Shown here: positions 1 to 64,000 of the stretch, piece after piece | Position numbering within the stretch: position 1 is the stretch's first letter | Layout: each line of letters begins with the position of its first letter | Origin: Tubulanus polymorphus | Taxonomy: Eukaryota; Nemertea; Palaeonemertea; Tubulaniformes; Tubulanidae | Direction of reading: 5' to 3' | DNA: 64,000 nt | NCBI RefSeq assembly: GCF_964204645.1 | Contig: NC_134028.1 | Location: 21,984,153-22,048,152, forward strand | Position numbers and translations under genes: made by a program | Notes under the pieces: generated by a model | What the model was told of the DNA's origin: nothing | Database searches by the model: none | What the model saw: the letters and a program-made list of their open reading frames with translations, nothing else

Positions 1-537
1 CAAATACGCATTATATGTTATTAGAGTTTTATAGATAAAGTACGTACGAAAAAAACGAATAATTCCGATAAAACTTGATGGAAATAAATCACTTAAGATT
101 GGGTTAGTCTTTCTATTCTCAGATTTTATCACCCGACTGTTTGTATTTACAAGCTCATTGTTGCTTCAAACCAGCCCTTCGTCATAATGCCTACTCAGGG
201 TATCACCTATATCGAATCATTATTTATTGATGTTATCAATGGTTTGTAGGAAAATGAAATCCATTTATATCAATATCAAGATCACCCAGAAATGGTTGGA
301 GCACTCAACAATGGATGGAACATCCGGCAATTGATGGCACGGCGTCCCGGTGTCCAATTTAGAACGTAAAATCCGTAACCCAGCTGAATATTTCATCTTA
401 TCCAACCTTGTTATCAGACATTAATCAACATCTACACGCGAGTTTTATATTATCATGGATTCAAAGATTAGGACGATTTGGTTTTGTATATTTCACGATA
501 CTCATGAGTTACGAATATTCGTTTTGTTTTCGAATCA
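1..537. other. 3' flank of the alkaline phosphatase gene; no gene seen
   Basis: AT-rich DNA downstream of the minus-strand phosphatase stop codon. It should contain that gene's 3' UTR; a minus-strand AATAAA lies near 225-232. I see no supported coding exon on either strand. Confidence 0.5.
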
Positions 538-3500
538 TTAACTGATGACATAATTTACGTAAACTACAGCGGTTATTGTAAGTAATGTAACGTATGATTT
601 GGTCTGTGCGCCTTTGCTCGTTGTACAAATGTTGTATCTTTTATCCGACTCATGACAGTGGTTTTTATTCGGTCCGATACAAGCGGCGTAGCCCATCGCG
701 TGCGCTATATAATTCTGTTCAACGACCCCGTTAAACAGGAATGACATCGGTCCTCGCGCGTAGATCGACACGTCTTCGCCACCGTGCGTCTCCTCTTTCA
801 GGTTGATACCGGATTCCTGCCTATATTTCAAAGCCCCTGCCGAGAGATAGAGAAAGTATGTGAACGTTATCACAAAAATAACGGGTTTTATGCTGCTGCT
901 GCGGCAAGTGATGAACCGCCAGGATCGCTAGTAGTTACTTAGTCGTCTCCGTGTGGCTCCGTCGGTAGAGTGCTGCGCTACTGTGCTTGCGTGTTCGAAT
1001 CTCTAGCGTTCAATGAAGCCTCTTCGTTCGACTGTGGCAATCGAGGATTCCGCTTTTGCCACAGAAATGTGAAATATTTGACCCCCACAAATTTCCTCAC
1101 AAATCAACAATGCAACCCTGATTCTGCAAAGGTTTTACTGATACCAAGACCCATCACAGCAACCCCTTGCCCACAAACATCCAACCGCCAGATTTTCGAA
1201 CCCGCTCCCCTGTCAGGATGGAATTAGGACCAATCCCTTGTGAAAATGTAGTGTGCAGTTTGGGGTTTTAATTGACAAACCTGTTTGTTTTGGCGTGAGT
1301 AGTTGACGGGAACCGTTAGTTTTACTGATGGCGTAACCGGGTCCGTTAGTGTACATGAGAGTCGTGAACGGTAGATTGGACGTGTCGTTTTCGTAATCAT
1401 TCAAACCTGAAATTATCGATAAGTATAAATAAGATTTCATTATACAAATCAATTAAATGATAACAATAAATTCATTAATTCGTGATTCACCAAACAAACA
1501 GGCAATATTGTGAATAAAGCTAAAAAGCAAAGATCACGGGTTTTTTGCCTGGCCGATATGAACGCCCGCACTATGAAGCCTGCGAAGTTTCTTCGACATC
1601 GGTCTTTATAAGTTAGTTCATGTACGGTTTTCTTTCAGGAAGCGTCACATACGGGTTAAGACATGCACTAGATATGTGGACCGAAATGAGCGTCAAGAAA
1701 CAAAGTCATGATGCAACAACTTCGAAGTGTATCGAGGATAACGAAGACACAATGCTTCCACTAATACAGCCCATCGGTGGCGGTTGTATGAACTAAAAAG
1801 GACACGGGCGGTCAAGATTAATGTGCGCCGACATAAACTCAGGAAATACTATACGATTACATAGATAGCATAGAGTTCGGTGTTAATATATGAAAATGGT
1901 TGGTATCAAAAATGCATAAAGAGATTCCTTTAAGAGATGTTTTTTTTGCTGGTATGAATTATACATTATGCATTATAGATAGAGTCTTGGATGCTGCACC
2001 ATAGATTGCGGAGACTTGGCATACTCAACGACAAAAGATAATCAGGGAATTTACAACATTTTAGGGGCTGTCATGTATACATCACTTATTGTATCTAACC
2101 ACCAATATGGCGTCGTCGAAAAAGCTACAATCATGACTATACGAACTGTATATGTATGTCAATATCGAGGCATTTTTGATGGTATATACTTCAAAGGATC
2201 AGACACTTTTATATGCACAAAATCTATTTCGGTGAAGGTCAAACATCGAACTATAGAATACAATACTCTTTGATATCTCTATATCGATATATATGCACTA
2301 TCGAATATACGACGAACTGTGCAAAAAAATTCGTGGAATCCTGCGCGTTGTCTTTCACTAGCCAACTAGCCACTTAGCTACTAACTAAGAATAGGATTTT
2401 TTTTTATTCGGTAGACGTCCTGAATTAAATGTAATCTTATGAATCATGTGTCTTAATTTTCAAGCCGACTTGTCGGAAAAGAAGAGGATTCTTTTGATAA
2501 CGATATCTCGCAAAGTTTTTTTCATGCCGTACCCGACGTTAGAAACGCGAAAACCTTACCGAATAGAGGACTTCCTCTAGTGGGATATCCCCCAAGATCA
2601 AATACATGCGAATGATCGGCAGTTACGACGGTTAATGTATCTCTAACCGAAGTGAGTTGTTCTACCTCTCCGATCGCTGCTTCAAACGCCCAGCTGTCTA
2701 TGATTGCCAGTTTTGCCCATGACTCGTGATGACCGTGATCGATTCTGCCGCCTATAAAATCAACATAAAGTCAATCAGAGATCAAGCATATTATAACAAT
2801 AAACTTAAAAGTTTATCAATAAACTTAAACTTAAACTTATAACTCCGAGTAATCAATGATTACTCCAAGCATATACAGGACTAGCACGATACCCGTCTTA
2901 GACTGGTTGATAGGTAAAACATAAACACATCAGCGGTACAGTACGAAAAATAGCTCATGAACTTTAGGCTACAGTTCACCAATTTCCTCACAGAGGGCGA
3001 CATCCTCCAAAATGGCTGATGATGTTTTGTATTTCATTTTGCTATGATTTTTTTAAACTTAATCTAATACCTCCTTGTATATATTCTAATTTCTAACAAT
3101 GATAAATACCTTCCCGTGGATATTCAGGACCAAAGAATCGACACATCAACATGAGACTCCCCGCCCAATAACCTGGATGAGTTCTCCAAAAACCTCCAAC
3201 CAATTTGTATAGTTATCCAGGAAGAAAGACACTAAATATTTGGATGGATACATGAAAGCTGTGGGTACTGGAGTGTGTAATGGGTAGTGTAGTGTGATCT
3301 GTGTGCATTTGTGGCCAGCACACAGATCACATTGTTCAATGGGGTTTGGTCCAGGACTCGCGAGATTTTCAACAACACGGAAGTAACGTGTAATAAATGA
3401 TGACTTGAATTGCATGACTACCTACCACCCCTCATTATTGTTGGAAAACTAAACGTTCCGCACTGACTAAAAATTAGTAATAACATTTTTGAAATGGCCA

Positions 3501-6500
3501 GAATTTTAACTTAGGTTCCATCTCATTTTTATTTTACAATAACGATTGGTATAATTTTTTTCTATCGGCTAGATAACAATCACCCGTGCAGTGTTTTGTC
3601 GATTGTGTCGTTTTACCTTCTACGAGTAAGAAGAATCCGTTTTTATTCTTCTTCAGAATCTCGATGGCTTTTTTGGTCATTTCAGCAATAGACGGTTCAC
3701 CCGCTGTATCATTGAGCCTTTCACCTTCGTACTGCATATGACTGTATTCGAATAACCCTTGAATATCAAGTAAATGAAAAGTACATGTAAGTCCAAAAAC
3801 CGTTATGGATGTGAAATCTTGGTTTCTACGAAAAATGAAGCAATCTTTTTTTCATTTACCTAAAACACGGTCAACATTTTTCGGGTTAATTTGATCGAAT
3901 CCATTCTTATCGTGGACGTACGTGTGTCTTAGGTTGGCTTTCTTCTGGTTGGCTTTCCATTCCTGCATAACACCATTACAATAACGACTCGTACAGTATT
4001 AAACAGTAATATATACGGGCAGAAAAATCGTGGGTCTTTCGTCGAATGCAACATTATTCACAAATATCAAATAATATTCGATTTACTAGGAAACCCTTAG
4101 CATATGAACTACGCGGTTTTTGGTTCTGGCCACCCTGGATAAGCCCCCCCCCCCCTGGACAACGCACATGTGCTTGCTTCCGCGTAACTTCGCTCTATTG
4201 GTGGTGAAATACGAAAAGCAACTTATCCGATAGATATGGTGGCTGATAAGGGCCATAGCGTAAAATTCCTGGTATGTAAATGAGGGCGCCAGAACGCCAG
4301 AACGCCAAAACGAAAAAAAAACGTCCAATTTTCTCTAGAAGTTCGTTTTGGCGCGCCAAAACAAAGAAAATTCCGTTTTGGCACCCCCGCCAAAACGAAC
4401 TTTCATTTTGGCGCCCCCGCCAAAACAACGAAAAACGTCCAATTTTCTCTGAAAGTTCGTTTTGGCGCACCAAAACGGAGAAAATTCCGTTTTGGCGACC
4501 CCGCCAAAACGAACTTTCATTTTGGCGCCCCCACCAAAACGAACTTTCGTTTTGGCGGCCACGCCAAAACAATGAAAAACGTCGAAATTTCTCTAAAAGT
4601 TCGTTTTGGCGCGCCAAAACGAAGAAAATTCCGTTTTGGCGCCCCCGCCAAAACAACGAAAAACGTCCAATTTTCTCTGAAAGTTCGTTTTGGCGCGCCA
4701 AAACAAAGAAAAGTTCGTTTTGGCGCGGTTATTTCCGTTTTGGCGCCCCCGCCAAAACAAGCATTCAACGACAATAAAATTATTTTTCAATTTGGCGCGT
4801 TGATCTTGTGTGTAATTTGCATAAATTTGCATATATGAAAATATTTTACGTATATATAGAATTATTTTACGTGGTTTAAAGTTCGTTTTGGCGGGGGCGC
4901 CAAAACAGAATATTCGTTGTTTTGGCGCGCCAAAACGAACTTTTAGAGAAATTTCGACGTTTTTCGTTGTTTTGCGGGGGCGCCAAAATGAAAGTTTGTT
5001 TTGGCGGGGGCGCCAAAACGGAATATTCGTTGTTTTGGTGCGCCAAAACGAACTTTTAGAGAAATTTCGACGTTTTTCGTTGTTTTGGCGGGGGCGCCAA
5101 AATGAAAGTTCGTTTTGGCGTGGGCGTCAAAACGGAATTTTCTCCGTTTTGGTGCGCCAAAACGAACTTTTAGAGAAATTTCGACGTTTTTCGTTGTTTT
5201 GGTGGGGGCGCCAAAACGGAATTTTCTTTGTTTTGGCGCGCCAAAACGAACTTTTGGACGAGAAAATTGGACGTTTTTTTTCGTTTTGGCGTTCTGGCAT
5301 TTACATACCAGGAATTTTACGCTATGGCCCGTATCAGCCACCATAGATAGACCCTAGACTTTCGTAAATCCCTTCAATTCAGTAACATAGTTCAATCATA
5401 GCAAAAATATCCTTTTTGAGCGCCTTTATGCAAATATATGCAAATTTAACTCAGGGGCAAAGCGCCATATTGAAATTACCGCGCCAAAAGGGCAAAAAAT
5501 CCGTGTTTAAAATTTTAAATCAACTTCGTACTTCCATTCTGGTGTCCTCATTTGCATATCAGGAATTTTACTTCATAGCCCGAATCAGTCACCCTAAAGA
5601 ACCCTCCGCGCTGTGCCACTCATGCATAACGGTGGCAATCATGCATAACAGAAGGGAATTCATACTAAAATTTTAGCATATTTTATTTCATTGCTTGTCT
5701 AAAAGTTGAAAAACAATAACTAATTGTTCCGAGATTTACGAGATCAGTTAACATGACCTATCTCGGAGTTCGAAGAATAACCTACTTAATACGACTATAT
5801 CATAGTATGTCTTTCTATTTTTTTCCGTAACGCAAACGCGCTATAGCTTTTTGCCTTTGTGCGTTTATTATTTGTTGAGATATAATATATATGCGCAAAC
5901 ATACGAGCTTCGAATATAATTCAACCAACGTCGAAAACGAATCAGATTAAAAAAAAAAAAGACTGTCAACACTTTGTATTTATTCGTGATATATTTGCGT
6001 CATCGCGAAAGGTTAAAATACGTATATCAAAACAGAGGTAAAAAAAAAAAACTGTGATCACGTCGTGTGAATTACTGAATATAGTTCTCTGAGTTTCAGT
6101 TTCAGGCTTGTCCGTCAAAAATTCGGTACCACCTGAGGATGTCCTATTTTTCTTTGGTTCAAATCTTTGGAAATTGCAACAGGGTTTTATTTTTCAAAGT
6201 TTTCCTAGGGAGGGCCTCGACACCCCCCTTATGGCTTCTCGCCACTCGTGGATAGTATAATTATCGCGCTTTTCACCGGGTGCTTCCCCTCGGTCAGTAT
6301 AAGCTCTGAATCCGCTTCTGATTGGTGCTCGTGAAATATTTGTATATCATTCTAATTGATGCGGGCCAGTTTTTGTTGATGTCACAGAACTATTTCCTAC
6401 CGTTACAAGGTTTCGACCATCTGTTCGTTTTCCTTTCTTGTTTGGATACTCCGGATCTGTGTCACTTTTCGTGTAAAAGTGGCAACGACCTCCTCCGAAT

Positions 6501-8714
6501 ATCACCTACAACAAAAATATACATACGGTAAAAGATGAAATAACAAAACATGTTCGACGGCTCAATAAATATGGTTCGTTTTTTCCACTATTTCATCACT
6601 GGCGAATCGAATCTAATCTAAAACAATATTGCATCACATTCTGTTTTCGCGTCAAGACCTGTGTTTATTTGCACCGAAAATCATCGCCGTCCGAACTCCT
6701 AAATTCGTTTTGATATTACATACGATAAAGCTCGGTCAAAATCACGTTCAGGCGTTTTGTCAAGAGCACTTCAATAAGGCTCTAAGAACCCAGTTTTACC
6801 AGGCTATCGTTTCGAATGATCGGCGGTTCTATACTGATCTTCCTCGCTGAGCAATGGTCGCGTGTTACTACAACGCTATCGATGAACAACACCACATCGT
6901 TACTGAATCTCCACGAATGGACATGTACTTACGTCGAGATCTTTCCCATCTCCGTCTATGAGTTGAGCGGCGATATCTTTACATTTTCCAACATCGGGCG
7001 CTGGTATTTTTGTGTTATCCTCCCAGTTCCGATCGACTGACTGTGCGTACAGCGCTCCCGGTGTCGCGTGAGTAACCTTAGTAGTCGTTACCATTCCGAC
7101 ACTTTTCCCTAGATCGTATGAAACATTAGTTTAAGCGGCTTGAATAAAGCAATCCGTTGACATTTTTTTACAGTTTGAAAAGACCCACAACGATAAAACA
7201 ATCATACATCTTAGACTACTGAAACTGATGAGCTTAAACTCAACATGTCTATCGATGTTTTCAAAGACATCATCAGAAATCCCCGAAATTGTTGTGGCGT
7301 CAATGAAGCATTTCATTTCTTCAAACATCATGTGGGATTTCACTTTCGTGTGAACCCATTGATTCTCTCCAGTAACTCAGAACTAGATGGGATGATACTG
7401 TTGCATTGACTTAGCATCAGCGCTCAGTGACAAGCGGGTTCGAGTCCTGCTTGTTGCGTATAATGCACGGGCCGTGGACCCCAGTGGGGTTAGTCTTGGG
7501 TAACCAAGATCCGAACCACGTGAAGTAAGATATATAGAATTATATCTCAAAAGCCACATACGTATCGCTTCAAACGTAGCAACTTTTATCGACTATTAGT
7601 ATTTGAATGAAGTCTTGACAAATAGTATATATAATGGTGGTCCACAATAGCACAATTCCGTATCTCAACATCTCATATAGATTGTATGGAATGAGACATT
7701 AAGAATCATGAACAAACTTTACTTGCGACGATATGGGTCCAAAGTGCAACGATCAATGTTTGTATTGTATTTGTAGTTTGGTGCCTACCTGCATCCTTCG
7801 CCCATTTTAGGATCGAATGGAATTTGTTATTCGGGTCGAGCGTGGAGCATTTACCGCGTTCAACAGTGTCGTCGACGCCTAGAACTCCGTACTTGGTCTT
7901 AAAACCGCACAGCATAGCAGTGGCGGTACCAGCCGAATCAGCCACTTGATGGTCTGTATTATACGTCTAATGCAGAAATGGAAAATATATTCTATTCATT
8001 CATATTGTTCAACTTGGATTGACTTTCAACTTGAAAATCAATGCGCCGAATAACAGAAATACCAGCGTTAAACGATTACAAATCGAAAGCATGATTTTGT
8101 TCAGACCTTGGATAACGCGACATTCGGGAATTTATCGTAGACCAGCTGGGTTTCTTCGCCTAGTTGACCTTGCGATTGACCCTTGTATATTCGAGTAGCT
8201 ACGACAGTCGGCAGTCCCATTCCGTCGCCGATGAAAATAATGACGTTTTTGGCGACATTGATATTTGGCATATGATCCAATCTGTCTTTAAGCGTATCTT
8301 GGCCAATTTTGTTCCAGAAATCGGCATCTATACATAATTCAGAAAAATACATAATACATTTTTCATCTAACCTTAACTATACTGTAAGGACGTTTAGAAT
8401 TCTATTTCGACAAAATGAACATAATGGCCTTAAATTATAAACATTTCAGTCGACTCTATCAAATAGATAATCAATCAGACGTCCTTAACAAAAATATATC
8501 ATATATTTTCTTAAACAGCGCACTCTAACAAACTATAATCAGCGCGCTATACATCAGTACGAATTTCAATTTTAGCTGAGCAATTTTAGTATCTCATTCC
8601 TCTGTTTTCTTAAAATGACTTACTCTCTGTTTTACGCGGTACGGCGCAGTCCAAGCCGGTCAAGTAAAAAAGCGGGACGCACGCTACAACAACTACTACC
8701 GCTCGGTAAGACAT
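538..8714 (-). CDS. Alkaline phosphatase, GPI-anchored type (10 exons, complete)
   Basis: Exons (minus, 5' to 3'): 8624-8714, 8107-8327, 7789-7966, 6933-7108, 6401-6505, 3860-3962, 3617-3757, 2560-2751, 1281-1406, 538-836. All junctions are GT-AG and the phases join into one 543-residue frame, the usual family length. A signal peptide covers residues 1-24. IFIGDGMG gives the first metal Asp. D114-S115-A116 carries the catalytic phosphoserine. Metal ligands follow in DHGHH (343-347), TADHSH (382-387) and ETHGGED (His462). A hydrophobic tail at 519-543 follows a short polar stretch and fits a GPI-attachment signal. The enzyme would be a Zn/Mg ectophosphatase that hydrolyses phosphomonoesters at the outer cell surface. 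Exon 2 has a weak donor (GTCTGA). The 2.4 kb intron between exons 5 and 6 holds a foldback element. Family assignment is very secure; tissue role is unknown. Confidence 0.96.
900..1065. repeat. Fragments of a dispersed repeat family in phosphatase intron 9
   Basis: The stretch near 918-935 (CCGCCAGGATCGCTAGT) recurs near 63142-63160. The stretch near 1036-1052 (GGCAATCGAGGATTCC) recurs near 9415, 41317, 43702 and, partly, 46922. A TTCGAATC box near 994 looks like the B box of a tRNA-derived SINE. The element is not complete enough to bound. Confidence 0.45.
4229..5352. mobile_element. Foldback (long inverted repeat) element built of TTTTGGCG...CGCCAAAA units
   Basis: The two ends are reverse complements. 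GGTGGCTGATAAGGGCC begins near 4238 and runs on to about 4300; its inverse is at about 5285-5345. Inside, both arms consist of short palindromes such as TTTTGGCGCGCCAAAA and TTTTGGCGCCCCCGCCAAAA. These are separated by spacers (near 4434-4456 and again at ~4580 and ~4665) that recur in inverted form in the right arm. The arms meet at an AT-rich centre near 4790-4880. The unit recurs about every 130 bp, so long open frames exist on both strands, but they translate only the repeat. No transposase is seen, so the element is non-autonomous. It sits inside an intron of the phosphatase gene. Confidence 0.85.
5395..5592. mobile_element. Degenerate second copy of the foldback element's right end
   Basis: The stretch near 5546-5592 matches the outer right terminus at 5298-5342 with several changes (TATCAGGAATTTTAC is shared). 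The stretch near 5420-5500 resembles the AT-rich centre of the main element, including the doubled ATGCAAAT-type motif and GCGCCAAAA. Most of the palindromic array is missing. Confidence 0.6.
7420..7540 (+). repeat. tRNA-derived SINE copy
   Basis: It contains a B-box-like GCGGGTTCGAGTCCTGCT at about 7435, then GGGCCGTGGACC and a tail AATCCGAACCACGTG-like segment. The same order of blocks occurs at 53530-53660. It lies in an intron of the phosphatase gene. No intact cloverleaf is present, so it is not a tRNA gene. Confidence 0.55.
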
Positions 8715-9889
8715 CGTGTGGCGCTTTGAATATACTATCGGAATGACTCGAATGATCACTTATGATAGTGACGACGCTATTCGACAAAACATATGTGACC
8801 ACTTATTGAGCGCGCACACCGACGAAGTCTAGTCACATTATAACACCAGCTTTCACATGCAACGCGCTAGATTCACAACGTATATGAGTATATATGTACC
8901 TAATTTAATCATTATTCGTAATACATAATAAACAAAGGACGCACAAAGCATTTCATTAACTGAAACTTCTGAATATCCAGGTAATTACGACTGAATAATT
9001 TCTAAATCGGGGCAATTATGGGACATGGTGTCTGTTCTAGGTTCAATGATCTGGTGTGGTGACAGATCGTTAGATTTACTGCTGATCGGTCGACAGCAGC
9101 CGGTTCGCTTGTTTCTATATCTTGCTTTTTTAGTAGTTCGGATCTTGTAGTTTCCGCCCAAGACTAACTCTATTGGATTGTTCAGTTAATCTCACGATGG
9201 GACCCTACACACTGTATGCAGTCAACAGGACCCGGGAACCAAACCCCACTTCGAGCATGTCATCCATCACAATGTAGGTAGTAAGCCTACATTACAAAGT
9301 ACCTTAACCAAAACAACTGTAACTTTGAACCCGAGTCCGGCATTTAGTTGTCAGCCCTGGTGACTTAAAGTCGCTACCGAAGTTGAGCGCAATGTGGAGC
9401 TGCCAACCCTACTGTTGCGATCGAGGATTCAACTGATGGCAGGCGAGGATTTCCCTAGTAGTTACTCGGTTGAATGGACTTATCTTCGGGGTAATTCTAT
9501 CATTAATGAAAACTTGACAACAATCACCGAGTAAAGAAAATTAATTTGGTGTGTATTTGATGGTTCTGGTGATAATATATCTGGATTCGGGAGCCTAAGA
9601 ATACAGTATAAAGTTGATCGAAAATGAACTAATTTTGACAACGTAAGACTGAGTGCTTGGCACGCCGGCTAATGGGATAACTGGAGTTCGGCGCCCCCAT
9701 TCAAAGAAGGCTCGAAATCATTTTATCACAGTAGAGAGAATCCTATAGGATATAGTCGAAACGTTGAAATAAACTACTATCTCGAAGTTACATTTTCGGA
9801 CTTTTTCTTATCATTGTGGGATTCTCTCTACATCGCGTCAACACGGATATAGTGTTCTATCAATCGTAATCATTTTATCAGAGTCCATC
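8715..9889. other. Intergenic, repeat-rich; no gene seen
   Basis: This is the 5' flank of the phosphatase and the 3' flank of the class A GPCR. Near 9400-9480 there is a copy of the dispersed ATCGAGGATT repeat. Near 9590-9650 the segment GGATTCGGGAGCCTAA is shared with 57707-57722. Near 9725-9840 lies a Penelope-like 3'-tail motif, listed separately. No coding exon could be supported. Confidence 0.5.
9725..9840 (+). mobile_element. Penelope-like-type 3' tail fragment
   Basis: It contains AGTCGAAACGTTGAAATAAA and ends CATTGTGGGATTCTCTC. The same succession (GAAACGTTG, AAATAAA, then GTGGGATTTCTCTCGTC) is seen on the minus strand near 46385-46470, and a weaker version near 31230-31330. GTAGAGAGAATCC at 9732 and GGATTCTCTCTAC at 9819 form inverted ends. 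The Penelope link is inference from the motif order; no reverse transcriptase is present. Confidence 0.4.
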
Positions 9890-10882
9890 TCAGAATTTTC
9901 GTCCGAACAAACCTAATGTCAAACACCAAACTAAAGTTTGGAGAAATCCCCTCCGGATGAACGCGTAGATGAATAGATTAACGGATACATTGAACATCTC
10001 GAACATGAGAAACGCAAAGAAAAAATAGAAATAGTCAATCGAACCGTATTGTTTATTAGCGATAACTTCATACGTCCCTTCGAGAAAACTGACGAAACAT
10101 AAACTCACTACGACCAGCGCTATGTTGACTGTGTTTCGGTTTGTTTTCCCTTTAGATAAGTCCTTTCGCTTTAGGTTCGCCGCTAGGATCGTAAACACGA
10201 CGTGAATATTCAACAGCATCGCCAACGAGAACGGCAACGTTTTCGTCAGGATCGAATCGACAGTGAAGAAAAAACCCCACAGAAACGACTGCCACACCGG
10301 GCCGTAGTCGGCGATCGTGAATTTCAGAACGACTCGATCGCGATCGCCGCAAGAAGCCGTTTCGATCATCTTAACGACGAAGTACTGCGGCAGCGTATGA
10401 ACCCCGGCGAATAGAAACAGCGAGCACGTTACGAGTTTAGCTCTGTGAACGGTGCAATACCGTGGCGCCTTCAACGGGAATATAACCGCTATGTAGCGAT
10501 CTACGGTAACGGCTAAAGTGACCGATTGACTGGTGTATCTAGAGACCATTACGACGTAGTCTATCCCGGCGTATTTACGGGCGATTTCGCGCGACCAATC
10601 GCCGTCGACGTAACCGTACAGTTGTAGGTAGTAGTTCAGTTTCGACAAGGTGCTCGATAAGGACGCGATTCCGTCAGCGATGGCCAGAGCTCGCAAGTAG
10701 AATATACCGCTTCCGCGATGTCGCATCGCCGTAAACACGACGAAACTGAACAGATTACCAACAACTCCTATCACGCACATAGTCCCGTAGATACCGAACA
10801 AAACGGCCGTCAGCAAACTTCTGTCGTATTCGCTACAAATCCAATCCGTTCTCTCTGAATCATTCGCCAGTGAGAGATCCAT
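9890..10882 (-). CDS. Class A (rhodopsin-like) GPCR, orphan, neuropeptide-receptor type
   Basis: This is a single-exon reading frame of 330 residues with seven hydrophobic segments. I take the first ATG (10882), not an upstream in-frame TTG. The short extracellular N terminus has an N-glycosylation site (NDS, residues 7-9). TM1 carries GN (VVGNLFS) and TM2 carries a LA-AD motif (LRALAIADG). TM3 ends with DRYIAVIFPLKA, the class A DRY signature with the following P. TM7 has NLFIYAF, so the usual NPxxY is NLxxY here. The layout resembles invertebrate FMRFamide- or peptide-type receptors, but the ligand cannot be named from sequence. It acts at the plasma membrane. It runs the same way as the five somatomedin-B receptors next to it but is unrelated to them in sequence. 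Confidence 0.88.
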   Translation of the reverse strand: MDLSLANDSERTDWICSEYDRSLLTAVLFGIYGTMCVIGVVGNLFSFVVFTAMRHRGSGIFYLRALAIADGIASLSSTLSKLNYYLQLYGYVDGDWSREIARKYAGIDYVVMVSRYTSQSVTLAVTVDRYIAVIFPLKAPRYCTVHRAKLVTCSLFLFAGVHTLPQYFVVKMIETASCGDRDRVVLKFTIADYGPVWQSFLWGFFFTVDSILTKTLPFSLAMLLNIHVVFTILAANLKRKDLSKGKTNRNTVNIALVVVSLCFVSFLEGTYEVIANKQYGSIDYFYFFFAFLMFEMFNVSVNLFIYAFIRRGFLQTLVWCLTLGLFGRKF

Positions 10883-11929
10883 ATTTGGCGGCACGAACAA
10901 CTCGTTTGTTTATCTTTTCAGAAACGTGTGGCGTGCTTGTCATGCGAATCTTAACCGAAGCGAAATTCGAGTCGTCTTATTCACATGGATTTTGCCATCA
11001 GCAAATGGTGTCAGGAAACCATCTTTTCACTTTTATATACATATGTGTATTAAGTTTCGCATAAGTCTATTATGAAATGGCGATTTTTACGTGCAACGTG
11101 TGTACGTTAACACGCGAGTGAATGTAAAATTATAGGTATATATATATTGTTGGATTGGGCGAAAATATCTGTTTGAAAGCATTTCGCTAAAGATTCATAA
11201 CAATAGTAATAACAAAGAGTAAAATCCGTTGGAATAAGGTTTCCTAAAATATGAGGTGTGAGGCGTTTGTTTCTATATACGTATGCGTGTGGGGCTATTC
11301 ATTTAGAATTTCAAACATAACGCTATGAACGATGTAAAACTGTGGGGTTTAATTGGTACAGCTCGTGATATATTGTCGACGTCAGTATTAATGAGTTTTA
11401 CGATGCAGGAACTCTAATTATAGAAGGCATATCGTAGTTAACTCATCATTCCAAGTAGTAAGGGGGAGGGGAAAGCGTGTGTAATTTTACAATAGATAAG
11501 AAAAGTTCTTTCGGATATTTCTTCAGGGGTATTGAACACAAAGTCGACTATTTATTTCAAATATTTAGCTGAAAAAAGAAATCGATATTAATTTGAAACT
11601 TTTTTTTTCATCTGTATTCTGTTAGGTGGAAGCTGTATATTTCGAAATCACCGTTCAAGGCCGTATTTAGGTTAATTAAATGAATTCATTATCGATTAAC
11701 ACCTTGAAGGCTGGTCTACAGTGCTTTCGTCGTTTCTTTTGAAGCGTATTCCTTGTGCCGCTTCCACCTGATTCCAATAACTGAAATCAAAATCACACCC
11801 GTTCGTATATCTCTCCTCGGAATTTGTTAACGATGCGCATCAATGTGCATGGTGCATGCTACGAGCAATTGGAACCACGGGCAATTAGCGGTTTCTACTA
11901 TACCTTAAGAAAAGAGTTAACAGTTGGTA

Positions 11930-12055
11930 GGAATTATTCCTTCCTTGATGACGTGGGAAATCAGTCACAAGTATCCTCAATAGTACAAAAAGGAAATAGA
12001 AAGATTGAAACTATATAAATCTTCTCTATGAAAAGTTTTTTAGTGTGAACGTAGT
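11930..12055 (+). repeat. Dispersed ~125 bp repeat, copy 1
   Basis: It matches 22445-22570 closely: both contain TTCCTTCCTTGATGACGTG, a CAATAGTACAAAAAGGAAA block, then GAAAGATTGAAACTAT and a GAACGTAG end. Both copies are open in the same frame for about 25 codons, but no longer coding context exists. Confidence 0.6.
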
Positions 12056-12396
12056 ATGATTGCTCGTAGGTGTACGTTAGTGTGTACGTGGTGTGTGTGC
12101 ACGTGTTCGCATCTATAGGGATAAGGACCCATATAAACTTTCAGCTTCTCCTTACTCCTCGCACTTTATATTGTTACATCTATTATATATATGATATGTA
12201 TATTTATGTGTGTATGTATGGTATGTGCGTATTGTAATTTTTATCCTATGATCCAGTAATTACGTAACAATTTATTTTGCAAAATAATTAAAATTCATTC
12301 ATCAGAAACATTTTTGACGTGAATATTGCATAACTTTTTGATTCTTCCTATATTGATTCAGATAAGAAACGAGTATCATACACAATATAAGGTTTT

Positions 12397-12451
12397 ATTT
12401 TCAAGGATATCGTCTTATATAATATTTTCAAGGATATCGTCTTATATAATA
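12397..12451. repeat. 27-bp tandem duplication
   Basis: Two adjacent identical copies of a 27-bp unit containing CAAGGATATCGTCTTATATA, just downstream of the first somatomedin-B receptor. This would be in its 3' flank or 3' UTR. Confidence 0.8.
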
Positions 12452-12551
12452 TGTTGAATATACGACTAAACGAACCGGGCCAGTCGCTATTCGCAGATGC
12501 GATAGCATCACATTCTCGAATATCTAAATGCAGTCCAAAAATGTTCCGACG

Positions 12552-14747
12552 TCAGTTCTCGCCGCGAATCGTGACGTCATTATTAACGCTGGAATTCGTG
12601 TTTAATAACGTTAAACGCGTGGACGCGCTGGCGTCCTTATTCGGCGATGATGTCGTACGAGACTCGGTCAGAAGACGCAACATGCGCGCTACCTTAGCCC
12701 GACAAACGAACGCCACGAAAACCGCCAAACCTTGTAAACTGTTCAGTATTATGTATATGTACTGAATGACGATGTTTCTATGCAGCATCCAAACGAAAGC
12801 AAATATCCAAGTTCCTCCGAGAACAACGGACAACTTCATGTATAAATACAAGTTAGTTTTGTCGGATTTGCGCACCATTTTCGCCGCTTTAGATGCCGTA
12901 TATATTCCACGGATTGTCAGGCTGTACATGCAACAGTTTACGAGTAAGAGTACGCTGACCGGGAGTATGAATAATATACCGACCGCTGAGCCGCTATTCA
13001 TCCAACATAGTTTAGTTCCGTAACTCGGATTATAGGGGGCGGTATTTTTCGCGAATACGTCCAGGATCGCACCGACGACAACGACGCTTAGCGGTAAACT
13101 GAAAGCGTACGCGGCAAACTTCACGTATCTGCGTCGTTGCGACGCGGGATCGGGACGACTCACTAATTTCGTCGACCAAAACGTCGACGCCAAGTCGACG
13201 GCCAAGACGTTCATCCAAGTGAATACCGACAGAAACATGAAGTGTATTGCGACGGCGAGGGAGACACAGGCGTAGTGATTATCGGCTGCCGATGGGCCGA
13301 CGAGAAAAAACAACTGCCCGACTAATAAAGCCGCCGAAAGGCACATAACAGATTTCCCTGGGACGTTTCTTAATGTTGGTAGAACAGAGTATATTATGAG
13401 TAACAGGGTTAAACATACGATTGAAATTGATTGTCCAATCGTCGTTATGACGCCCGCGACGCCATCTAGCGACGGAAATATTTGTTCGGCGCTTGTAGCG
13501 TTCAGCACGCCCGTATCGTTCACGCAAACATCGATTGTACCATTGGTCGAAAATCTGTACTCATCCGCGGTGTAATTCGTCCCGAGTGACGTCACGATCA
13601 GAATCCCATCGCTTCGGAGTACGTATTCTCCTTTCTGGTAGGTTACTATTGCGCAACGCTCTTTCATCGAAACCATACCGCGTCCGCCGGACATGGCCGC
13701 AAATTCCGTCGAAGCCGTTTCGTCGAATTTGCAACGGCCATCTTGAAATTTGTATCCGATACCGCAGCGCACCTGGCGGCAAGTCCCGGTTAACGAATCG
13801 TACACTTCGCTTCTGCTACAGATCAGCTTCGAGTCCTTGGTGGCGCTCGAAGTTCGTACGGACGCTTTACCGATGTTCAAATCGAATAAGATAGTTAACG
13901 GGTATTGTCTACCAGCGAACACGCTTCTAAACCCAGCGTTATGAAAAGGACACGTGAGTTTAGTTTCATCGACTCCGTTACACAGCGCGCAATACTTATT
14001 TCTATATGAAGTATTGGTGCCCATTTGGCTGACCATATTCGTAGTTCGTTCCTTACATCCGATGACGTTAGATTTGTTGGTTATATTTGAACATGTATTT
14101 ACAATTTTACCGAAATAACACGACCTCACGTGATCGGTATCGATCGGACTCGTATATTCCCGCGTACAGAAATATCGATCGTCTCTGAGCGCGTTCAAGC
14201 CGTTGTTATTCAAGTCGATCGTTTCACTTTTCGATTGCGGTCGTTTCTCGCGACAGTTTACCCGCAACTTCCAGTACTTGAACGTCGCTTCGTGCCAGCA
14301 CATTGCGCAATACATGTTGCGATAAGTCAAACCGGTCAGACTTCCACTAACGGGCCACCGTACATATTCATCCGGCGTATCGTATTTATCCTCGCATAGA
14401 CTTTTTACGAAATAGTCCCGGTATTGGTCGGGACATGTTTTAACGAACCATGTATGTGTCGGGATGACTTTTTCCGCGTACCCAGAACACTGAAGATGGT
14501 TCTCGAATAGATCTCGAAGTGCCGGGGTAGATCTGCCGGTGTTTGCAGCGTCATAGCAACAGTCACCATGGATATAACACTGTCTGTCGCAGAAACACGT
14601 CTTCGTGCTGCCGAAAGGGCTGTTGACGTTTTCGGTGACGTGACACGATGAGGGCAAACAGTTATCCAACTGGGATTGGGTCTGAACTGTTTGTAGCAGA
14701 AGCAGTAATTCCACGCATATCCCGCATATCCAAACAATATTCGCCAT
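12552..14747 (-). CDS. Somatomedin-B / secretin-like 7TM receptor, paralogue 1
   Basis: Intronless CDS of 731 residues from the ATG at 14747. A 3' splice site (TTTTTCCTTCAG) lies 13 nt upstream, so the longer in-frame opening to 14807 is intronic. A signal peptide covers about 1-24. A somatomedin B-type domain (~29-66) has CFCDRQCYIHGDCCYD. The cysteine-rich ectodomain has two YRNxYCAxC motifs (YRNMYCAMCW and YRNKYCALCNG) and several N-glycosylation sites. The last ~290 residues form a class B-like 7TM that starts at ITTIGQSISIVCL and includes GGTWIFAFVWM in TM6. No GPS cleavage motif precedes TM1, unlike typical adhesion GPCRs; the segment before TM1 recalls the Methuselah ectodomain end. 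It is the most divergent member of the five-gene array. Ligand unknown. Confidence 0.9.
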   Translation of the reverse strand: MANIVWICGICVELLLLLQTVQTQSQLDNCLPSSCHVTENVNSPFGSTKTCFCDRQCYIHGDCCYDAANTGRSTPALRDLFENHLQCSGYAEKVIPTHTWFVKTCPDQYRDYFVKSLCEDKYDTPDEYVRWPVSGSLTGLTYRNMYCAMCWHEATFKYWKLRVNCREKRPQSKSETIDLNNNGLNALRDDRYFCTREYTSPIDTDHVRSCYFGKIVNTCSNITNKSNVIGCKERTTNMVSQMGTNTSYRNKYCALCNGVDETKLTCPFHNAGFRSVFAGRQYPLTILFDLNIGKASVRTSSATKDSKLICSRSEVYDSLTGTCRQVRCGIGYKFQDGRCKFDETASTEFAAMSGGRGMVSMKERCAIVTYQKGEYVLRSDGILIVTSLGTNYTADEYRFSTNGTIDVCVNDTGVLNATSAEQIFPSLDGVAGVITTIGQSISIVCLTLLLIIYSVLPTLRNVPGKSVMCLSAALLVGQLFFLVGPSAADNHYACVSLAVAIHFMFLSVFTWMNVLAVDLASTFWSTKLVSRPDPASQRRRYVKFAAYAFSLPLSVVVVGAILDVFAKNTAPYNPSYGTKLCWMNSGSAVGILFILPVSVLLLVNCCMYSLTIRGIYTASKAAKMVRKSDKTNLYLYMKLSVVLGGTWIFAFVWMLHRNIVIQYIYIILNSLQGLAVFVAFVCRAKVARMLRLLTESRTTSSPNKDASASTRLTLLNTNSSVNNDVTIRGEN

Positions 14748-15454
14748 ACCGTACGGATGCCTGAAGGAAAAACATAAACGTAAATTTTCGATACTATCTA
14801 TATACACTTTTAGTCACTGCCTGATAAAGACACTATAAACTAAAGTTCGGATATTTAATGAAAGCGATTTAACCTACATAGAACTATCTGTGATCCGATA
14901 ATATAACTTAGCTCTTTTCAATTTTAGATATCGTCTATGCGATCATAGATACCGTCAATCGAATGTAAGATATCGCGATGCTAGACGCTGCATTTTTTAC
15001 TCCCGGACCCAATTTTGGCAAACCCGTGTACGGTTTAAATTATGCCTTACTAATAATGAATGACATTTGTAATGAGCTAAACAATCAACATAGATTGCAA
15101 TAGCAGTGAGACTTAAGACCCAGGGGAAATTCTGTTGAGCTGAGTAGTAATTTTAAAAACGATTATTAGAATTTTTTTTTGAAATTGCTATCTAGGTTAG
15201 AATTTTTGATTAAAAAAAAAAACAACCACACAATACTCTAAACCCCAATACACAAATATCGAGTGAAGTAAAAATACTTATGAGTAAGAACACTTATATA
15301 GAAATTTAGACAATTGAAAAATGAAAGGAAACAACAAATTTATCTATTCCCATGCCTGAGAGAAGCAATTCAACTAGAGAGTGAATATTTCAGTGTTTTC
15401 GCCATTGGCTTAAGTATTAGTTATTTCTACTCATGATAGCGAGTTTGTAGTCAC

Positions 15455-15607
15455 GTATAGTCGATTGGTACGTACTAGTTTGATCTAAACGTAGCTTCTT
15501 CAATAATGAAACGTCTTATTTAGTATAAAAGTAACATAGTCGATTGGTAAGTAGTTCGATCTAAACATTGCTTCAATAATGAAACGTCTTATTCAGTATT
15601 AAAGTAC
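15455..15607. repeat. Imperfect tandem duplication of ~75 bp
   Basis: Two adjacent copies start with ATAGTCGATTGGTA and contain AATAATGAAACGTCTTATT followed by an AGTAT(A/T)AAAGTA segment. The second copy has short deletions. Confidence 0.75.
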
Positions 15608-16646
15608 ATATTAAATACCTTCTTCAAACACGCTGCGGAATGTATACTCTAATTAATCCCTTGAGAAAACGATAGATATTTAGTTTTACTACGACGACGA
15701 CGACTCGTCTCAGCCACAGAGTAACAATGCTTCGACTGCTATCATGTGCTATTATCCGAAATAACAATCGGTGTTATTGCAATATTCATTGTACAAACAT
15801 CTTAACGATCCTTCGTGCAAGGAAACGATACGCGACGGCGGTTTCCCGGATCAGTGAGTGTGGGATGGCGTATAGTCTACACTCAATAACTGGAGTACTT
15901 CAGCTAGCCGCTTCAGCGCCGGTTATACGAACACCTCCAAGGTCTGATAGAAGACAAGACTGGTGGACTATACAACCGAGTACTGATTTACGTTCAATTC
16001 TATTCCTTAATAACTTAAACGATGGAAATACCGAGCGCACTAAAGACCATGCGTATTATGAATGCGAGGTATTCCGAACTAATCCGTACTGTCTGTAATT
16101 ACGCTTTACGCTATACTTGTATGTTCTCTATAACTATTACTTACTTAAATACTTTCATTGCGATAGCCTAAATTTCCCATACATCGTACACATATCCGTG
16201 GTCATCAAATTGCCGCAATTAAACACGAACCAGGAAATAATTTCATTTAAGTCCTAATTTGGTATCTCGATTGGTGACCGTATTGGTGACTAATGCATTT
16301 CAGCAATAAACGTTACTAACGAAACTTTGACCGAACGGGAAGAGGCCAGGGGCCCCATTTCAGAGGTCTTTTGATGGATTATCTGTGTGATGGTCGTATA
16401 GTTATAAGTGTAGCTATTCCCGCGCGCCGGAGGAGGACGTTATTCTCGTTTCGAAAACAATCCATATTGCTACAGTAAATTCCCGTAAATCGTCTGGTTT
16501 AAAGTACTTTAAGATAAATATTGTCTATTTGCTGCACGATGAGTAAATGTTTACGTACCTAAAGGTTTAAATTAATCCTGAAACACCAAACATTTGCACG
16601 ATATAGCAGCGAGGTTCTAGAGTTCATCAGCGCGTTTATAACCTTT

Positions 16647-17144
16647 CTAATGTCTATTTATTAATTGATGAGACCTGTTTTTCTTGGATATTTTGCTTAC
16701 TTTTTGGGGTACATACCTCATTTATGTTCCAGTTCTGTACCAATTAGATGGATTGGCAAAAAGACTCCTTAAGTCAGATTGAATGAGAGAGAAAATCCTC
16801 CATTTTGTGAAATTTCTTGAATTTTTACATTGTCACCATGCCTACGAAATGAAGTTATTTTTCTTGTGGGGTCTCAACAACTAAATCAGGGTGGCGTAGG
16901 CATGGTAACAATGTTCAAATCCAAGAAATTTGACAAAATGGAGGATTTTCTCTCTCATTAAACTGGACTTAAGGAGTCTTTTTGCCAATCCATCTAATTG
17001 GTACAGAACTGTAAATATATCAGATATTCAGTTGTTGTCCGCGATTTTTGGCATTCTGTTAAGACATAAATGAGGTATGTACCCCAAAAAGTAAGCAAAA
17101 TATCCCAGAAAAACAGGTCTCATCAATTAATAAATAGACATTAG
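16647..17144. mobile_element. MITE-like element with ~80 bp terminal inverted repeats
   Basis: The left end (CTAATGTCTATTTATTAATT) is the reverse complement of the right end at 17125-17144. The arms continue through GATGAGACCTG, TTTTGCTTACTTTTTGGGG and ACATACCTCATTTATG. Inner arms also pair: AGAGAAAATCCTCCATTTTG at ~16793 with its inverse at ~16940, and the TCTGTACCAATTAGATGGAT block with its inverse near 16990. There is no coding capacity. A TA or CTA target duplication is possible at the ends. Confidence 0.85.
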
Positions 17145-17699
17145 CCTGAATCTTATTATCATGTTTTGTGTGGAGCTTAAGTCTAAAGATCCTTAGTTTT
17201 TTATTCATCGACTTTTAGCATTTGAATGCGGTAATTTCACTGTAGATATATTTTTTCCCATTTTTCACCATTTCACACCATATCGACCATAATCAATTTA
17301 TGTGATTCATTTTTCATGATTTACTATGTAGTGGACGTCATCTACCACATTCATGACGTATAGACATTTTCAACAATCCCGGAAAATCTCATCGGTAACT
17401 CCGGTGACGACATGGACAGTGTCAATTACGTCATAAAAGAGATGAAAATTCGGTGTAAAAAGAAAATCCGATAGAAAAGTGCGAAAGAAACGACGTCTGC
17501 GTATCGACCTGTCGACAGGTCCGCTTGTCGATTTATCCGGTGCGGCGGTCCGTCCATTGGAATTAAATGACAAGTGCCCGGACAGGGTAGAAATTGAATT
17601 AAATAAACATATCACCGTTTACTTATTTTATTTACATAAACATACATGTATTCTTTCGTACACACATATGTATATATGTAATATATTTATTCTATTATT

Positions 17700-17939
17700 C
17701 TAACCACTGCATTTAGCTTTGAAGCCACGGTCGTAACCAAAAGAACAGTGTTTCTTCATTTTTTTCCAGATTTTCTTGAACCATCCTCGTTTCATCAGTT
17801 CAACGGTTCGTTTGGCCTCCATCAACTCCAGCGGGTCGTGTCCAGCATTTTCAGCGTCTCGAAGAGCTCGTTCTACTTGATCACCAGCAACGGCGACCAC
17901 CAGTAAAACACACAACACAAAAACAGCCGACAATTTCAT
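17700..17939 (-). CDS. Small cationic secreted peptide precursor, antimicrobial/lytic-peptide type
   Basis: This is a 79-residue precursor in one coding exon. Residues 1-19 form a clear signal peptide, followed by an acidic pro-region (~20-49) that ends in Lys-Arg at 50-51. The predicted mature peptide (52-79, 28 residues) begins GWFKKIWKK, a cecropin-like amphipathic start. It carries about +8 net charge and has two cysteines (65 and 77) that could close one loop. This signal-acid-KR-cation plan is typical of host-defence and lytic peptides; activity is inferred, not shown. A 3' splice site (GATTACAG) lies 16 nt upstream of the ATG. Minus-strand AATAAA motifs lie 9 nt (17686-17691) and about 68 nt (17627-17632) past the stop. 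A decayed partial copy is at 19919-19978. I do not recognise a named family. Confidence 0.75.
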   Translation of the reverse strand: MKLSAVFVLCVLLVVAVAGDQVERALRDAENAGHDPLELMEAKRTVELMKRGWFKKIWKKMKKHCSFGYDRGFKAKCSG

Positions 17940-18604
17940 TTTACCGGGGATTCTTCTGTAATCAATGAATTACAGGTCATTAATAAGGAAGTATATTTGA
18001 GGATGATATTTACACCAACATAAGCTCACTGAGTGCATTATAGTCATGGACATTTAAGCTACTTATAGGAATTGTATTCGGCAGAATGTTTTTACCAATG
18101 ACGCTCAAAAAATTAGATATTTTCTTGGTAGAAGTTGATGAATCATTGAGATTGAATAATAGTATTATATATGTTTTATCTGAATGTTACACTTTACTAT
18201 TACTACTGTATAATCATACAGTAAAACAAAGAACATATCTCTACTTACCAAATTTTTCACTCAGTAACAAATCGAAATGCTTTCGATGAGAGATAAATGT
18301 TTCGATTTTCATCTCTGTTTATATACAACAGCCTTAATTCCTTTCTGATAGAGGAGCTTTCGGACAAAATACCGCATAGAAGTAACAAAATCCCGAACTC
18401 AAAACAGTTGTTTGTTATAGACTTAGGATCCCATTAAACATGTGTCAATTAAACTGTTGCTATTCATCAAAGTATTGTCCCTCCGAATACAAGTCATCCT
18501 AGCAGCTGTTGAACATCAAATCTGATTTAATTACCCGAACTTGAATACTGAAATCCTTTAAGCGCTTAAGCGCTAGCGTTTCGTCTTTTGTAGTTTTGCG
18601 AAGT

Positions 18605-19085
18605 GAACAAATCGATTTTGCAGGTGTTAGAAGCGCATCGATATTCGTTGAGATTATCACGGTTTTTCAGAACGGCCTATAGATAACTGACGGGGCTTAG
18701 ATTCACATTCATCTGAATTAGAATTTACAAAGTTTGTATGATTTCCCAAATGATCGTAGGTTTCTTAAAGTTTCTTCGATTTTCATTTAATTTCTTATCA
18801 GGTCTTTTTTTATACCATTTTCTATTCTTCTGTTTATATCATTCATTCTTTTGACTTCGACATTTGTAGACATGTCTCGCAAACGTTAACATATCTCATT
18901 TTTCATTAATGGTGATTTACAGTGGCAACTGCCGGATAAGGATCCAGTTAACATAAATAGCTCTTTCTGATAACGCGGAAGATCTGTGTATATTTCATCA
19001 ACATCACTTCTCTGATGTAAGTAGTGTTTGTTGTTGCCGACTATAAATCCCCGTGTACGGAACGGGATGAGAGTTTGTAGACCAA
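18605..19085 (+). repeat. Duplicated ~480 bp block, copy 1
   Basis: Shares colinear blocks with 21890-22370: GATATTCGTTGAGATTATCA, CTTTTGACTTCGAC, GCAACTGCCGGATAAGGAT, ATTTCATCAACATCACTTCT and ACGGGATGAGAGTT, each with scattered changes. The two copies are in the same orientation and bracket the peptide-gene relic and the LINE relic. Confidence 0.8.
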
Positions 19086-19918
19086 CCGCTAAATGTTATG
19101 TTACATATTACCGCAGTAATTGATTATATTTATTCAGCACACACGTCATAGCGAAACGGCGAGCAAATATTGTTCCTGTTACGATTCCATAAACATGTTG
19201 AAATCATGGTTTATGACGACTGGTTAGATTATTTTGACGAAGTGACGTCTGTGGAAAGTCCCAACGGCGCTTCCGGGAAATTCTAAACAAATTGAAATTG
19301 CTGCTGTTTGCATGTGACTTCCTATTAATCATTTCAGAACTAATTGACGACGCTGTGTAGGTTTTTTTAATCAGAATTGATGTTCATTAACTTGTTGGGA
19401 AATCAATATAATGCTAGAATTTAAAAATCCTCGGGAAAATTTCAGTTGTCTTGAAGAAATAAAAAATGAAGGATGTATTTTTCTATGTTGTTCGTACCAT
19501 TGATGACACTGAACCGTATAAACCAATACTTTAATTGAAAGATGGTGACAATCTGCCGGGACGGGATCTTACACAAAAGTCGCGTGAATTATAGAAATTT
19601 TCTTTTGACGCAATGAGAAAATTTCTTCCTTCGGGTTCATCGCAAAACGGTAGTGTAACCGAAACCATCGAGATGTAATCTTTCACAATCTGAAAATCCT
19701 CATTCGTATGATTTTAGTTAAAGATAAGGGATTGGTTTGCAAAGGGTGTAAGTTCAACATTTAGTTATTCACGCGACTGAGCATGAGTGACAAAATAGTT
19801 TCGGGATTATATTTATATCTGTCAGTCCACCTATTAGAATTAACCGTTTACTCAATTAACTTACAATATGCATACCACTTTTTTCCTTAAATATATGTAC
19901 GTGTTGATTCTTTGACCT

Positions 19919-19978
19919 AAACCACTGCATAACGCTCTGAAGCCTCGGTTGTAACAAATAGAACAGTGTTTCTTGATT
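19919..19978 (-). pseudogene. Decayed copy of the cationic peptide gene 3' end
   Basis: Read on the minus strand, this 60 bp encodes IKKHCSICYNRGFRALCSG. It aligns residue by residue with the end of the peptide at 17700 (MKKHCSFGYDRGFKAKCSG). The normal stop is lost (TTA in place of TAG), and the frame runs on into unrelated sequence. No signal peptide, pro-region or helix is recognisable upstream. It is a truncated duplicate; its position between the duplicated blocks suggests the peptide was once tandem. Confidence 0.75.
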
Positions 19979-20601
19979 CCTGACGTGTACTAATATTTCA
20001 GCATGGTTTTAATTAATATTTTCTTCTACTGCAGCTAAAACAATTTTCCACCAAAGAGCTTGCTCAGGACTCAGCAAAGCTCAAGTCCGCTCAACCAAAA
20101 CTCTCTCCCAAGCTCCCCAAAGCTCTGCTAAGCTAACTCTCTTCTTCTCTATCACAAACTCGGTTTTAACTTTGCAAATTCTGGCCTATTCATATCAATT
20201 CATCTTCCGGGTTGAGGATGATATTTAGATTGTGACCTTATTCGGTAACTTACATAATTGATAGCTGGATATTCTCGGTTGAGTGTTGGCCAACAGAATG
20301 ATTCATTGCTACGGAATTTTACAAACGATTTGATTCATAAATATGAAATTATTTCAACACGACCAGGATGAAAATTAATTTTCATATGTATTCAATATAT
20401 ATAGTAATGTGAAGATGACCGCATCGTTAGGCCTACACATATCAAAAATCCTCGAGAAGCTAGTTCATTCACGGTCTATCTAAGTTTCTTGAATACAACA
20501 AATCCTGTCTCCGTATCAATTGGTCTTAGAAAGAATCTCTTTACTAGTGACCTGTATCATCAATGAAATGATCGAAAATTCGGATGAAAGAATGACGTAT
20601 T

Positions 20602-21640
20602 TTCCTTGACACTTTCACAAGTATTTGACATGGTGGAACACGACATTCTGTTATCCAAAATATATCATTACGGTATACGATGTACGCCTCTCCACTCGTT
20701 TTCAAGTCTTTCGTAAGAAAGGTCGCAAATTGTATTGTTCAACATTACTACATATACTTCATTGCCCGTATTCTGTGGGATTCCACAAGGTTCGATTCTT
20801 GGGCCACTATTATTCATCTCTTACATCATCTTCTGAATATTGTAATGTTTGCTGACGATACCGATGTTTTTGCACACAATAAGAACATTCATATTTTGAA
20901 TACTTTGAATCAACGGTGAATTACTAAGTAAAATATTTGGTTCCAAGCAAATCTAATTTCTTTGAATCTGTCTAAACTCACTCCGTAGTATTTAGTAGGA
21001 GAAATAAACCATTCAATTATCTTTAGCATTAACAATGGTAGCCAAGTATCCGAAACGAAATTATTAGTTGTACACATTGATAACAAATCAAATTGGAAAT
21101 CTCTTATTTCAGATCTCAACAAAAATTGCTCGATTTTTCGGAAGTGTCAGCAAACAAGCTTATTTGTGTCAAAAATAACCCTTCTGAAATTATATTATGC
21201 ATATATCTCTTGTCATTTGTCATAAGTCTAATGGCAACATTGTGCGGTGCCTTCCTTTCTCCACTTGAAATATTGCAGAAAAATGCGATTCGTTTGATAA
21301 ATAAACCACCTATCTCTTACGTTCTACCCCACTTTTTATATCATGTGAAATTCTTAAACTGATATTTGTAAATTTATCGTTTCTAATTTCAATACCGTTA
21401 TAACGATTATATGCTTCCCCCAAATCTTCACAGAATTTGTCTTCAACAACTTTCAACTAACTTACAGAACACGTGGCCTAAATCTAAAAAAGTCTAAAAA
21501 TCCAAGGTGCTAGTATTTGGAATGAATTTCTCTTTCATCTTAAATCTGTACGTTCAATATCAATATCTAAAAGAAACATCATAGCTGCCTTTCAATTTAT
21601 CGAACATTCCATGTAATTCTACACTTGTATATCTTTTTAT
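20602..21640 (+). mobile_element. Non-LTR retrotransposon (LINE) reverse transcriptase relic
   Basis: Plus-strand translation in shifting frames gives the reverse-transcriptase core: VFDMVEHDILLSKI (finger/palm), GIPQGSILGPLLF (the conserved PQGS block), then MFADDTDVF (catalytic FADD). Downstream come FRKCQQTSLF and LEILQKNAIRLI, which match the post-RT thumb region of Jockey/CR1-type LINEs. Several stops and frameshifts interrupt it, and the endonuclease end is missing. It is a dead 5'-truncated copy. Confidence 0.85.
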
Positions 21641-21889
21641 TTAATAAGGTACCTCGACAAATCATTTCTCTTTGAGTAAGAACCATCGTATACATAACTT
21701 CTCATTTAACTATATAGATAAATAATGTATTCATGTTATCCTTGAATTTCGACCCGATTTATATACAATAGATAATACATTTCAACACAAATTAAGTTTT
21801 ATTCACACCCTGCACCAGGTTGGTAGGTTTTTTTCTATTAGAAACAAGTTTATGACAAATATGGATATAAAAAGGCAGGTAAGAAGAAG

Positions 21890-22370
21890 GTTAGAAGCTA
21901 TTTGATATTCGTTGAGATTATCATAGTTTTTCAGAATAGTGTAGGTGAATGACGGGGCATAAATTCACATTGACCTAAATCAGAATCTGCAAAGTGTATT
22001 CTTTTCCAAGCTGTAGATAACTATGAATCTCACTAAAACAGAATCTTAAGTTCTTTTAAAAGTTTCTCTAACATTTTCATTTAATTTCTTGTCAGGTAAT
22101 TTTTATGCCATTTCAGCCTTTCTTTTGTTTATACCATTCATCCTTTTGACTTCGACCTTTGTAGATATATCTGGCAAACATTAACATATCTCATCTCATT
22201 ATGGTGATTTACATTGGCAACTGCCGGATAAGGATGCAGTTAATGCAAATTATCCGTTATGATAACGCGGAATATCTTGTGTATATTTCATCAACATCAC
22301 TTCTCGGATGTAAGTAGTGTTTGTTGCCGACCATAAATCCCAGTGTACGAAACGGGATGAGAGTTACGAA
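21890..22370 (+). repeat. Duplicated ~480 bp block, copy 2
   Basis: Second copy of the block at 18605-19085, in the same orientation, with scattered substitutions and small indels. It ends at ACGGGATGAGAGTT. Copy 1 has CTATAAATCCCCGTGTACGG where copy 2 has CATAAATCCCAGTGTACG. Confidence 0.8.
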
Positions 22371-22444
22371 ATTGGTAATTACCAGCGGTGTTACGTGTTT
22401 GGGTGCACGAATTATTGTGGTTCGAGGATTTTCCTCGTGCTTTT

Positions 22445-22570
22445 GTTTTATAAGTACAATTGTTCCTTCCTTGATGACGTGAGAAATCAGCCACAAGAGT
22501 CCACAATAGTACAAAAAGGAAAAAGAAAGATTGAAACTATGTAAATTCTATGTATGAAAGCTTTTTAATT
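22445..22570 (+). repeat. Dispersed ~125 bp repeat, copy 2
   Basis: Matches 11930-12055 (shared TTCCTTCCTTGATGACGTG and GAAAGATTGAAACTAT). It lies just after the duplicated 480 bp block. Confidence 0.6.
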
Positions 22571-22624
22571 AGAACGTAGTAAATTAATATTACAACTAAT
22601 TATCAATGAATTGAACGTCGCTGT

Positions 22625-23130
22625 CTATTTCTTATTAACGGTACCAATTCCGCCTTGGAAACATCTCTTGAAATCAGCGACAATGGTGGAAGGGTTCAAC
22701 GCCTTCTTACCATTGAGTTGTCTGATGCATTGATTAGTCGATCTCGAGCAGCGACCGGTGTTGTATTTAGCGGTGTAAGAGGAGAAATTTTGTGACGCCG
22801 TAAGTTTTCAGGCTTAGATTTACGACAACCCTCTCTTTGTACCTGGCTCCGTCATCGCAACGAATATCGTATACGCAATTCACATTTTCGGTATCTATTT
22901 TGTACCCTCTAACGTCAGCCATAATCAAAGCAGCGCCGGGACCGGTGAATGTAACTTCCGTTACAGCGGTACTCTGCCTGCCGACAGAAGTCTCCTTCCG
23001 CCGAACGACTGAGACACTCCGTGTAAGACGGAGCCGTCAAACTCGTGGCATTTATAGGAGTCGTAACCAGTCACGTGGTCGGCTGGTGCATTATCAGTCG
23101 ACCTATGAAATTCCGATATCGGCGTGGTCG
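22625..23130 (-). pseudogene. Frameshifted cysteine-rich secreted-protein-like gene, family not recognised
   Basis: The minus strand gives protein-like segments in different frames. From upstream to downstream they are GYDSYKCHEFDGSV, then EGDFCRQAEYRCNGSYI, then DTENVNCVYDIRCDDG, then a 3' end with YNTGRCSRSTNQCIRQL and a stop at 22625-22627. Codon use looks like real coding DNA, and cysteines recur regularly. At least three frame changes occur within ~450 bp with no GT-AG pairs to explain them. A potential acceptor (TTTCATAG) opens the 5' segment near 23100. I read it as a decayed last exon or exons of an extracellular protein. A multi-exon live gene with very short introns is less likely. 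Confidence 0.5.
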
Positions 23131-24170
23131 AATGGCGTTACACTTAGTTGGATTCGAAGTCAGGATCTTTTGATCGTTGCTGCTGTTATTTGGGCCCGTA
23201 GCGATATCTTGTTAATTTATTTGGATTAACGTCAATCTATTTGGACAATGTCGGGGTATCATGCAGAAGAGCGCAGAGCAACGAGATTTCACCCATTTTG
23301 ATTTGTAGAATCGGTGTTCCTTGCAAACTTACCATAGTATATTTGACACTGAATGCATTTGATATACAAGGATGTACTAGAGTCGCTACATATTTGGCTT
23401 GATCTCATTCTATCTGATGGATTTACATATCCGTCACTTCATGTTATTTAATAATGTTTGCCGGCCGCTAATGCATCTCTGCTAAAAGCCGAATTAGCGG
23501 AATTTCGGGCACTTGATCTGTTTTTTCTGCGAGTTTTTCAATTGCACGTAAATAATCTACGTCGTAGGGTATACATGCGCCCCGTGATCTCAGAGGTCAT
23601 ATGTAGCCCGACACACCTAGTATTTGAAAAAAATGTCCATTTATTTGTCCATACTAACACAAATATATCATGATATATACCCATGTCTATGTTGTCATTC
23701 AAAAGGAAAGTAAGTTATTTTTAGATTAAGTTATTCATTGACAAAAGAAAATTTACGAAATCGCTTGCCGGGCGTAGAGACATCGGGCTAAGTCTATGTA
23801 TATCATATAGCAAAATCATGCATCACATGGAGATAAACGCAATTGAGTCCGAAATGACAATATCCTAATCTCTAAAACGATTCAAAAAATTGTTCTTTAG
23901 TTTTTACGAATAGTGTAAGACTGATTTCAGTACATTCTTACACAACATTTTACACACGGTTCAGCGGTACCTGTATCAATCGATGAATACAATAGAAGTA
24001 GGGCTCACGCGCATAGGAAATGCACCCGTCGCGTCATATTGGACCTCAAGTCTAAGCAGTTAATTAACTTAAACGTCAAGGTGTTAACTGCCATTTGAAG
24101 TTTATTCAATCCGACGCGTTCGACGTCCGTCCGTGAATCACCTGTAAAAACCTTAAAAGTTTATCTGCCG

Positions 24171-26426
24171 TCAAATCTCCGACGTAACCGTCTTTCTAGC
24201 CGTAGATGTCGTCGGACTGGCCGTCGGTTGCCTCCCTCTTACACTCCGGGCTCTACTGACGCACATTTCCAGCACGTTCTTTCGACAGACGAACGCCAGA
24301 AATATGAAAAATCCCTGCAAACTGTTCAACACGATGGATACGTATTTGATCACTTGGTTTTGCGTTAGAGCCCAGACCAACGCGAACACCCAGGTACCGC
24401 CGAGCAATACGGAGAGTTTCATGTATAAAATCAAGTTTATTTTATCTCTTTTTCTGGCAAATTGTGCTTCCTTAGACGCTTTGTAGATACAGAAAACGGT
24501 GATACCGTACATTACCATATTAGCCGATACCAAAATACCGACAGGTAAAACAAACAACGCCGCTAACGCTGGCCCATTATTAAACCAACAGTCTTTGTTA
24601 GCGTAACCGGGATTATACGGATGTGTAACGCTAGAAAACGCTTCCAACGTTACCGATATCACGATGATCATCAGCGGCGACAACCAAGCGTACAGACTGA
24701 AGTTACGAAAACGCCGAGAGCCGGTCTCGCGAGCTTGCCCGGTACCCAGCGACTTTCCGGCGAATGTCTGCACAAGATCGAACGCCAGGGCGTTCATCCA
24801 AAAGAACATCGACAAAAACGACGCGTGCGTGAAAACGGCGACGACGAAACAAGCCACGTAACTTTCGCCGGCGGCCGGACCGAGAAGAAACAAGACCTGC
24901 CCGCATAGTAACGCTACGGATAAACTCATCACCGATCTCCCCGGCACGTTTCTCAGTTTTGGAAACAGCGAATAGATAACCAACAAAACGAATAGACAAA
25001 CTATCGAAATGATTTGCCCGACGGCGGATATTATTTCAGTAACGCCATCGTCGGGGGTTCGATTAATCTTATGGCGCGATGAATTCGATTTCAGTTGATC
25101 GAGGATCGAGGTGTTGTTGCCGCTGTCGGAGTTAGTTAGGTTGACGCACACGCTTACCGAACCGTCGTTCGTATCGAAACGATACCGACCGCGTTCGAAT
25201 AATTCATTCGACGGTTTTATACGAATCGAACCGTCGGTTTTGATGACGTATTCGCCGCGATTGTAAACATACCTCGCGCAACCGGCCAAATCGTATTGGT
25301 CGTAATCACCATCATTACCGATACATTTACCTCGGCGAAACTCGAAACCCGGGCCGCAATAAACCCGCCGACATTTCTGTAGCATAAAATCGTATATTTC
25401 CGAGTTCGGGCAGTGTTTATCATCTTTCACAGTTCCGTCGATTTTCGAAGTTCCCATCGTTATATCGAATAGTAACGTTATAGAATTGAAACCGGTTGCA
25501 GTGACAGCCGGTATATCATCCAGACAAACCAGAGTAAGGGCATCTTCGCCGTCGCAAAGAGCACATTCCCGGTTTTTAAACAGTTTTCCGCTGATTGATG
25601 CCCTGACGATATTTGTAGGATTCAGTTCGCAAGCCTCTTTAAAACTATTGTTATAGGAACAACTATAGATTCTACCTTGACTGCACAAACGGGTCTCCCG
25701 TGTACCGTTCATCGGATTCCTAAAGCTCCGCTGGCAATCGCGGCGATCGCGAACCACTTTGGCATATTCGTCCATAGAGAACGGCGGCGATCTGGGCGAT
25801 TCCGAATCGAAATTAACGCCCGTTAATTCTGGCTGATCTACGTCGTCCCCAAAGCACGTAATCTGCAATTCCCAATATAAAAATTCGAAATCGTCCCAGC
25901 ACATGCTACAGTATATATTTCTATAGGTCGCCCCTGTTGACTTACTATTGACGGGCCACCTTAGAATCGAATCCAATTCTTCATTGGCAGACGTCGTTGA
26001 TATCGAATCCTCGCAAAGATATTTGAAGTAATAATTTTGGTAGCCCGGCCGACATTTTTTGATAATGAATATATCGGCCGGAATCGGCGCGTCATCGACG
26101 CTAGAACAATCCATATTTTCGCGTAACAGTTCCGTAAATGTAGCGTTTATTTCAGCTCGTTCGTAATCCGCGCAACAATCTTCGAACAAACGACACGCTG
26201 TATCGCATTGACAACCTCGATTATCTATTTCGCAGTTCGCCGGAAAACATTTCCCGTTACCAGGCACAAATTTATGATCCGAAGTTTGGTTAAAAATGTG
26301 CGCATTATCAGCGGCAGCGCGCAGTGCAGGCGATAATCCGGTCGCTTTCGCTATTTTCGTCACGTCTTCGCCAATTACGAAACTTATCATCGACAATAGC
26401 ACGCACGAATAACGATAAAACGCCAT
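24171..26426 (-). CDS. Somatomedin-B / secretin-like 7TM receptor, paralogue 2
   Basis: Intronless CDS of 751 residues. A 3' splice site (AATTCAG) lies 17 nt upstream of the ATG. The signal peptide (1-19) ends at VIGED. A linker of about 40 residues precedes the somatomedin B-like domain (~56-92, with CQCDTACRLFEDCCADY). The ectodomain has YRNIYCSMCW, KNRECALCDG and many N-glycosylation sites. The Methuselah-like segment RFDTNDGSVSVCVN precedes TM1. The 7TM occupies roughly the last 290 residues, starting at IISAVGQIISIVC; TM6 has GGTWVFALVWAL. The cytoplasmic tail is short and rich in Ser/Thr/Arg. It is intermediate between paralogue 1 and the 3-5 group. There is no GPS motif. It would be a plasma-membrane receptor with unknown ligand. 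Confidence 0.9.
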   Translation of the reverse strand: MAFYRYSCVLLSMISFVIGEDVTKIAKATGLSPALRAAADNAHIFNQTSDHKFVPGNGKCFPANCEIDNRGCQCDTACRLFEDCCADYERAEINATFTELLRENMDCSSVDDAPIPADIFIIKKCRPGYQNYYFKYLCEDSISTTSANEELDSILRWPVNSKSTGATYRNIYCSMCWDDFEFLYWELQITCFGDDVDQPELTGVNFDSESPRSPPFSMDEYAKVVRDRRDCQRSFRNPMNGTRETRLCSQGRIYSCSYNNSFKEACELNPTNIVRASISGKLFKNRECALCDGEDALTLVCLDDIPAVTATGFNSITLLFDITMGTSKIDGTVKDDKHCPNSEIYDFMLQKCRRVYCGPGFEFRRGKCIGNDGDYDQYDLAGCARYVYNRGEYVIKTDGSIRIKPSNELFERGRYRFDTNDGSVSVCVNLTNSDSGNNTSILDQLKSNSSRHKINRTPDDGVTEIISAVGQIISIVCLFVLLVIYSLFPKLRNVPGRSVMSLSVALLCGQVLFLLGPAAGESYVACFVVAVFTHASFLSMFFWMNALAFDLVQTFAGKSLGTGQARETGSRRFRNFSLYAWLSPLMIIVISVTLEAFSSVTHPYNPGYANKDCWFNNGPALAALFVLPVGILVSANMVMYGITVFCIYKASKEAQFARKRDKINLILYMKLSVLLGGTWVFALVWALTQNQVIKYVSIVLNSLQGFFIFLAFVCRKNVLEMCVSRARSVRGRQPTASPTTSTARKTVTSEI

Positions 26427-27221
26427 CGCGTTAGCACTGAATCCTGAATTATTTAACGTTTTCTTCAGATAGACTTATTACCGTCATCTTTGCCCATTAG
26501 CTCACGCGGATGTGCGTACATACAACGATCTACCAACAACAACTATTATAAATGTATGTTGGTTTTGATCGTAGGTCAGTTATCGGATATTGGTATCAGT
26601 TGGCGGAATTCGTTACAGGAGTACATTTCCCCTGTACGAGCATGTGTAGGGAGGGGAGATGAGGTTATTCTGGTCGGCTAGAGGATACATAGATAACACC
26701 GGAGATCCTTAAAAACCGATTTACGTAAACTACCACTCAGCTGATAAGGATAAGGTTATAGCCCGTAGCTCGAGTGCCGCTTGAAATGCGATTCCAACCA
26801 GACAAATGTTTATATATTTTCTAACGTACGTATTTTCAATACATCCATCAAGAAATTAAAAACGAGAAAATCAAATTATATTCCCAGCATGAAAAGATGA
26901 TTTATTTGCTCTTCACATTTTATGTAGTAATCGCATCAGTTTTAAAACGTATTTGGCTATTTTTATTTCATCCTATATCTGCCTCAATAAAAGCTCGCTG
27001 TCAATGTTGTTTTCCAATTGGTTCCCTTGCAAAGAACTGGCCATTCAGTAAAACTAGGATATATTTACATATTACAATTTACGACATTAATATTATTTAT
27101 TAACACACATGAGAAGAATGATTAATTGTTCATTTAGTTTTTAAAATGCAGCTCGTAGAATAGCTTGTCTGAAATATTGGTGTCAACGTCAGAGAAACGT
27201 TGAACGTATTTTAACCAACTA

Positions 27222-27532
27222 TAAGCGAAAGGGGAGGCCAACTCCGTGACGTCACAATACATTTGCCTTTGCTATCTTCGAAATCGTTGGCGATAAACAA
27301 TAAATATTTTCGATTATATCAATTACTGCGAGTATTGAACATTTTGACCGTTTTTCAAGATTTGGTATTAAGAATTAAAAAGATCAATGAAAAACGCTAG
27401 ATTAAGAATAGAGACCGTAAACCAGTCTACAAAATCTATTGTTTATCGCCACCGGTGAGGGCGCTGAACAAAACACAAGATTACTAGCGGTGCCTAGCGG
27501 ATTTTTGAGGAGTCGGCCTTCCCGTGCGCTTA
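27222..27532. mobile_element. 311 bp MITE with ~27 bp TIRs and TA target duplication
   Basis: The left end TAAGCGAAAGGGGAGGCCAA pairs imperfectly with the right end (inverse of TCGGCCTTCCCGTGCGCTTA). TA flanks both sides (27220-27221 and 27533-27534). A subterminal pair also exists: GGCGATAAACAAT at ~27291 against ATTGTTTATCGCC at ~27439. It is non-coding. The TA duplication fits Tc1/mariner-like mobilisation, by inference. Confidence 0.8.
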
Positions 27533-28151
27533 TAGTACCATGTTTCAGCCAACGCAGTCCGTGCAGCTCCTGATATCAAAAGGTACGTTTGAGGCAGGTG
27601 TATGAGACATAAAACACGATTAACTCATAAAAATGTGAGTAGATACCACACGAGCAGCAATTAGCAGAGTGCGAAGACTAGACTAGAAATTCAATCGGAC
27701 GCTAGATCGTTAATTTCCCCGACAACAATACTGAGATCTTCTTTTAATTGAATTCTTGTAAGTCAGATACAACAACAAGTTTCAATCAAAAACCGATAAT
27801 AGCATATTATACGTTATAACAAAATACATTGGCTATAATCATATTCGTTACGGTTATATTTCATTACTAATACCCTGAACAAAAACGTTAGGTAAGGCAT
27901 AATATTTCTCCTAACGAAACTATTTCTTATCCATCATATCTCGTCTAATAATCAAACCGATGAACTTATACGGTAAAAAGGGAAAAGAATCTCATCTACG
28001 GAGATAAACGAATAAAAATGTGACATATATCACGCTTGATGTACAATCTAAGTGGAAACTGAATTGATATTAGCTGAGATAGGGTGGTTTTAAACGACCG
28101 TATCGTTCGATCAAATTAGTGTTGTTACCTAACTTTTTGTTCATTGTATAT

Positions 28152-28240
28152 AGCCCGGAGGGGACATGGTGAGAAATAGATATATTTTTTTCGTTCGAAC
28201 GAAAAAAATATATTCATTCCTCACCAAGTACCCTCCGGGG
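28152..28240. repeat. Near-perfect ~89 bp palindrome
   Basis: GCCCGGAGGG...CCCTCCGGGGC arms enclose CATGGTGAG/CTCACCAAG. The centre is perfect: TTTTTTTCGTTCGAACGAAAAAAA. As RNA it would be a long hairpin. It lies downstream of receptor paralogue 3. Confidence 0.85.
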
Positions 28241-28395
28241 CTCCGTGTGTAATAGATCACACATCAACAGAATGCACACACCAAATAGATCATAACACAT
28301 TTTATTCACTCTTATTCATTAACTGTGCAAATGATATATAATTATCAGAATGTGAACGAGTTTTTCATTACTTAGAAAATACGTTTTTAATCTAG

Positions 28396-30669
28396 TTAAA
28401 ACGCATTTTCCGACGAATTGCCTCCATCGTTATTATCAGCATTTTCTGAATCGATCAACGAGTGCGTTTGGGCCAGATCTTCACGTACAAGTCCCTTACG
28501 AGTTGCCGACATCGGTGTCAAGTTTGAGTTAACCCTCCCCGTACTCTCCAGTGACGAAGGAACTCGTGTAGATCTGGTCGCAGAACCTATCGGCAAAGAG
28601 CTGACCAATTTTGAACATTGTTCGCGCAATAATCGGACAACTTTACGACGACAGATGAACGCGATGGATATGAAGACACCTTGTAAACTGTTGAATACAA
28701 TGAACAGATATTTCAAACCGACATTACGAGTGACAATCCACAGAAATGCGAAGATCCATGTCCCACCGAGGATAACGGATAGTTTAATGTACAGTAATAT
28801 GTTTATTTTGTCACTCTTTTTAGCGACGCAAGCTGACGCTTTAGACGTAGTATATATTCCATACACGGTTAACGTATACATAACCATATTAGCCGCAACC
28901 AAAACGCTGACGGGTAAAATGAAAAGTACGCCTAAAGCCGGTCCGTTATTAAACCAACAGATACGGGTTCCATAGTCCGGGTTATAGGGGCTCGTATGGG
29001 TAGAAGAAATCTCCAGCGATGCCGATATGAGTAAAATCAACAATGGTGACATCCACGCGTAAATACAGAATTTCGTGAACCGCCATTTGTGCTCATGAGG
29101 AGGGCCGGTTCTCATCATGCGCCCAGAGAAAGTCAAGGTCAAATCGAATGCGATGGCGTTCATCCAAAAGAACATGGCGAGAAAGAAAACGTGTGTGAAC
29201 GCGGCAATCAATAAACAGGCGACATAGTGACCCTCGGCCACAGGACCTAATAGAATCATTAGTTGACCTAATAATAACGCTAGTGACATACTCATTAATG
29301 ATTTCCCGGGTAAATTTCGCAATTGTGGAATAGAACAATATATTATTAGCAAAGCTGTGAGACAAATAACGGAAATACATTGACCGATTGCAGACAGAAT
29401 CCCGGCCGTTCCATCCGGTGATAAAAGATCGGATGATATTCGAAAATGTATCGAAAATTCGTCATATTCAACGCAGATATTTACGGAACCGTTATTTCCG
29501 AATTTGAACGAGTCGCTCGTGAAAGTCCGGTTTAACGCTTTCGCGAAAATAATTCCGTCCGATCGTAAAAGGTATTCATCCGCGGTGTATTGAACTATAA
29601 TACAACTTTCGTTGATAGAACTTTCAGAGTTTGTTTTTGTAGTGTCGACGCATCTACCTCGAATAAACTCGAATCCGTTACCGCACCAAACCGTGCGGCA
29701 TTTGTGATCACCTTTACCGAACACTTCTCCCGGTTTACACAAACTTTCCTTCGAGCCTCGTCCCTCAATGACCACAGTGCCGAGTTTATGATCGAATAGG
29801 ATTGTTAAAGAATTCGATGGGAATTGAATATCCCAGGAGTCCATCAAATAGTTTTGACAAACTAAATCTGAAACCTGTTCACCGCGACAAAGTGCACAAA
29901 ATCCGTTTTTGTACCGTATACCTGTTTTATAATTTACGGCAATATCAACTGGATTTCTGGTACAATTCACCTCGTAAGGGCTTCCCCGCTCGCAAGCCCC
30001 TGAGTCCAACTTTTTGTAACACTTTCTCAGATTTTCTCCATTTTCGAAAGGACTCGAAAATTTTTCTTTACAATTTGCGAATTCTTTTAACGACACTTTT
30101 CGCGATTCATTTTTCTCAGTCGTGGTAGTGTGGGGTTTCGATGTGGATGTACCTATCTGAACAATTCGGGACTCAACTGGACAAATCAAAGTAAGTTTCC
30201 AATAAGCGATCGACTCGGCATCGTCCCAACACATACTGCAATATAGATTCCTATAAACCATTCCGGACGCTCTACTAGAGACCGGCCAACTCATAAACGT
30301 ATCACCTTCCATGGACTCTCCCTCGCAAAGTGATTTAATGGCGAAGTTGTTGAAACGTTTCGGACACGATCTGATCATGGAAGCTTCTGGAAATTTCTGT
30401 GATTCAATTATCTGTGGACATTGCAAGTGCTGCATCATCTCTCGCCTTAAACCGGCGCTCAATGACGTCATCGGTCTTTCGTAATCGATGCAACAATCGC
30501 CGAATATTCGGCAAGCGACGTCGCAGCGACAAGGTCTGAACCCACGATCTTGAAGATCTCTGCAAGTTGCCTTCGGGCACCGGTAGCGTTCCCATTTAGT
30601 CCGGAGCTCACTCGTCGAATTTACCGTTTTCAGACTAAGCGCTAAGACGAATAGAATCGACCTCAACAT
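28396..30669 (-). CDS. Somatomedin-B / secretin-like 7TM receptor, paralogue 3
   Basis: Intronless CDS of 757 residues. The 3' splice site (GTTTTTTTCAG) lies 12 nt upstream of the ATG. A signal peptide (~1-18) leads to a somatomedin B-like domain (~34-67; CRCDVACRIFGDCCIDY). The ectodomain carries YRNLYCSMCW and YKNGFCALCRGE, a Thr-rich linker near 175-190, and a Methuselah-like FKFGNNGSVNICV before TM1. The 7TM starts at AIGQCISVICL. TM6 has GGTWIFAFLWIV, and a long Ser/Thr-rich tail ends acidic (SENADNNDGG). Its 7TM half is almost identical to paralogues 4 and 5, while its ectodomain differs clearly, as discussed in the findings. It is a membrane receptor; ligand and coupling are unknown. 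Confidence 0.9.
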   Translation of the reverse strand: MLRSILFVLALSLKTVNSTSELRTKWERYRCPKATCRDLQDRGFRPCRCDVACRIFGDCCIDYERPMTSLSAGLRREMMQHLQCPQIIESQKFPEASMIRSCPKRFNNFAIKSLCEGESMEGDTFMSWPVSSRASGMVYRNLYCSMCWDDAESIAYWKLTLICPVESRIVQIGTSTSKPHTTTTEKNESRKVSLKEFANCKEKFSSPFENGENLRKCYKKLDSGACERGSPYEVNCTRNPVDIAVNYKTGIRYKNGFCALCRGEQVSDLVCQNYLMDSWDIQFPSNSLTILFDHKLGTVVIEGRGSKESLCKPGEVFGKGDHKCRTVWCGNGFEFIRGRCVDTTKTNSESSINESCIIVQYTADEYLLRSDGIIFAKALNRTFTSDSFKFGNNGSVNICVEYDEFSIHFRISSDLLSPDGTAGILSAIGQCISVICLTALLIIYCSIPQLRNLPGKSLMSMSLALLLGQLMILLGPVAEGHYVACLLIAAFTHVFFLAMFFWMNAIAFDLTLTFSGRMMRTGPPHEHKWRFTKFCIYAWMSPLLILLISASLEISSTHTSPYNPDYGTRICWFNNGPALGVLFILPVSVLVAANMVMYTLTVYGIYTTSKASACVAKKSDKINILLYIKLSVILGGTWIFAFLWIVTRNVGLKYLFIVFNSLQGVFISIAFICRRKVVRLLREQCSKLVSSLPIGSATRSTRVPSSLESTGRVNSNLTPMSATRKGLVREDLAQTHSLIDSENADNNDGGNSSENAF

Positions 30670-31197
30670 TTTTCTTGCGTCCTGAAAAAAACTATTAAGG
30701 TATTTAATGATTCAAAGATTCGTAGAAGAGCCGTTTTAATCGGGTGTACAATGAATGCAATGAGACGAGTAGTACTATAAAGTTTAACTATTTTATTTGA
30801 GGCACGAGCTTTTGCTATTAATGTCTAGTAGCTTTATGAGGTGAATGAGGTAATAATTTACTAAGAGCCGCATACCACGAAATCCTTCCATTTTCATTTT
30901 TCTAGTTTTATTTGTCGGCGTGCTTTAAAGGTGCAGAAATCGTTTTGTTATCGCGCAGATGAACATGATATGAATACGATGTATAATGGATAGGTAAATG
31001 TTTCCATCGTTACTGCAGCTTTGTTTATATCATACATTTCAAATTCGACTTTTTGCGATCTGAATGTTTAGAAAACATCATTTGATGACTGAAAATTCTT
31101 TGGCCTGATCAGATTTATTTCGAGTGGTTCGGTGCCACGGCAAAGACAGTGACGTCCTTAACGAGTATAACAAATTTTCAATGATAGAAACAAAAAA

Positions 31198-31350
31198 CAC
31201 CTGATGATGGCTGATAGTCTTTAGCCAAATGCTCAAATGCATACTCTGTGACTCAAGAATCTTTGAGCTCCATCTTTAGCTGAAAAGTTGTGGGATTTCC
31301 CTCGTATATTTATCTTACACGTATCTTATGTATCATCTCGACTCATCAAA
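31198..31350 (+). mobile_element. Degenerate Penelope-like tail with hammerhead-like core remnant
   Basis: CTGATGATGGCTGATAG at 31201, followed by TTTAGCCAAATGCTC, aligns with the minus strand of 46464-46493 (CTGATGATGGCTAATAG...TTTAGCCGAAACG). The G of GAAA is lost here. Downstream GTTGTGGGATTTCCCTCGT also matches the 46 kb copy. Confidence 0.5.
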
Positions 31351-31818
31351 AACAAAAACAAAAATAGTATAGATATGACTAATCTGCCGAAAATAAAACC
31401 GCAAAATTAACAGCAAATGATCAAGTATTACTATGGGTGAATTTTATTGGGCACAATCTAGGTGTGAATTTTTGATGTTAATTCGGCATTTATAATGTTC
31501 ATTTCATTGTTATCATTAAGTGAAAAATAAATTATGTTTTATTATATTAAATTGTTTAAAATGATTTTATTCATATTTTTTTCCAATCGAAGTTTTCTAT
31601 TTCGTTCCCATCGTTTGGACGAAGATGATAAGAAAGTAGCGATATCATTCAAATCGCAAGCAAGTAACCAGCAGTGGGATTTGCAAAATATTTGAAAAAA
31701 ATACCAATTAAAAAGAATTGTAAAAAATACAAGACGGAAACATTGATTGGTACACCAACTATTCATGGATGGATGTACACGAAAGACACGAGTATTTCGC
31801 ATGGAAGCAGCGGGTAAA

Positions 31819-31875
31819 TTCATTCATTCATTCATTTATTTATTTCCTGAATAATTTACATCAATAAATAAAATC
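31819..31875. repeat. (ATTC)n / (ATTT)n microsatellite
   Basis: Tandem ATTC tetranucleotides grade into ATTT, a typical tail of RTE-type retroelements or their SINEs. No retroelement body could be recognised upstream. Confidence 0.7.
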
Positions 31876-31917
31876 ACATATGTGTAGTACGATAACCATA
31901 CTCAAACGTGGTGAACG

Positions 31918-32153
31918 GATAAAAAGATTAAAACCCACTATCTACAGATTAAAAGAATTTAAAATCAAGAATTCGAACAATCTAAAATATATAATAAACA
32001 CGACGTTTCGATCTCACCCTAGATCACACCTGACGATGATCTCTAGGGTGAGATCGAAACGTCGTTTTTATTATATTTTAGATTGTTCGAATAAATGAAT
32101 TCTTGATTTTAAATTCTTTTAATCTGTAGATTGTGGGTTTTTATCTTTTTATC
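31918..32153. mobile_element. 236 bp foldback/MITE with hammerhead-like centre
   Basis: The left arm (GATAAAAAGATTAAAACCCA...) is the inverse of the right arm ending CTTTTTATC. Arms of about 100 bp include AGATTAAAAGAATTTAAAAT and TCGAACAATCTAAAATAT. The centre is ACGACGTTTCGATCTCACCC facing GGGTGAGATCGAAACGTCGT. Within it, 32030-32060 reads CTGACGA, T, stem GATCTC/GAGATC, GAAAC, resembling a hammerhead catalytic core. Confidence 0.8.
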
Positions 32154-32546
32154 ACATATGTATTTACGATATCATTATACACTGATAAATACAGAATCTG
32201 TAATTACCTACGTTGATCACGATGTAGCGATCTTCCTAAATGTATACTTACAATGACACAGACGTTGTGTTGATATCCAACTATGCGCGGGTTACATCCA
32301 AACGTAACCAGACGAGCAGTTCCACCACTCGCTCCTCCACGTATCAAACAGCTATAAAAACCTACCCGCGTGTCAACACCCGATATCCTACTGAGTTTCC
32401 ATTATCAACAAATCGTCGCGTTGTCACAGGTTTTATACATTCATAAAAACATTTGGTTGCGACTTATTTTGATATCAACATAAATAGCACTTCTCCGCCG
32501 TAATGCAGCGGATCACCGAGTACCACGTGTTGTATCGCATTCTCTA

Positions 32547-35500
32547 AGTGGGTTCCGCTAGCATCATGAACTAGTCTGAAACACGGTCACTTCCATGCCC
32601 GGAGCATGTCGTGTTTTCGCATAAAAGTATATATGTTTTCGGCCCGACTGATACGGGATGAAAATGAAACCAATACAGTGCAGTCAACACGGCTTTTTAG
32701 ACGAAAGTCCGAGTTTATTTCAATGCATTTCAAGCGAACACAATCTTATAGTTTATAAACTGTTTTATTCTTCTCATTACGTTCAATAGTGAGAATGAGA
32801 AAAAAGACCCGATTAATTAATATTGTATATTAGTGTAGCTTCTAAAAATTGTACTTCTTGAATGAATGTCATTACCATCAAATATTCACACAGTACACCG
32901 CGGTTCTTAACATGAATCTAAATTGTTCGTATTTCTTTTCTTAAAAGTCTGTACTTTTTTTATGAAATAAAGGCTTACCACGATAATTGTCACAACATAG
33001 TTGTTTATGGTCAGAAGTTGAAAGCTTTTTCAGCTTACTTAGATGATATAAACAATTTTCATATTTACATTAATTAGTTTGAAAAACACTTAATTCAAAC
33101 CACTAAGTAAAAACGAGTTTTTGATAACGTACAGAAACCTTGTTTAATTGTGTTAAAACACGTTTAGCTATTTAACATTATTTTCATCGTAACTACAAGT
33201 CGCATTCTCTGAATTGATCAACGACTGCTTTTGGGACAGCTCTATGGCCCGTCGACTGCTATCAGACGCCGGTTTCGCCGTCAAGTTTGAGTTATCTCTT
33301 TTTAAACTCGACGACGAAGGAACTCGCGTGGATCTGGTTGTCGAAACCTTCGAGCGCAAGCTAACCGATTTAGTCAATTGTTCGCGCAATAATCGGACAA
33401 CTTTACGACGACAGATGAACGCGATGAATATGAAGACACCTTGTAAACTGTTGAATACAATGAACAGATATTTCAAACCGACATTACGAGTGACAATCCA
33501 CAGAAATGCGAAGATCCATGTCCCACCGAGGATAACGGATAGTTTAATGTACAGTAATATGTTTATTTTGTCACTCTTTTTAGCGATACTCGCTGCTTTT
33601 GATGCCTTACATATTCCATACACGGTTAACGTGTACATTACCATATTAGCCGCAACTAAAACGCTTACGGGTAAAATGAAAAGTACGCCCAAAGCCGGTC
33701 CGTTATTAAACCAACAGATACGGGTTCCATAGTCCGGGTTGTAGGGGCTCGTATGGGTAGAAAAAATCTCCAGCGATGCCGATATGAGTAAAATCACTAA
33801 TGGTGAAATCCACGCGTAAATACAGAATTTCGTGAACCGCCATTTCTGTTCACTGGGCTGACCGCTTCTCATCATTCGACCAGAGAAGGTCAAGGTCAGA
33901 TCGAATGCGATGGCGTTCATCCAAAAGAACATGGCGAGAAAGAAAACGTGTGTGAACGCGGCAATCAATAAACAGGCGACGTAGTGACCCTCGGCTACAG
34001 GACCTAATAGAATCATTAGTTGACCTAATAATAACGCTAGCGACATACTCATTAATGACTTCCCAGGTAAATTTCTTAATTGCGGAATAAAGCAATATAT
34101 TATCAGTAGAACAGCGAGACAAATAACGGAAATACATTGACCGATTGCAGATAGAATCCCGGCCGTTCCATCCGGTGATAAAAGATCGGATGATATTCGA
34201 AAATGTTTCGAAAATTCGTCATATTCAACGCAGATATTTACGGAACCGTTATTTCCGAATTTGAACGAGTCGCTCGTGAAAGTCCGGTTTAACGCTTTCG
34301 CGAAAATAATTCCGTCCGAGCTTAAAAAGTATTCATCCGGGGAGTATTGAACTATAATACAACTTTCATTCATAGAACTGTTAGAGTTTTTATCAGTAGC
34401 GACCACGCATCTACCTCGAATAAACTCGAATCCATCACCGCACCAAACCGAACGGCATTTTTTAGCCACGAAGTCATAAATTTCTCCCACTTTGCATTGA
34501 ATCTTTATCAAATCTTTGTTTTCCACGTTGACAGTTCCGAGTTCAAGGTCGAATAGCATTGTTAACGATTGTCTATATACAGCTACCGATACATGAGAGT
34601 CTCCGAAATCGTCTGTGTTCTGACGACAGTGCAAGTGTGACGTCTGTTCACCACGACAGAGACCACACAATTTGTTTTTGTAGCGGATCATTGTTTTAGA
34701 ACTTATAACAATGTCAACTGGATTTCTGGTACAATTTTTCTCGAATGGGCTATCTGGTTCACAAGGCCCCGAGTTCATCTTTTCGTAACAGCCACGTTCA
34801 TTGTCACCATTTTTAAAAGGGCTCAGCAATTTTTCCGTGCAGTTTTTCGCAAACAATTTTTCATGTTCCGGTTTTACAGTGGTCGTAACAAACGTCGGTT
34901 TGACCGTAGTTGCACCATACAGTGTCGGTCGTACATATTCGATTTTATACTGCTTCGGGCATTCTAATCTTAGTTTCCAGTAACTGATTGACTCGCCGCC
35001 CTCATCCCAACACATACTGCAAAACAGATTTCTATATACCATTCCGGACACTCTACTAGAGACGGGCCAATTCATAAATGCGTCGTCTTTGACAGAATTA
35101 CCCTCACAAAGCGATTTAATTGCAAAGTTGTTGAAACGTTTCGGACACGATCTGATCATGGAGATCTTTCGAACTATCACTGATTCAGTTTCCAGTGGAC
35201 ATTGCAAGTGCTGCATCATTTCTCGCCTGATACTGGTTCTCAATGACGTCATCGGCCTTTCGTAATCATCGCAACAATCGCCGAATATTTGGCAGGCGAC
35301 GTCGCAACGACAAGGTTTAAAGCTGCGACTTCGATTACGTTTGCATGTCGGCTTCGGGCACCGGTCGCGTTCTCGTTTGCTGCCGAAACCACCAGCAAAA
35401 CAGGTGGCCAGAATCAGACAAACCAAGACGACAAATAGTGGAAATGATTTCAGCATGTTATCGTCGTTCGTTCTGAAATATAAATCATTGAATAATCAAT

Positions 35501-36570
35501 TGTTGTTGTAGCGAAATGTTTCGACAACTAACTTTAAAAAACCTCCTTTTCCACCAATGCGGAAAACACATGATTCGATTGAAACACACAAATGTTGGTT
35601 TCTCCGAAATAGTTTCAACCTTATTTTTACTCGACGCGATCACTTCATTTTCCCCATCATAGTAGAATATAAAAATGGGCAGCTGTTGCGAATTAGGTTC
35701 AATCAAGATGTAGGTCGCGATACGAGTATCAAAACACTGAATTACAACTCACGCTAACAAACTTCTGCTATGACATCACCAACGCCGCAGTTAGCAAAGG
35801 ACTACTAAAAATTGTGCTTTTTTTAAGGCCAGAACCTCTACCCGTCTATTCAGCAGCGAGGACAATCTAATGAATAAACCTGTGCCCGTGGATAACATGC
35901 GCGAGTCCTCCCTAGAGAACCCAACATAAACCCGTGGAGAACAGCAGTTCCTCCACGATGCTGAAATTAAGACATAATAACACAAATTACGGAACTATAA
36001 GCGGAATAAGGGTTTTATCCAGACAACGGAGTGCAGTCTACGGCGTGTGCGATACTTGTCGATTGATTCATTGATAATAGAATAAAAGTTTTCACCGAAG
36101 AAAAAAAATCTGTAAAATAAACTAATGTATTTTTACCCATTTTGTCATTTCGACCAAGTGGCCTAATCCATGCGTCTGAAAACTTGGATTCGACATCGTG
36201 TGTCAGTCTCCGGAGCTCCTTCGTATTTTTTCGTGCGATCCTTACAGAACATAGTAGTATATTAGTATGAATCCTTTTATCAAATACTTACAATCAGCCA
36301 TGAAATGTACTCGCATTACAACCATCAATTTGACATCCATATAAACGATTCACGTAGTATCCCGTTGTCATATAGCAAACCAGGCGATCAGGCAACGCGA
36401 ACTAATATCAACTAAACACTGATCCGCGTACGTCTAAACTATGTCAAAACCATTTCCGTCGTCGTCGTCGTAATCATAATCGTTTTATTGACGTCAAATC
36501 GTTTATTTTGACCTGACATCGATAACAGTTTAGACACAACAACAAAATTCACCCTCCCCTGGAGGAAATG
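32547..36570. repeat. 4 kb segmental duplication, unit 1 (contains receptor paralogue 4)
   Basis: Colinear with 36682-40557, including non-coding flanks. The start shares CGCTAGCATC and CGGTCACTTCCA. The end shares TTTATTGACGTCAAATCGTT and TTTTGACCTGACATCGATAA, then AAAATTCACCCTCCCC and GGAGGAAATG. The gene lies in the middle of the unit. Confidence 0.88.
33168..35456 (-). CDS. Somatomedin-B / secretin-like 7TM receptor, paralogue 4
   Basis: Intronless CDS of 762 residues; 3' splice site (ATATTTCAG) 16 nt upstream of the ATG. Signal peptide 1-22. A basic KRERDRCPKPTCKR start leads into a somatomedin B-like domain (~33-67; CRCDVACQIFGDCCDDY). YRNLFCSMCW (141-150) and YKNKLCGLCRGE (259-270) are the cysteine motifs. 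A Thr-rich linker (~180-195) lies between them. TM helices lie at about 434-457, 466-487, 494-518, 545-563, 586-610, 634-656 and 662-683. The cytoplasmic tail is 684-762, Ser/Arg-rich. No GPS cleavage motif is present before TM1. Ectodomain and signal peptide are close to paralogue 5, the neighbouring duplicate. Confidence 0.91.
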   Translation of the reverse strand: MLKSFPLFVVLVCLILATCFAGGFGSKRERDRCPKPTCKRNRSRSFKPCRCDVACQIFGDCCDDYERPMTSLRTSIRREMMQHLQCPLETESVIVRKISMIRSCPKRFNNFAIKSLCEGNSVKDDAFMNWPVSSRVSGMVYRNLFCSMCWDEGGESISYWKLRLECPKQYKIEYVRPTLYGATTVKPTFVTTTVKPEHEKLFAKNCTEKLLSPFKNGDNERGCYEKMNSGPCEPDSPFEKNCTRNPVDIVISSKTMIRYKNKLCGLCRGEQTSHLHCRQNTDDFGDSHVSVAVYRQSLTMLFDLELGTVNVENKDLIKIQCKVGEIYDFVAKKCRSVWCGDGFEFIRGRCVVATDKNSNSSMNESCIIVQYSPDEYFLSSDGIIFAKALNRTFTSDSFKFGNNGSVNICVEYDEFSKHFRISSDLLSPDGTAGILSAIGQCISVICLAVLLIIYCFIPQLRNLPGKSLMSMSLALLLGQLMILLGPVAEGHYVACLLIAAFTHVFFLAMFFWMNAIAFDLTLTFSGRMMRSGQPSEQKWRFTKFCIYAWISPLVILLISASLEIFSTHTSPYNPDYGTRICWFNNGPALGVLFILPVSVLVAANMVMYTLTVYGICKASKAASIAKKSDKINILLYIKLSVILGGTWIFAFLWIVTRNVGLKYLFIVFNSLQGVFIFIAFICRRKVVRLLREQLTKSVSLRSKVSTTRSTRVPSSSSLKRDNSNLTAKPASDSSRRAIELSQKQSLINSENATCSYDENNVK

Positions 36571-37312
36571 GGGGAATACACTTCATTCTAGTGGTTGAAG
36601 CAGTTCTAAAAATGAACTTTATGTCACATCATTACTAAGGGTTTCTTGTGGTCGCTAGGGCCATGAAAACATTTCCTGGCAGTGAGTTTCGCTAGCATCG
36701 TGAACTACCCTGAAACGCGGTCACTTCCAGGCCTGGAGTTTGTCGTGTTTTCGAAATTGACGGTAAAAGTGTATGTTTTCGGTCTAACGAATACGGGATG
36801 ATATGAAACCAATACAGCAAGTCAACACAGCTTTTTATACGAACGTCCGAGTTTATTTCAATGCAATTTCAAGTGAAAACAATCTTATAGTTTATTAACT
36901 GTTTTATTCTTCTCATTACGTTCAATAGTGAGAATGAGATAAAAGACCTGATTAATGAATATTGTATATTAGTGTAGCTTCTAAGAGTTTCAAATCTTGA
37001 ATAAACGTCATTATCTTCAAATATTCACACTGTACATATGTGCATTACATGAATCTAAATTGTCAGTATTTCTGTTCTTTTTAAGTCTGTCCTTTCTTTT
37101 TTTTATAAATTAAGGCTTTCTATAAGCATTATTATTACCATAATTGTATTCTTAGTCGCAACAAAGTTCATGGTCAGAAGTTGAAAGCGTTTCAGCTCAC
37201 TTAGATGATAAACAATTTTTCATATTAACATTAATTTGTTTGAATTAAATTCAAACGAGTTTTTGATTACGTGTAGAAACTTCGTTTAATTGTGTTAAGA
37301 CACGTTTAGCTA
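35457..37312. other. Intergenic within the segmental duplication; no gene seen
   Basis: 5' flank of receptor paralogue 4 and 3' flank of paralogue 5. Almost all of it belongs to duplication units 1 (to 36570) and 2 (from 36682). No coding exon is supported. Confidence 0.55.
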
Positions 37313-40300
37313 TTAAACATTGTTTTCATCGTAACTACAAGTCGTATTTTCTGAATTGATCAACGACTGCTTTTGGGACAGCTCTATGGCCCGTCGACTG
37401 CTATCAGACGCCGGTTTCGCCGTCAAGTTTGAGCTATCTCTTTTTAAACTCGACGATGAAGGAACTCGCGTGGATCTGGTTGTCGAACCCTTCGACCGCA
37501 AGCTAACCGATTTAGTAAATTGTTCGCGCAATAATCGGACAACTTTACGACGACAGATGAACGCGATGAATATGAAGACACCTTGTAAACTGTTGAATAC
37601 AATGAACAGATATTTCAAACCGACATTACGAGTGACAATCCACAGAAATGCGAAGATCCATGTCCCACCGAGGATAACAGATAGTTTAATGTACAGTAAT
37701 ATGTTTATTTTGTCACTCTTTTTAGCGATACTCGCTGCTTTTGATGCCTTACAAATTCCGTACACAGTTAGCGTGTACATTACCATATTAGCTGCAACTA
37801 AAACGCTGACGGGTAAAATGAAAAGTACGCCTAAAGCCGGTCCGTTATTAAACCAACAGATACGGGTTCCATAGTCCGGGTTGTAGGGGCTCGTATGGGT
37901 AGAAGAAATCTCCAGGGATGCCGATATGAGTAAAATCACCAATGGTGACATCCACGCGTAAATACAGAATTTCGTGAACCGCCATTTCTGTTCGTTGGGC
38001 TGACCGCTTCTCATCATTCGACCAGTGAAGGTCAAGGTCAAATCGAATGCGATGGCGTTCATCCAAAAGAACATGGCGAGAAAGAAAACGTGTGTGAACG
38101 CGGCAATCAATAAACAGGCAACATAGTGACCCTCGGCCACAGGACCTAATAGAATCATTAGTTGACCTAACAATAACGCCAGTGACATACTCATTAATGA
38201 TTTCCCGGGTAAATTTCGTAATTGCGGAATATAGCAATATATTATCAGTAGAACAGCGAGACAAATAACGGAAATACATTGACCGATTGCAGACAGAATC
38301 CCGGCCGTTCCATCCGGTGATAAAAGATCGGATGATATTCGAAAATATTTCGAAAATTCGTCATGTTTAACGCAGATATTTACGGAACCGTTATTTCCGA
38401 ATTTGAACAAGTCGCTCGTGAAAGTCCGGTTTAACGCTTTCGCGAAAATAATTCCGTCCGATCTTAAAAGGTATTCATCCGGGGAGTATTGAACTATAAT
38501 ACAACTTTCATTCATAGAACTGTTAGAGTTTTTATCAGTAGCGACCACGCATCTACCTCGAATAAACTCGAATCCATCACCGCACCAAACCGAACGGCAT
38601 TTTTGAGACACGAAATCATAGATTTCTCCAGCTTTGCATTGAATCTTTATCGAATCTTTGCGGTCCTCTTTTACAGTTCCGAGTTCAAGGTCGAATAGCA
38701 TTGTTAACGATTGCTCTGATCCAGGACTCGGGTGATCGGGTGGATCTTCGTACTGACATTGTAAATCTGACACCTGTTCACCGCGACAAAGTGCACAAAA
38801 TTTGTTTTTGTACCACATCTTTGTTTTACGACTTGTGACAATATCAACTGGATTTCTGGTACAATTGTTCTCGTATTGGCTACCCAGTTCGCAAGGCTTC
38901 GAATCCAACTTTTCGTAACAGTCTCGTTCATTGTCACCATTTTTAAAAGGGCTCAGCAATTTTTTCCCGCAGTTTTTCGCAAACAATTTTTCATGTTCCG
39001 GTTTTACAGTGATCGTAGCAAACGTCGGTTTGACCGTAGTTGCACCATTCAATTTCGGTCGAACACAATCGCTTTCACTCTGCTTCGGGCATTCTAATTT
39101 AAGATTCCAGTAACTGATTGATTCGCCACCCTCATCCCAACACATGCTGCAAAACAGATTCCTATAAACCATTCCGGAAACTCTACTAGAGACGGGCCAA
39201 TTCATGAATGCGTCGTCTTTGACAGAATTACCCTCACAAAGCGATTTAATTGCAAAGCTGTTGAAACGTTTCGGACACGATCTGATCATGGAAATCTTTC
39301 CAACTTTCACTGATTTAGTTTCCAGTGGACATTGCAAGTGCCGCCTCATCTCTCGCCTGATATTGACGCTCAATGACGTCATCGGCATTTCGTAATCATT
39401 GCAACAATCACCGAATATTTGGCAGGCGACGTCGCAACGACAAGGTTTAAAGCTGCGACTTCGATTCCGTTTGCATGTCGGCTTCGGGCACCAGTCGCGT
39501 TCTCGTTTGCTGCCGAAACCACCAGCAAAACAGGTGGCCAAAATCAGGCAAACCAAGACGACAAATAGTGGAATTGACTTCAGCATTTTATATCGTTCAT
39601 TCTGAAATATACAAAGCATTGAACAATGAATGGTTGTAGTAACGAAATGTTTCGATGATAAATAACTGAAAAAAAACTTCCTGTTCCGCCAATGCAGAAA
39701 ACATATGATCCGACTGAATACATAAATATTGGTACCAGCGATTCAAACCTATTTTTTACTTGACGCAATAACTACATATCCCCTATCATAGTGGAATATG
39801 AAAATAAGCAGCTGTTATGAATTAGGTTCAATTAAGATGTGGGCCGCGATATGTTTATCAAAACACTGAATTACAACTCATTTTGCTAATTAACGAAAAG
39901 GACTACTAGCAACCCGTGTGTTTTTTTCAGCCCAGAACCTCTACCCGTCTCTCCAGGGTGAGCATACAATTTGATAAATGAATCTGTGCCCGTGGATAAC
40001 AGGGGGTCCTCCCCCCAGAACTTAGTTAAAATAAACCCGTAGATATCAGGTACTCCGCCACGCTTAACTTTGGATATCATATCTAACACAAATTGATAGC
40101 GTAGGTTTTTTCCCGACAAGGTAGACAAGTGTTGTGTACGTACGCGTTACTTGTCGATTGATTCATTGGAAATAACGTGACAGTTTTCACCGAATAAGAT
40201 AAAATCAGTAAACCAAACTTCATGTATTTTGACTCATTTTGATAGTTTCGACTAAATCATATACTTACGATCAGCCATGAAATGCAATACATGTAATCGT

Positions 40301-40557
40301 ATTGCAACCAAGCACATGACATCCATAAAAGATGCACGTTGTATCCCGCATCACACAGCGCAATATAACAAAGCTAGGCGATCGGGCAGCGCGAATAAAA
40401 GTCAACTAAACACTGATCCGCGTCTAAACTGTGTCAAAACTATTTCCGTCGTTGTCGTCATCATAATCGTTTTATTGACGTCAAATCGTTTATTTTGACC
40501 TGACATCGATAACAGATTAGACACAATAACAAAATTCACCCTCCCCAGGAGGAAATG
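36682..40557. repeat. 4 kb segmental duplication, unit 2 (contains receptor paralogue 5)
   Basis: Second unit, colinear with 32547-36570, with many small indels in the flanks. The ~110 bp between the units (36571-36681) has no counterpart I can see. Confidence 0.88.
37313..39586 (-). CDS. Somatomedin-B / secretin-like 7TM receptor, paralogue 5
   Basis: Intronless CDS of 757 residues, starting at the ATG at 39586. An earlier in-frame ATG (39619) lies before the 3' splice site (ATATTTCAG) that ends 15 nt upstream of 39586, so it is likely intronic. The signal peptide, somatomedin B-like domain (CRCDVACQIFGDCCNDY), YRNLFCSMCW, YKNKFCALCRGE, Methuselah-like pre-TM1 segment and 7TM all match paralogue 4. 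Differences cluster in the ectodomain, around the Thr-rich linker and the stretch before SLTMLFDLELGTV. The 7TM differs at only a handful of residues. It sits in the second unit of the 4 kb duplication. It is intact, so both duplicates could be expressed. Confidence 0.91.
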   Translation of the reverse strand: MLKSIPLFVVLVCLILATCFAGGFGSKRERDWCPKPTCKRNRSRSFKPCRCDVACQIFGDCCNDYEMPMTSLSVNIRREMRRHLQCPLETKSVKVGKISMIRSCPKRFNSFAIKSLCEGNSVKDDAFMNWPVSSRVSGMVYRNLFCSMCWDEGGESISYWNLKLECPKQSESDCVRPKLNGATTVKPTFATITVKPEHEKLFAKNCGKKLLSPFKNGDNERDCYEKLDSKPCELGSQYENNCTRNPVDIVTSRKTKMWYKNKFCALCRGEQVSDLQCQYEDPPDHPSPGSEQSLTMLFDLELGTVKEDRKDSIKIQCKAGEIYDFVSQKCRSVWCGDGFEFIRGRCVVATDKNSNSSMNESCIIVQYSPDEYLLRSDGIIFAKALNRTFTSDLFKFGNNGSVNICVKHDEFSKYFRISSDLLSPDGTAGILSAIGQCISVICLAVLLIIYCYIPQLRNLPGKSLMSMSLALLLGQLMILLGPVAEGHYVACLLIAAFTHVFFLAMFFWMNAIAFDLTLTFTGRMMRSGQPNEQKWRFTKFCIYAWMSPLVILLISASLEISSTHTSPYNPDYGTRICWFNNGPALGVLFILPVSVLVAANMVMYTLTVYGICKASKAASIAKKSDKINILLYIKLSVILGGTWIFAFLWIVTRNVGLKYLFIVFNSLQGVFIFIAFICRRKVVRLLREQFTKSVSLRSKGSTTRSTRVPSSSSLKRDSSNLTAKPASDSSRRAIELSQKQSLINSENTTCSYDENNV

Positions 40558-41822
40558 CGGGACACTCATGTGATTAAAGATATTGTTCATACAAGTTGTC
40601 GTAATAAATGAAGCTGAACGGAAGATGTGATATAGTACATACTATAAGTATAGCGATACTCTTAGGGACAAAATGCGATGATGATATTTGATTTCACATG
40701 AAACTGGATTAACGAATAACAGTATAAGAGGCAATGCCTCGAGTTGACGCAACAGTTAACCCTTACACGTGAATACAGTTATATAACATGACCGACATTG
40801 AAATCTGAATGATATTGGTAGATCTTTAAGAATTGAAATATTTTGGTTACCGTAGAAATGTGAAGTAGTATTTCGGGCTTCGTTCATTTACTATGCCATT
40901 ACCCGTCTCTTTTTTATAATAATAATAATAATAATATGTGTCTTATATAGCGCTAAATCCAGCCCGGCTGCTCAGAGCGCTTTACATTTTTCGATATTAT
41001 TACCCCGGCCAATTTTATACTCTAACATGTATCAGTCATCTCTCCCTCGGGAGAAGTAACACCGAGCTGCTAACAAACCCTCAGGAGTCATCTATCAGGC
41101 CAGGTACCCATTTACTCCTGGGTGGAGAGAGACAATGAGGATAAGTGTCTTGTATGTAACATTGTATTAATTGGTTTGTTTTGTTTCGTTTCATATCATG
41201 TTTCCTTGATAATAGTGACTCAAGAAGAATTATCTCCTCTCTGATAAAAGGGTATATCGTATCGGTTGCGACCGTATGACAAATTATTCGATGAGCAAGG
41301 GTGACTGTCCGTCTGTAACAATCGAGGATTCCACTCGTGGCAAGCGAAGATCCAACAAGTGTCGCGTACGTGTATCTGGACATCGACGTCAGATTCATTT
41401 CATCTCTTTCGACTCAATTAATACCATCCGTTTAAGAAAGATACTTCATAGGTAAAAATCGCGCTGTACACGTGAACCCTACTTGCAGAACCACGTGACG
41501 ATTGAACCAACTATAATTCGAAGGACTGAACATAGTGATATGGATAGCCTGCGAGGCATATATAATATATTGCAAATTAAATGCAACATACAATTCATTA
41601 AAACTAATTTACCAACTGTCTCAAACATGATTAAATGGGTCAACTATACATAACGAGCGTGATAATCGCAGTCGTTCATATACATACGCGTTAAATACAT
41701 GTGAACAGTGCGCGTACGTATAATTTAGGGGTCAATGCGATTACGATTTCTTATCAGAAACAGGTCTGTCTTTCTCTATCACTGGTGCGACGTGGATTGA
41801 CGTGATTTTTTTCGCAGCGTAT
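39587..41822. other. Intergenic; duplication end and a SINE
   Basis: 5' flank of receptor paralogue 5 (to 40557), then a spacer with a (TAA)n-associated SINE-like repeat (40915-41160). The start of the MPV17L duplication is at 41199. It includes the dispersed AATCGAGGATTCC repeat near 41317. No gene is supported here. Confidence 0.5.
40915..41160 (+). repeat. SINE-like repeat with (AAT)n leader
   Basis: It starts with an (AAT)n tract (40919-40936). It then has ATATAGCGCTAAATCCAG, CTCAGAGCGCTTTACA, TATTACCCCGG, TACCCATTTACTCCTGGG and TGGAGAGAGACAATGAGG, then AAGTGTCTTG. This order of blocks is a familiar dispersed repeat of marine invertebrate genomes. It is non-coding. Confidence 0.6.
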
Positions 41823-43443
41823 ATGGCTTTTTCGACATTACGGACGTTGTTTCGCAAATACCCGTTAATCAGTAATATGGTAGTATGCAGCTCGTTGTAC
41901 GCAGGCGGGGACGTATGCCAGCAGGTGATCCGACGAGTTGACGAGTACGATCTGAAAGGCACGCGTAGTATCGCGATAGTTACATTTTCGGCGCAAGGAC
42001 CTCTTTATTACTACTGGTATAAACTACTGGATCGTATGCTCCCGGGTACCGCCATACGGAGCGTCATACCGAAAGTCTTCATCGATCAATTTCTAATAGC
42101 ACCGCCTTCGCTGTTCGTCTTCTTTACCGGTAAGTTTTAGATCAAACTGCGGCACCGACGGTCAATATACTAAATCAGAAAACTTATATATAATTTCTTA
42201 GATAGGGTTCCTGTGACGGGTCGATTTTGGTTTTGAATAATTGTCGAATACAAGTTCAATATTCCATATTCTATATTTTTGAAATTGTTTAGTAATCAAG
42301 CAATCTAAAATAGTGTTTTGATGGTAGCGTTGGTTAATACCACGAGTCCTACCATCTTACTATTATGCAAACGCTGTGACGTTGTCGCAAGAATAAGAAT
42401 AAGAGGTCATCGCAAAATGTTCTTTTTCAAATTGAAATAAAACAGGAACAAGCATTTTGGATGGAAAAGAAGATATCTACAAGGATTTTAAAGAAAAAGC
42501 TATGCCTGCATTTGTAGTAAGTACATGTAGTTAACATTGAATCATCTTTTTGAAATTTAGAATTCGTTTATGATAGAAATCGTGGTAAATCATGATCAAA
42601 ATGAAATGTATTTTTGCAGAGTGGCTGCGTGTTCTGGGGTGTCGCACAATCAGTAAACTTTTTACTGGTTCCTGGTCACATGAGAACTGTCTATGTCAGC
42701 GCCATGGCATTCGTCTGGAGTAACATTCTCTGTTTCATCAAATCTAATGAGGTAAGAACCCATTCGAATTATTGTTATCTGCTCCCAGGAACCCCCTCCT
42801 CCCTTACCATCACCACGGGATGCACGATCAAAATTAGAATGGACCTTTCGGATTTTGACCATGCATTCAGGAAAACACCTGAGTCATTAACGATCGAAAA
42901 CGAACTGCTGTACTTAGTAGCATGATATCGATGGTTCAGTCCGTATCCCAGAGCCCAGTCGTGACTTAAGTCCGAAAATGGTCTTAAATCTTAAGACTAG
43001 TCTTGAATTGTTAGATTGGCTATAGAACAAAGTTGAAATTATACTGGTCTTAAGTGTAAGTTGTGACTATGCAACCGGCCCCAGATGTCTTAGGTTACTA
43101 AGCACGTGCATAATTTGTTACGTATGCCCATAAAGTTGACGAGTGTCACGAACTAATAAATGAACTCAAGGATCATTGTGCAATATTTTATCTTAGTTTT
43201 CAATAGAAGTAAGCTTTATCAGTGAAACCGTCTGTTCGCTGGAACTCATTGTAAAAGTGGTATACTTGACGTGTGAACACCATTGAAATATATTATTTTA
43301 TGTCAAATGAATAAATCCGGTTTGTTTTAGTGAAATTGGTTTGTCGTGTGTAGATACCCAATCCGCTGCCTTTAGAGGTCGAAGATAGAAGGATCATCTC
43401 AGTCACAGAAACGAACTTTAGTCACGTTAACGTTGCTGAGTAA
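41823..43443 (+). CDS. MPV17-like (MPV17L/PMP22 family) membrane protein, copy A
   Basis: Exons 41823-42129, 42446-42516, 42620-42751 and 43354-43443, all GT-AG, join into 199 residues, close to vertebrate MPV17L length. The start is the ATG of MAFSTLRTLF; a strong acceptor (TTTTTTTCGCAG) ends 5 nt before it, so the upstream in-frame codons are intronic. Family hallmarks are AGGDVCQQ, a QGPLYYYWYKLLDRMLPG block, KVFIDQ, then exon 3 with WGVAQSVNFLLVPGHMRTVY and SAMAFVWSNILCF. About four hydrophobic segments are expected. The family sits in mitochondrial inner or peroxisomal membranes and is linked to reactive-oxygen handling or solute passage; the target organelle here is not shown. AATAAA lies 12 nt after the stop (43455-43460). 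Confidence 0.9.
42950..43090. mobile_element. MITE-like repeat, GGGGCCGGTTGCA family, in intron 3 of MPV17L copy A
   Basis: Its right end, GCAACCGGCCCCAG, is the inverse of a start also seen at 52911 (AGCCGGTTGCAGGGCC). The inner block GACAATCTAACAAT-type is shared with ~52960. Arms pair weakly. MPV17L copy B lacks this insertion at the matching place, so it is probably younger than the duplication. Confidence 0.5.
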
Positions 43444-43579
43444 AAAAGTCACCGAATAAAATTTCTCGCCGAATTTTCTTTGTAAATGTTTTCTCTCTCT
43501 CGCTGCAAGCGTCCTATATGCGCTCTAAATTCTAGGAAAATCTGTTTTTATGACGTTGTTAATTATAACTCAAACAATA

Positions 43580-45790
43580 ATTGTTGCCTTGATTATAATG
43601 ACTTAAATATGCTTATTTGCTCTCTGATAAAAGGCTATCGTTGCGGTGACGACCGTGTGACAAATTCTTCGATGCGCAAAATGATGATTCTGTTCGTCTG
43701 CGGCAATCGAGGATTCCTCTTGTGGCGAGTGAGGATTTACCAGGTGGCACAAGTATCGCACTCGTACAACGAATTACGGATTTTTTTGTAACCAGATTCA
43801 ACTAAAAAATCCATTCAGAATTTCTTAAATTCGATAAAATGATACGTAGAAATCGCGCCGCATGAAGCACATGGATATAGAATTGTTGTTTTCGAATGAA
43901 TATACATCTGATAATCACTAGCGATGGAAAGCCTGTGACCCGTATAATACATTGCAAATTGAATGCAACATACAATTCATTAAAAGTAATTTACCAACTG
44001 CCTCACGCGTAAAATGGGTCACATACATAACAAGCGTGACCCGAAATAATCGCAGACGTTAACATATTGCACGTTATATATATTATGTACATATGAACAG
44101 CGTGTAAAGTTATTGTGTCGAAATGTAATTTTGTGGTAACGATTTCATATCGGAATCAGGTCTGCCTTCTCTTTCACTGGTGCGACGAGGATTGACGTGA
44201 TTTTCGCAGCGGATATGGCTTTTTCGACATTACGGACGTTGTTTCGCAAATACCCGTTAATCAGTAATATGGTAGTATGCAGCTCGTTGTACGCAGGAGG
44301 GGACGTATGCCAGCAGACGATCCGACGAGTTGACGAGTACGATCTGAAAGGCACGCGTAGTATCGCGATCGTTACGTTTTCGGTGCAAGGACCTCTTTAT
44401 TACAACTGGTATAAATTACTGGATCGTATGCTCCCGGGTACCGCCATACGGAGGGTCATACCGAAAATCTTCATCGACCAACTTCTAATAGCACCGCCTT
44501 CTCTGTTCGCCTTTTTTACGGGTATGTATTAAGTCAAACTACGGCACTAATGGGTTTTCAGTCAATATACTTTAGTAGTTATAACTAGGTGATTTCTAAA
44601 AGAAATTTCCCAGTGCCAGGTCGATTTTGCTATCGAATAATCTGTCAAATACAAGATTAAGATTCATACAATTCGAAATTGTTTTGCAATCGAGAGATCT
44701 AGAATTTTGCTGGCCATGTGGCGGCGTTGGTCGAATAAGAATTGTTCCATTGCAAAAATGTTCTTTTTTCCCGAATTGAATCGAACAGGAACAAGCATTT
44801 TGGACGGGAAAGAAGATATATACAAGGATTTTAAAGAAAAGGCTTTACCCGCATTTGTGGTGCGTAGTTTTGATCATCAATTTACGTTAAATTTACGTGA
44901 ATTTTAGAATTCTCTAATGAAATCATGTTACATCAATGTCAATATGAAATATATTTTTGCAGAGTGGCAGCGTGTTCTGGGGTGTCGCCCAAGCGGTTAA
45001 CTTTTTATTCGTTCCTGGTCACATGAGAACTGTGTATGTTAGCGCCATGTCATTCGTCTGGAGTAACATTCTCTGTTTCATCAAATCAAACAAGGTAAAA
45101 TCCTATTCGAACCCCTGGCATCCGCAACCAGAAACCCCTCCCCCTTATGACCACTACTGAAGGCATGGTCAAAAAAAGAATGGATAATTCTGGTTTCGAG
45201 TATGCATTCAGGACTACGTTTGAGACATTTACGATTGTAAATGAACTACTAGCAGCATGAAATCGATGGTTCGGCCAGCATCCAAGATGTATTAGGTTAT
45301 CCAAGACCTGAATCAGTTGCTGTGTTTAGGCCTACCCTCAAACTGCCACTTATTAGTAAAATACACTGTAAACAATTTGCAAGACGCAATTGCCAGTATA
45401 GTACTTACTTATTGATTTATTGACCTCACCCTTACCAGTGGAACTATCATTTCGATGGAACTCCTTTTGAAAGATTGCGATTTACGCGTGAGAAGCATCG
45501 AAAAACTTTCTTTTAAATGATGGTTGTAAAATGAATAAATCCGGTTTGTTTTAGTGAAATTGGTTTGTTGTGTGTAGATGGTCGATTTACAATCCGCTGC
45601 CTTAAGAGTTCGAAGAGAAAAGGATCTTTTCAGTCACAGACACGAATTTAAATCACGTTGACGTTGCTGAGTAAAAAAGTAACAGAAATTTCTCATTCAG
45701 TTTCCTCCCTAAATCTTCTCCATCTCTCACCGCAAGCGTGCTACGTGTGCGCTCTAAATTCTAGGAAAATCCAGTTTTTTAATGAGGTAA
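43580..45790. repeat. ~2.3 kb tandem duplication, unit 2 (MPV17L-like gene B)
   Basis: Colinear with 41199-43560 in the same orientation, with small indels in introns and flanks. It begins near TTGCCTTGATTATAATGACT and ends past GCGCTCTAAATTCTAGGAAAA. Confidence 0.85.
44215..45661 (+). CDS. MPV17-like (MPV17L/PMP22 family) membrane protein, copy B
   Basis: Exons 44215-44521, 44789-44859, 44963-45094 and 45578-45661 join into 197 residues. Exons 1-3 have exactly the same lengths as copy A (307, 71 and 132 nt) and near-identical protein (GPLYYNWYKLLDRMLPG; VAQAVNFLFVPGHMRTVY). The acceptor TTTTCGCAG ends 5 nt before the ATG. Donor 2 is GTGCGT, weaker than copy A's GTAAGT. The last exon starts with ATGGTCGATTTAC where copy A has ATACCC, a 7-nt difference. 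The homologous sequence is therefore read in another frame, and the C terminus (VDLQSAALRVRREKDLF) is unrelated to copy A's. The AATAAA just past copy A's stop is not kept; one lies at 45809-45814. Confidence 0.87.
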
Positions 45791-46193
45791 TTAATCTTTC
45801 TTTATTCTAATAAACGATAACTCTACAAACAATGATTAAAGACACAACGATTGAATGATAGCTTTTAATATAACGACTTATAGGTTTATATAGTTATACA
45901 CAAAAAACAATCAAAAACAAAACAAACAGACATCAAAGCGAGCGCATATAGTATATACTGTTAAGACATTTATTCATGGATTTTTCAGATTTTTACAAAG
46001 TTACGTAATATATGAATTTATTAATTTCTATACAATTGAACATCAATGTACACGAGCAGTGAGTAAAACGTTTAACTTGAAAAACAAAGAGTTTGTAATT
46101 AGATTTTTAGGAAAGGAAAGGAATCCCCATCACAGATTCACAATGAAATAACCACAATAACTACAACAACGAGAATGCTTTATGCAAAGTCGG

Positions 46194-46316
46194 GCGTAAG
46201 TCAGACTTGCGACTACAGTCGCAGCGAGTCGCACATGTTCACAGTCTTGCAACTCTCTCCGGCGGTCGCAGCCGACATTGTCTCAGACTTGCGTGGAGAG
46301 CGTCGACCTACGCCCA
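46194..46316. mobile_element. ~123 bp MITE, GGGCGTAAGTC family
   Basis: The left end GGGCGTAAGTCAGACTTGCG faces an imperfect inverse at the right end (CAGACTTGCGTGGAGAGCG, then CCTACGCCC). The core is GC-rich with repeated CAGTCGCAG/GTCGCAGC words. It is non-coding. Confidence 0.6.
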
Positions 46317-46384
46317 TTTAAATATAAAATAATGAATATGCCTAACACATCGTACGCATCACTTTCATCGTTTCAACATTATTC

Positions 46385-46605
46385 CTCTTGACGAGAGAAA
46401 TCCCACAATGATACAGTTAACGATGAAAAATTCTTGAATTGAAGAGATTTATTTCGAGCAACGTTTCGGCTAAACACTATTAGCCATCATCAGGCGTACT
46501 GATGATGTACGCCTGATTATGGCTAACAGTGTTTACTGAATCTTTGTAGAGTTTCTCTCGTCATCCATCTTACGCGGATATTGTGTATCTTCTCTACTCA
46601 TTATT
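46385..46605. mobile_element. Palindromic Penelope-like tail with hammerhead-like core
   Basis: On the minus strand 46493-46464 reads CTGATGA, T, stem GGCTAA/TTAGCC, GAAACG, followed by TTGCTCGAAATAAATC and GTGGGATTTCTCTCGTC. An inverted, shorter copy follows on the plus strand from 46503 (CTGATTATGGCTAACAG, then a decayed GAAT), ending GTTTCTCTCGTCATCC. Between them GGCGTAC/GTACGCC pairs, so the centre folds into stacked hairpins. Confidence 0.6.
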
Positions 46606-47722
46606 CCTCTCCACGATTCCGATAGCCATTTATTTGGAAAATACAGTTTAGTTTACAGATTTTCGATATTTGACAAAGTGTATATGTATAGTAGTACTTT
46701 ACAGTAGTACTTTTAAATGTCGGGAATTTTAAGAAGAAATGTTCATCCAAGGTTTGGCGAAGATATCCATAAAATTGGAAGCCAGCAACAAAAACCCGTT
46801 TTGAGCAAAATCCCTTCAACCAGTTTCTAGACAAGATCTAAGCGAAGAACATATCGTACAACACCGATTATTATATGATAAACATCCCCGTGGATAGTGG
46901 CGCCGCCTGTAACGTTACCGTGGCAATCGAGGTCCATGAGAGGCGATGTTTTATCGTTTATATAAGCACCTTTTTCTCAGAAATTATATCAATTATGATG
47001 GGACCGAAGGATATATGCTGAAAATGCCGATATCAGGTGTTATACATAATCACTTCCAATGTTGAATGTAAGCAAACTGAGAAATTAGAAATTTATTCAC
47101 ACTCATCACCTCAACGAAAAGTATACAAGTGGACTGCGTTTCTGTGCTGCTACATAGCGGCTCAGTTGTGCTGAATGGTAGCTGAGTTGTGCCGGCAATG
47201 GGCTACGCCTCTATCCGCAGAAGAGATGTTTCAAAAATGGTATTCATATCCTAGACGACGTCGATTCCCCTGTATTCGCGGTATAAAAACAAAAACAACA
47301 GCAACGCCGACCGACGGCCAGGAAAACCAACGCATTTACAATATCATACAGACGAAGTATCACATAGATGCATAGTTTCTGAAAACTTATACATTAATGT
47401 ACATTTATACAATGTTTGGTTAATTCATATTCGATATTTGCATAATCTTATTGACAATTCTGATGCGTGAAGATGATGAATTTGTATATGATACACGTGG
47501 ATTTCTAGCAATTATCGTCTCGGTTCAGTTTGAATTATGATTATAACACTTCACAGCTACGCGCTTCGTCGTGATTTGTAAGTAAAATTCAAAATTGAAA
47601 TGCGAAGCCATTAGAAAAAATGTATATGATCGAGAATCAAAACTGAAATGCATTTTGCAAACACGATTTACTAGAACTACTGCTGCAAACATCGTGTATA
47701 CGTCAAAATGATAATCATCTTT

Positions 47723-50700
47723 TCAAAGCCTAGAATCTGATATTCTATCGTTTAGTTTATTCGACGCGTCCTCGTGTCTGTTATGCGTGGACAACTCGTT
47801 CTGCGCCGAGAACCATTGACCCAGGTTATAAACGAGGCCGTGTATCTCCTCTTGAATCGTAGACACCGCTTTCACTATGCTGTACATGGCTTTCTGATTC
47901 TCCGATAACAATGTGTGGATGTGTTCCAAGTCGTTTTGCACTTTCTGATTGGCCGCCTGGACACCGGCTGCGTCTGAGGTCGACTGCAAGTGTTGCAACC
48001 TGACATCGAGTAGTTTTTGAGTGCGCTGTATGGCGTCCAACTGCGGTATGGACAGGACTTGTACCGACGGTTGTTGCCCGTTCAACGACGACCGTCGACG
48101 ATGTACGGTAGAACGACGAGTGGACGGTTTACGAGTGAATCCTCCGCCCAAACCCTGAGATCCCGCATCCGGGGTCAGAAAACCGGGTGGTCGTCGATCT
48201 TTCTCGTCCGCATCGGCGTCTGAAAAAACAAACAATATCAATATCAACATCAATACCCACATCAATATCATTACCGATACCAATATCATTATCAACACCA
48301 ATACCAACCAACATCAATATCCTTACCAATACCAATATCATTATCAACACCAATATCAATACCAATATCAATAGCATTATCATTATCAACACCGATATCA
48401 ATACCAATATTATTATCAATACCAATATCGTTATCAACACCAATATCAATACCAATATTATTATCAACACCAATATTAATACAAACATCAATATTCTTAC
48501 CAATACCAATATAATTATCAACACCAATATTAATACCAATATCAATGGCAATATCAATATCGACACCAATATCAATATCACAATCAATATCGATAGCATT
48601 ACATATACTGATATTAATATCAATATCATTATCAATATCAATATCAATAACATTACCAATAGCAATATCGATCTTTCATCAACGTTTTTGGTACAAAACA
48701 TTCCACAACGAGAAAAATTGAATTTGTCAGGCACGAGACATTGAACGACATCCTTATGAATAAATATCTTTCAAAATCAAACTTCCAAAGGTCGAAGACT
48801 AAGAGCAACAACGGTTGTGTTTTATTTGATGACATAGTTAATCAAGCATGTACATGGAGCACTGATGAATAAAAATGTCGAAAACTATATTGGCGGTTCA
48901 GTGCAAGTGGCTATTTAAATATCACAGTGTAATATAGTACGCGTATCGATACCTGGGATTTTTCTCAAATCTCTGAAATCCTCTTCATCTTCCTCGTATA
49001 TAGTCGATGGACCGGGTCCTGCCGGGTATTCCTGAGCCTCGACTACGTCTTCAGCGCGGATATTTATACCGTCTTTCACCCTTTCCGTTATACCTGCCAG
49101 AAAAAAACCTCATCCATTCAACATCTTGAATCTACAAAAGTCGTATCTTGAAAAGCAGTAACACCGCGTGAGCGAGCTCGATGAGGCTCAAGCCATCGAT
49201 GAGACAAATTTCTGCGATCGAAACTGACTAATCTTACGGATACGTCATGATGAGAAGATTCGCAGAGGAGCCGTGTTAACCTGGTGTAGAACAAATACAA
49301 CGAGCCGGATAGCACGTTATAGGTTAACTAGTTTATCTGAAGCACGAGCTTTCATTACTAGTTCATAGTAGTTTCATCAGATGACAAAGTGCTCTGGTGA
49401 AACTGCTATACACTAGTAGCGAAAGTTCGTACTTCAAAAGTACTATCCGCATCAGTTGTTGGATATGTTATGACATATAACTACGATTAGTTACCGTCGC
49501 CATCTTGTTCTCGTTCTAATTTGAATAGATATCTGCGCACGAGACGCTGCATGATGTCCGAATACGACGTATCCAACGCTTCTATGTCCATCGTTTTACA
49601 AACATTTTCCCTTCTTCTCTGTGTCAAAAATACAAATAAAGAACACTTATATTTACTCGCTCTTATGATACAGAATTCAGCCAGCCGATATGTGAAGATA
49701 AGTTACTAAGATAATGAATATTAAACAAGAAAACTATAAGAATGATGTTAATCTGCCCGGCTTTTCTATCTACCATCTTCATTCTTTTGATTAACATTAT
49801 GGGAAACATTTTTATTTCTGGGCACAACTCAACCAAAACCACAACATATTATGCTCTTTATGTATCGTTGACATTATCTATTGGTAAAGGTACGGCACCT
49901 GTTCGCGAGGGGGTTATATGGCAATCAAAGGAATGACTTTGTAAGCATTACACTTGTTTTGGCGAACAATTTAATAACTAAGAGATATTTAATGTCTTCT
50001 ATATTCGTGGCCTGGTTCATGACGTTTGATACCTAGGTTGGTAGGTTTTTCAATCCATGTAAAGCCATGCTACCGTCAAAATCATTGACGACTTGAAGAA
50101 GTTGCCGTTCCAAATAGAATATCAACTATATTTCGATGAAGTTTAGACGAATTCACTTCGTGAACAGAAACTATTTTAGTAAACTTACTCGTATGAACGT
50201 CTGATTTCGAGCTTTATCGTGTTCTAACAGATTGTCAACGGAAGGACTGCAAAAACGTCGTATGAATATATAAGCGTAACGACACGATTTTGGGGTTGGT
50301 ACCATATTAAATGGGGCCGGTAAAGTGCTGCCATCTTCGATGTAATTCATCCACAGTTTCGTACGAGCAAATTTCCATTCGACGTCGCAATCGCCCTGAA
50401 GAACAGATAGAAAGAGGAGAAACCATTTTCATTAAAATGAGTGCGCGTGAGACACCATAGCAGAATGTGTGCTCAGTGGCTGACCATTTTCATCCCTCAA
50501 CCCTCTACTGGGCGCCATGCACTTGGAGCAGCATAAGCAGGTTCAAGAATCTTTTAACCGATTTAGGGGAGAGAGAAGAACTTTCGACCGAGAAACTCTA
50601 ATTTTCAAAACCATTAATGCGAAATTGTCGTGAGAAATGCTGATGGATGGCTTAAACCAATCGGCCGCTGAGCCTTCCAAGTTATTGTTACGCTAACTAT

Positions 50701-53700
50701 GTATTACGTAACTACTAGCATGTTTTGTTATTTGTTATCTCTGTACCAATTATTTATGCAAATAAGTGAAGGATTTCGCGGATAATATGAGTGTGGCTAA
50801 ATTGTGGCAGATTGGGACTTGTAAAAGTCTTTTTGGTCGTTTCTGAATTACTCTTATTTACACGCAGACCATATACATTATTACTATTATGAACATGTTT
50901 GTTCTATTAACTATAATGTCTGTACCAATGAGTGGCCGACCTTCGGACACGAGGAAGGGAACAACGACCTGCAACCATCCACTATCTACCTGGGAGCACG
51001 CTTCAATCCAACAGCTGCTTGTCCAGACCGAAACTACTTGCGGATTTGAGACGTGCCGGGGTCACTAATCACACATTTCCCAGTATTTCACTGGGATAAA
51101 ATGAATTCCCACGTGAAACTCACCTGAATATCTTCAAATGAGTGGCTCATCATAGCTATTAGCATGTTCACCAGAACGATAGTAATGATTACATGGTAAA
51201 TAGCGAACAGAAACATGCCTACTGCCTCTACTATATACGTGCTGCTTAACGTGTCCGGCATTCCGTCATTGTACTTCGGCTCTACTTGGTCCTGAGATGA
51301 TTCATTTACCCCGTGTCGCGCTATAGAAATAGTAAAATCGGCATGGCATTTTCTTCAAAACAACTTCATTAAACATCTAATGGAGGAATTAAAGATTGCA
51401 ACGGTGAAGTCCCTTAACAATTAAGCTTTTTTAATAAAAGCTAATCGAACTCACAGCGATTTTCCATCGTAAGCGAGTTCAATCAAAACGTCCAATAAAG
51501 CTACGATGAATGAGAATTTTGTTTTGAAAAACTAGTATAACGATTTAACAAAGTTAAATCTGAAATTGGAAACTGTTGCGGTGTTTAATTAAGTTTTACC
51601 TTGTGGATGTCTCACTGGTATACTACTGATCGGTACTTGACCAAACATCGACCAGAACAGACTATACAAAGTGTGTTTCAACCTAAAATCATCAGCACAA
51701 GTAAATGAATCATACGGTTTTTTCGAATTTAGACGTTTTTTTATATAATCGCACGTGCAAAATTACCCCTCAAATGCCTCGGACGCTGGGATCATGGACT
51801 TAGTACCATCGTCGACATTTACCCTGATTTCCTGAGTGCCGTAATACCAATAAAGGTTGTGTAGACCGACCATAAACGCAAATAAAACCTACAACACGAA
51901 AAACGACAGTGTCATTATCAATGTTATACCGGCGAAACTGCTGTGGCAAGCGAAGATTCTGTGAGAATCCGGTAGGTATCGCTAGCAGCTAGTCGATTCC
52001 CTCTACAATTCGAATAAATTGTGTTCAAATTGAACCGATCGAATGAGTTCCGGGTTGACTTTTGGTTAGAAGAACGTGATAAACAAAATCCCTGACCCGT
52101 TATTGGTGTCTCCATAGGGCAAAGACCGCGGATTCCAAAAGAATATATCTAAAAAAAAGGCTACGATAAGCCTTTCATAGTTTATCACAGTCGTCAACAA
52201 CTCCTAGTACGTGTTAATGAAATTCGTAAAATTCACTTAAAACGTATAAATGCCCTTAGCTATGCACCAAACTCATAACACGTATACAACCTCGTAGTAT
52301 ATTACGTTCCAGTGACGGAATTCTTTTCATATTTGACAGTGTTATTAGCATTGAAAGCTTCGTATAATGAGGGAGAAGACGCCGATTTGAAGCTCACTAA
52401 AAACACCTGGCGGGTGAGTTCTCGCGTATTTTACTTACTAGTATAAAAAGAACCATAAAACGAGTTATATCGCCTATCATGCGGGCAAATGATATTTGCA
52501 ATGGTCCCAGGACTTCAAAAGCTGGCATGAGGTAAGTCGTCCTAGCGAAACTAAATACATTAGCCACAGCAAACAGTATATCCGATATGATCTCAGGATC
52601 GTTCGCTTTCCACGTAAACCGTGCTGAAAATATATTGGATAACCTTCCGTAAATAAATTGCTCGTCGGCATACCCATAATCTGCTTGCTTTCTCTTTTTA
52701 AAGAATTTGCGCCGACTTTAGGCTTGTCAATAAGGGGAAAATTCTTTCTTGGTTAACTAGATTCATGATAAAAGTGCGCGTTTGATTTCAATCAGCTAGG
52801 GTGATAAAACACTCGTTTCCACAGTTTTGAGTTTGAAGTGAACTATTCTAACTCCCGATTTGAATTAAGCCTAGCACTGTGGAATAAACCCGTTAAAACT
52901 TAAACTCAGAAGCCGGTTGCAGGGCCAAGGCTTCGGTTTAAGACGATCATAGTTTTATAGACAATCTAACAATCAAAGACCACTTTTGGACTAACAGTGC
53001 GAAATTCAGCTTGCGTTAATCAAGATAAGGTTACAAATGTGTCTACCATTGAGCAGGACTTAGAGCCTTAGTCTGAATTAACAAACATATTAACAAAATA
53101 TATTATGAGGTTTCGTGGTTGTAAACAACGTATCAACAAATCCAACCCAAAAGATAAAGACAAATGCTTAATTTCAATGACTCAATGATATGTACTTACA
53201 GGCTTCCATAAAATAGTTCATATCGGCGTTTACCGGCGATCGTATCCCTATGAGCAAGTTATTGAAGTACGTATAGTTCATATTCAGTAGTGCTTCCCTT
53301 GCCCGAGAGGTGGCGTTGAAATGATGGTCGGCCTCTTTTACCCAATGGTCGACGATGAACCTCATGGCGTATGAGGCCAGATATAAACTGAGTATCGTAA
53401 AATCCATGAAGTTGTAATAGTCATATACATAATCACGGACACCGGAACTGTATATTTGCTTGCATTCACTCCATAATAAACCTGAAACGAGAAATAAAAT
53501 TCTGTCCATTAAAAAAAAACAACTTATGTCTTTTCTCAGCGGGTTCGAGTCCTGCTGGCTGCTTGCTGTGTGCAGACAACACTTCAAAGGCCGTGGTCTC
53601 GTCGTGAGGATTTGACAATCCAATAGGACTAGGGAAATCAAAATCCAAACCACGTACAGCAAAAACAAATATCTTTTGGTTTCGTGTAGTTTCGTCTTAT

Positions 53701-56700
53701 TAAATAAGGAATGATTGTCCATCTGATTTATTTACTTGATTGTTTTAACTTGATTGTGCGTCCTTTCCAAATGCACAATACCTGCCGGGACTGAAACAGG
53801 AGGTTTGATTTTGAAATTGGAAATCGACGAACTGATCTCAACTGTGGAACTGACGGGGGAACTCGCTCATTTTGTCATTTCTGGTGAGTAATCGAAAGGA
53901 ATGGATATTTACCTAGTATCCAGAACATAATGCATATTTGTACATGTGTGATCAGTGTGCTTGCCGGGCGGAGAGTTTCTTTCATGAGGCTTTCGGTTTT
54001 TTCTCGCTGAGACAAATGGCCGTACCGTTCCGAATGAAAGTCCATGGTGGTCGTGATCGGGAAGTATTTCTCCTCGAGTCGGAACGTGGCGGCGGCGAGA
54101 AGCACCAAGAAACACAGGTGTGATATAGTATGCGTAATGAATTTAGTGACGGGACATCGCATCCAAGAACCCAGCTACAAAATACAACAACAGTAACATC
54201 GAATCAATGATTGTCCGTATAAATTCGTTGTTTGAATTAAGCAGCTTTGCCCGATCTTCAAAACGACCAAAGATCGATCCGCAAGCAATATTGAATATAA
54301 GGAGGCAAAGAATCCGGTGTATTTCCAGCAGTGTGAGGCATACATGGGCGGATCCAGGGGCCAACAGACTTTGACAGGAGCACAGAGAGATGGCAAGGGA
54401 AATGCCCTATGTACTGAAAAGGGGCAAGTTCAGTATCCATTCAGCCATAACAAGGGTCGGGAAGAATCTGAAACGTCAGTCCATTTTCATACATTTTCTA
54501 GGCATTTAAGAGAATATCAAGATTCTCATTGTGCCGCGGACTGCTGTCTGATGGGTGGAAAAAGTGCCCTAAAAATATTTCCCCCTCCATTATATTTTCA
54601 AAAGGGCACGAAAAAACTGCGACGGCAGCAACTGCTCCTTGTGCTCCGCCCCTGGCATACGATATACCAGATTACGCTATATATGATGATCCCATCATCC
54701 ATCGCTATTAAACTAATATAACAGAAACATTGATATTCTTCTTTTCGTATGTTTAACGCTGGCCTGAAATAAACCAGATTCTTTGTCTTGTGAGTTTGAA
54801 ACGAGTTAGTTGAAATAAGCTTAATTACAACTCATAAACGGTTGTAAGACTCAGAGCTAAACCATCCATAAAAACGAGCTGGTTTCACATTTCGAATAAA
54901 CTTCCATCCGAAACTTTAATCCAATCGATCCGATTCTTATTTCTGATTTTGAATTCCGGTATTGACGTGGGCGTCCCGTATTTCAGCATATGGTATGACG
55001 AAATATCTACTTAACTGAACGGGCCCCGGTAATCCCTAGTATTAAATCCACGACAAACCGATTGATATAACGTCTTACCTTGGAATTCGGGGCAAACAGA
55101 TAGGCGAGGCACAGAAATGGTACAATTGGGACAAAAACGAAGAAAAAACTGATTTTCTTTAATAGATTCGCAGATTGTAGAAAAGCCATCTCGGGACCGT
55201 ACCATATGTTGGTTAAGTGCTGCTGACAATTTGGATGAGCTACGAACTGAAAATAAAAGACAATTTAACGATTCAGGTAAAACTATGTGCGTGTGGCAGT
55301 CATACATGTCAGAACGAAGATTCAAATCGAATGAAGTTGTCAAAAGACGTTTTATCAAGATCTTTACAATACTATAAGGATTTAGATTTTCATTGGTCCC
55401 TTCTACAAGGTCCGTGCCGAGTGGGGGTTCGGGGGTAGCGAGCGAACTCCCTAAGATTTTCAAATAAGTGCCCTTCAAAGTCAGTGTCAAAACATTTTGG
55501 ATACAATTTTTGCATTTCATTTTTTGAAAAATGAAAATTAATCCATTCTCAAATGGTTTATTTAGGTACCCGGGCACTTCATATTTTCTTTTTCCCTTTT
55601 CACGGTGAAAAAGTGCCATTTTTCTTGAAATGTAACTGGCCCTCAAGAAAGTGCAATACGGACCTGGCCTTCTATATGTGACTCGTAACTGAGAATTTGC
55701 TCCTTGGCCCAACGCAATTTTTCTCCACCCCAATACCGCATTATAAAAGCCAGTGCTTTGTTTTCCAACAATACACGGGATCATATCAGACGAATAGCGG
55801 GATGTAGTACAGATATCATCCAGGAGTCTCGAGATTGACATAGGGACTCGGGAATGGTGGTTATAAATCTGATTTCGCAGACGGCGAGATCAGATCTCTT
55901 CATCGGCGCATCTAAAACCGTCACGTTTGGCAAACTAGCCGATGTAGAGCACCGGAAAAACATCTCCCTCGCCGGATAGCAAATTCATCGTCATTCAGTC
56001 AACAGACGTGAGAAGTCATTTTGTCTTGTTTTCAGGGCCTGTATATATTAATTATTACTCGAGTACAAGGTTAAATAAACGGCAACGCTTTTGGTATATT
56101 TTTCGGCAGCAGGAAAGATTTTCTATCTCGGCTCCAGATTGTTTTCGTCGTTTTCAGTTAGCAAGGAAAAGCTAGCCGAAAACCGCTCATGAATATCAAA
56201 TTTTTCTAGCCCCTTTTCATTCTGTTGAAACCACGAGTCAGTTATTCGGCATATTTATAGTAATACAGCAGTAAGTTGATAAACCCAAAGAAACAACTCG
56301 ATTCTGCGAGCCATTTTTAAAATTATATACTCATTTGGAAATAGCACATAGTAAATTAAGTTGAAACGTCAATCTATCTCCTGTGGCCGGTTATATGGAC
56401 TGGTATTGTCTTTAACCCGGGGTTAACTCAAATGGAAATGAATTGAGTTAGCCCCAGGGTTTAAGATAACACCAGTCTATGAAAGTGGCCCCTAGATTTT
56501 TCTTCTTACTGTGGGTTTATCAACTTATTGACATTATACAGCCACTTGTCTATGGAAACCAATACAGCATTAGTTAAGCTACATGTTTTCTTTCTATGAA
56601 ATTCTGCGTATCAAAATACGCCCTTTTTTCTACTGGCCAGGGACCGTATTCACGAATAGTACCCGTATCGCGAACGGTCAACGAAGATGCTGGATCTTGT

Positions 56701-59700
56701 TGCGCCGTTAGAAGCACACTGGCCACAGGCGATACAGCTGGTGACATAAGTCATCACTTTCTTATAATCAACACGACCAGCGCACGGTAATAAATCAATG
56801 TTTGTTTACACGTCCAATATTGACACGCTATACCTTTTTCTCTTCATATCGTATTGCCATTTTTAACCGACCGAGCGGATCACGGCGTTTGCCATTGCCG
56901 TCGATGTTGCTCTCGCTGAGAACGGCTTCGACCTCCTGAGTACCGCGACATAGGTCCATCATTTCGCAGGCGAAGTTCATACACTCCTCCACCAAAGTTA
57001 AATACTCTTTCTGAAAAAGAAAAAGAAGTAATTGTAATTGTAAATGTAATTGTAATCGTAATTTTTTGCTGCAATATTTCATTCATAGAGTACTTTCATA
57101 CAAGTTAAATACAATACGTAATAGTCATGTTATGAACAGTTATACATTTTAACCAACATTATAATGTTAACATTAATATAATACTCTATAGAAAGGAAGG
57201 AGGAAGTTATGATTTTCTATAATATAAAAGACATAGTGATATACATAGACCTCGGTTAAAATAAACCCATTGGAGATGGGCTAATTATAAGTCGTCGTAA
57301 GTTTAGACTGTTTGAAAAACTGGAAATGAAATTTCTTAATTGTCTAAAATGTCGGTCAATCTTCGTCTAAAGAGACTACTTTCTCGTCATACTGAAAAAA
57401 ACCTTATGTCCAATGGGGAAATGCTATAAGCTTGTTCATACACGAACATACGTTTCGAGCGGAACCTGATTAGGAAATATATTCGAACTTTCGAATCGCA
57501 AAAAGACGTATGATCTAATTAATCCGCGGATTACCAAGCGTAAACTAATCTTCAAAAAGCATTCTCGTTTATTTTCGTGTACCTTTTAAATATCAAACAT
57601 CAAACACGAAATTAAGCCGCATCTTTTACTATTCATCGCGTTTGAAATCGTAGACGCGATAGAGATGCGAACAGTGGCATTCGTGATTGACGATGCAGTA
57701 TTTGGATTCGGGAGCCTAAAATTCAAGTAAACAGTTTGAAAATGAAATGTTTTTGACTTTTTGTCATCAGATGGCTACGGCATTAAAGGGTGATCGTTTG
57801 TGATCGCCGCGACCCCTCTATACAGCCGTACGGAAACCGATTTCGTCCGTGATCGCCGTGATCACCTCTATACAGCAGTATCCAAATGGATTTCGGGTGA
57901 TCGCCACGATCCACCCTATAACAGCTGTACGGAAACTGGTTTCGAGTGATCGCCATGATCACTTCTATACAGCACTATCTAAGCGGGTGTCGGGTGATCG
58001 TCTTTCATTATTCGTATGTCGATGAAACACGACGTGGTTTTCAGTACATGTATTAATATTCAACGGGGGGATAATGTTCTCACGCTGCGGTCAACAGACA
58101 TGTCTAATAAGGATAATACCGCGAACATCTACACTGATCGCAAGAGGAGCCACATCTAATATTCAAAATGTCACCCGTCGATGATTACCGCGATAGTGAT
58201 ATTTGATGACATCTCGATGGAGATTACCATTCGTGTCGAAGATGTAATCGTGCTCTTTATAGCGGTCAAGATCGCAGATTTGACGGGGCAACGGATGCGT
58301 TACGTGGCTCGGTGATGAGTCGACTGCGGTGGTAGATTTGACTAACAAAGGTCTCCAACTCATGAGAATGTACAGCAAAATTACGACGGTGCTTTGAGGG
58401 TTGACTTTACTTACTTGAAGTTTTTAAACGACCTTACGCTACTGAGGTATATGATACCGAGCTACACCAGGCTAATCGGCTTAAGTCAACGGAGAAACAA
58501 CTGTATCGGGGGAGGGGATACTCCGTTTTTTCACCCTCAACCCGCTTAGCGCCACACAGGGCATTATAAGTGGGTTCTATGTTTCTTTTTCCCAATGGGG
58601 GAGAGACCAGAGAAGAACAATCGACCAAGAAACTCTGTCGCCACCAGGGTTTGCACCCATAAACCCTGGATTGACGAGACCAGTGACCGGCGGCTTAGAC
58701 CACTCGGCCCCTGCGTCTCTTCTGATACTCGGGATACTCAGTGAGCGGAGATGGAACTACTATAAACTACTCTTCTAGATTTGAGCGATAACAAAACTTC
58801 TGACCATTTTGAATTATGATAATCGTAAAAACGATATGAATACAGAAATTCAAGAGGAATATAGACGCACAAAGAACTACTTATAACCGAGTATCGTCGT
58901 GAAAATATGCGCACGAAGGCTCGACTAGAACTAGCCGAGAGCGGCAGGCCACTTAAGTTTGCGTATATAAACAAATCGTAATAGATTCTGACACAAAAGT
59001 CACAGTCGTCGTATGCGTTATATGGCCAATTACCGGCATAACAAAAATATGCTTTTACGCCCGAGGATTTCTACGTGTTCCGATATACGAACCGACCTTC
59101 AGTCGTGATCTGCGAATAATAACCGCGTCTTCTCTTACTTCCATTCGAGGTATACAGGATTAATGAAAAATGTAACGCACAGCCGAAGGCCGCCGCCGTC
59201 GTCGAATGATGAGATTCTGCGACAATCTAATCGTGAATGCCATACGTGCCACGTAGCATGTTAGGTGCGTGCGCTATTCTTAAAAACACCCTAACGCGGT
59301 GGCGGATAGGAATGGGAGCACTAGGAGCACATGTTCCTGTCGTAATTTTCCGATGCCCTTTTGAAAATATAATTGCAATATTTTTCAGGGCACTAATTCC
59401 ACATGCGACTAAAAAAAGCCGCCCGCAGCGCAATGTTCAGCTCATATTCTCTTAAACGACCCTCAAGTGAACAGAAATTGCAATGACCCTCAAGTGAATA
59501 GAAATTGCAATGACCCTCAAGTGAACAGAAATTGCAATGACCCTCAAGTGAATAGAAATTGCAATGACCCTCAAGTAAACAGAAATATCAACGACCCTCA
59601 AGTGAACAGAAATTGCAATGACCTTCAAAAGTGAACAGAAATTGCAATGACCCTCAAGTGAACAGAAATTGCAATGACCTTCAAAAGTGAACAGAAATTG

Positions 59701-62700
59701 CAATGACCCTCAAGTGAACAGAAATTGCATGAAAACGGACTAAAACTTTAAAATTTTCCAGGCTCCCGATTGGCTGCGTGCATAGTTAACTTGCCCTTTT
59801 CAAATTCAGTATATTTGCCCTTTTCATATCTCTGTCCTCCTGTCAAAGTCTGCACCTGGATCCCCCCCCCCATGTAACAAATCCTTCACTGGTATAAGCT
59901 TATGCTACAATGGAGCATCTGCCTTTCGAAAACTGATGATTTAGTTCACGTATTCTGATCATTTTGCATATCAACAGCAGAACTCTTCGTGTTACTGAGA
60001 TCTGATCTATTGTACGACCAGCTTACAGTTTTCAGGGCCCGCCATTACAGTTGCGCCGAGATTGTTTACTGAAGTTTCTCAATATTGCGACGATGACCGA
60101 AACGGATATCGAATTTCCGTATTCGTGGTTGTTTGATTGATTGAGGGATGATGTGTGCTGTGGTTGGGGGAGGGGTGTTATGGCGCTATTGTGTATTCTT
60201 GCAATCACGTGACGTAGCGATATTGGTTCCTCTTCGCAGACGTGATTCTCCATTGAAGTGACTTCTTTATCAAGGGGCTTCATAATAAAGAGTAAAATCC
60301 GACAACAAAAGAGTCCGAAACGTTTCCTAGAGCTGATGGCTTACTAAGCGTTTGAAATGCGTTCTAAAATAATCTTCAAGAGCCGGTTTTATAGACTGGC
60401 ATTAACTTTAACCCGGGTGTTAACTCAATTCATTATCAGTATAGAGTTAACCCCGGGGTGAAGTTGATACCAGTCTATATAACACCGGCCCCAGAAATAA
60501 GGATTATGACATTTTTAGGTACATCGAATAGGAATATTAATTTTACCTCAATGAAAAATATTGGACTCATTTTGGAATCGTGGGATCTTATATTATCATT
60601 ACAGAACAGAAGAGTGTTTCGTCAATGGTCACCCTTTTCATCCACCAGGGAGGCGAGGCTTTAGTTCAGTCTCTAACTCATCATATTCATAACCATACAA
60701 TACGTGTATATAAACCTAAGCGCATTTCACTAATCTGCAGAATATTTCGGCTGTTAGATGTAAATAGCATCAGCGATGTCGATGATGCAAGGAAATTGGA
60801 CATCCGTCTTGATCACGTCAGAAAATTTGATGTTATGACGCGTCGCGAACGGCGTAATATGTCATGGCGTGCCAATACCGACATAAAACACATAGTGATA
60901 ACAACTGGCCCTATACGCGAAATGACATTTTTATTGTTGTTAAACAAAAGTCGAACTGAATGGTTCACGGCCGGCGGGCTGTGATTATTCTTAACATCGT
61001 GATCAACTCGTATCTGATGATAGCGTGCGTTATTTTTATTGAATATTCAAATAACCGCGCTTGAAATGGAGTAAAGACGTGGTTAACCGTGATATTATGC
61101 AAGTCACTCGAATGCACTTTCGTATTATAATTGCGCGCCATCTCCCGTCATACCGAATAGGATTGGATTTGGAAAAAGGGAATAGAGGCTTATGAACTGA
61201 TTCCACCAAAATGACGACCGTCCGGGGATCTGAAAATCTTCGTAAGAGTAGGCCTTTTGCGTGGTCTCGTCGATCAAGGGGTTTATGGGATCGAATCCTG
61301 GTGTCAGCAATAGCTTCTCCGCATTCGTAGGTTCTTCTCGGCCTCTCATCGGACGCCATGAACCTGTCATACCCTGAGTGGTGTTCAGGGGTTGAGGAGA
61401 ACTAGAAACCACGAACCCGCTATACCGTGAGTGGTGTTACAGGTTGAGGGGAACTAGAAACCATAAACCTGTTACACCCCGAGTAACGTTCAGGGGTTGA
61501 GGGGAACAAAAAACCTCGAACCTGTTACTAATAATTTGTTTGGGGCTTCGAGGTTTGAAAGATCTGAGAAAAACTAGACCTTCGATTTTATGTAGGCTCG
61601 ATTGGACGAAAGAGCGCCGATAGACTCGATCTCTATTGGTGGCTCCTACAGGAATAAACGTCCTTTAACAAGCTACAGTTAAACATTATATATAGAAAAT
61701 CAGTATTGATTTGAAACATAAGCAATAATCAGCTATTCATAAGTACGATTTGCTGTTGTTGAAGCGTCCTTCTGCAGCCGTATAGTGGCGGGAACTCTGT
61801 CGGTCTGGTAAGTCTTACGGGTGTGTTGATAGCGGATCGAACGGAAGATAATTACATTCATGAGTTTAATCAAATTACGTTCAGTACACGCGTGCATTAC
61901 AATCAATCAGTTCTTTTAATGATGCCATTAAAAATACCGAATAACTCGTAGGTGATTACCGCATTCGCTCGGTGAGTATCGATATTATGAAATAACCCTC
62001 TCCACGGCAGCAGCTGAACGATGTCTTATTTTAAACAAGCGAGATTTAATACACGGTAAAACATTACAGCGGTTGATATCGTTTTGTTGACTGTGTGGAG
62101 GTATCTAAATTGAAAGCTATAAAGATCGTTTCATCAAATACCGCGGTGAAAACTAGGGCAGGTTTCGATTGAACGGTTAAAACGGTTTACAACCCGGCCG
62201 CTTCTATCGGGTTTACAGATTTAGCTATCTACATCCTCCCCCGGCAGGGATTCGAACCTGACGGCATCGAGATTGCCACGGTACGAAACCCTGCCACACT
62301 AGACCGAGTGCACGGCTACACGCGCAGCTTAGATGATGTCATTACTCCAATGAGAAATCCCGTTTTATTTAGCTCGAGTTTTCCCATTTATAGTTTTTCC
62401 GTGAAATTTACCTCAGCGATTATGCAACGAGCAATCTGATTGGTGCCGCAAGTTTTCATGCGGCAAAAGCTGCGCACGTACGTTCGCACCCGGTCTACTG
62501 TGGCAGGGGTTTGTGCCGTGGCCGATTGTAGCAATGCCATCAGGTTCGAATCCTTGCCGAGGTAGGATGCGCTATCTCCGACTAAAGGTAGAGCTTGGAG
62601 TTATCAGTCTGATTACTCCAGGGGAAGAATGGATAGAGCGTATTCTCGTCTAAACGAACGCGCCAGAAGTAAATTCCAGGATCGGTAGGGACCAATCGAA

Positions 62701-64000
62701 ACCTGCCATAAGCTTCCCATTTCCTTACGATGTCGATTTCTATTCCCTGGTATGGTCGAGGTTACATCGTCATCTAATGGGTTTGATAATTGAAATGTTA
62801 TGTAACAATTATACCTCATCAAGTTATGCAAAGTTTGGGATTGAAAGTTATTTTTTTGTTGTTAATATTTCGATACTGGGTGCGCTTAGCTTATTGCTGT
62901 TTTTTCTTACTAGAATGTCATATCTCGCTAGTAGTTTGTTCAACGTAAGATGACTATATAAACTACTAGCTTCATTTACATTTTCGGACTGTTTTTTTTT
63001 CCTTATTATTGTCGGATCCTCTCATATCTGGTGTTTCGATCCAATATATGACTAGAAATATGCCTAGTTGTTGAATATTGCTTTCGATGAATTTTGGATA
63101 CCGGCAAGGCTACTGAGAGAAGTGAGTATACGGTGACACTCCGCCAGGATCGCTAGTGGCACTGGGTAACCGCGCTTCAATTTCTTCAACCTTTCAATTG
63201 GATTCAATTGGAGTCAACTTTTCTTATTTGTAAATCATTTTTCAGTGAAATCAATACAATACACTGCGAGAGAAAGGGAATCTATTCGATGACTCCTTTG
63301 ATAATTTTCGGATTTGGAAGCCAAGTTCAAATTTCACTAATAATCAATCTTTACTACGAATAACCCAGTGTTTTGTTTCTAGACTGGTATTACTCAACTC
63401 ATTTTCAATTGAGTTAGCCCTCGGGTTAAAGATAAAACCACAGTCTACAAAACCGGCCCCGGTGTTTTGGTGCATCTACCGATTGGTAACCTCCCCAGCT
63501 ACCCCCAAAACCCTGGGCTCCTGGTCTATCTTACCTTGAACTCTTTTTCTACCTCAGACAATTTCATCATTTCCTGCCGCAAACCGAAGGTGGTCATGAT
63601 CGGATCTGGGCTGGACAGGGCCATGTACGCCGGGCTAGCCAGCGCCCGGTACGCGTTCAGACGAGATCGCGATCGCTTCAGCGAATCGTAGTTCTGTTTG
63701 GTCACGCAATCGGTACAGTCACAGGAAATAACGTGCGGTTTTTCGATCGTGTGACTTCGGGATAGAAACATTTGAACGATCTCATGATTGTTATAATGCG
63801 CTGCTAGGATCAGTGGCGTAATGTCGGGTGAAAATTGGCTCTTTTCCTCCGTGCGGAAAAACGCATCCTTCACGCCGACCTTTTTGAACTTATCCTCCCC
63901 AGCAATGTAGGACGGGTGTTCGGTGATCACTTTGACGATTTTTGTACATCCTTTACTGATCGCGTGGAGCAAAGCTTCCTCGATGCAGTCGAAATTCAAC
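47723..64000 (-). CDS. TRPC-family cation channel (13 3'-most exons; 5' end outside window)
   Basis: Exons (5' to 3'): 63535-64000 (runs off the edge), 56834-57010, 55079-55246, 53913-54174, 53200-53481, 52439-52623, 51767-51888, 51600-51682, 51124-51320, 50189-50395, 49495-49618, 48953-49093, 47723-48219. All are GT-AG with matching phases. The first encodes ankyrin repeats and the H-CxCxxC motif (HVISCDCTDC) before SRSRLNAYRALASPAY. TM helices follow in exons from 55246 to 51124. The pore helix is LFWSMFGQV, then TM6 with LVNMLIAMMSHSF, then the TRP box EWKFARTKLW. The last exon is predicted coiled coil. It is a tetrameric, PLC-linked, Ca2+-permeable channel of the plasma membrane. It is closest in layout to TRPC3-7/TRP-gamma; the subtype is not settled. 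Confidence 0.95.
48225..48670. repeat. ~440 bp (ATCAAT/ACCAAT)n microsatellite in the last TRPC intron
   Basis: Nearly uninterrupted hexa/nonamer array of ATATCA, ACACCA and ATACCA words. On the minus strand it is T/A/G-rich and ends in the polypyrimidine tract of the last exon's acceptor (48220-48221). Long openings on both strands are just translated repeat. Confidence 0.9.
50500..50690 (-). repeat. tRNA-Ser/Leu-derived SINE, copy 1
   Basis: The minus strand starts GCGGCCGATTGGTTTAAGCC, an A-box-like D arm. It continues to AGAGTTTCTCGGTCGAAAG and TTCTTCTCTCTCCCC, which match copy 2 at 58490-58715. It lies in a TRPC intron. Confidence 0.6.
52900..53030. mobile_element. MITE-like repeat, GGGGCCGGTTGCA family, in a TRPC intron
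   Basis: AGCCGGTTGCAGGGCC is followed by TTTAAGACGATCATAG, ACAATCTAACAATC and AAGACCACTTTTGGACT. These match the minus strand of 42950-43090 in order. Confidence 0.45.
53530..53660 (+). repeat. tRNA-derived SINE copy in a TRPC intron
   Basis: It contains AGCGGGTTCGAGTCCTGCT (B box), GGCCGTGGTC and an AATCCAAACCACGT end. It has the same block order as 7420-7540. Confidence 0.55.
54340..54670 (+). repeat. Dispersed repeat, short form, in a TRPC intron
   Basis: GGCGGATCCAGGGG, GACTTTGACAGGA, AAAGGGGCAAGTT, TTTAAGAGAATAT, then TATATTTTCAAAAGGGCA and TGTGCTCC. The same blocks run on the minus strand of 59260-59890. Copy 2 has a minisatellite inserted before TTTAAGAGAATAT; this copy does not. Confidence 0.75.
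56388..56495. mobile_element. Palindromic MITE, GGCCGGTT-TAACCCGGGGTTAA family, copy 1
   Basis: TGGACTGGTATTGTCTTTAA with CCCGGGGTTAACTCAA at the left; TTGAGTTAGCCCCAGGG with TTTAAGATAACACCAGTCTA at the right. The arms are near-perfect inverses. It lies in a TRPC intron. Confidence 0.75.
57785..58005. repeat. ~58-bp minisatellite, about 3.7 units
   Basis: Units begin GTGATCGCC, continue CTCTATACAGC, a GTA-rich spacer and a GATTTCG(G/T) end. Units differ by several bases, so the array is old. Confidence 0.85.
58163..58378 (-). other. Unassigned protein-like opening in a TRPC intron
   Basis: The minus-strand frame shows a hydrophobic stretch (VVILLYILMSW), then Ser/Thr-rich, then a polar region with DLDRYKEHDYIF and NLHRDVIKYHY before TGA. 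It could be a signal-anchor exon of a Golgi-type enzyme if spliced at the GTGACA donor near its end. No ATG precedes the hydrophobic stretch and no homology is recognised. It may be chance. Confidence 0.15.
58490..58715 (-). repeat. tRNA-Ser/Leu-derived SINE, copy 2
   Basis: The minus strand reads GCAGGGGCCGAGTGGTCTAA (A box), then a CCAGGGTTTATGGGTGCAAA T-arm-like segment, then GAGTTTCTTGGTCGATTGTT and TCTCTCCCCCATTGGG. The anticodon arm does not fold properly, so it is a SINE rather than a working tRNA. Confidence 0.65.
59260..59890 (-). repeat. Dispersed repeat, long form with internal minisatellite
   Basis: The minus strand is colinear with 54340-54670: GGATCCAGGTGCAGACTTTG, GACAGAGATATG, GGGCAAGTTAACT, the minisatellite, TTTAAGAGAATAT, TATATTTTCAAAAGGGCAT and TGTGCTCC. 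The minisatellite occupies 59455-59735. Confidence 0.75.
59455..59735. repeat. 27-bp minisatellite, about ten units
   Basis: Unit: GACCCTCAAGTGAACAG then AAATTGCAAT, with A/C and small-insertion variants (CTTCAAAAGTG). The units abut directly with no unique spacers. Confidence 0.92.
60380..60492. mobile_element. Palindromic MITE, GGCCGGTT-TAACCCGGGGTTAA family, copy 2
   Basis: GCCGGTTTTATAGACTGG, CTTTAACCCGGGTGTTAACT at the left; GAGTTAACCCCGGGGTGAAG and CCAGTCTATATAACACCGGC at the right. Best-preserved arms of the three copies. Confidence 0.8.
61358..61530. repeat. ~58-bp tandem repeat, about three units
   Basis: Units share AACCTGTTACACC-type starts, CGAGTGGTGTTCAGGGGTTG and GGGAACTAGAAACC, with drift between units. 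Confidence 0.75.
62235..62570. repeat. Inverted pair of tRNA-like SINE units
   Basis: The minus strand of 62235-62325 and the plus strand of 62480-62570 share CTGTGGCAGGG, GTACCGTGGC-type, ATGCCGTCAGGTTCGAATCC (B box) and TGCCG(G/A)GG. They face each other across ~150 bp. Neither folds into a complete cloverleaf. Confidence 0.7.
63380..63462. mobile_element. Palindromic MITE, GGCCGGTT-TAACCCGGGGTTAA family, copy 3 (truncated left arm)
   Basis: AGACTGGTATTACTCAACTC has lost the inner left arm. GTTAGCCCTCGGGTTAAAG and CAGTCTACAAAACCGGCCCC form the intact right arm. It lies just 70 bp from a TRPC splice donor. Confidence 0.7.

What the first reader, a model, noticed from the sequence alone, without database searches (positions are those of the whole stretch)
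17700..17939. Unassigned cationic peptide: cecropin-like start with a two-cysteine tail
The precursor plan (signal, acidic pro-region, Lys-Arg, +8 peptide of 28 residues) is that of a host-defence or lytic peptide. The mature part combines an amphipathic GWFKKIWKK helix with a tail that could form a 13-residue Cys loop, a combination I cannot place in a named family.
Basis: partly seen in the sequence, partly recalled or inferred. Interest (0 to 1): 0.6.

Follow-up and report, generated by a model that had tools for sequence, protein, structure and literature searches.

The report
Multi-copy cationic helix-plus-loop defence peptide
An invertebrate chromosome carries about nine intact, slightly different copies of a small secreted, positively charged peptide gene that looks like a home-made antibiotic: a membrane-seeking helix followed by a ring held by two cysteines, from no named family that could be found.

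Summary
On the minus strand, 17939-17700 encodes a 79-aa precursor: signal peptide, pro-region, Lys-Arg, then a 28-residue +8 peptide (GWFKKIWKKMKKHCSFGYDRGFKAKCSG). It is a gene, not a chance ORF: the genome holds eight more intact copies, two damaged copies and one relic, all on one chromosome within 2.2 Mb. Between the window copy and all but one other, only the promoter with exon 1 and the coding exon still align; intact coding exons show no indels. Replacements concentrate in the mature peptide (13 in 28 sites, against 6 in 51 for signal plus pro). AlphaFold gives a helix, then a short hairpin spanning the cysteines, at moderate confidence. No Pfam, NCBIfam or PDB match over cut-off and no paper with the peptide was found; cecropin membership fails. 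Nearest designs are nicomicins and frog Rana-box peptides (helix plus smaller disulphide loop, different precursors) and sea-urchin centrocin (shared GWFKK only). Best reading: a lineage-restricted, probably amidated, membrane-active host-defence peptide family, a new variant of a known kind. No expression or activity data; species not identified.

The parts
17700..17939 (-). Coding sequence of the 79-aa precursor, ATG at 17939, TAG stop at 17702-17700, all in one exon
   Evidence: frame kept in nine genome copies
17883..17939 (-). Signal peptide MKLSAVFVLCVLLVVAVAG (cleavage site inferred, AVAG|DQ)
   Evidence: sequence; near-invariant in paralogs
17787..17882 (-). Pro-region DQVERALRDAENAGHDPLELMEAKRTVELMKR, ending in Lys-Arg; a second dibasic pair (KR/RR) at residues 43-44
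17703..17786 (-). Mature peptide GWFKKIWKKMKKHCSFGYDRGFKAKCSG: helix 1-11/12, Cys ring C14-C26, C-terminal Gly (possible amide donor)
17709..17747 (-). 13-residue Cys-Cys ring CSFGYDRGFKAKC, predicted two-stranded hairpin
   Evidence: strands 65-68 and 74-77 of the precursor; both Cys invariant among intact copies
17956..18248 (-). 5'-UTR intron: donor G|GTAAGT starting at 18248, acceptor ATTACAG|AAGAATC ending at 17956
   Evidence: sequence; splice sites shared by paralogs, (splicing inferred)
18249..18293 (-). Non-coding exon 1 (5' end approximate, inferred from the TATA position)
18318..18325 (-). TATA box TATATAAA
   Evidence: conserved in nearly all aligned copies (TATAAAAA in L002)
18223..18703 (-). 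Conserved promoter plus exon 1 block, 80-86% identical in ten other copies
17686..17691 (-). AATAAA polyadenylation signal 8 bases after the stop
19904..19983 (-). Relic copy: tail of the mature peptide only, with a stop
21890..22365 (-). Relic copy: upstream region of the same destroyed duplicate, cut off from its tail by about 1.9 kb of unrelated sequence

Best explanation
This is one member of a lineage-restricted family of secreted host-defence peptides. Shown by sequence: a conserved precursor and promoter, multiple intact copies, an invariant Lys-Arg, two invariant cysteines, an invariant C-terminal Gly, and replacements concentrated in the mature part. Inferred: the precursor enters the secretory pathway, a furin/PC-type protease cuts after Lys-Arg, the two cysteines close a 13-residue ring, and the C-terminal Gly is converted to an amide, giving a 27-residue amidated peptide. 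The lysine-rich helix, with W2, F3, I6 and W7 as its apolar residues, binds and disrupts anionic microbial membranes. The ring-closed hairpin stabilises the peptide or adds an aromatic and cationic surface.
For: Nine intact copies plus two damaged ones on one contig. Shared promoter, TATA, exon 1 and splice sites. Between the window copy and all others but L002, only the promoter block and coding exon align; introns and flanks do not. Among four distinct copies, 13 replacements in 28 mature positions against 6 in 51 in signal plus pro (Fisher p about 0.001); the mature part of window vs L002 has 8 nonsynonymous and 0 synonymous changes. Helix moment is high in every paralog. AlphaFold: helix, then a hairpin with the cysteines in opposite strands. 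The same broad design, helix plus disulphide loop, is antimicrobial in nicomicin-1 (PMC6265681), and GWFKK opens the antimicrobial heavy chain of centrocin 1 (PMC3561256).
Against: No transcript, peptide or activity data. No NF-kB, AP-1, STAT or IRF consensus in the conserved promoter, so no sign of immune induction. The AlphaFold model is single-sequence (mean pLDDT 76) and the fold search gave nothing significant. The window copy is the most cationic; L002 is only +4. Replacement counts are small and come from few independent lineages, and the recent copies are near-identical segmental duplicates.
Confidence: 0.7

Rival explanations
1. A lytic or deterrent secretion (venom, mucus or epidermal toxin) rather than an immune peptide: same membrane mechanism, aimed at prey, predators or competitors.
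For: Conserved prepro with a fast-changing mature part is also the pattern of venom peptide families; weak sub-threshold Pfam Conotoxin score over signal and pro (E 0.03, below cut-off); no immune-type promoter motifs.
Against: Conotoxin score is below the curated cut-off and found in only 2 of 7 paralogs; only two cysteines; species and any venom gland unknown.
Confidence: 0.17
2. A cyclic neuropeptide or hormone precursor (somatostatin-, MCH- or calcitonin-like layout: dibasic site, Cys ring, amide).
For: Dibasic cleavage, C-terminal Cys ring and Gly-stop are shared layout features.
Against: Nine or more copies with the mature peptide the least conserved part; net charge +4 to +8 and amphipathic helix; no family match.
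Confidence: 0.07
3. A distant member of the echinoderm centrocin family.
For: Mature part opens GWFKK at residue 52, against 52 by the printed centrocin 1b precursor and 51 reported for EeCentrocin 1; signal of about 20 and pro of about 30 residues; hhalign and BLAST align 12-13 residues.
Against: Similarity stops after the first 12 residues (hhalign probability 15%); centrocin 1b has no Lys-Arg before the heavy chain, and centrocins have an interchain and a light chain (PMC4805251), absent here.
Confidence: 0.03
4. A decaying or non-expressed duplicate.
For: Some copies are damaged: L010 and L011 carry stops, and a relic lies at 19904-19983 and 21890-22365.
Against: The window copy has intact frame, splice sites, TATA and AATAAA, and an alignable promoter.
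Confidence: 0.03

Closest known systems
Nicomicins (Nicomache minor, polychaete; BRICHOS-related)
   Same: N-terminal amphipathic helix plus a C-terminal loop closed by one disulphide, cationic, made from a longer precursor (PMC6265681)
   Different: Nicomicin ring is six residues (Cys24-Cys29) and its precursor is 239 aa with a BRICHOS domain; here the ring is 13 residues in a 79-aa precursor without BRICHOS
Rana-box frog skin peptides (esculentins, gaegurins, ranalexins)
   Same: Helix followed by a C-terminal disulphide loop
   Different: Loop of 6-7 residues, different signal and pro (own knowledge); no sequence match to any PDB chain, frog peptides included if deposited
Centrocin 1 heavy chain (Strongylocentrotus droebachiensis)
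   Same: Starts GWFKK; similar signal and pro lengths
   Different: 30-residue chain with one Cys linked to a light chain; no Lys-Arg before the mature chain; no ring
Cecropins (PF00272)
   Same: Lysine-rich amphipathic N-terminus beginning with GW (own knowledge)
   Different: No profile match; second part here is a Cys ring, not a second helix

Membership tests
Cecropin (PF00272) | Matches the Pfam cecropin profile over cut-off | tested here: not met
   Protein scan lists only sub-threshold Conotoxin and DUF5363; genome search has no cecropin match over cut-off
Nicomicin / BRICHOS-related peptides | BRICHOS domain in the pro-region | tested here: not met
   79-aa precursor with a 32-residue pro-region, no BRICHOS match; the one BRICHOS exon found in the genome is elsewhere (C9)
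Nicomicin / Rana-box design | N-terminal amphipathic helix plus C-terminal disulphide ring of 6-7 residues | tested here: inconclusive
   Helix and ring predicted, but the ring is 13 residues and the disulphide is inferred
Centrocin | Heavy chain, interchain and light chain in one precursor | tested here: not met
   Precursor ends at residue 79 after a single two-Cys peptide; alignment limited to 12-13 residues
Conotoxin (PF02950) | Score above the Pfam cut-off of 25.1 bits | tested here: not met
   15.7 bits, E 0.03
Membrane-active host-defence peptides (functional class) | Kills or inhibits microbes by membrane disruption | not testable with these tools
   No assay; only sequence-level support

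The most novel reading that the evidence does not exclude
An independently evolved, multi-copy peptide family with a two-module scaffold (aromatic/lysine helix plus a 13-residue disulphide-clamped beta-hairpin, C-terminally amidated) not shared with any described antimicrobial family.
Probability: 0.45. Interest if true: 0.45.

Novelty: new variant of a known kind. Interest (0 to 1): 0.38.

Why it matters
It adds a multi-gene, apparently unreported peptide family with a helix-plus-large-ring design, a possible further case of convergence on the Rana-box/nicomicin plan. It also gives about four distinct natural mature sequences to compare for the effect of ring and charge on activity. If confirmed it would be a useful new invertebrate defence family, not a new principle.

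Tried and rejected
Family searches: Pfam, NCBIfam and PDB by sequence and fold gave nothing over cut-off. Literature strings GWFKKIWKK and variants gave no paper; GWFKK alone gave eight papers, of which I opened two, a centrocin paper and a conopeptide data set listing centrocin 1b. Viral and prokaryote contig scans found no relative. Capitella teleta was considered as host: the only BRICHOS exon found lies in a locus that reads, by eye, like an ITM2/Bri2-type gene rather than capitellacin, which is not decisive. Host identification by COX1, molluscan haemocyanin, erythrocruorin linker, arthropod cuticle RR domain and assembly-size text searches all came back empty; such absences are weak here. 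Immune promoter motifs were looked for and not found. The window's Rfam and tRNA scans were empty.

Full report
The finding is correct in its letters. On the minus strand, 17939-17700 is a 79-codon frame. It reads MKLSAVFVLCVLLVVAVAG, then DQVERALRDAENAGHDPLELMEAKRTVELMKR, then GWFKKIWKKMKKHCSFGYDRGFKAKCSG and a stop. The mature part has net charge +8 without counting His. Its first twelve residues have a helical moment of 0.68, reached by 2.2% of shuffles of the same residues. The pro-region is only mildly acidic (net -2).

It is a gene rather than a chance frame. The host genome (268 Mb, a eukaryote; the window lies at C4:21984153-22048152) holds eleven copies of the precursor plus one fragment, all on contig C4 between 19.93 and 22.14 Mb. 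Nine are intact. L010 has a stop in the signal peptide. L011 has a stop in the pro-region and a shifted, Cys-less mature end. A further relic lies in the window itself: a tail at 19904-19983 and an upstream block at 21890-22365, separated by about 1.9 kb of unrelated sequence. The 19.93 and 20.46-20.72 Mb copies sit in recent segmental duplicates, mostly over 90% identical across several kb. The window copy, L002 and L011 are older. Between the window copy and nine of the ten others, only a block of about 485 bp (promoter plus exon 1) and 240-295 bp around the coding exon still align; the exception is L002, which aligns through the intron at 79%. Intact coding exons carry no indel.

Gene anatomy is shared by the copies: a TATA box (TATATAAA at 18318-18325), a short non-coding exon 1 ending at 18249, a GTAAGT donor, a 293-base 5'-UTR intron, an ATTACAG acceptor, and the coding exon. 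The window copy has AATAAA at 17691-17686. Splicing is inferred from sequence only. The promoter block was found in the genome only with this family.

Selection pattern: comparing four distinct copies, 13 replacements fall in the 28 mature residues and 6 in the 51 signal and pro residues (p about 0.001). Window against L002 has 8 nonsynonymous and no synonymous differences in the mature part. The counts are small and the copies are not fully independent, so I read this as support, not proof, of diversification. Invariant among intact copies are KRGWFKK, W7, both cysteines, HCS, and the C-terminal CSG. A C-terminal Gly before the stop is the usual donor for peptide amidation (own knowledge), so the active form may be a 27-residue amide; this is inference.

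Structure: AlphaFold on the single precursor sequence (mean pLDDT 76) gives a helix over residues 36-62 and two strands, 65-68 and 74-77, which puts the cysteines in facing strands. The disulphide itself is inferred. The PDB fold search gave nothing significant.

Identity: no Pfam or NCBIfam family over cut-off, no PDB sequence match, no paper with the peptide's strings. Cecropin is excluded as a family. Centrocin 1 shares GWFKK and the prepro lengths, but lacks the Lys-Arg and the ring and carries an interchain and a light chain. The best design match is nicomicin-1 and the frog Rana-box peptides, helix plus C-terminal disulphide loop, with a smaller ring and different precursors. So it works, in my reading, like those peptides without being a member of their families.

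Most likely mechanism: secretion, cleavage after Lys-Arg, ring closure, amidation, then binding and disruption of anionic microbial membranes by the aromatic/lysine helix, with the ring giving stability or extra membrane contact. A venom or mucus role with the same chemistry is the main rival; a hormone role is unlikely given copy number and the fast-changing mature part. No conserved NF-kB, AP-1, STAT or IRF consensus was found in the promoter, so immune induction is not supported by sequence.

Limits: species unknown; no expression, mass or activity data; absence results from the genome search tool are weak for this genome.

Noticed in passing
12555-39742: Five large single-exon secretin-type (7tm_2) receptor frames in tandem on the minus strand (four confirmed by Pfam, the fifth by likeness; two with a detectable somatomedin B domain): a local receptor expansion.
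   Followed up: partly
16647-17144: Long inverted repeats (arms 81 and 120 nt, 92-99% complementary), MITE- or fold-back-like, just downstream of the peptide gene.
   Followed up: no
541-8376: Alkaline phosphatase exons on the minus strand (541-927, 3537-3851, 8104-8376; Pfam PF00245).
   Followed up: no
9893-10909: Single-exon rhodopsin-like receptor (7tm_1, Srw-like) on the minus strand.
   Followed up: no
4198-5353: Repeated [15 protein letters not shown]-type sequence open in several frames on both strands, likely a minisatellite rather than a protein.
   Followed up: no
63529-63999: TRP channel fragment with ankyrin repeats (TRP_2) on the minus strand, running off the window end.
   Followed up: no
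L011 (C4:22140882-22141073): A paralog with a stop in the pro-region and a frame shift that replaces the Cys ring by a different cationic tail.
   Followed up: partly
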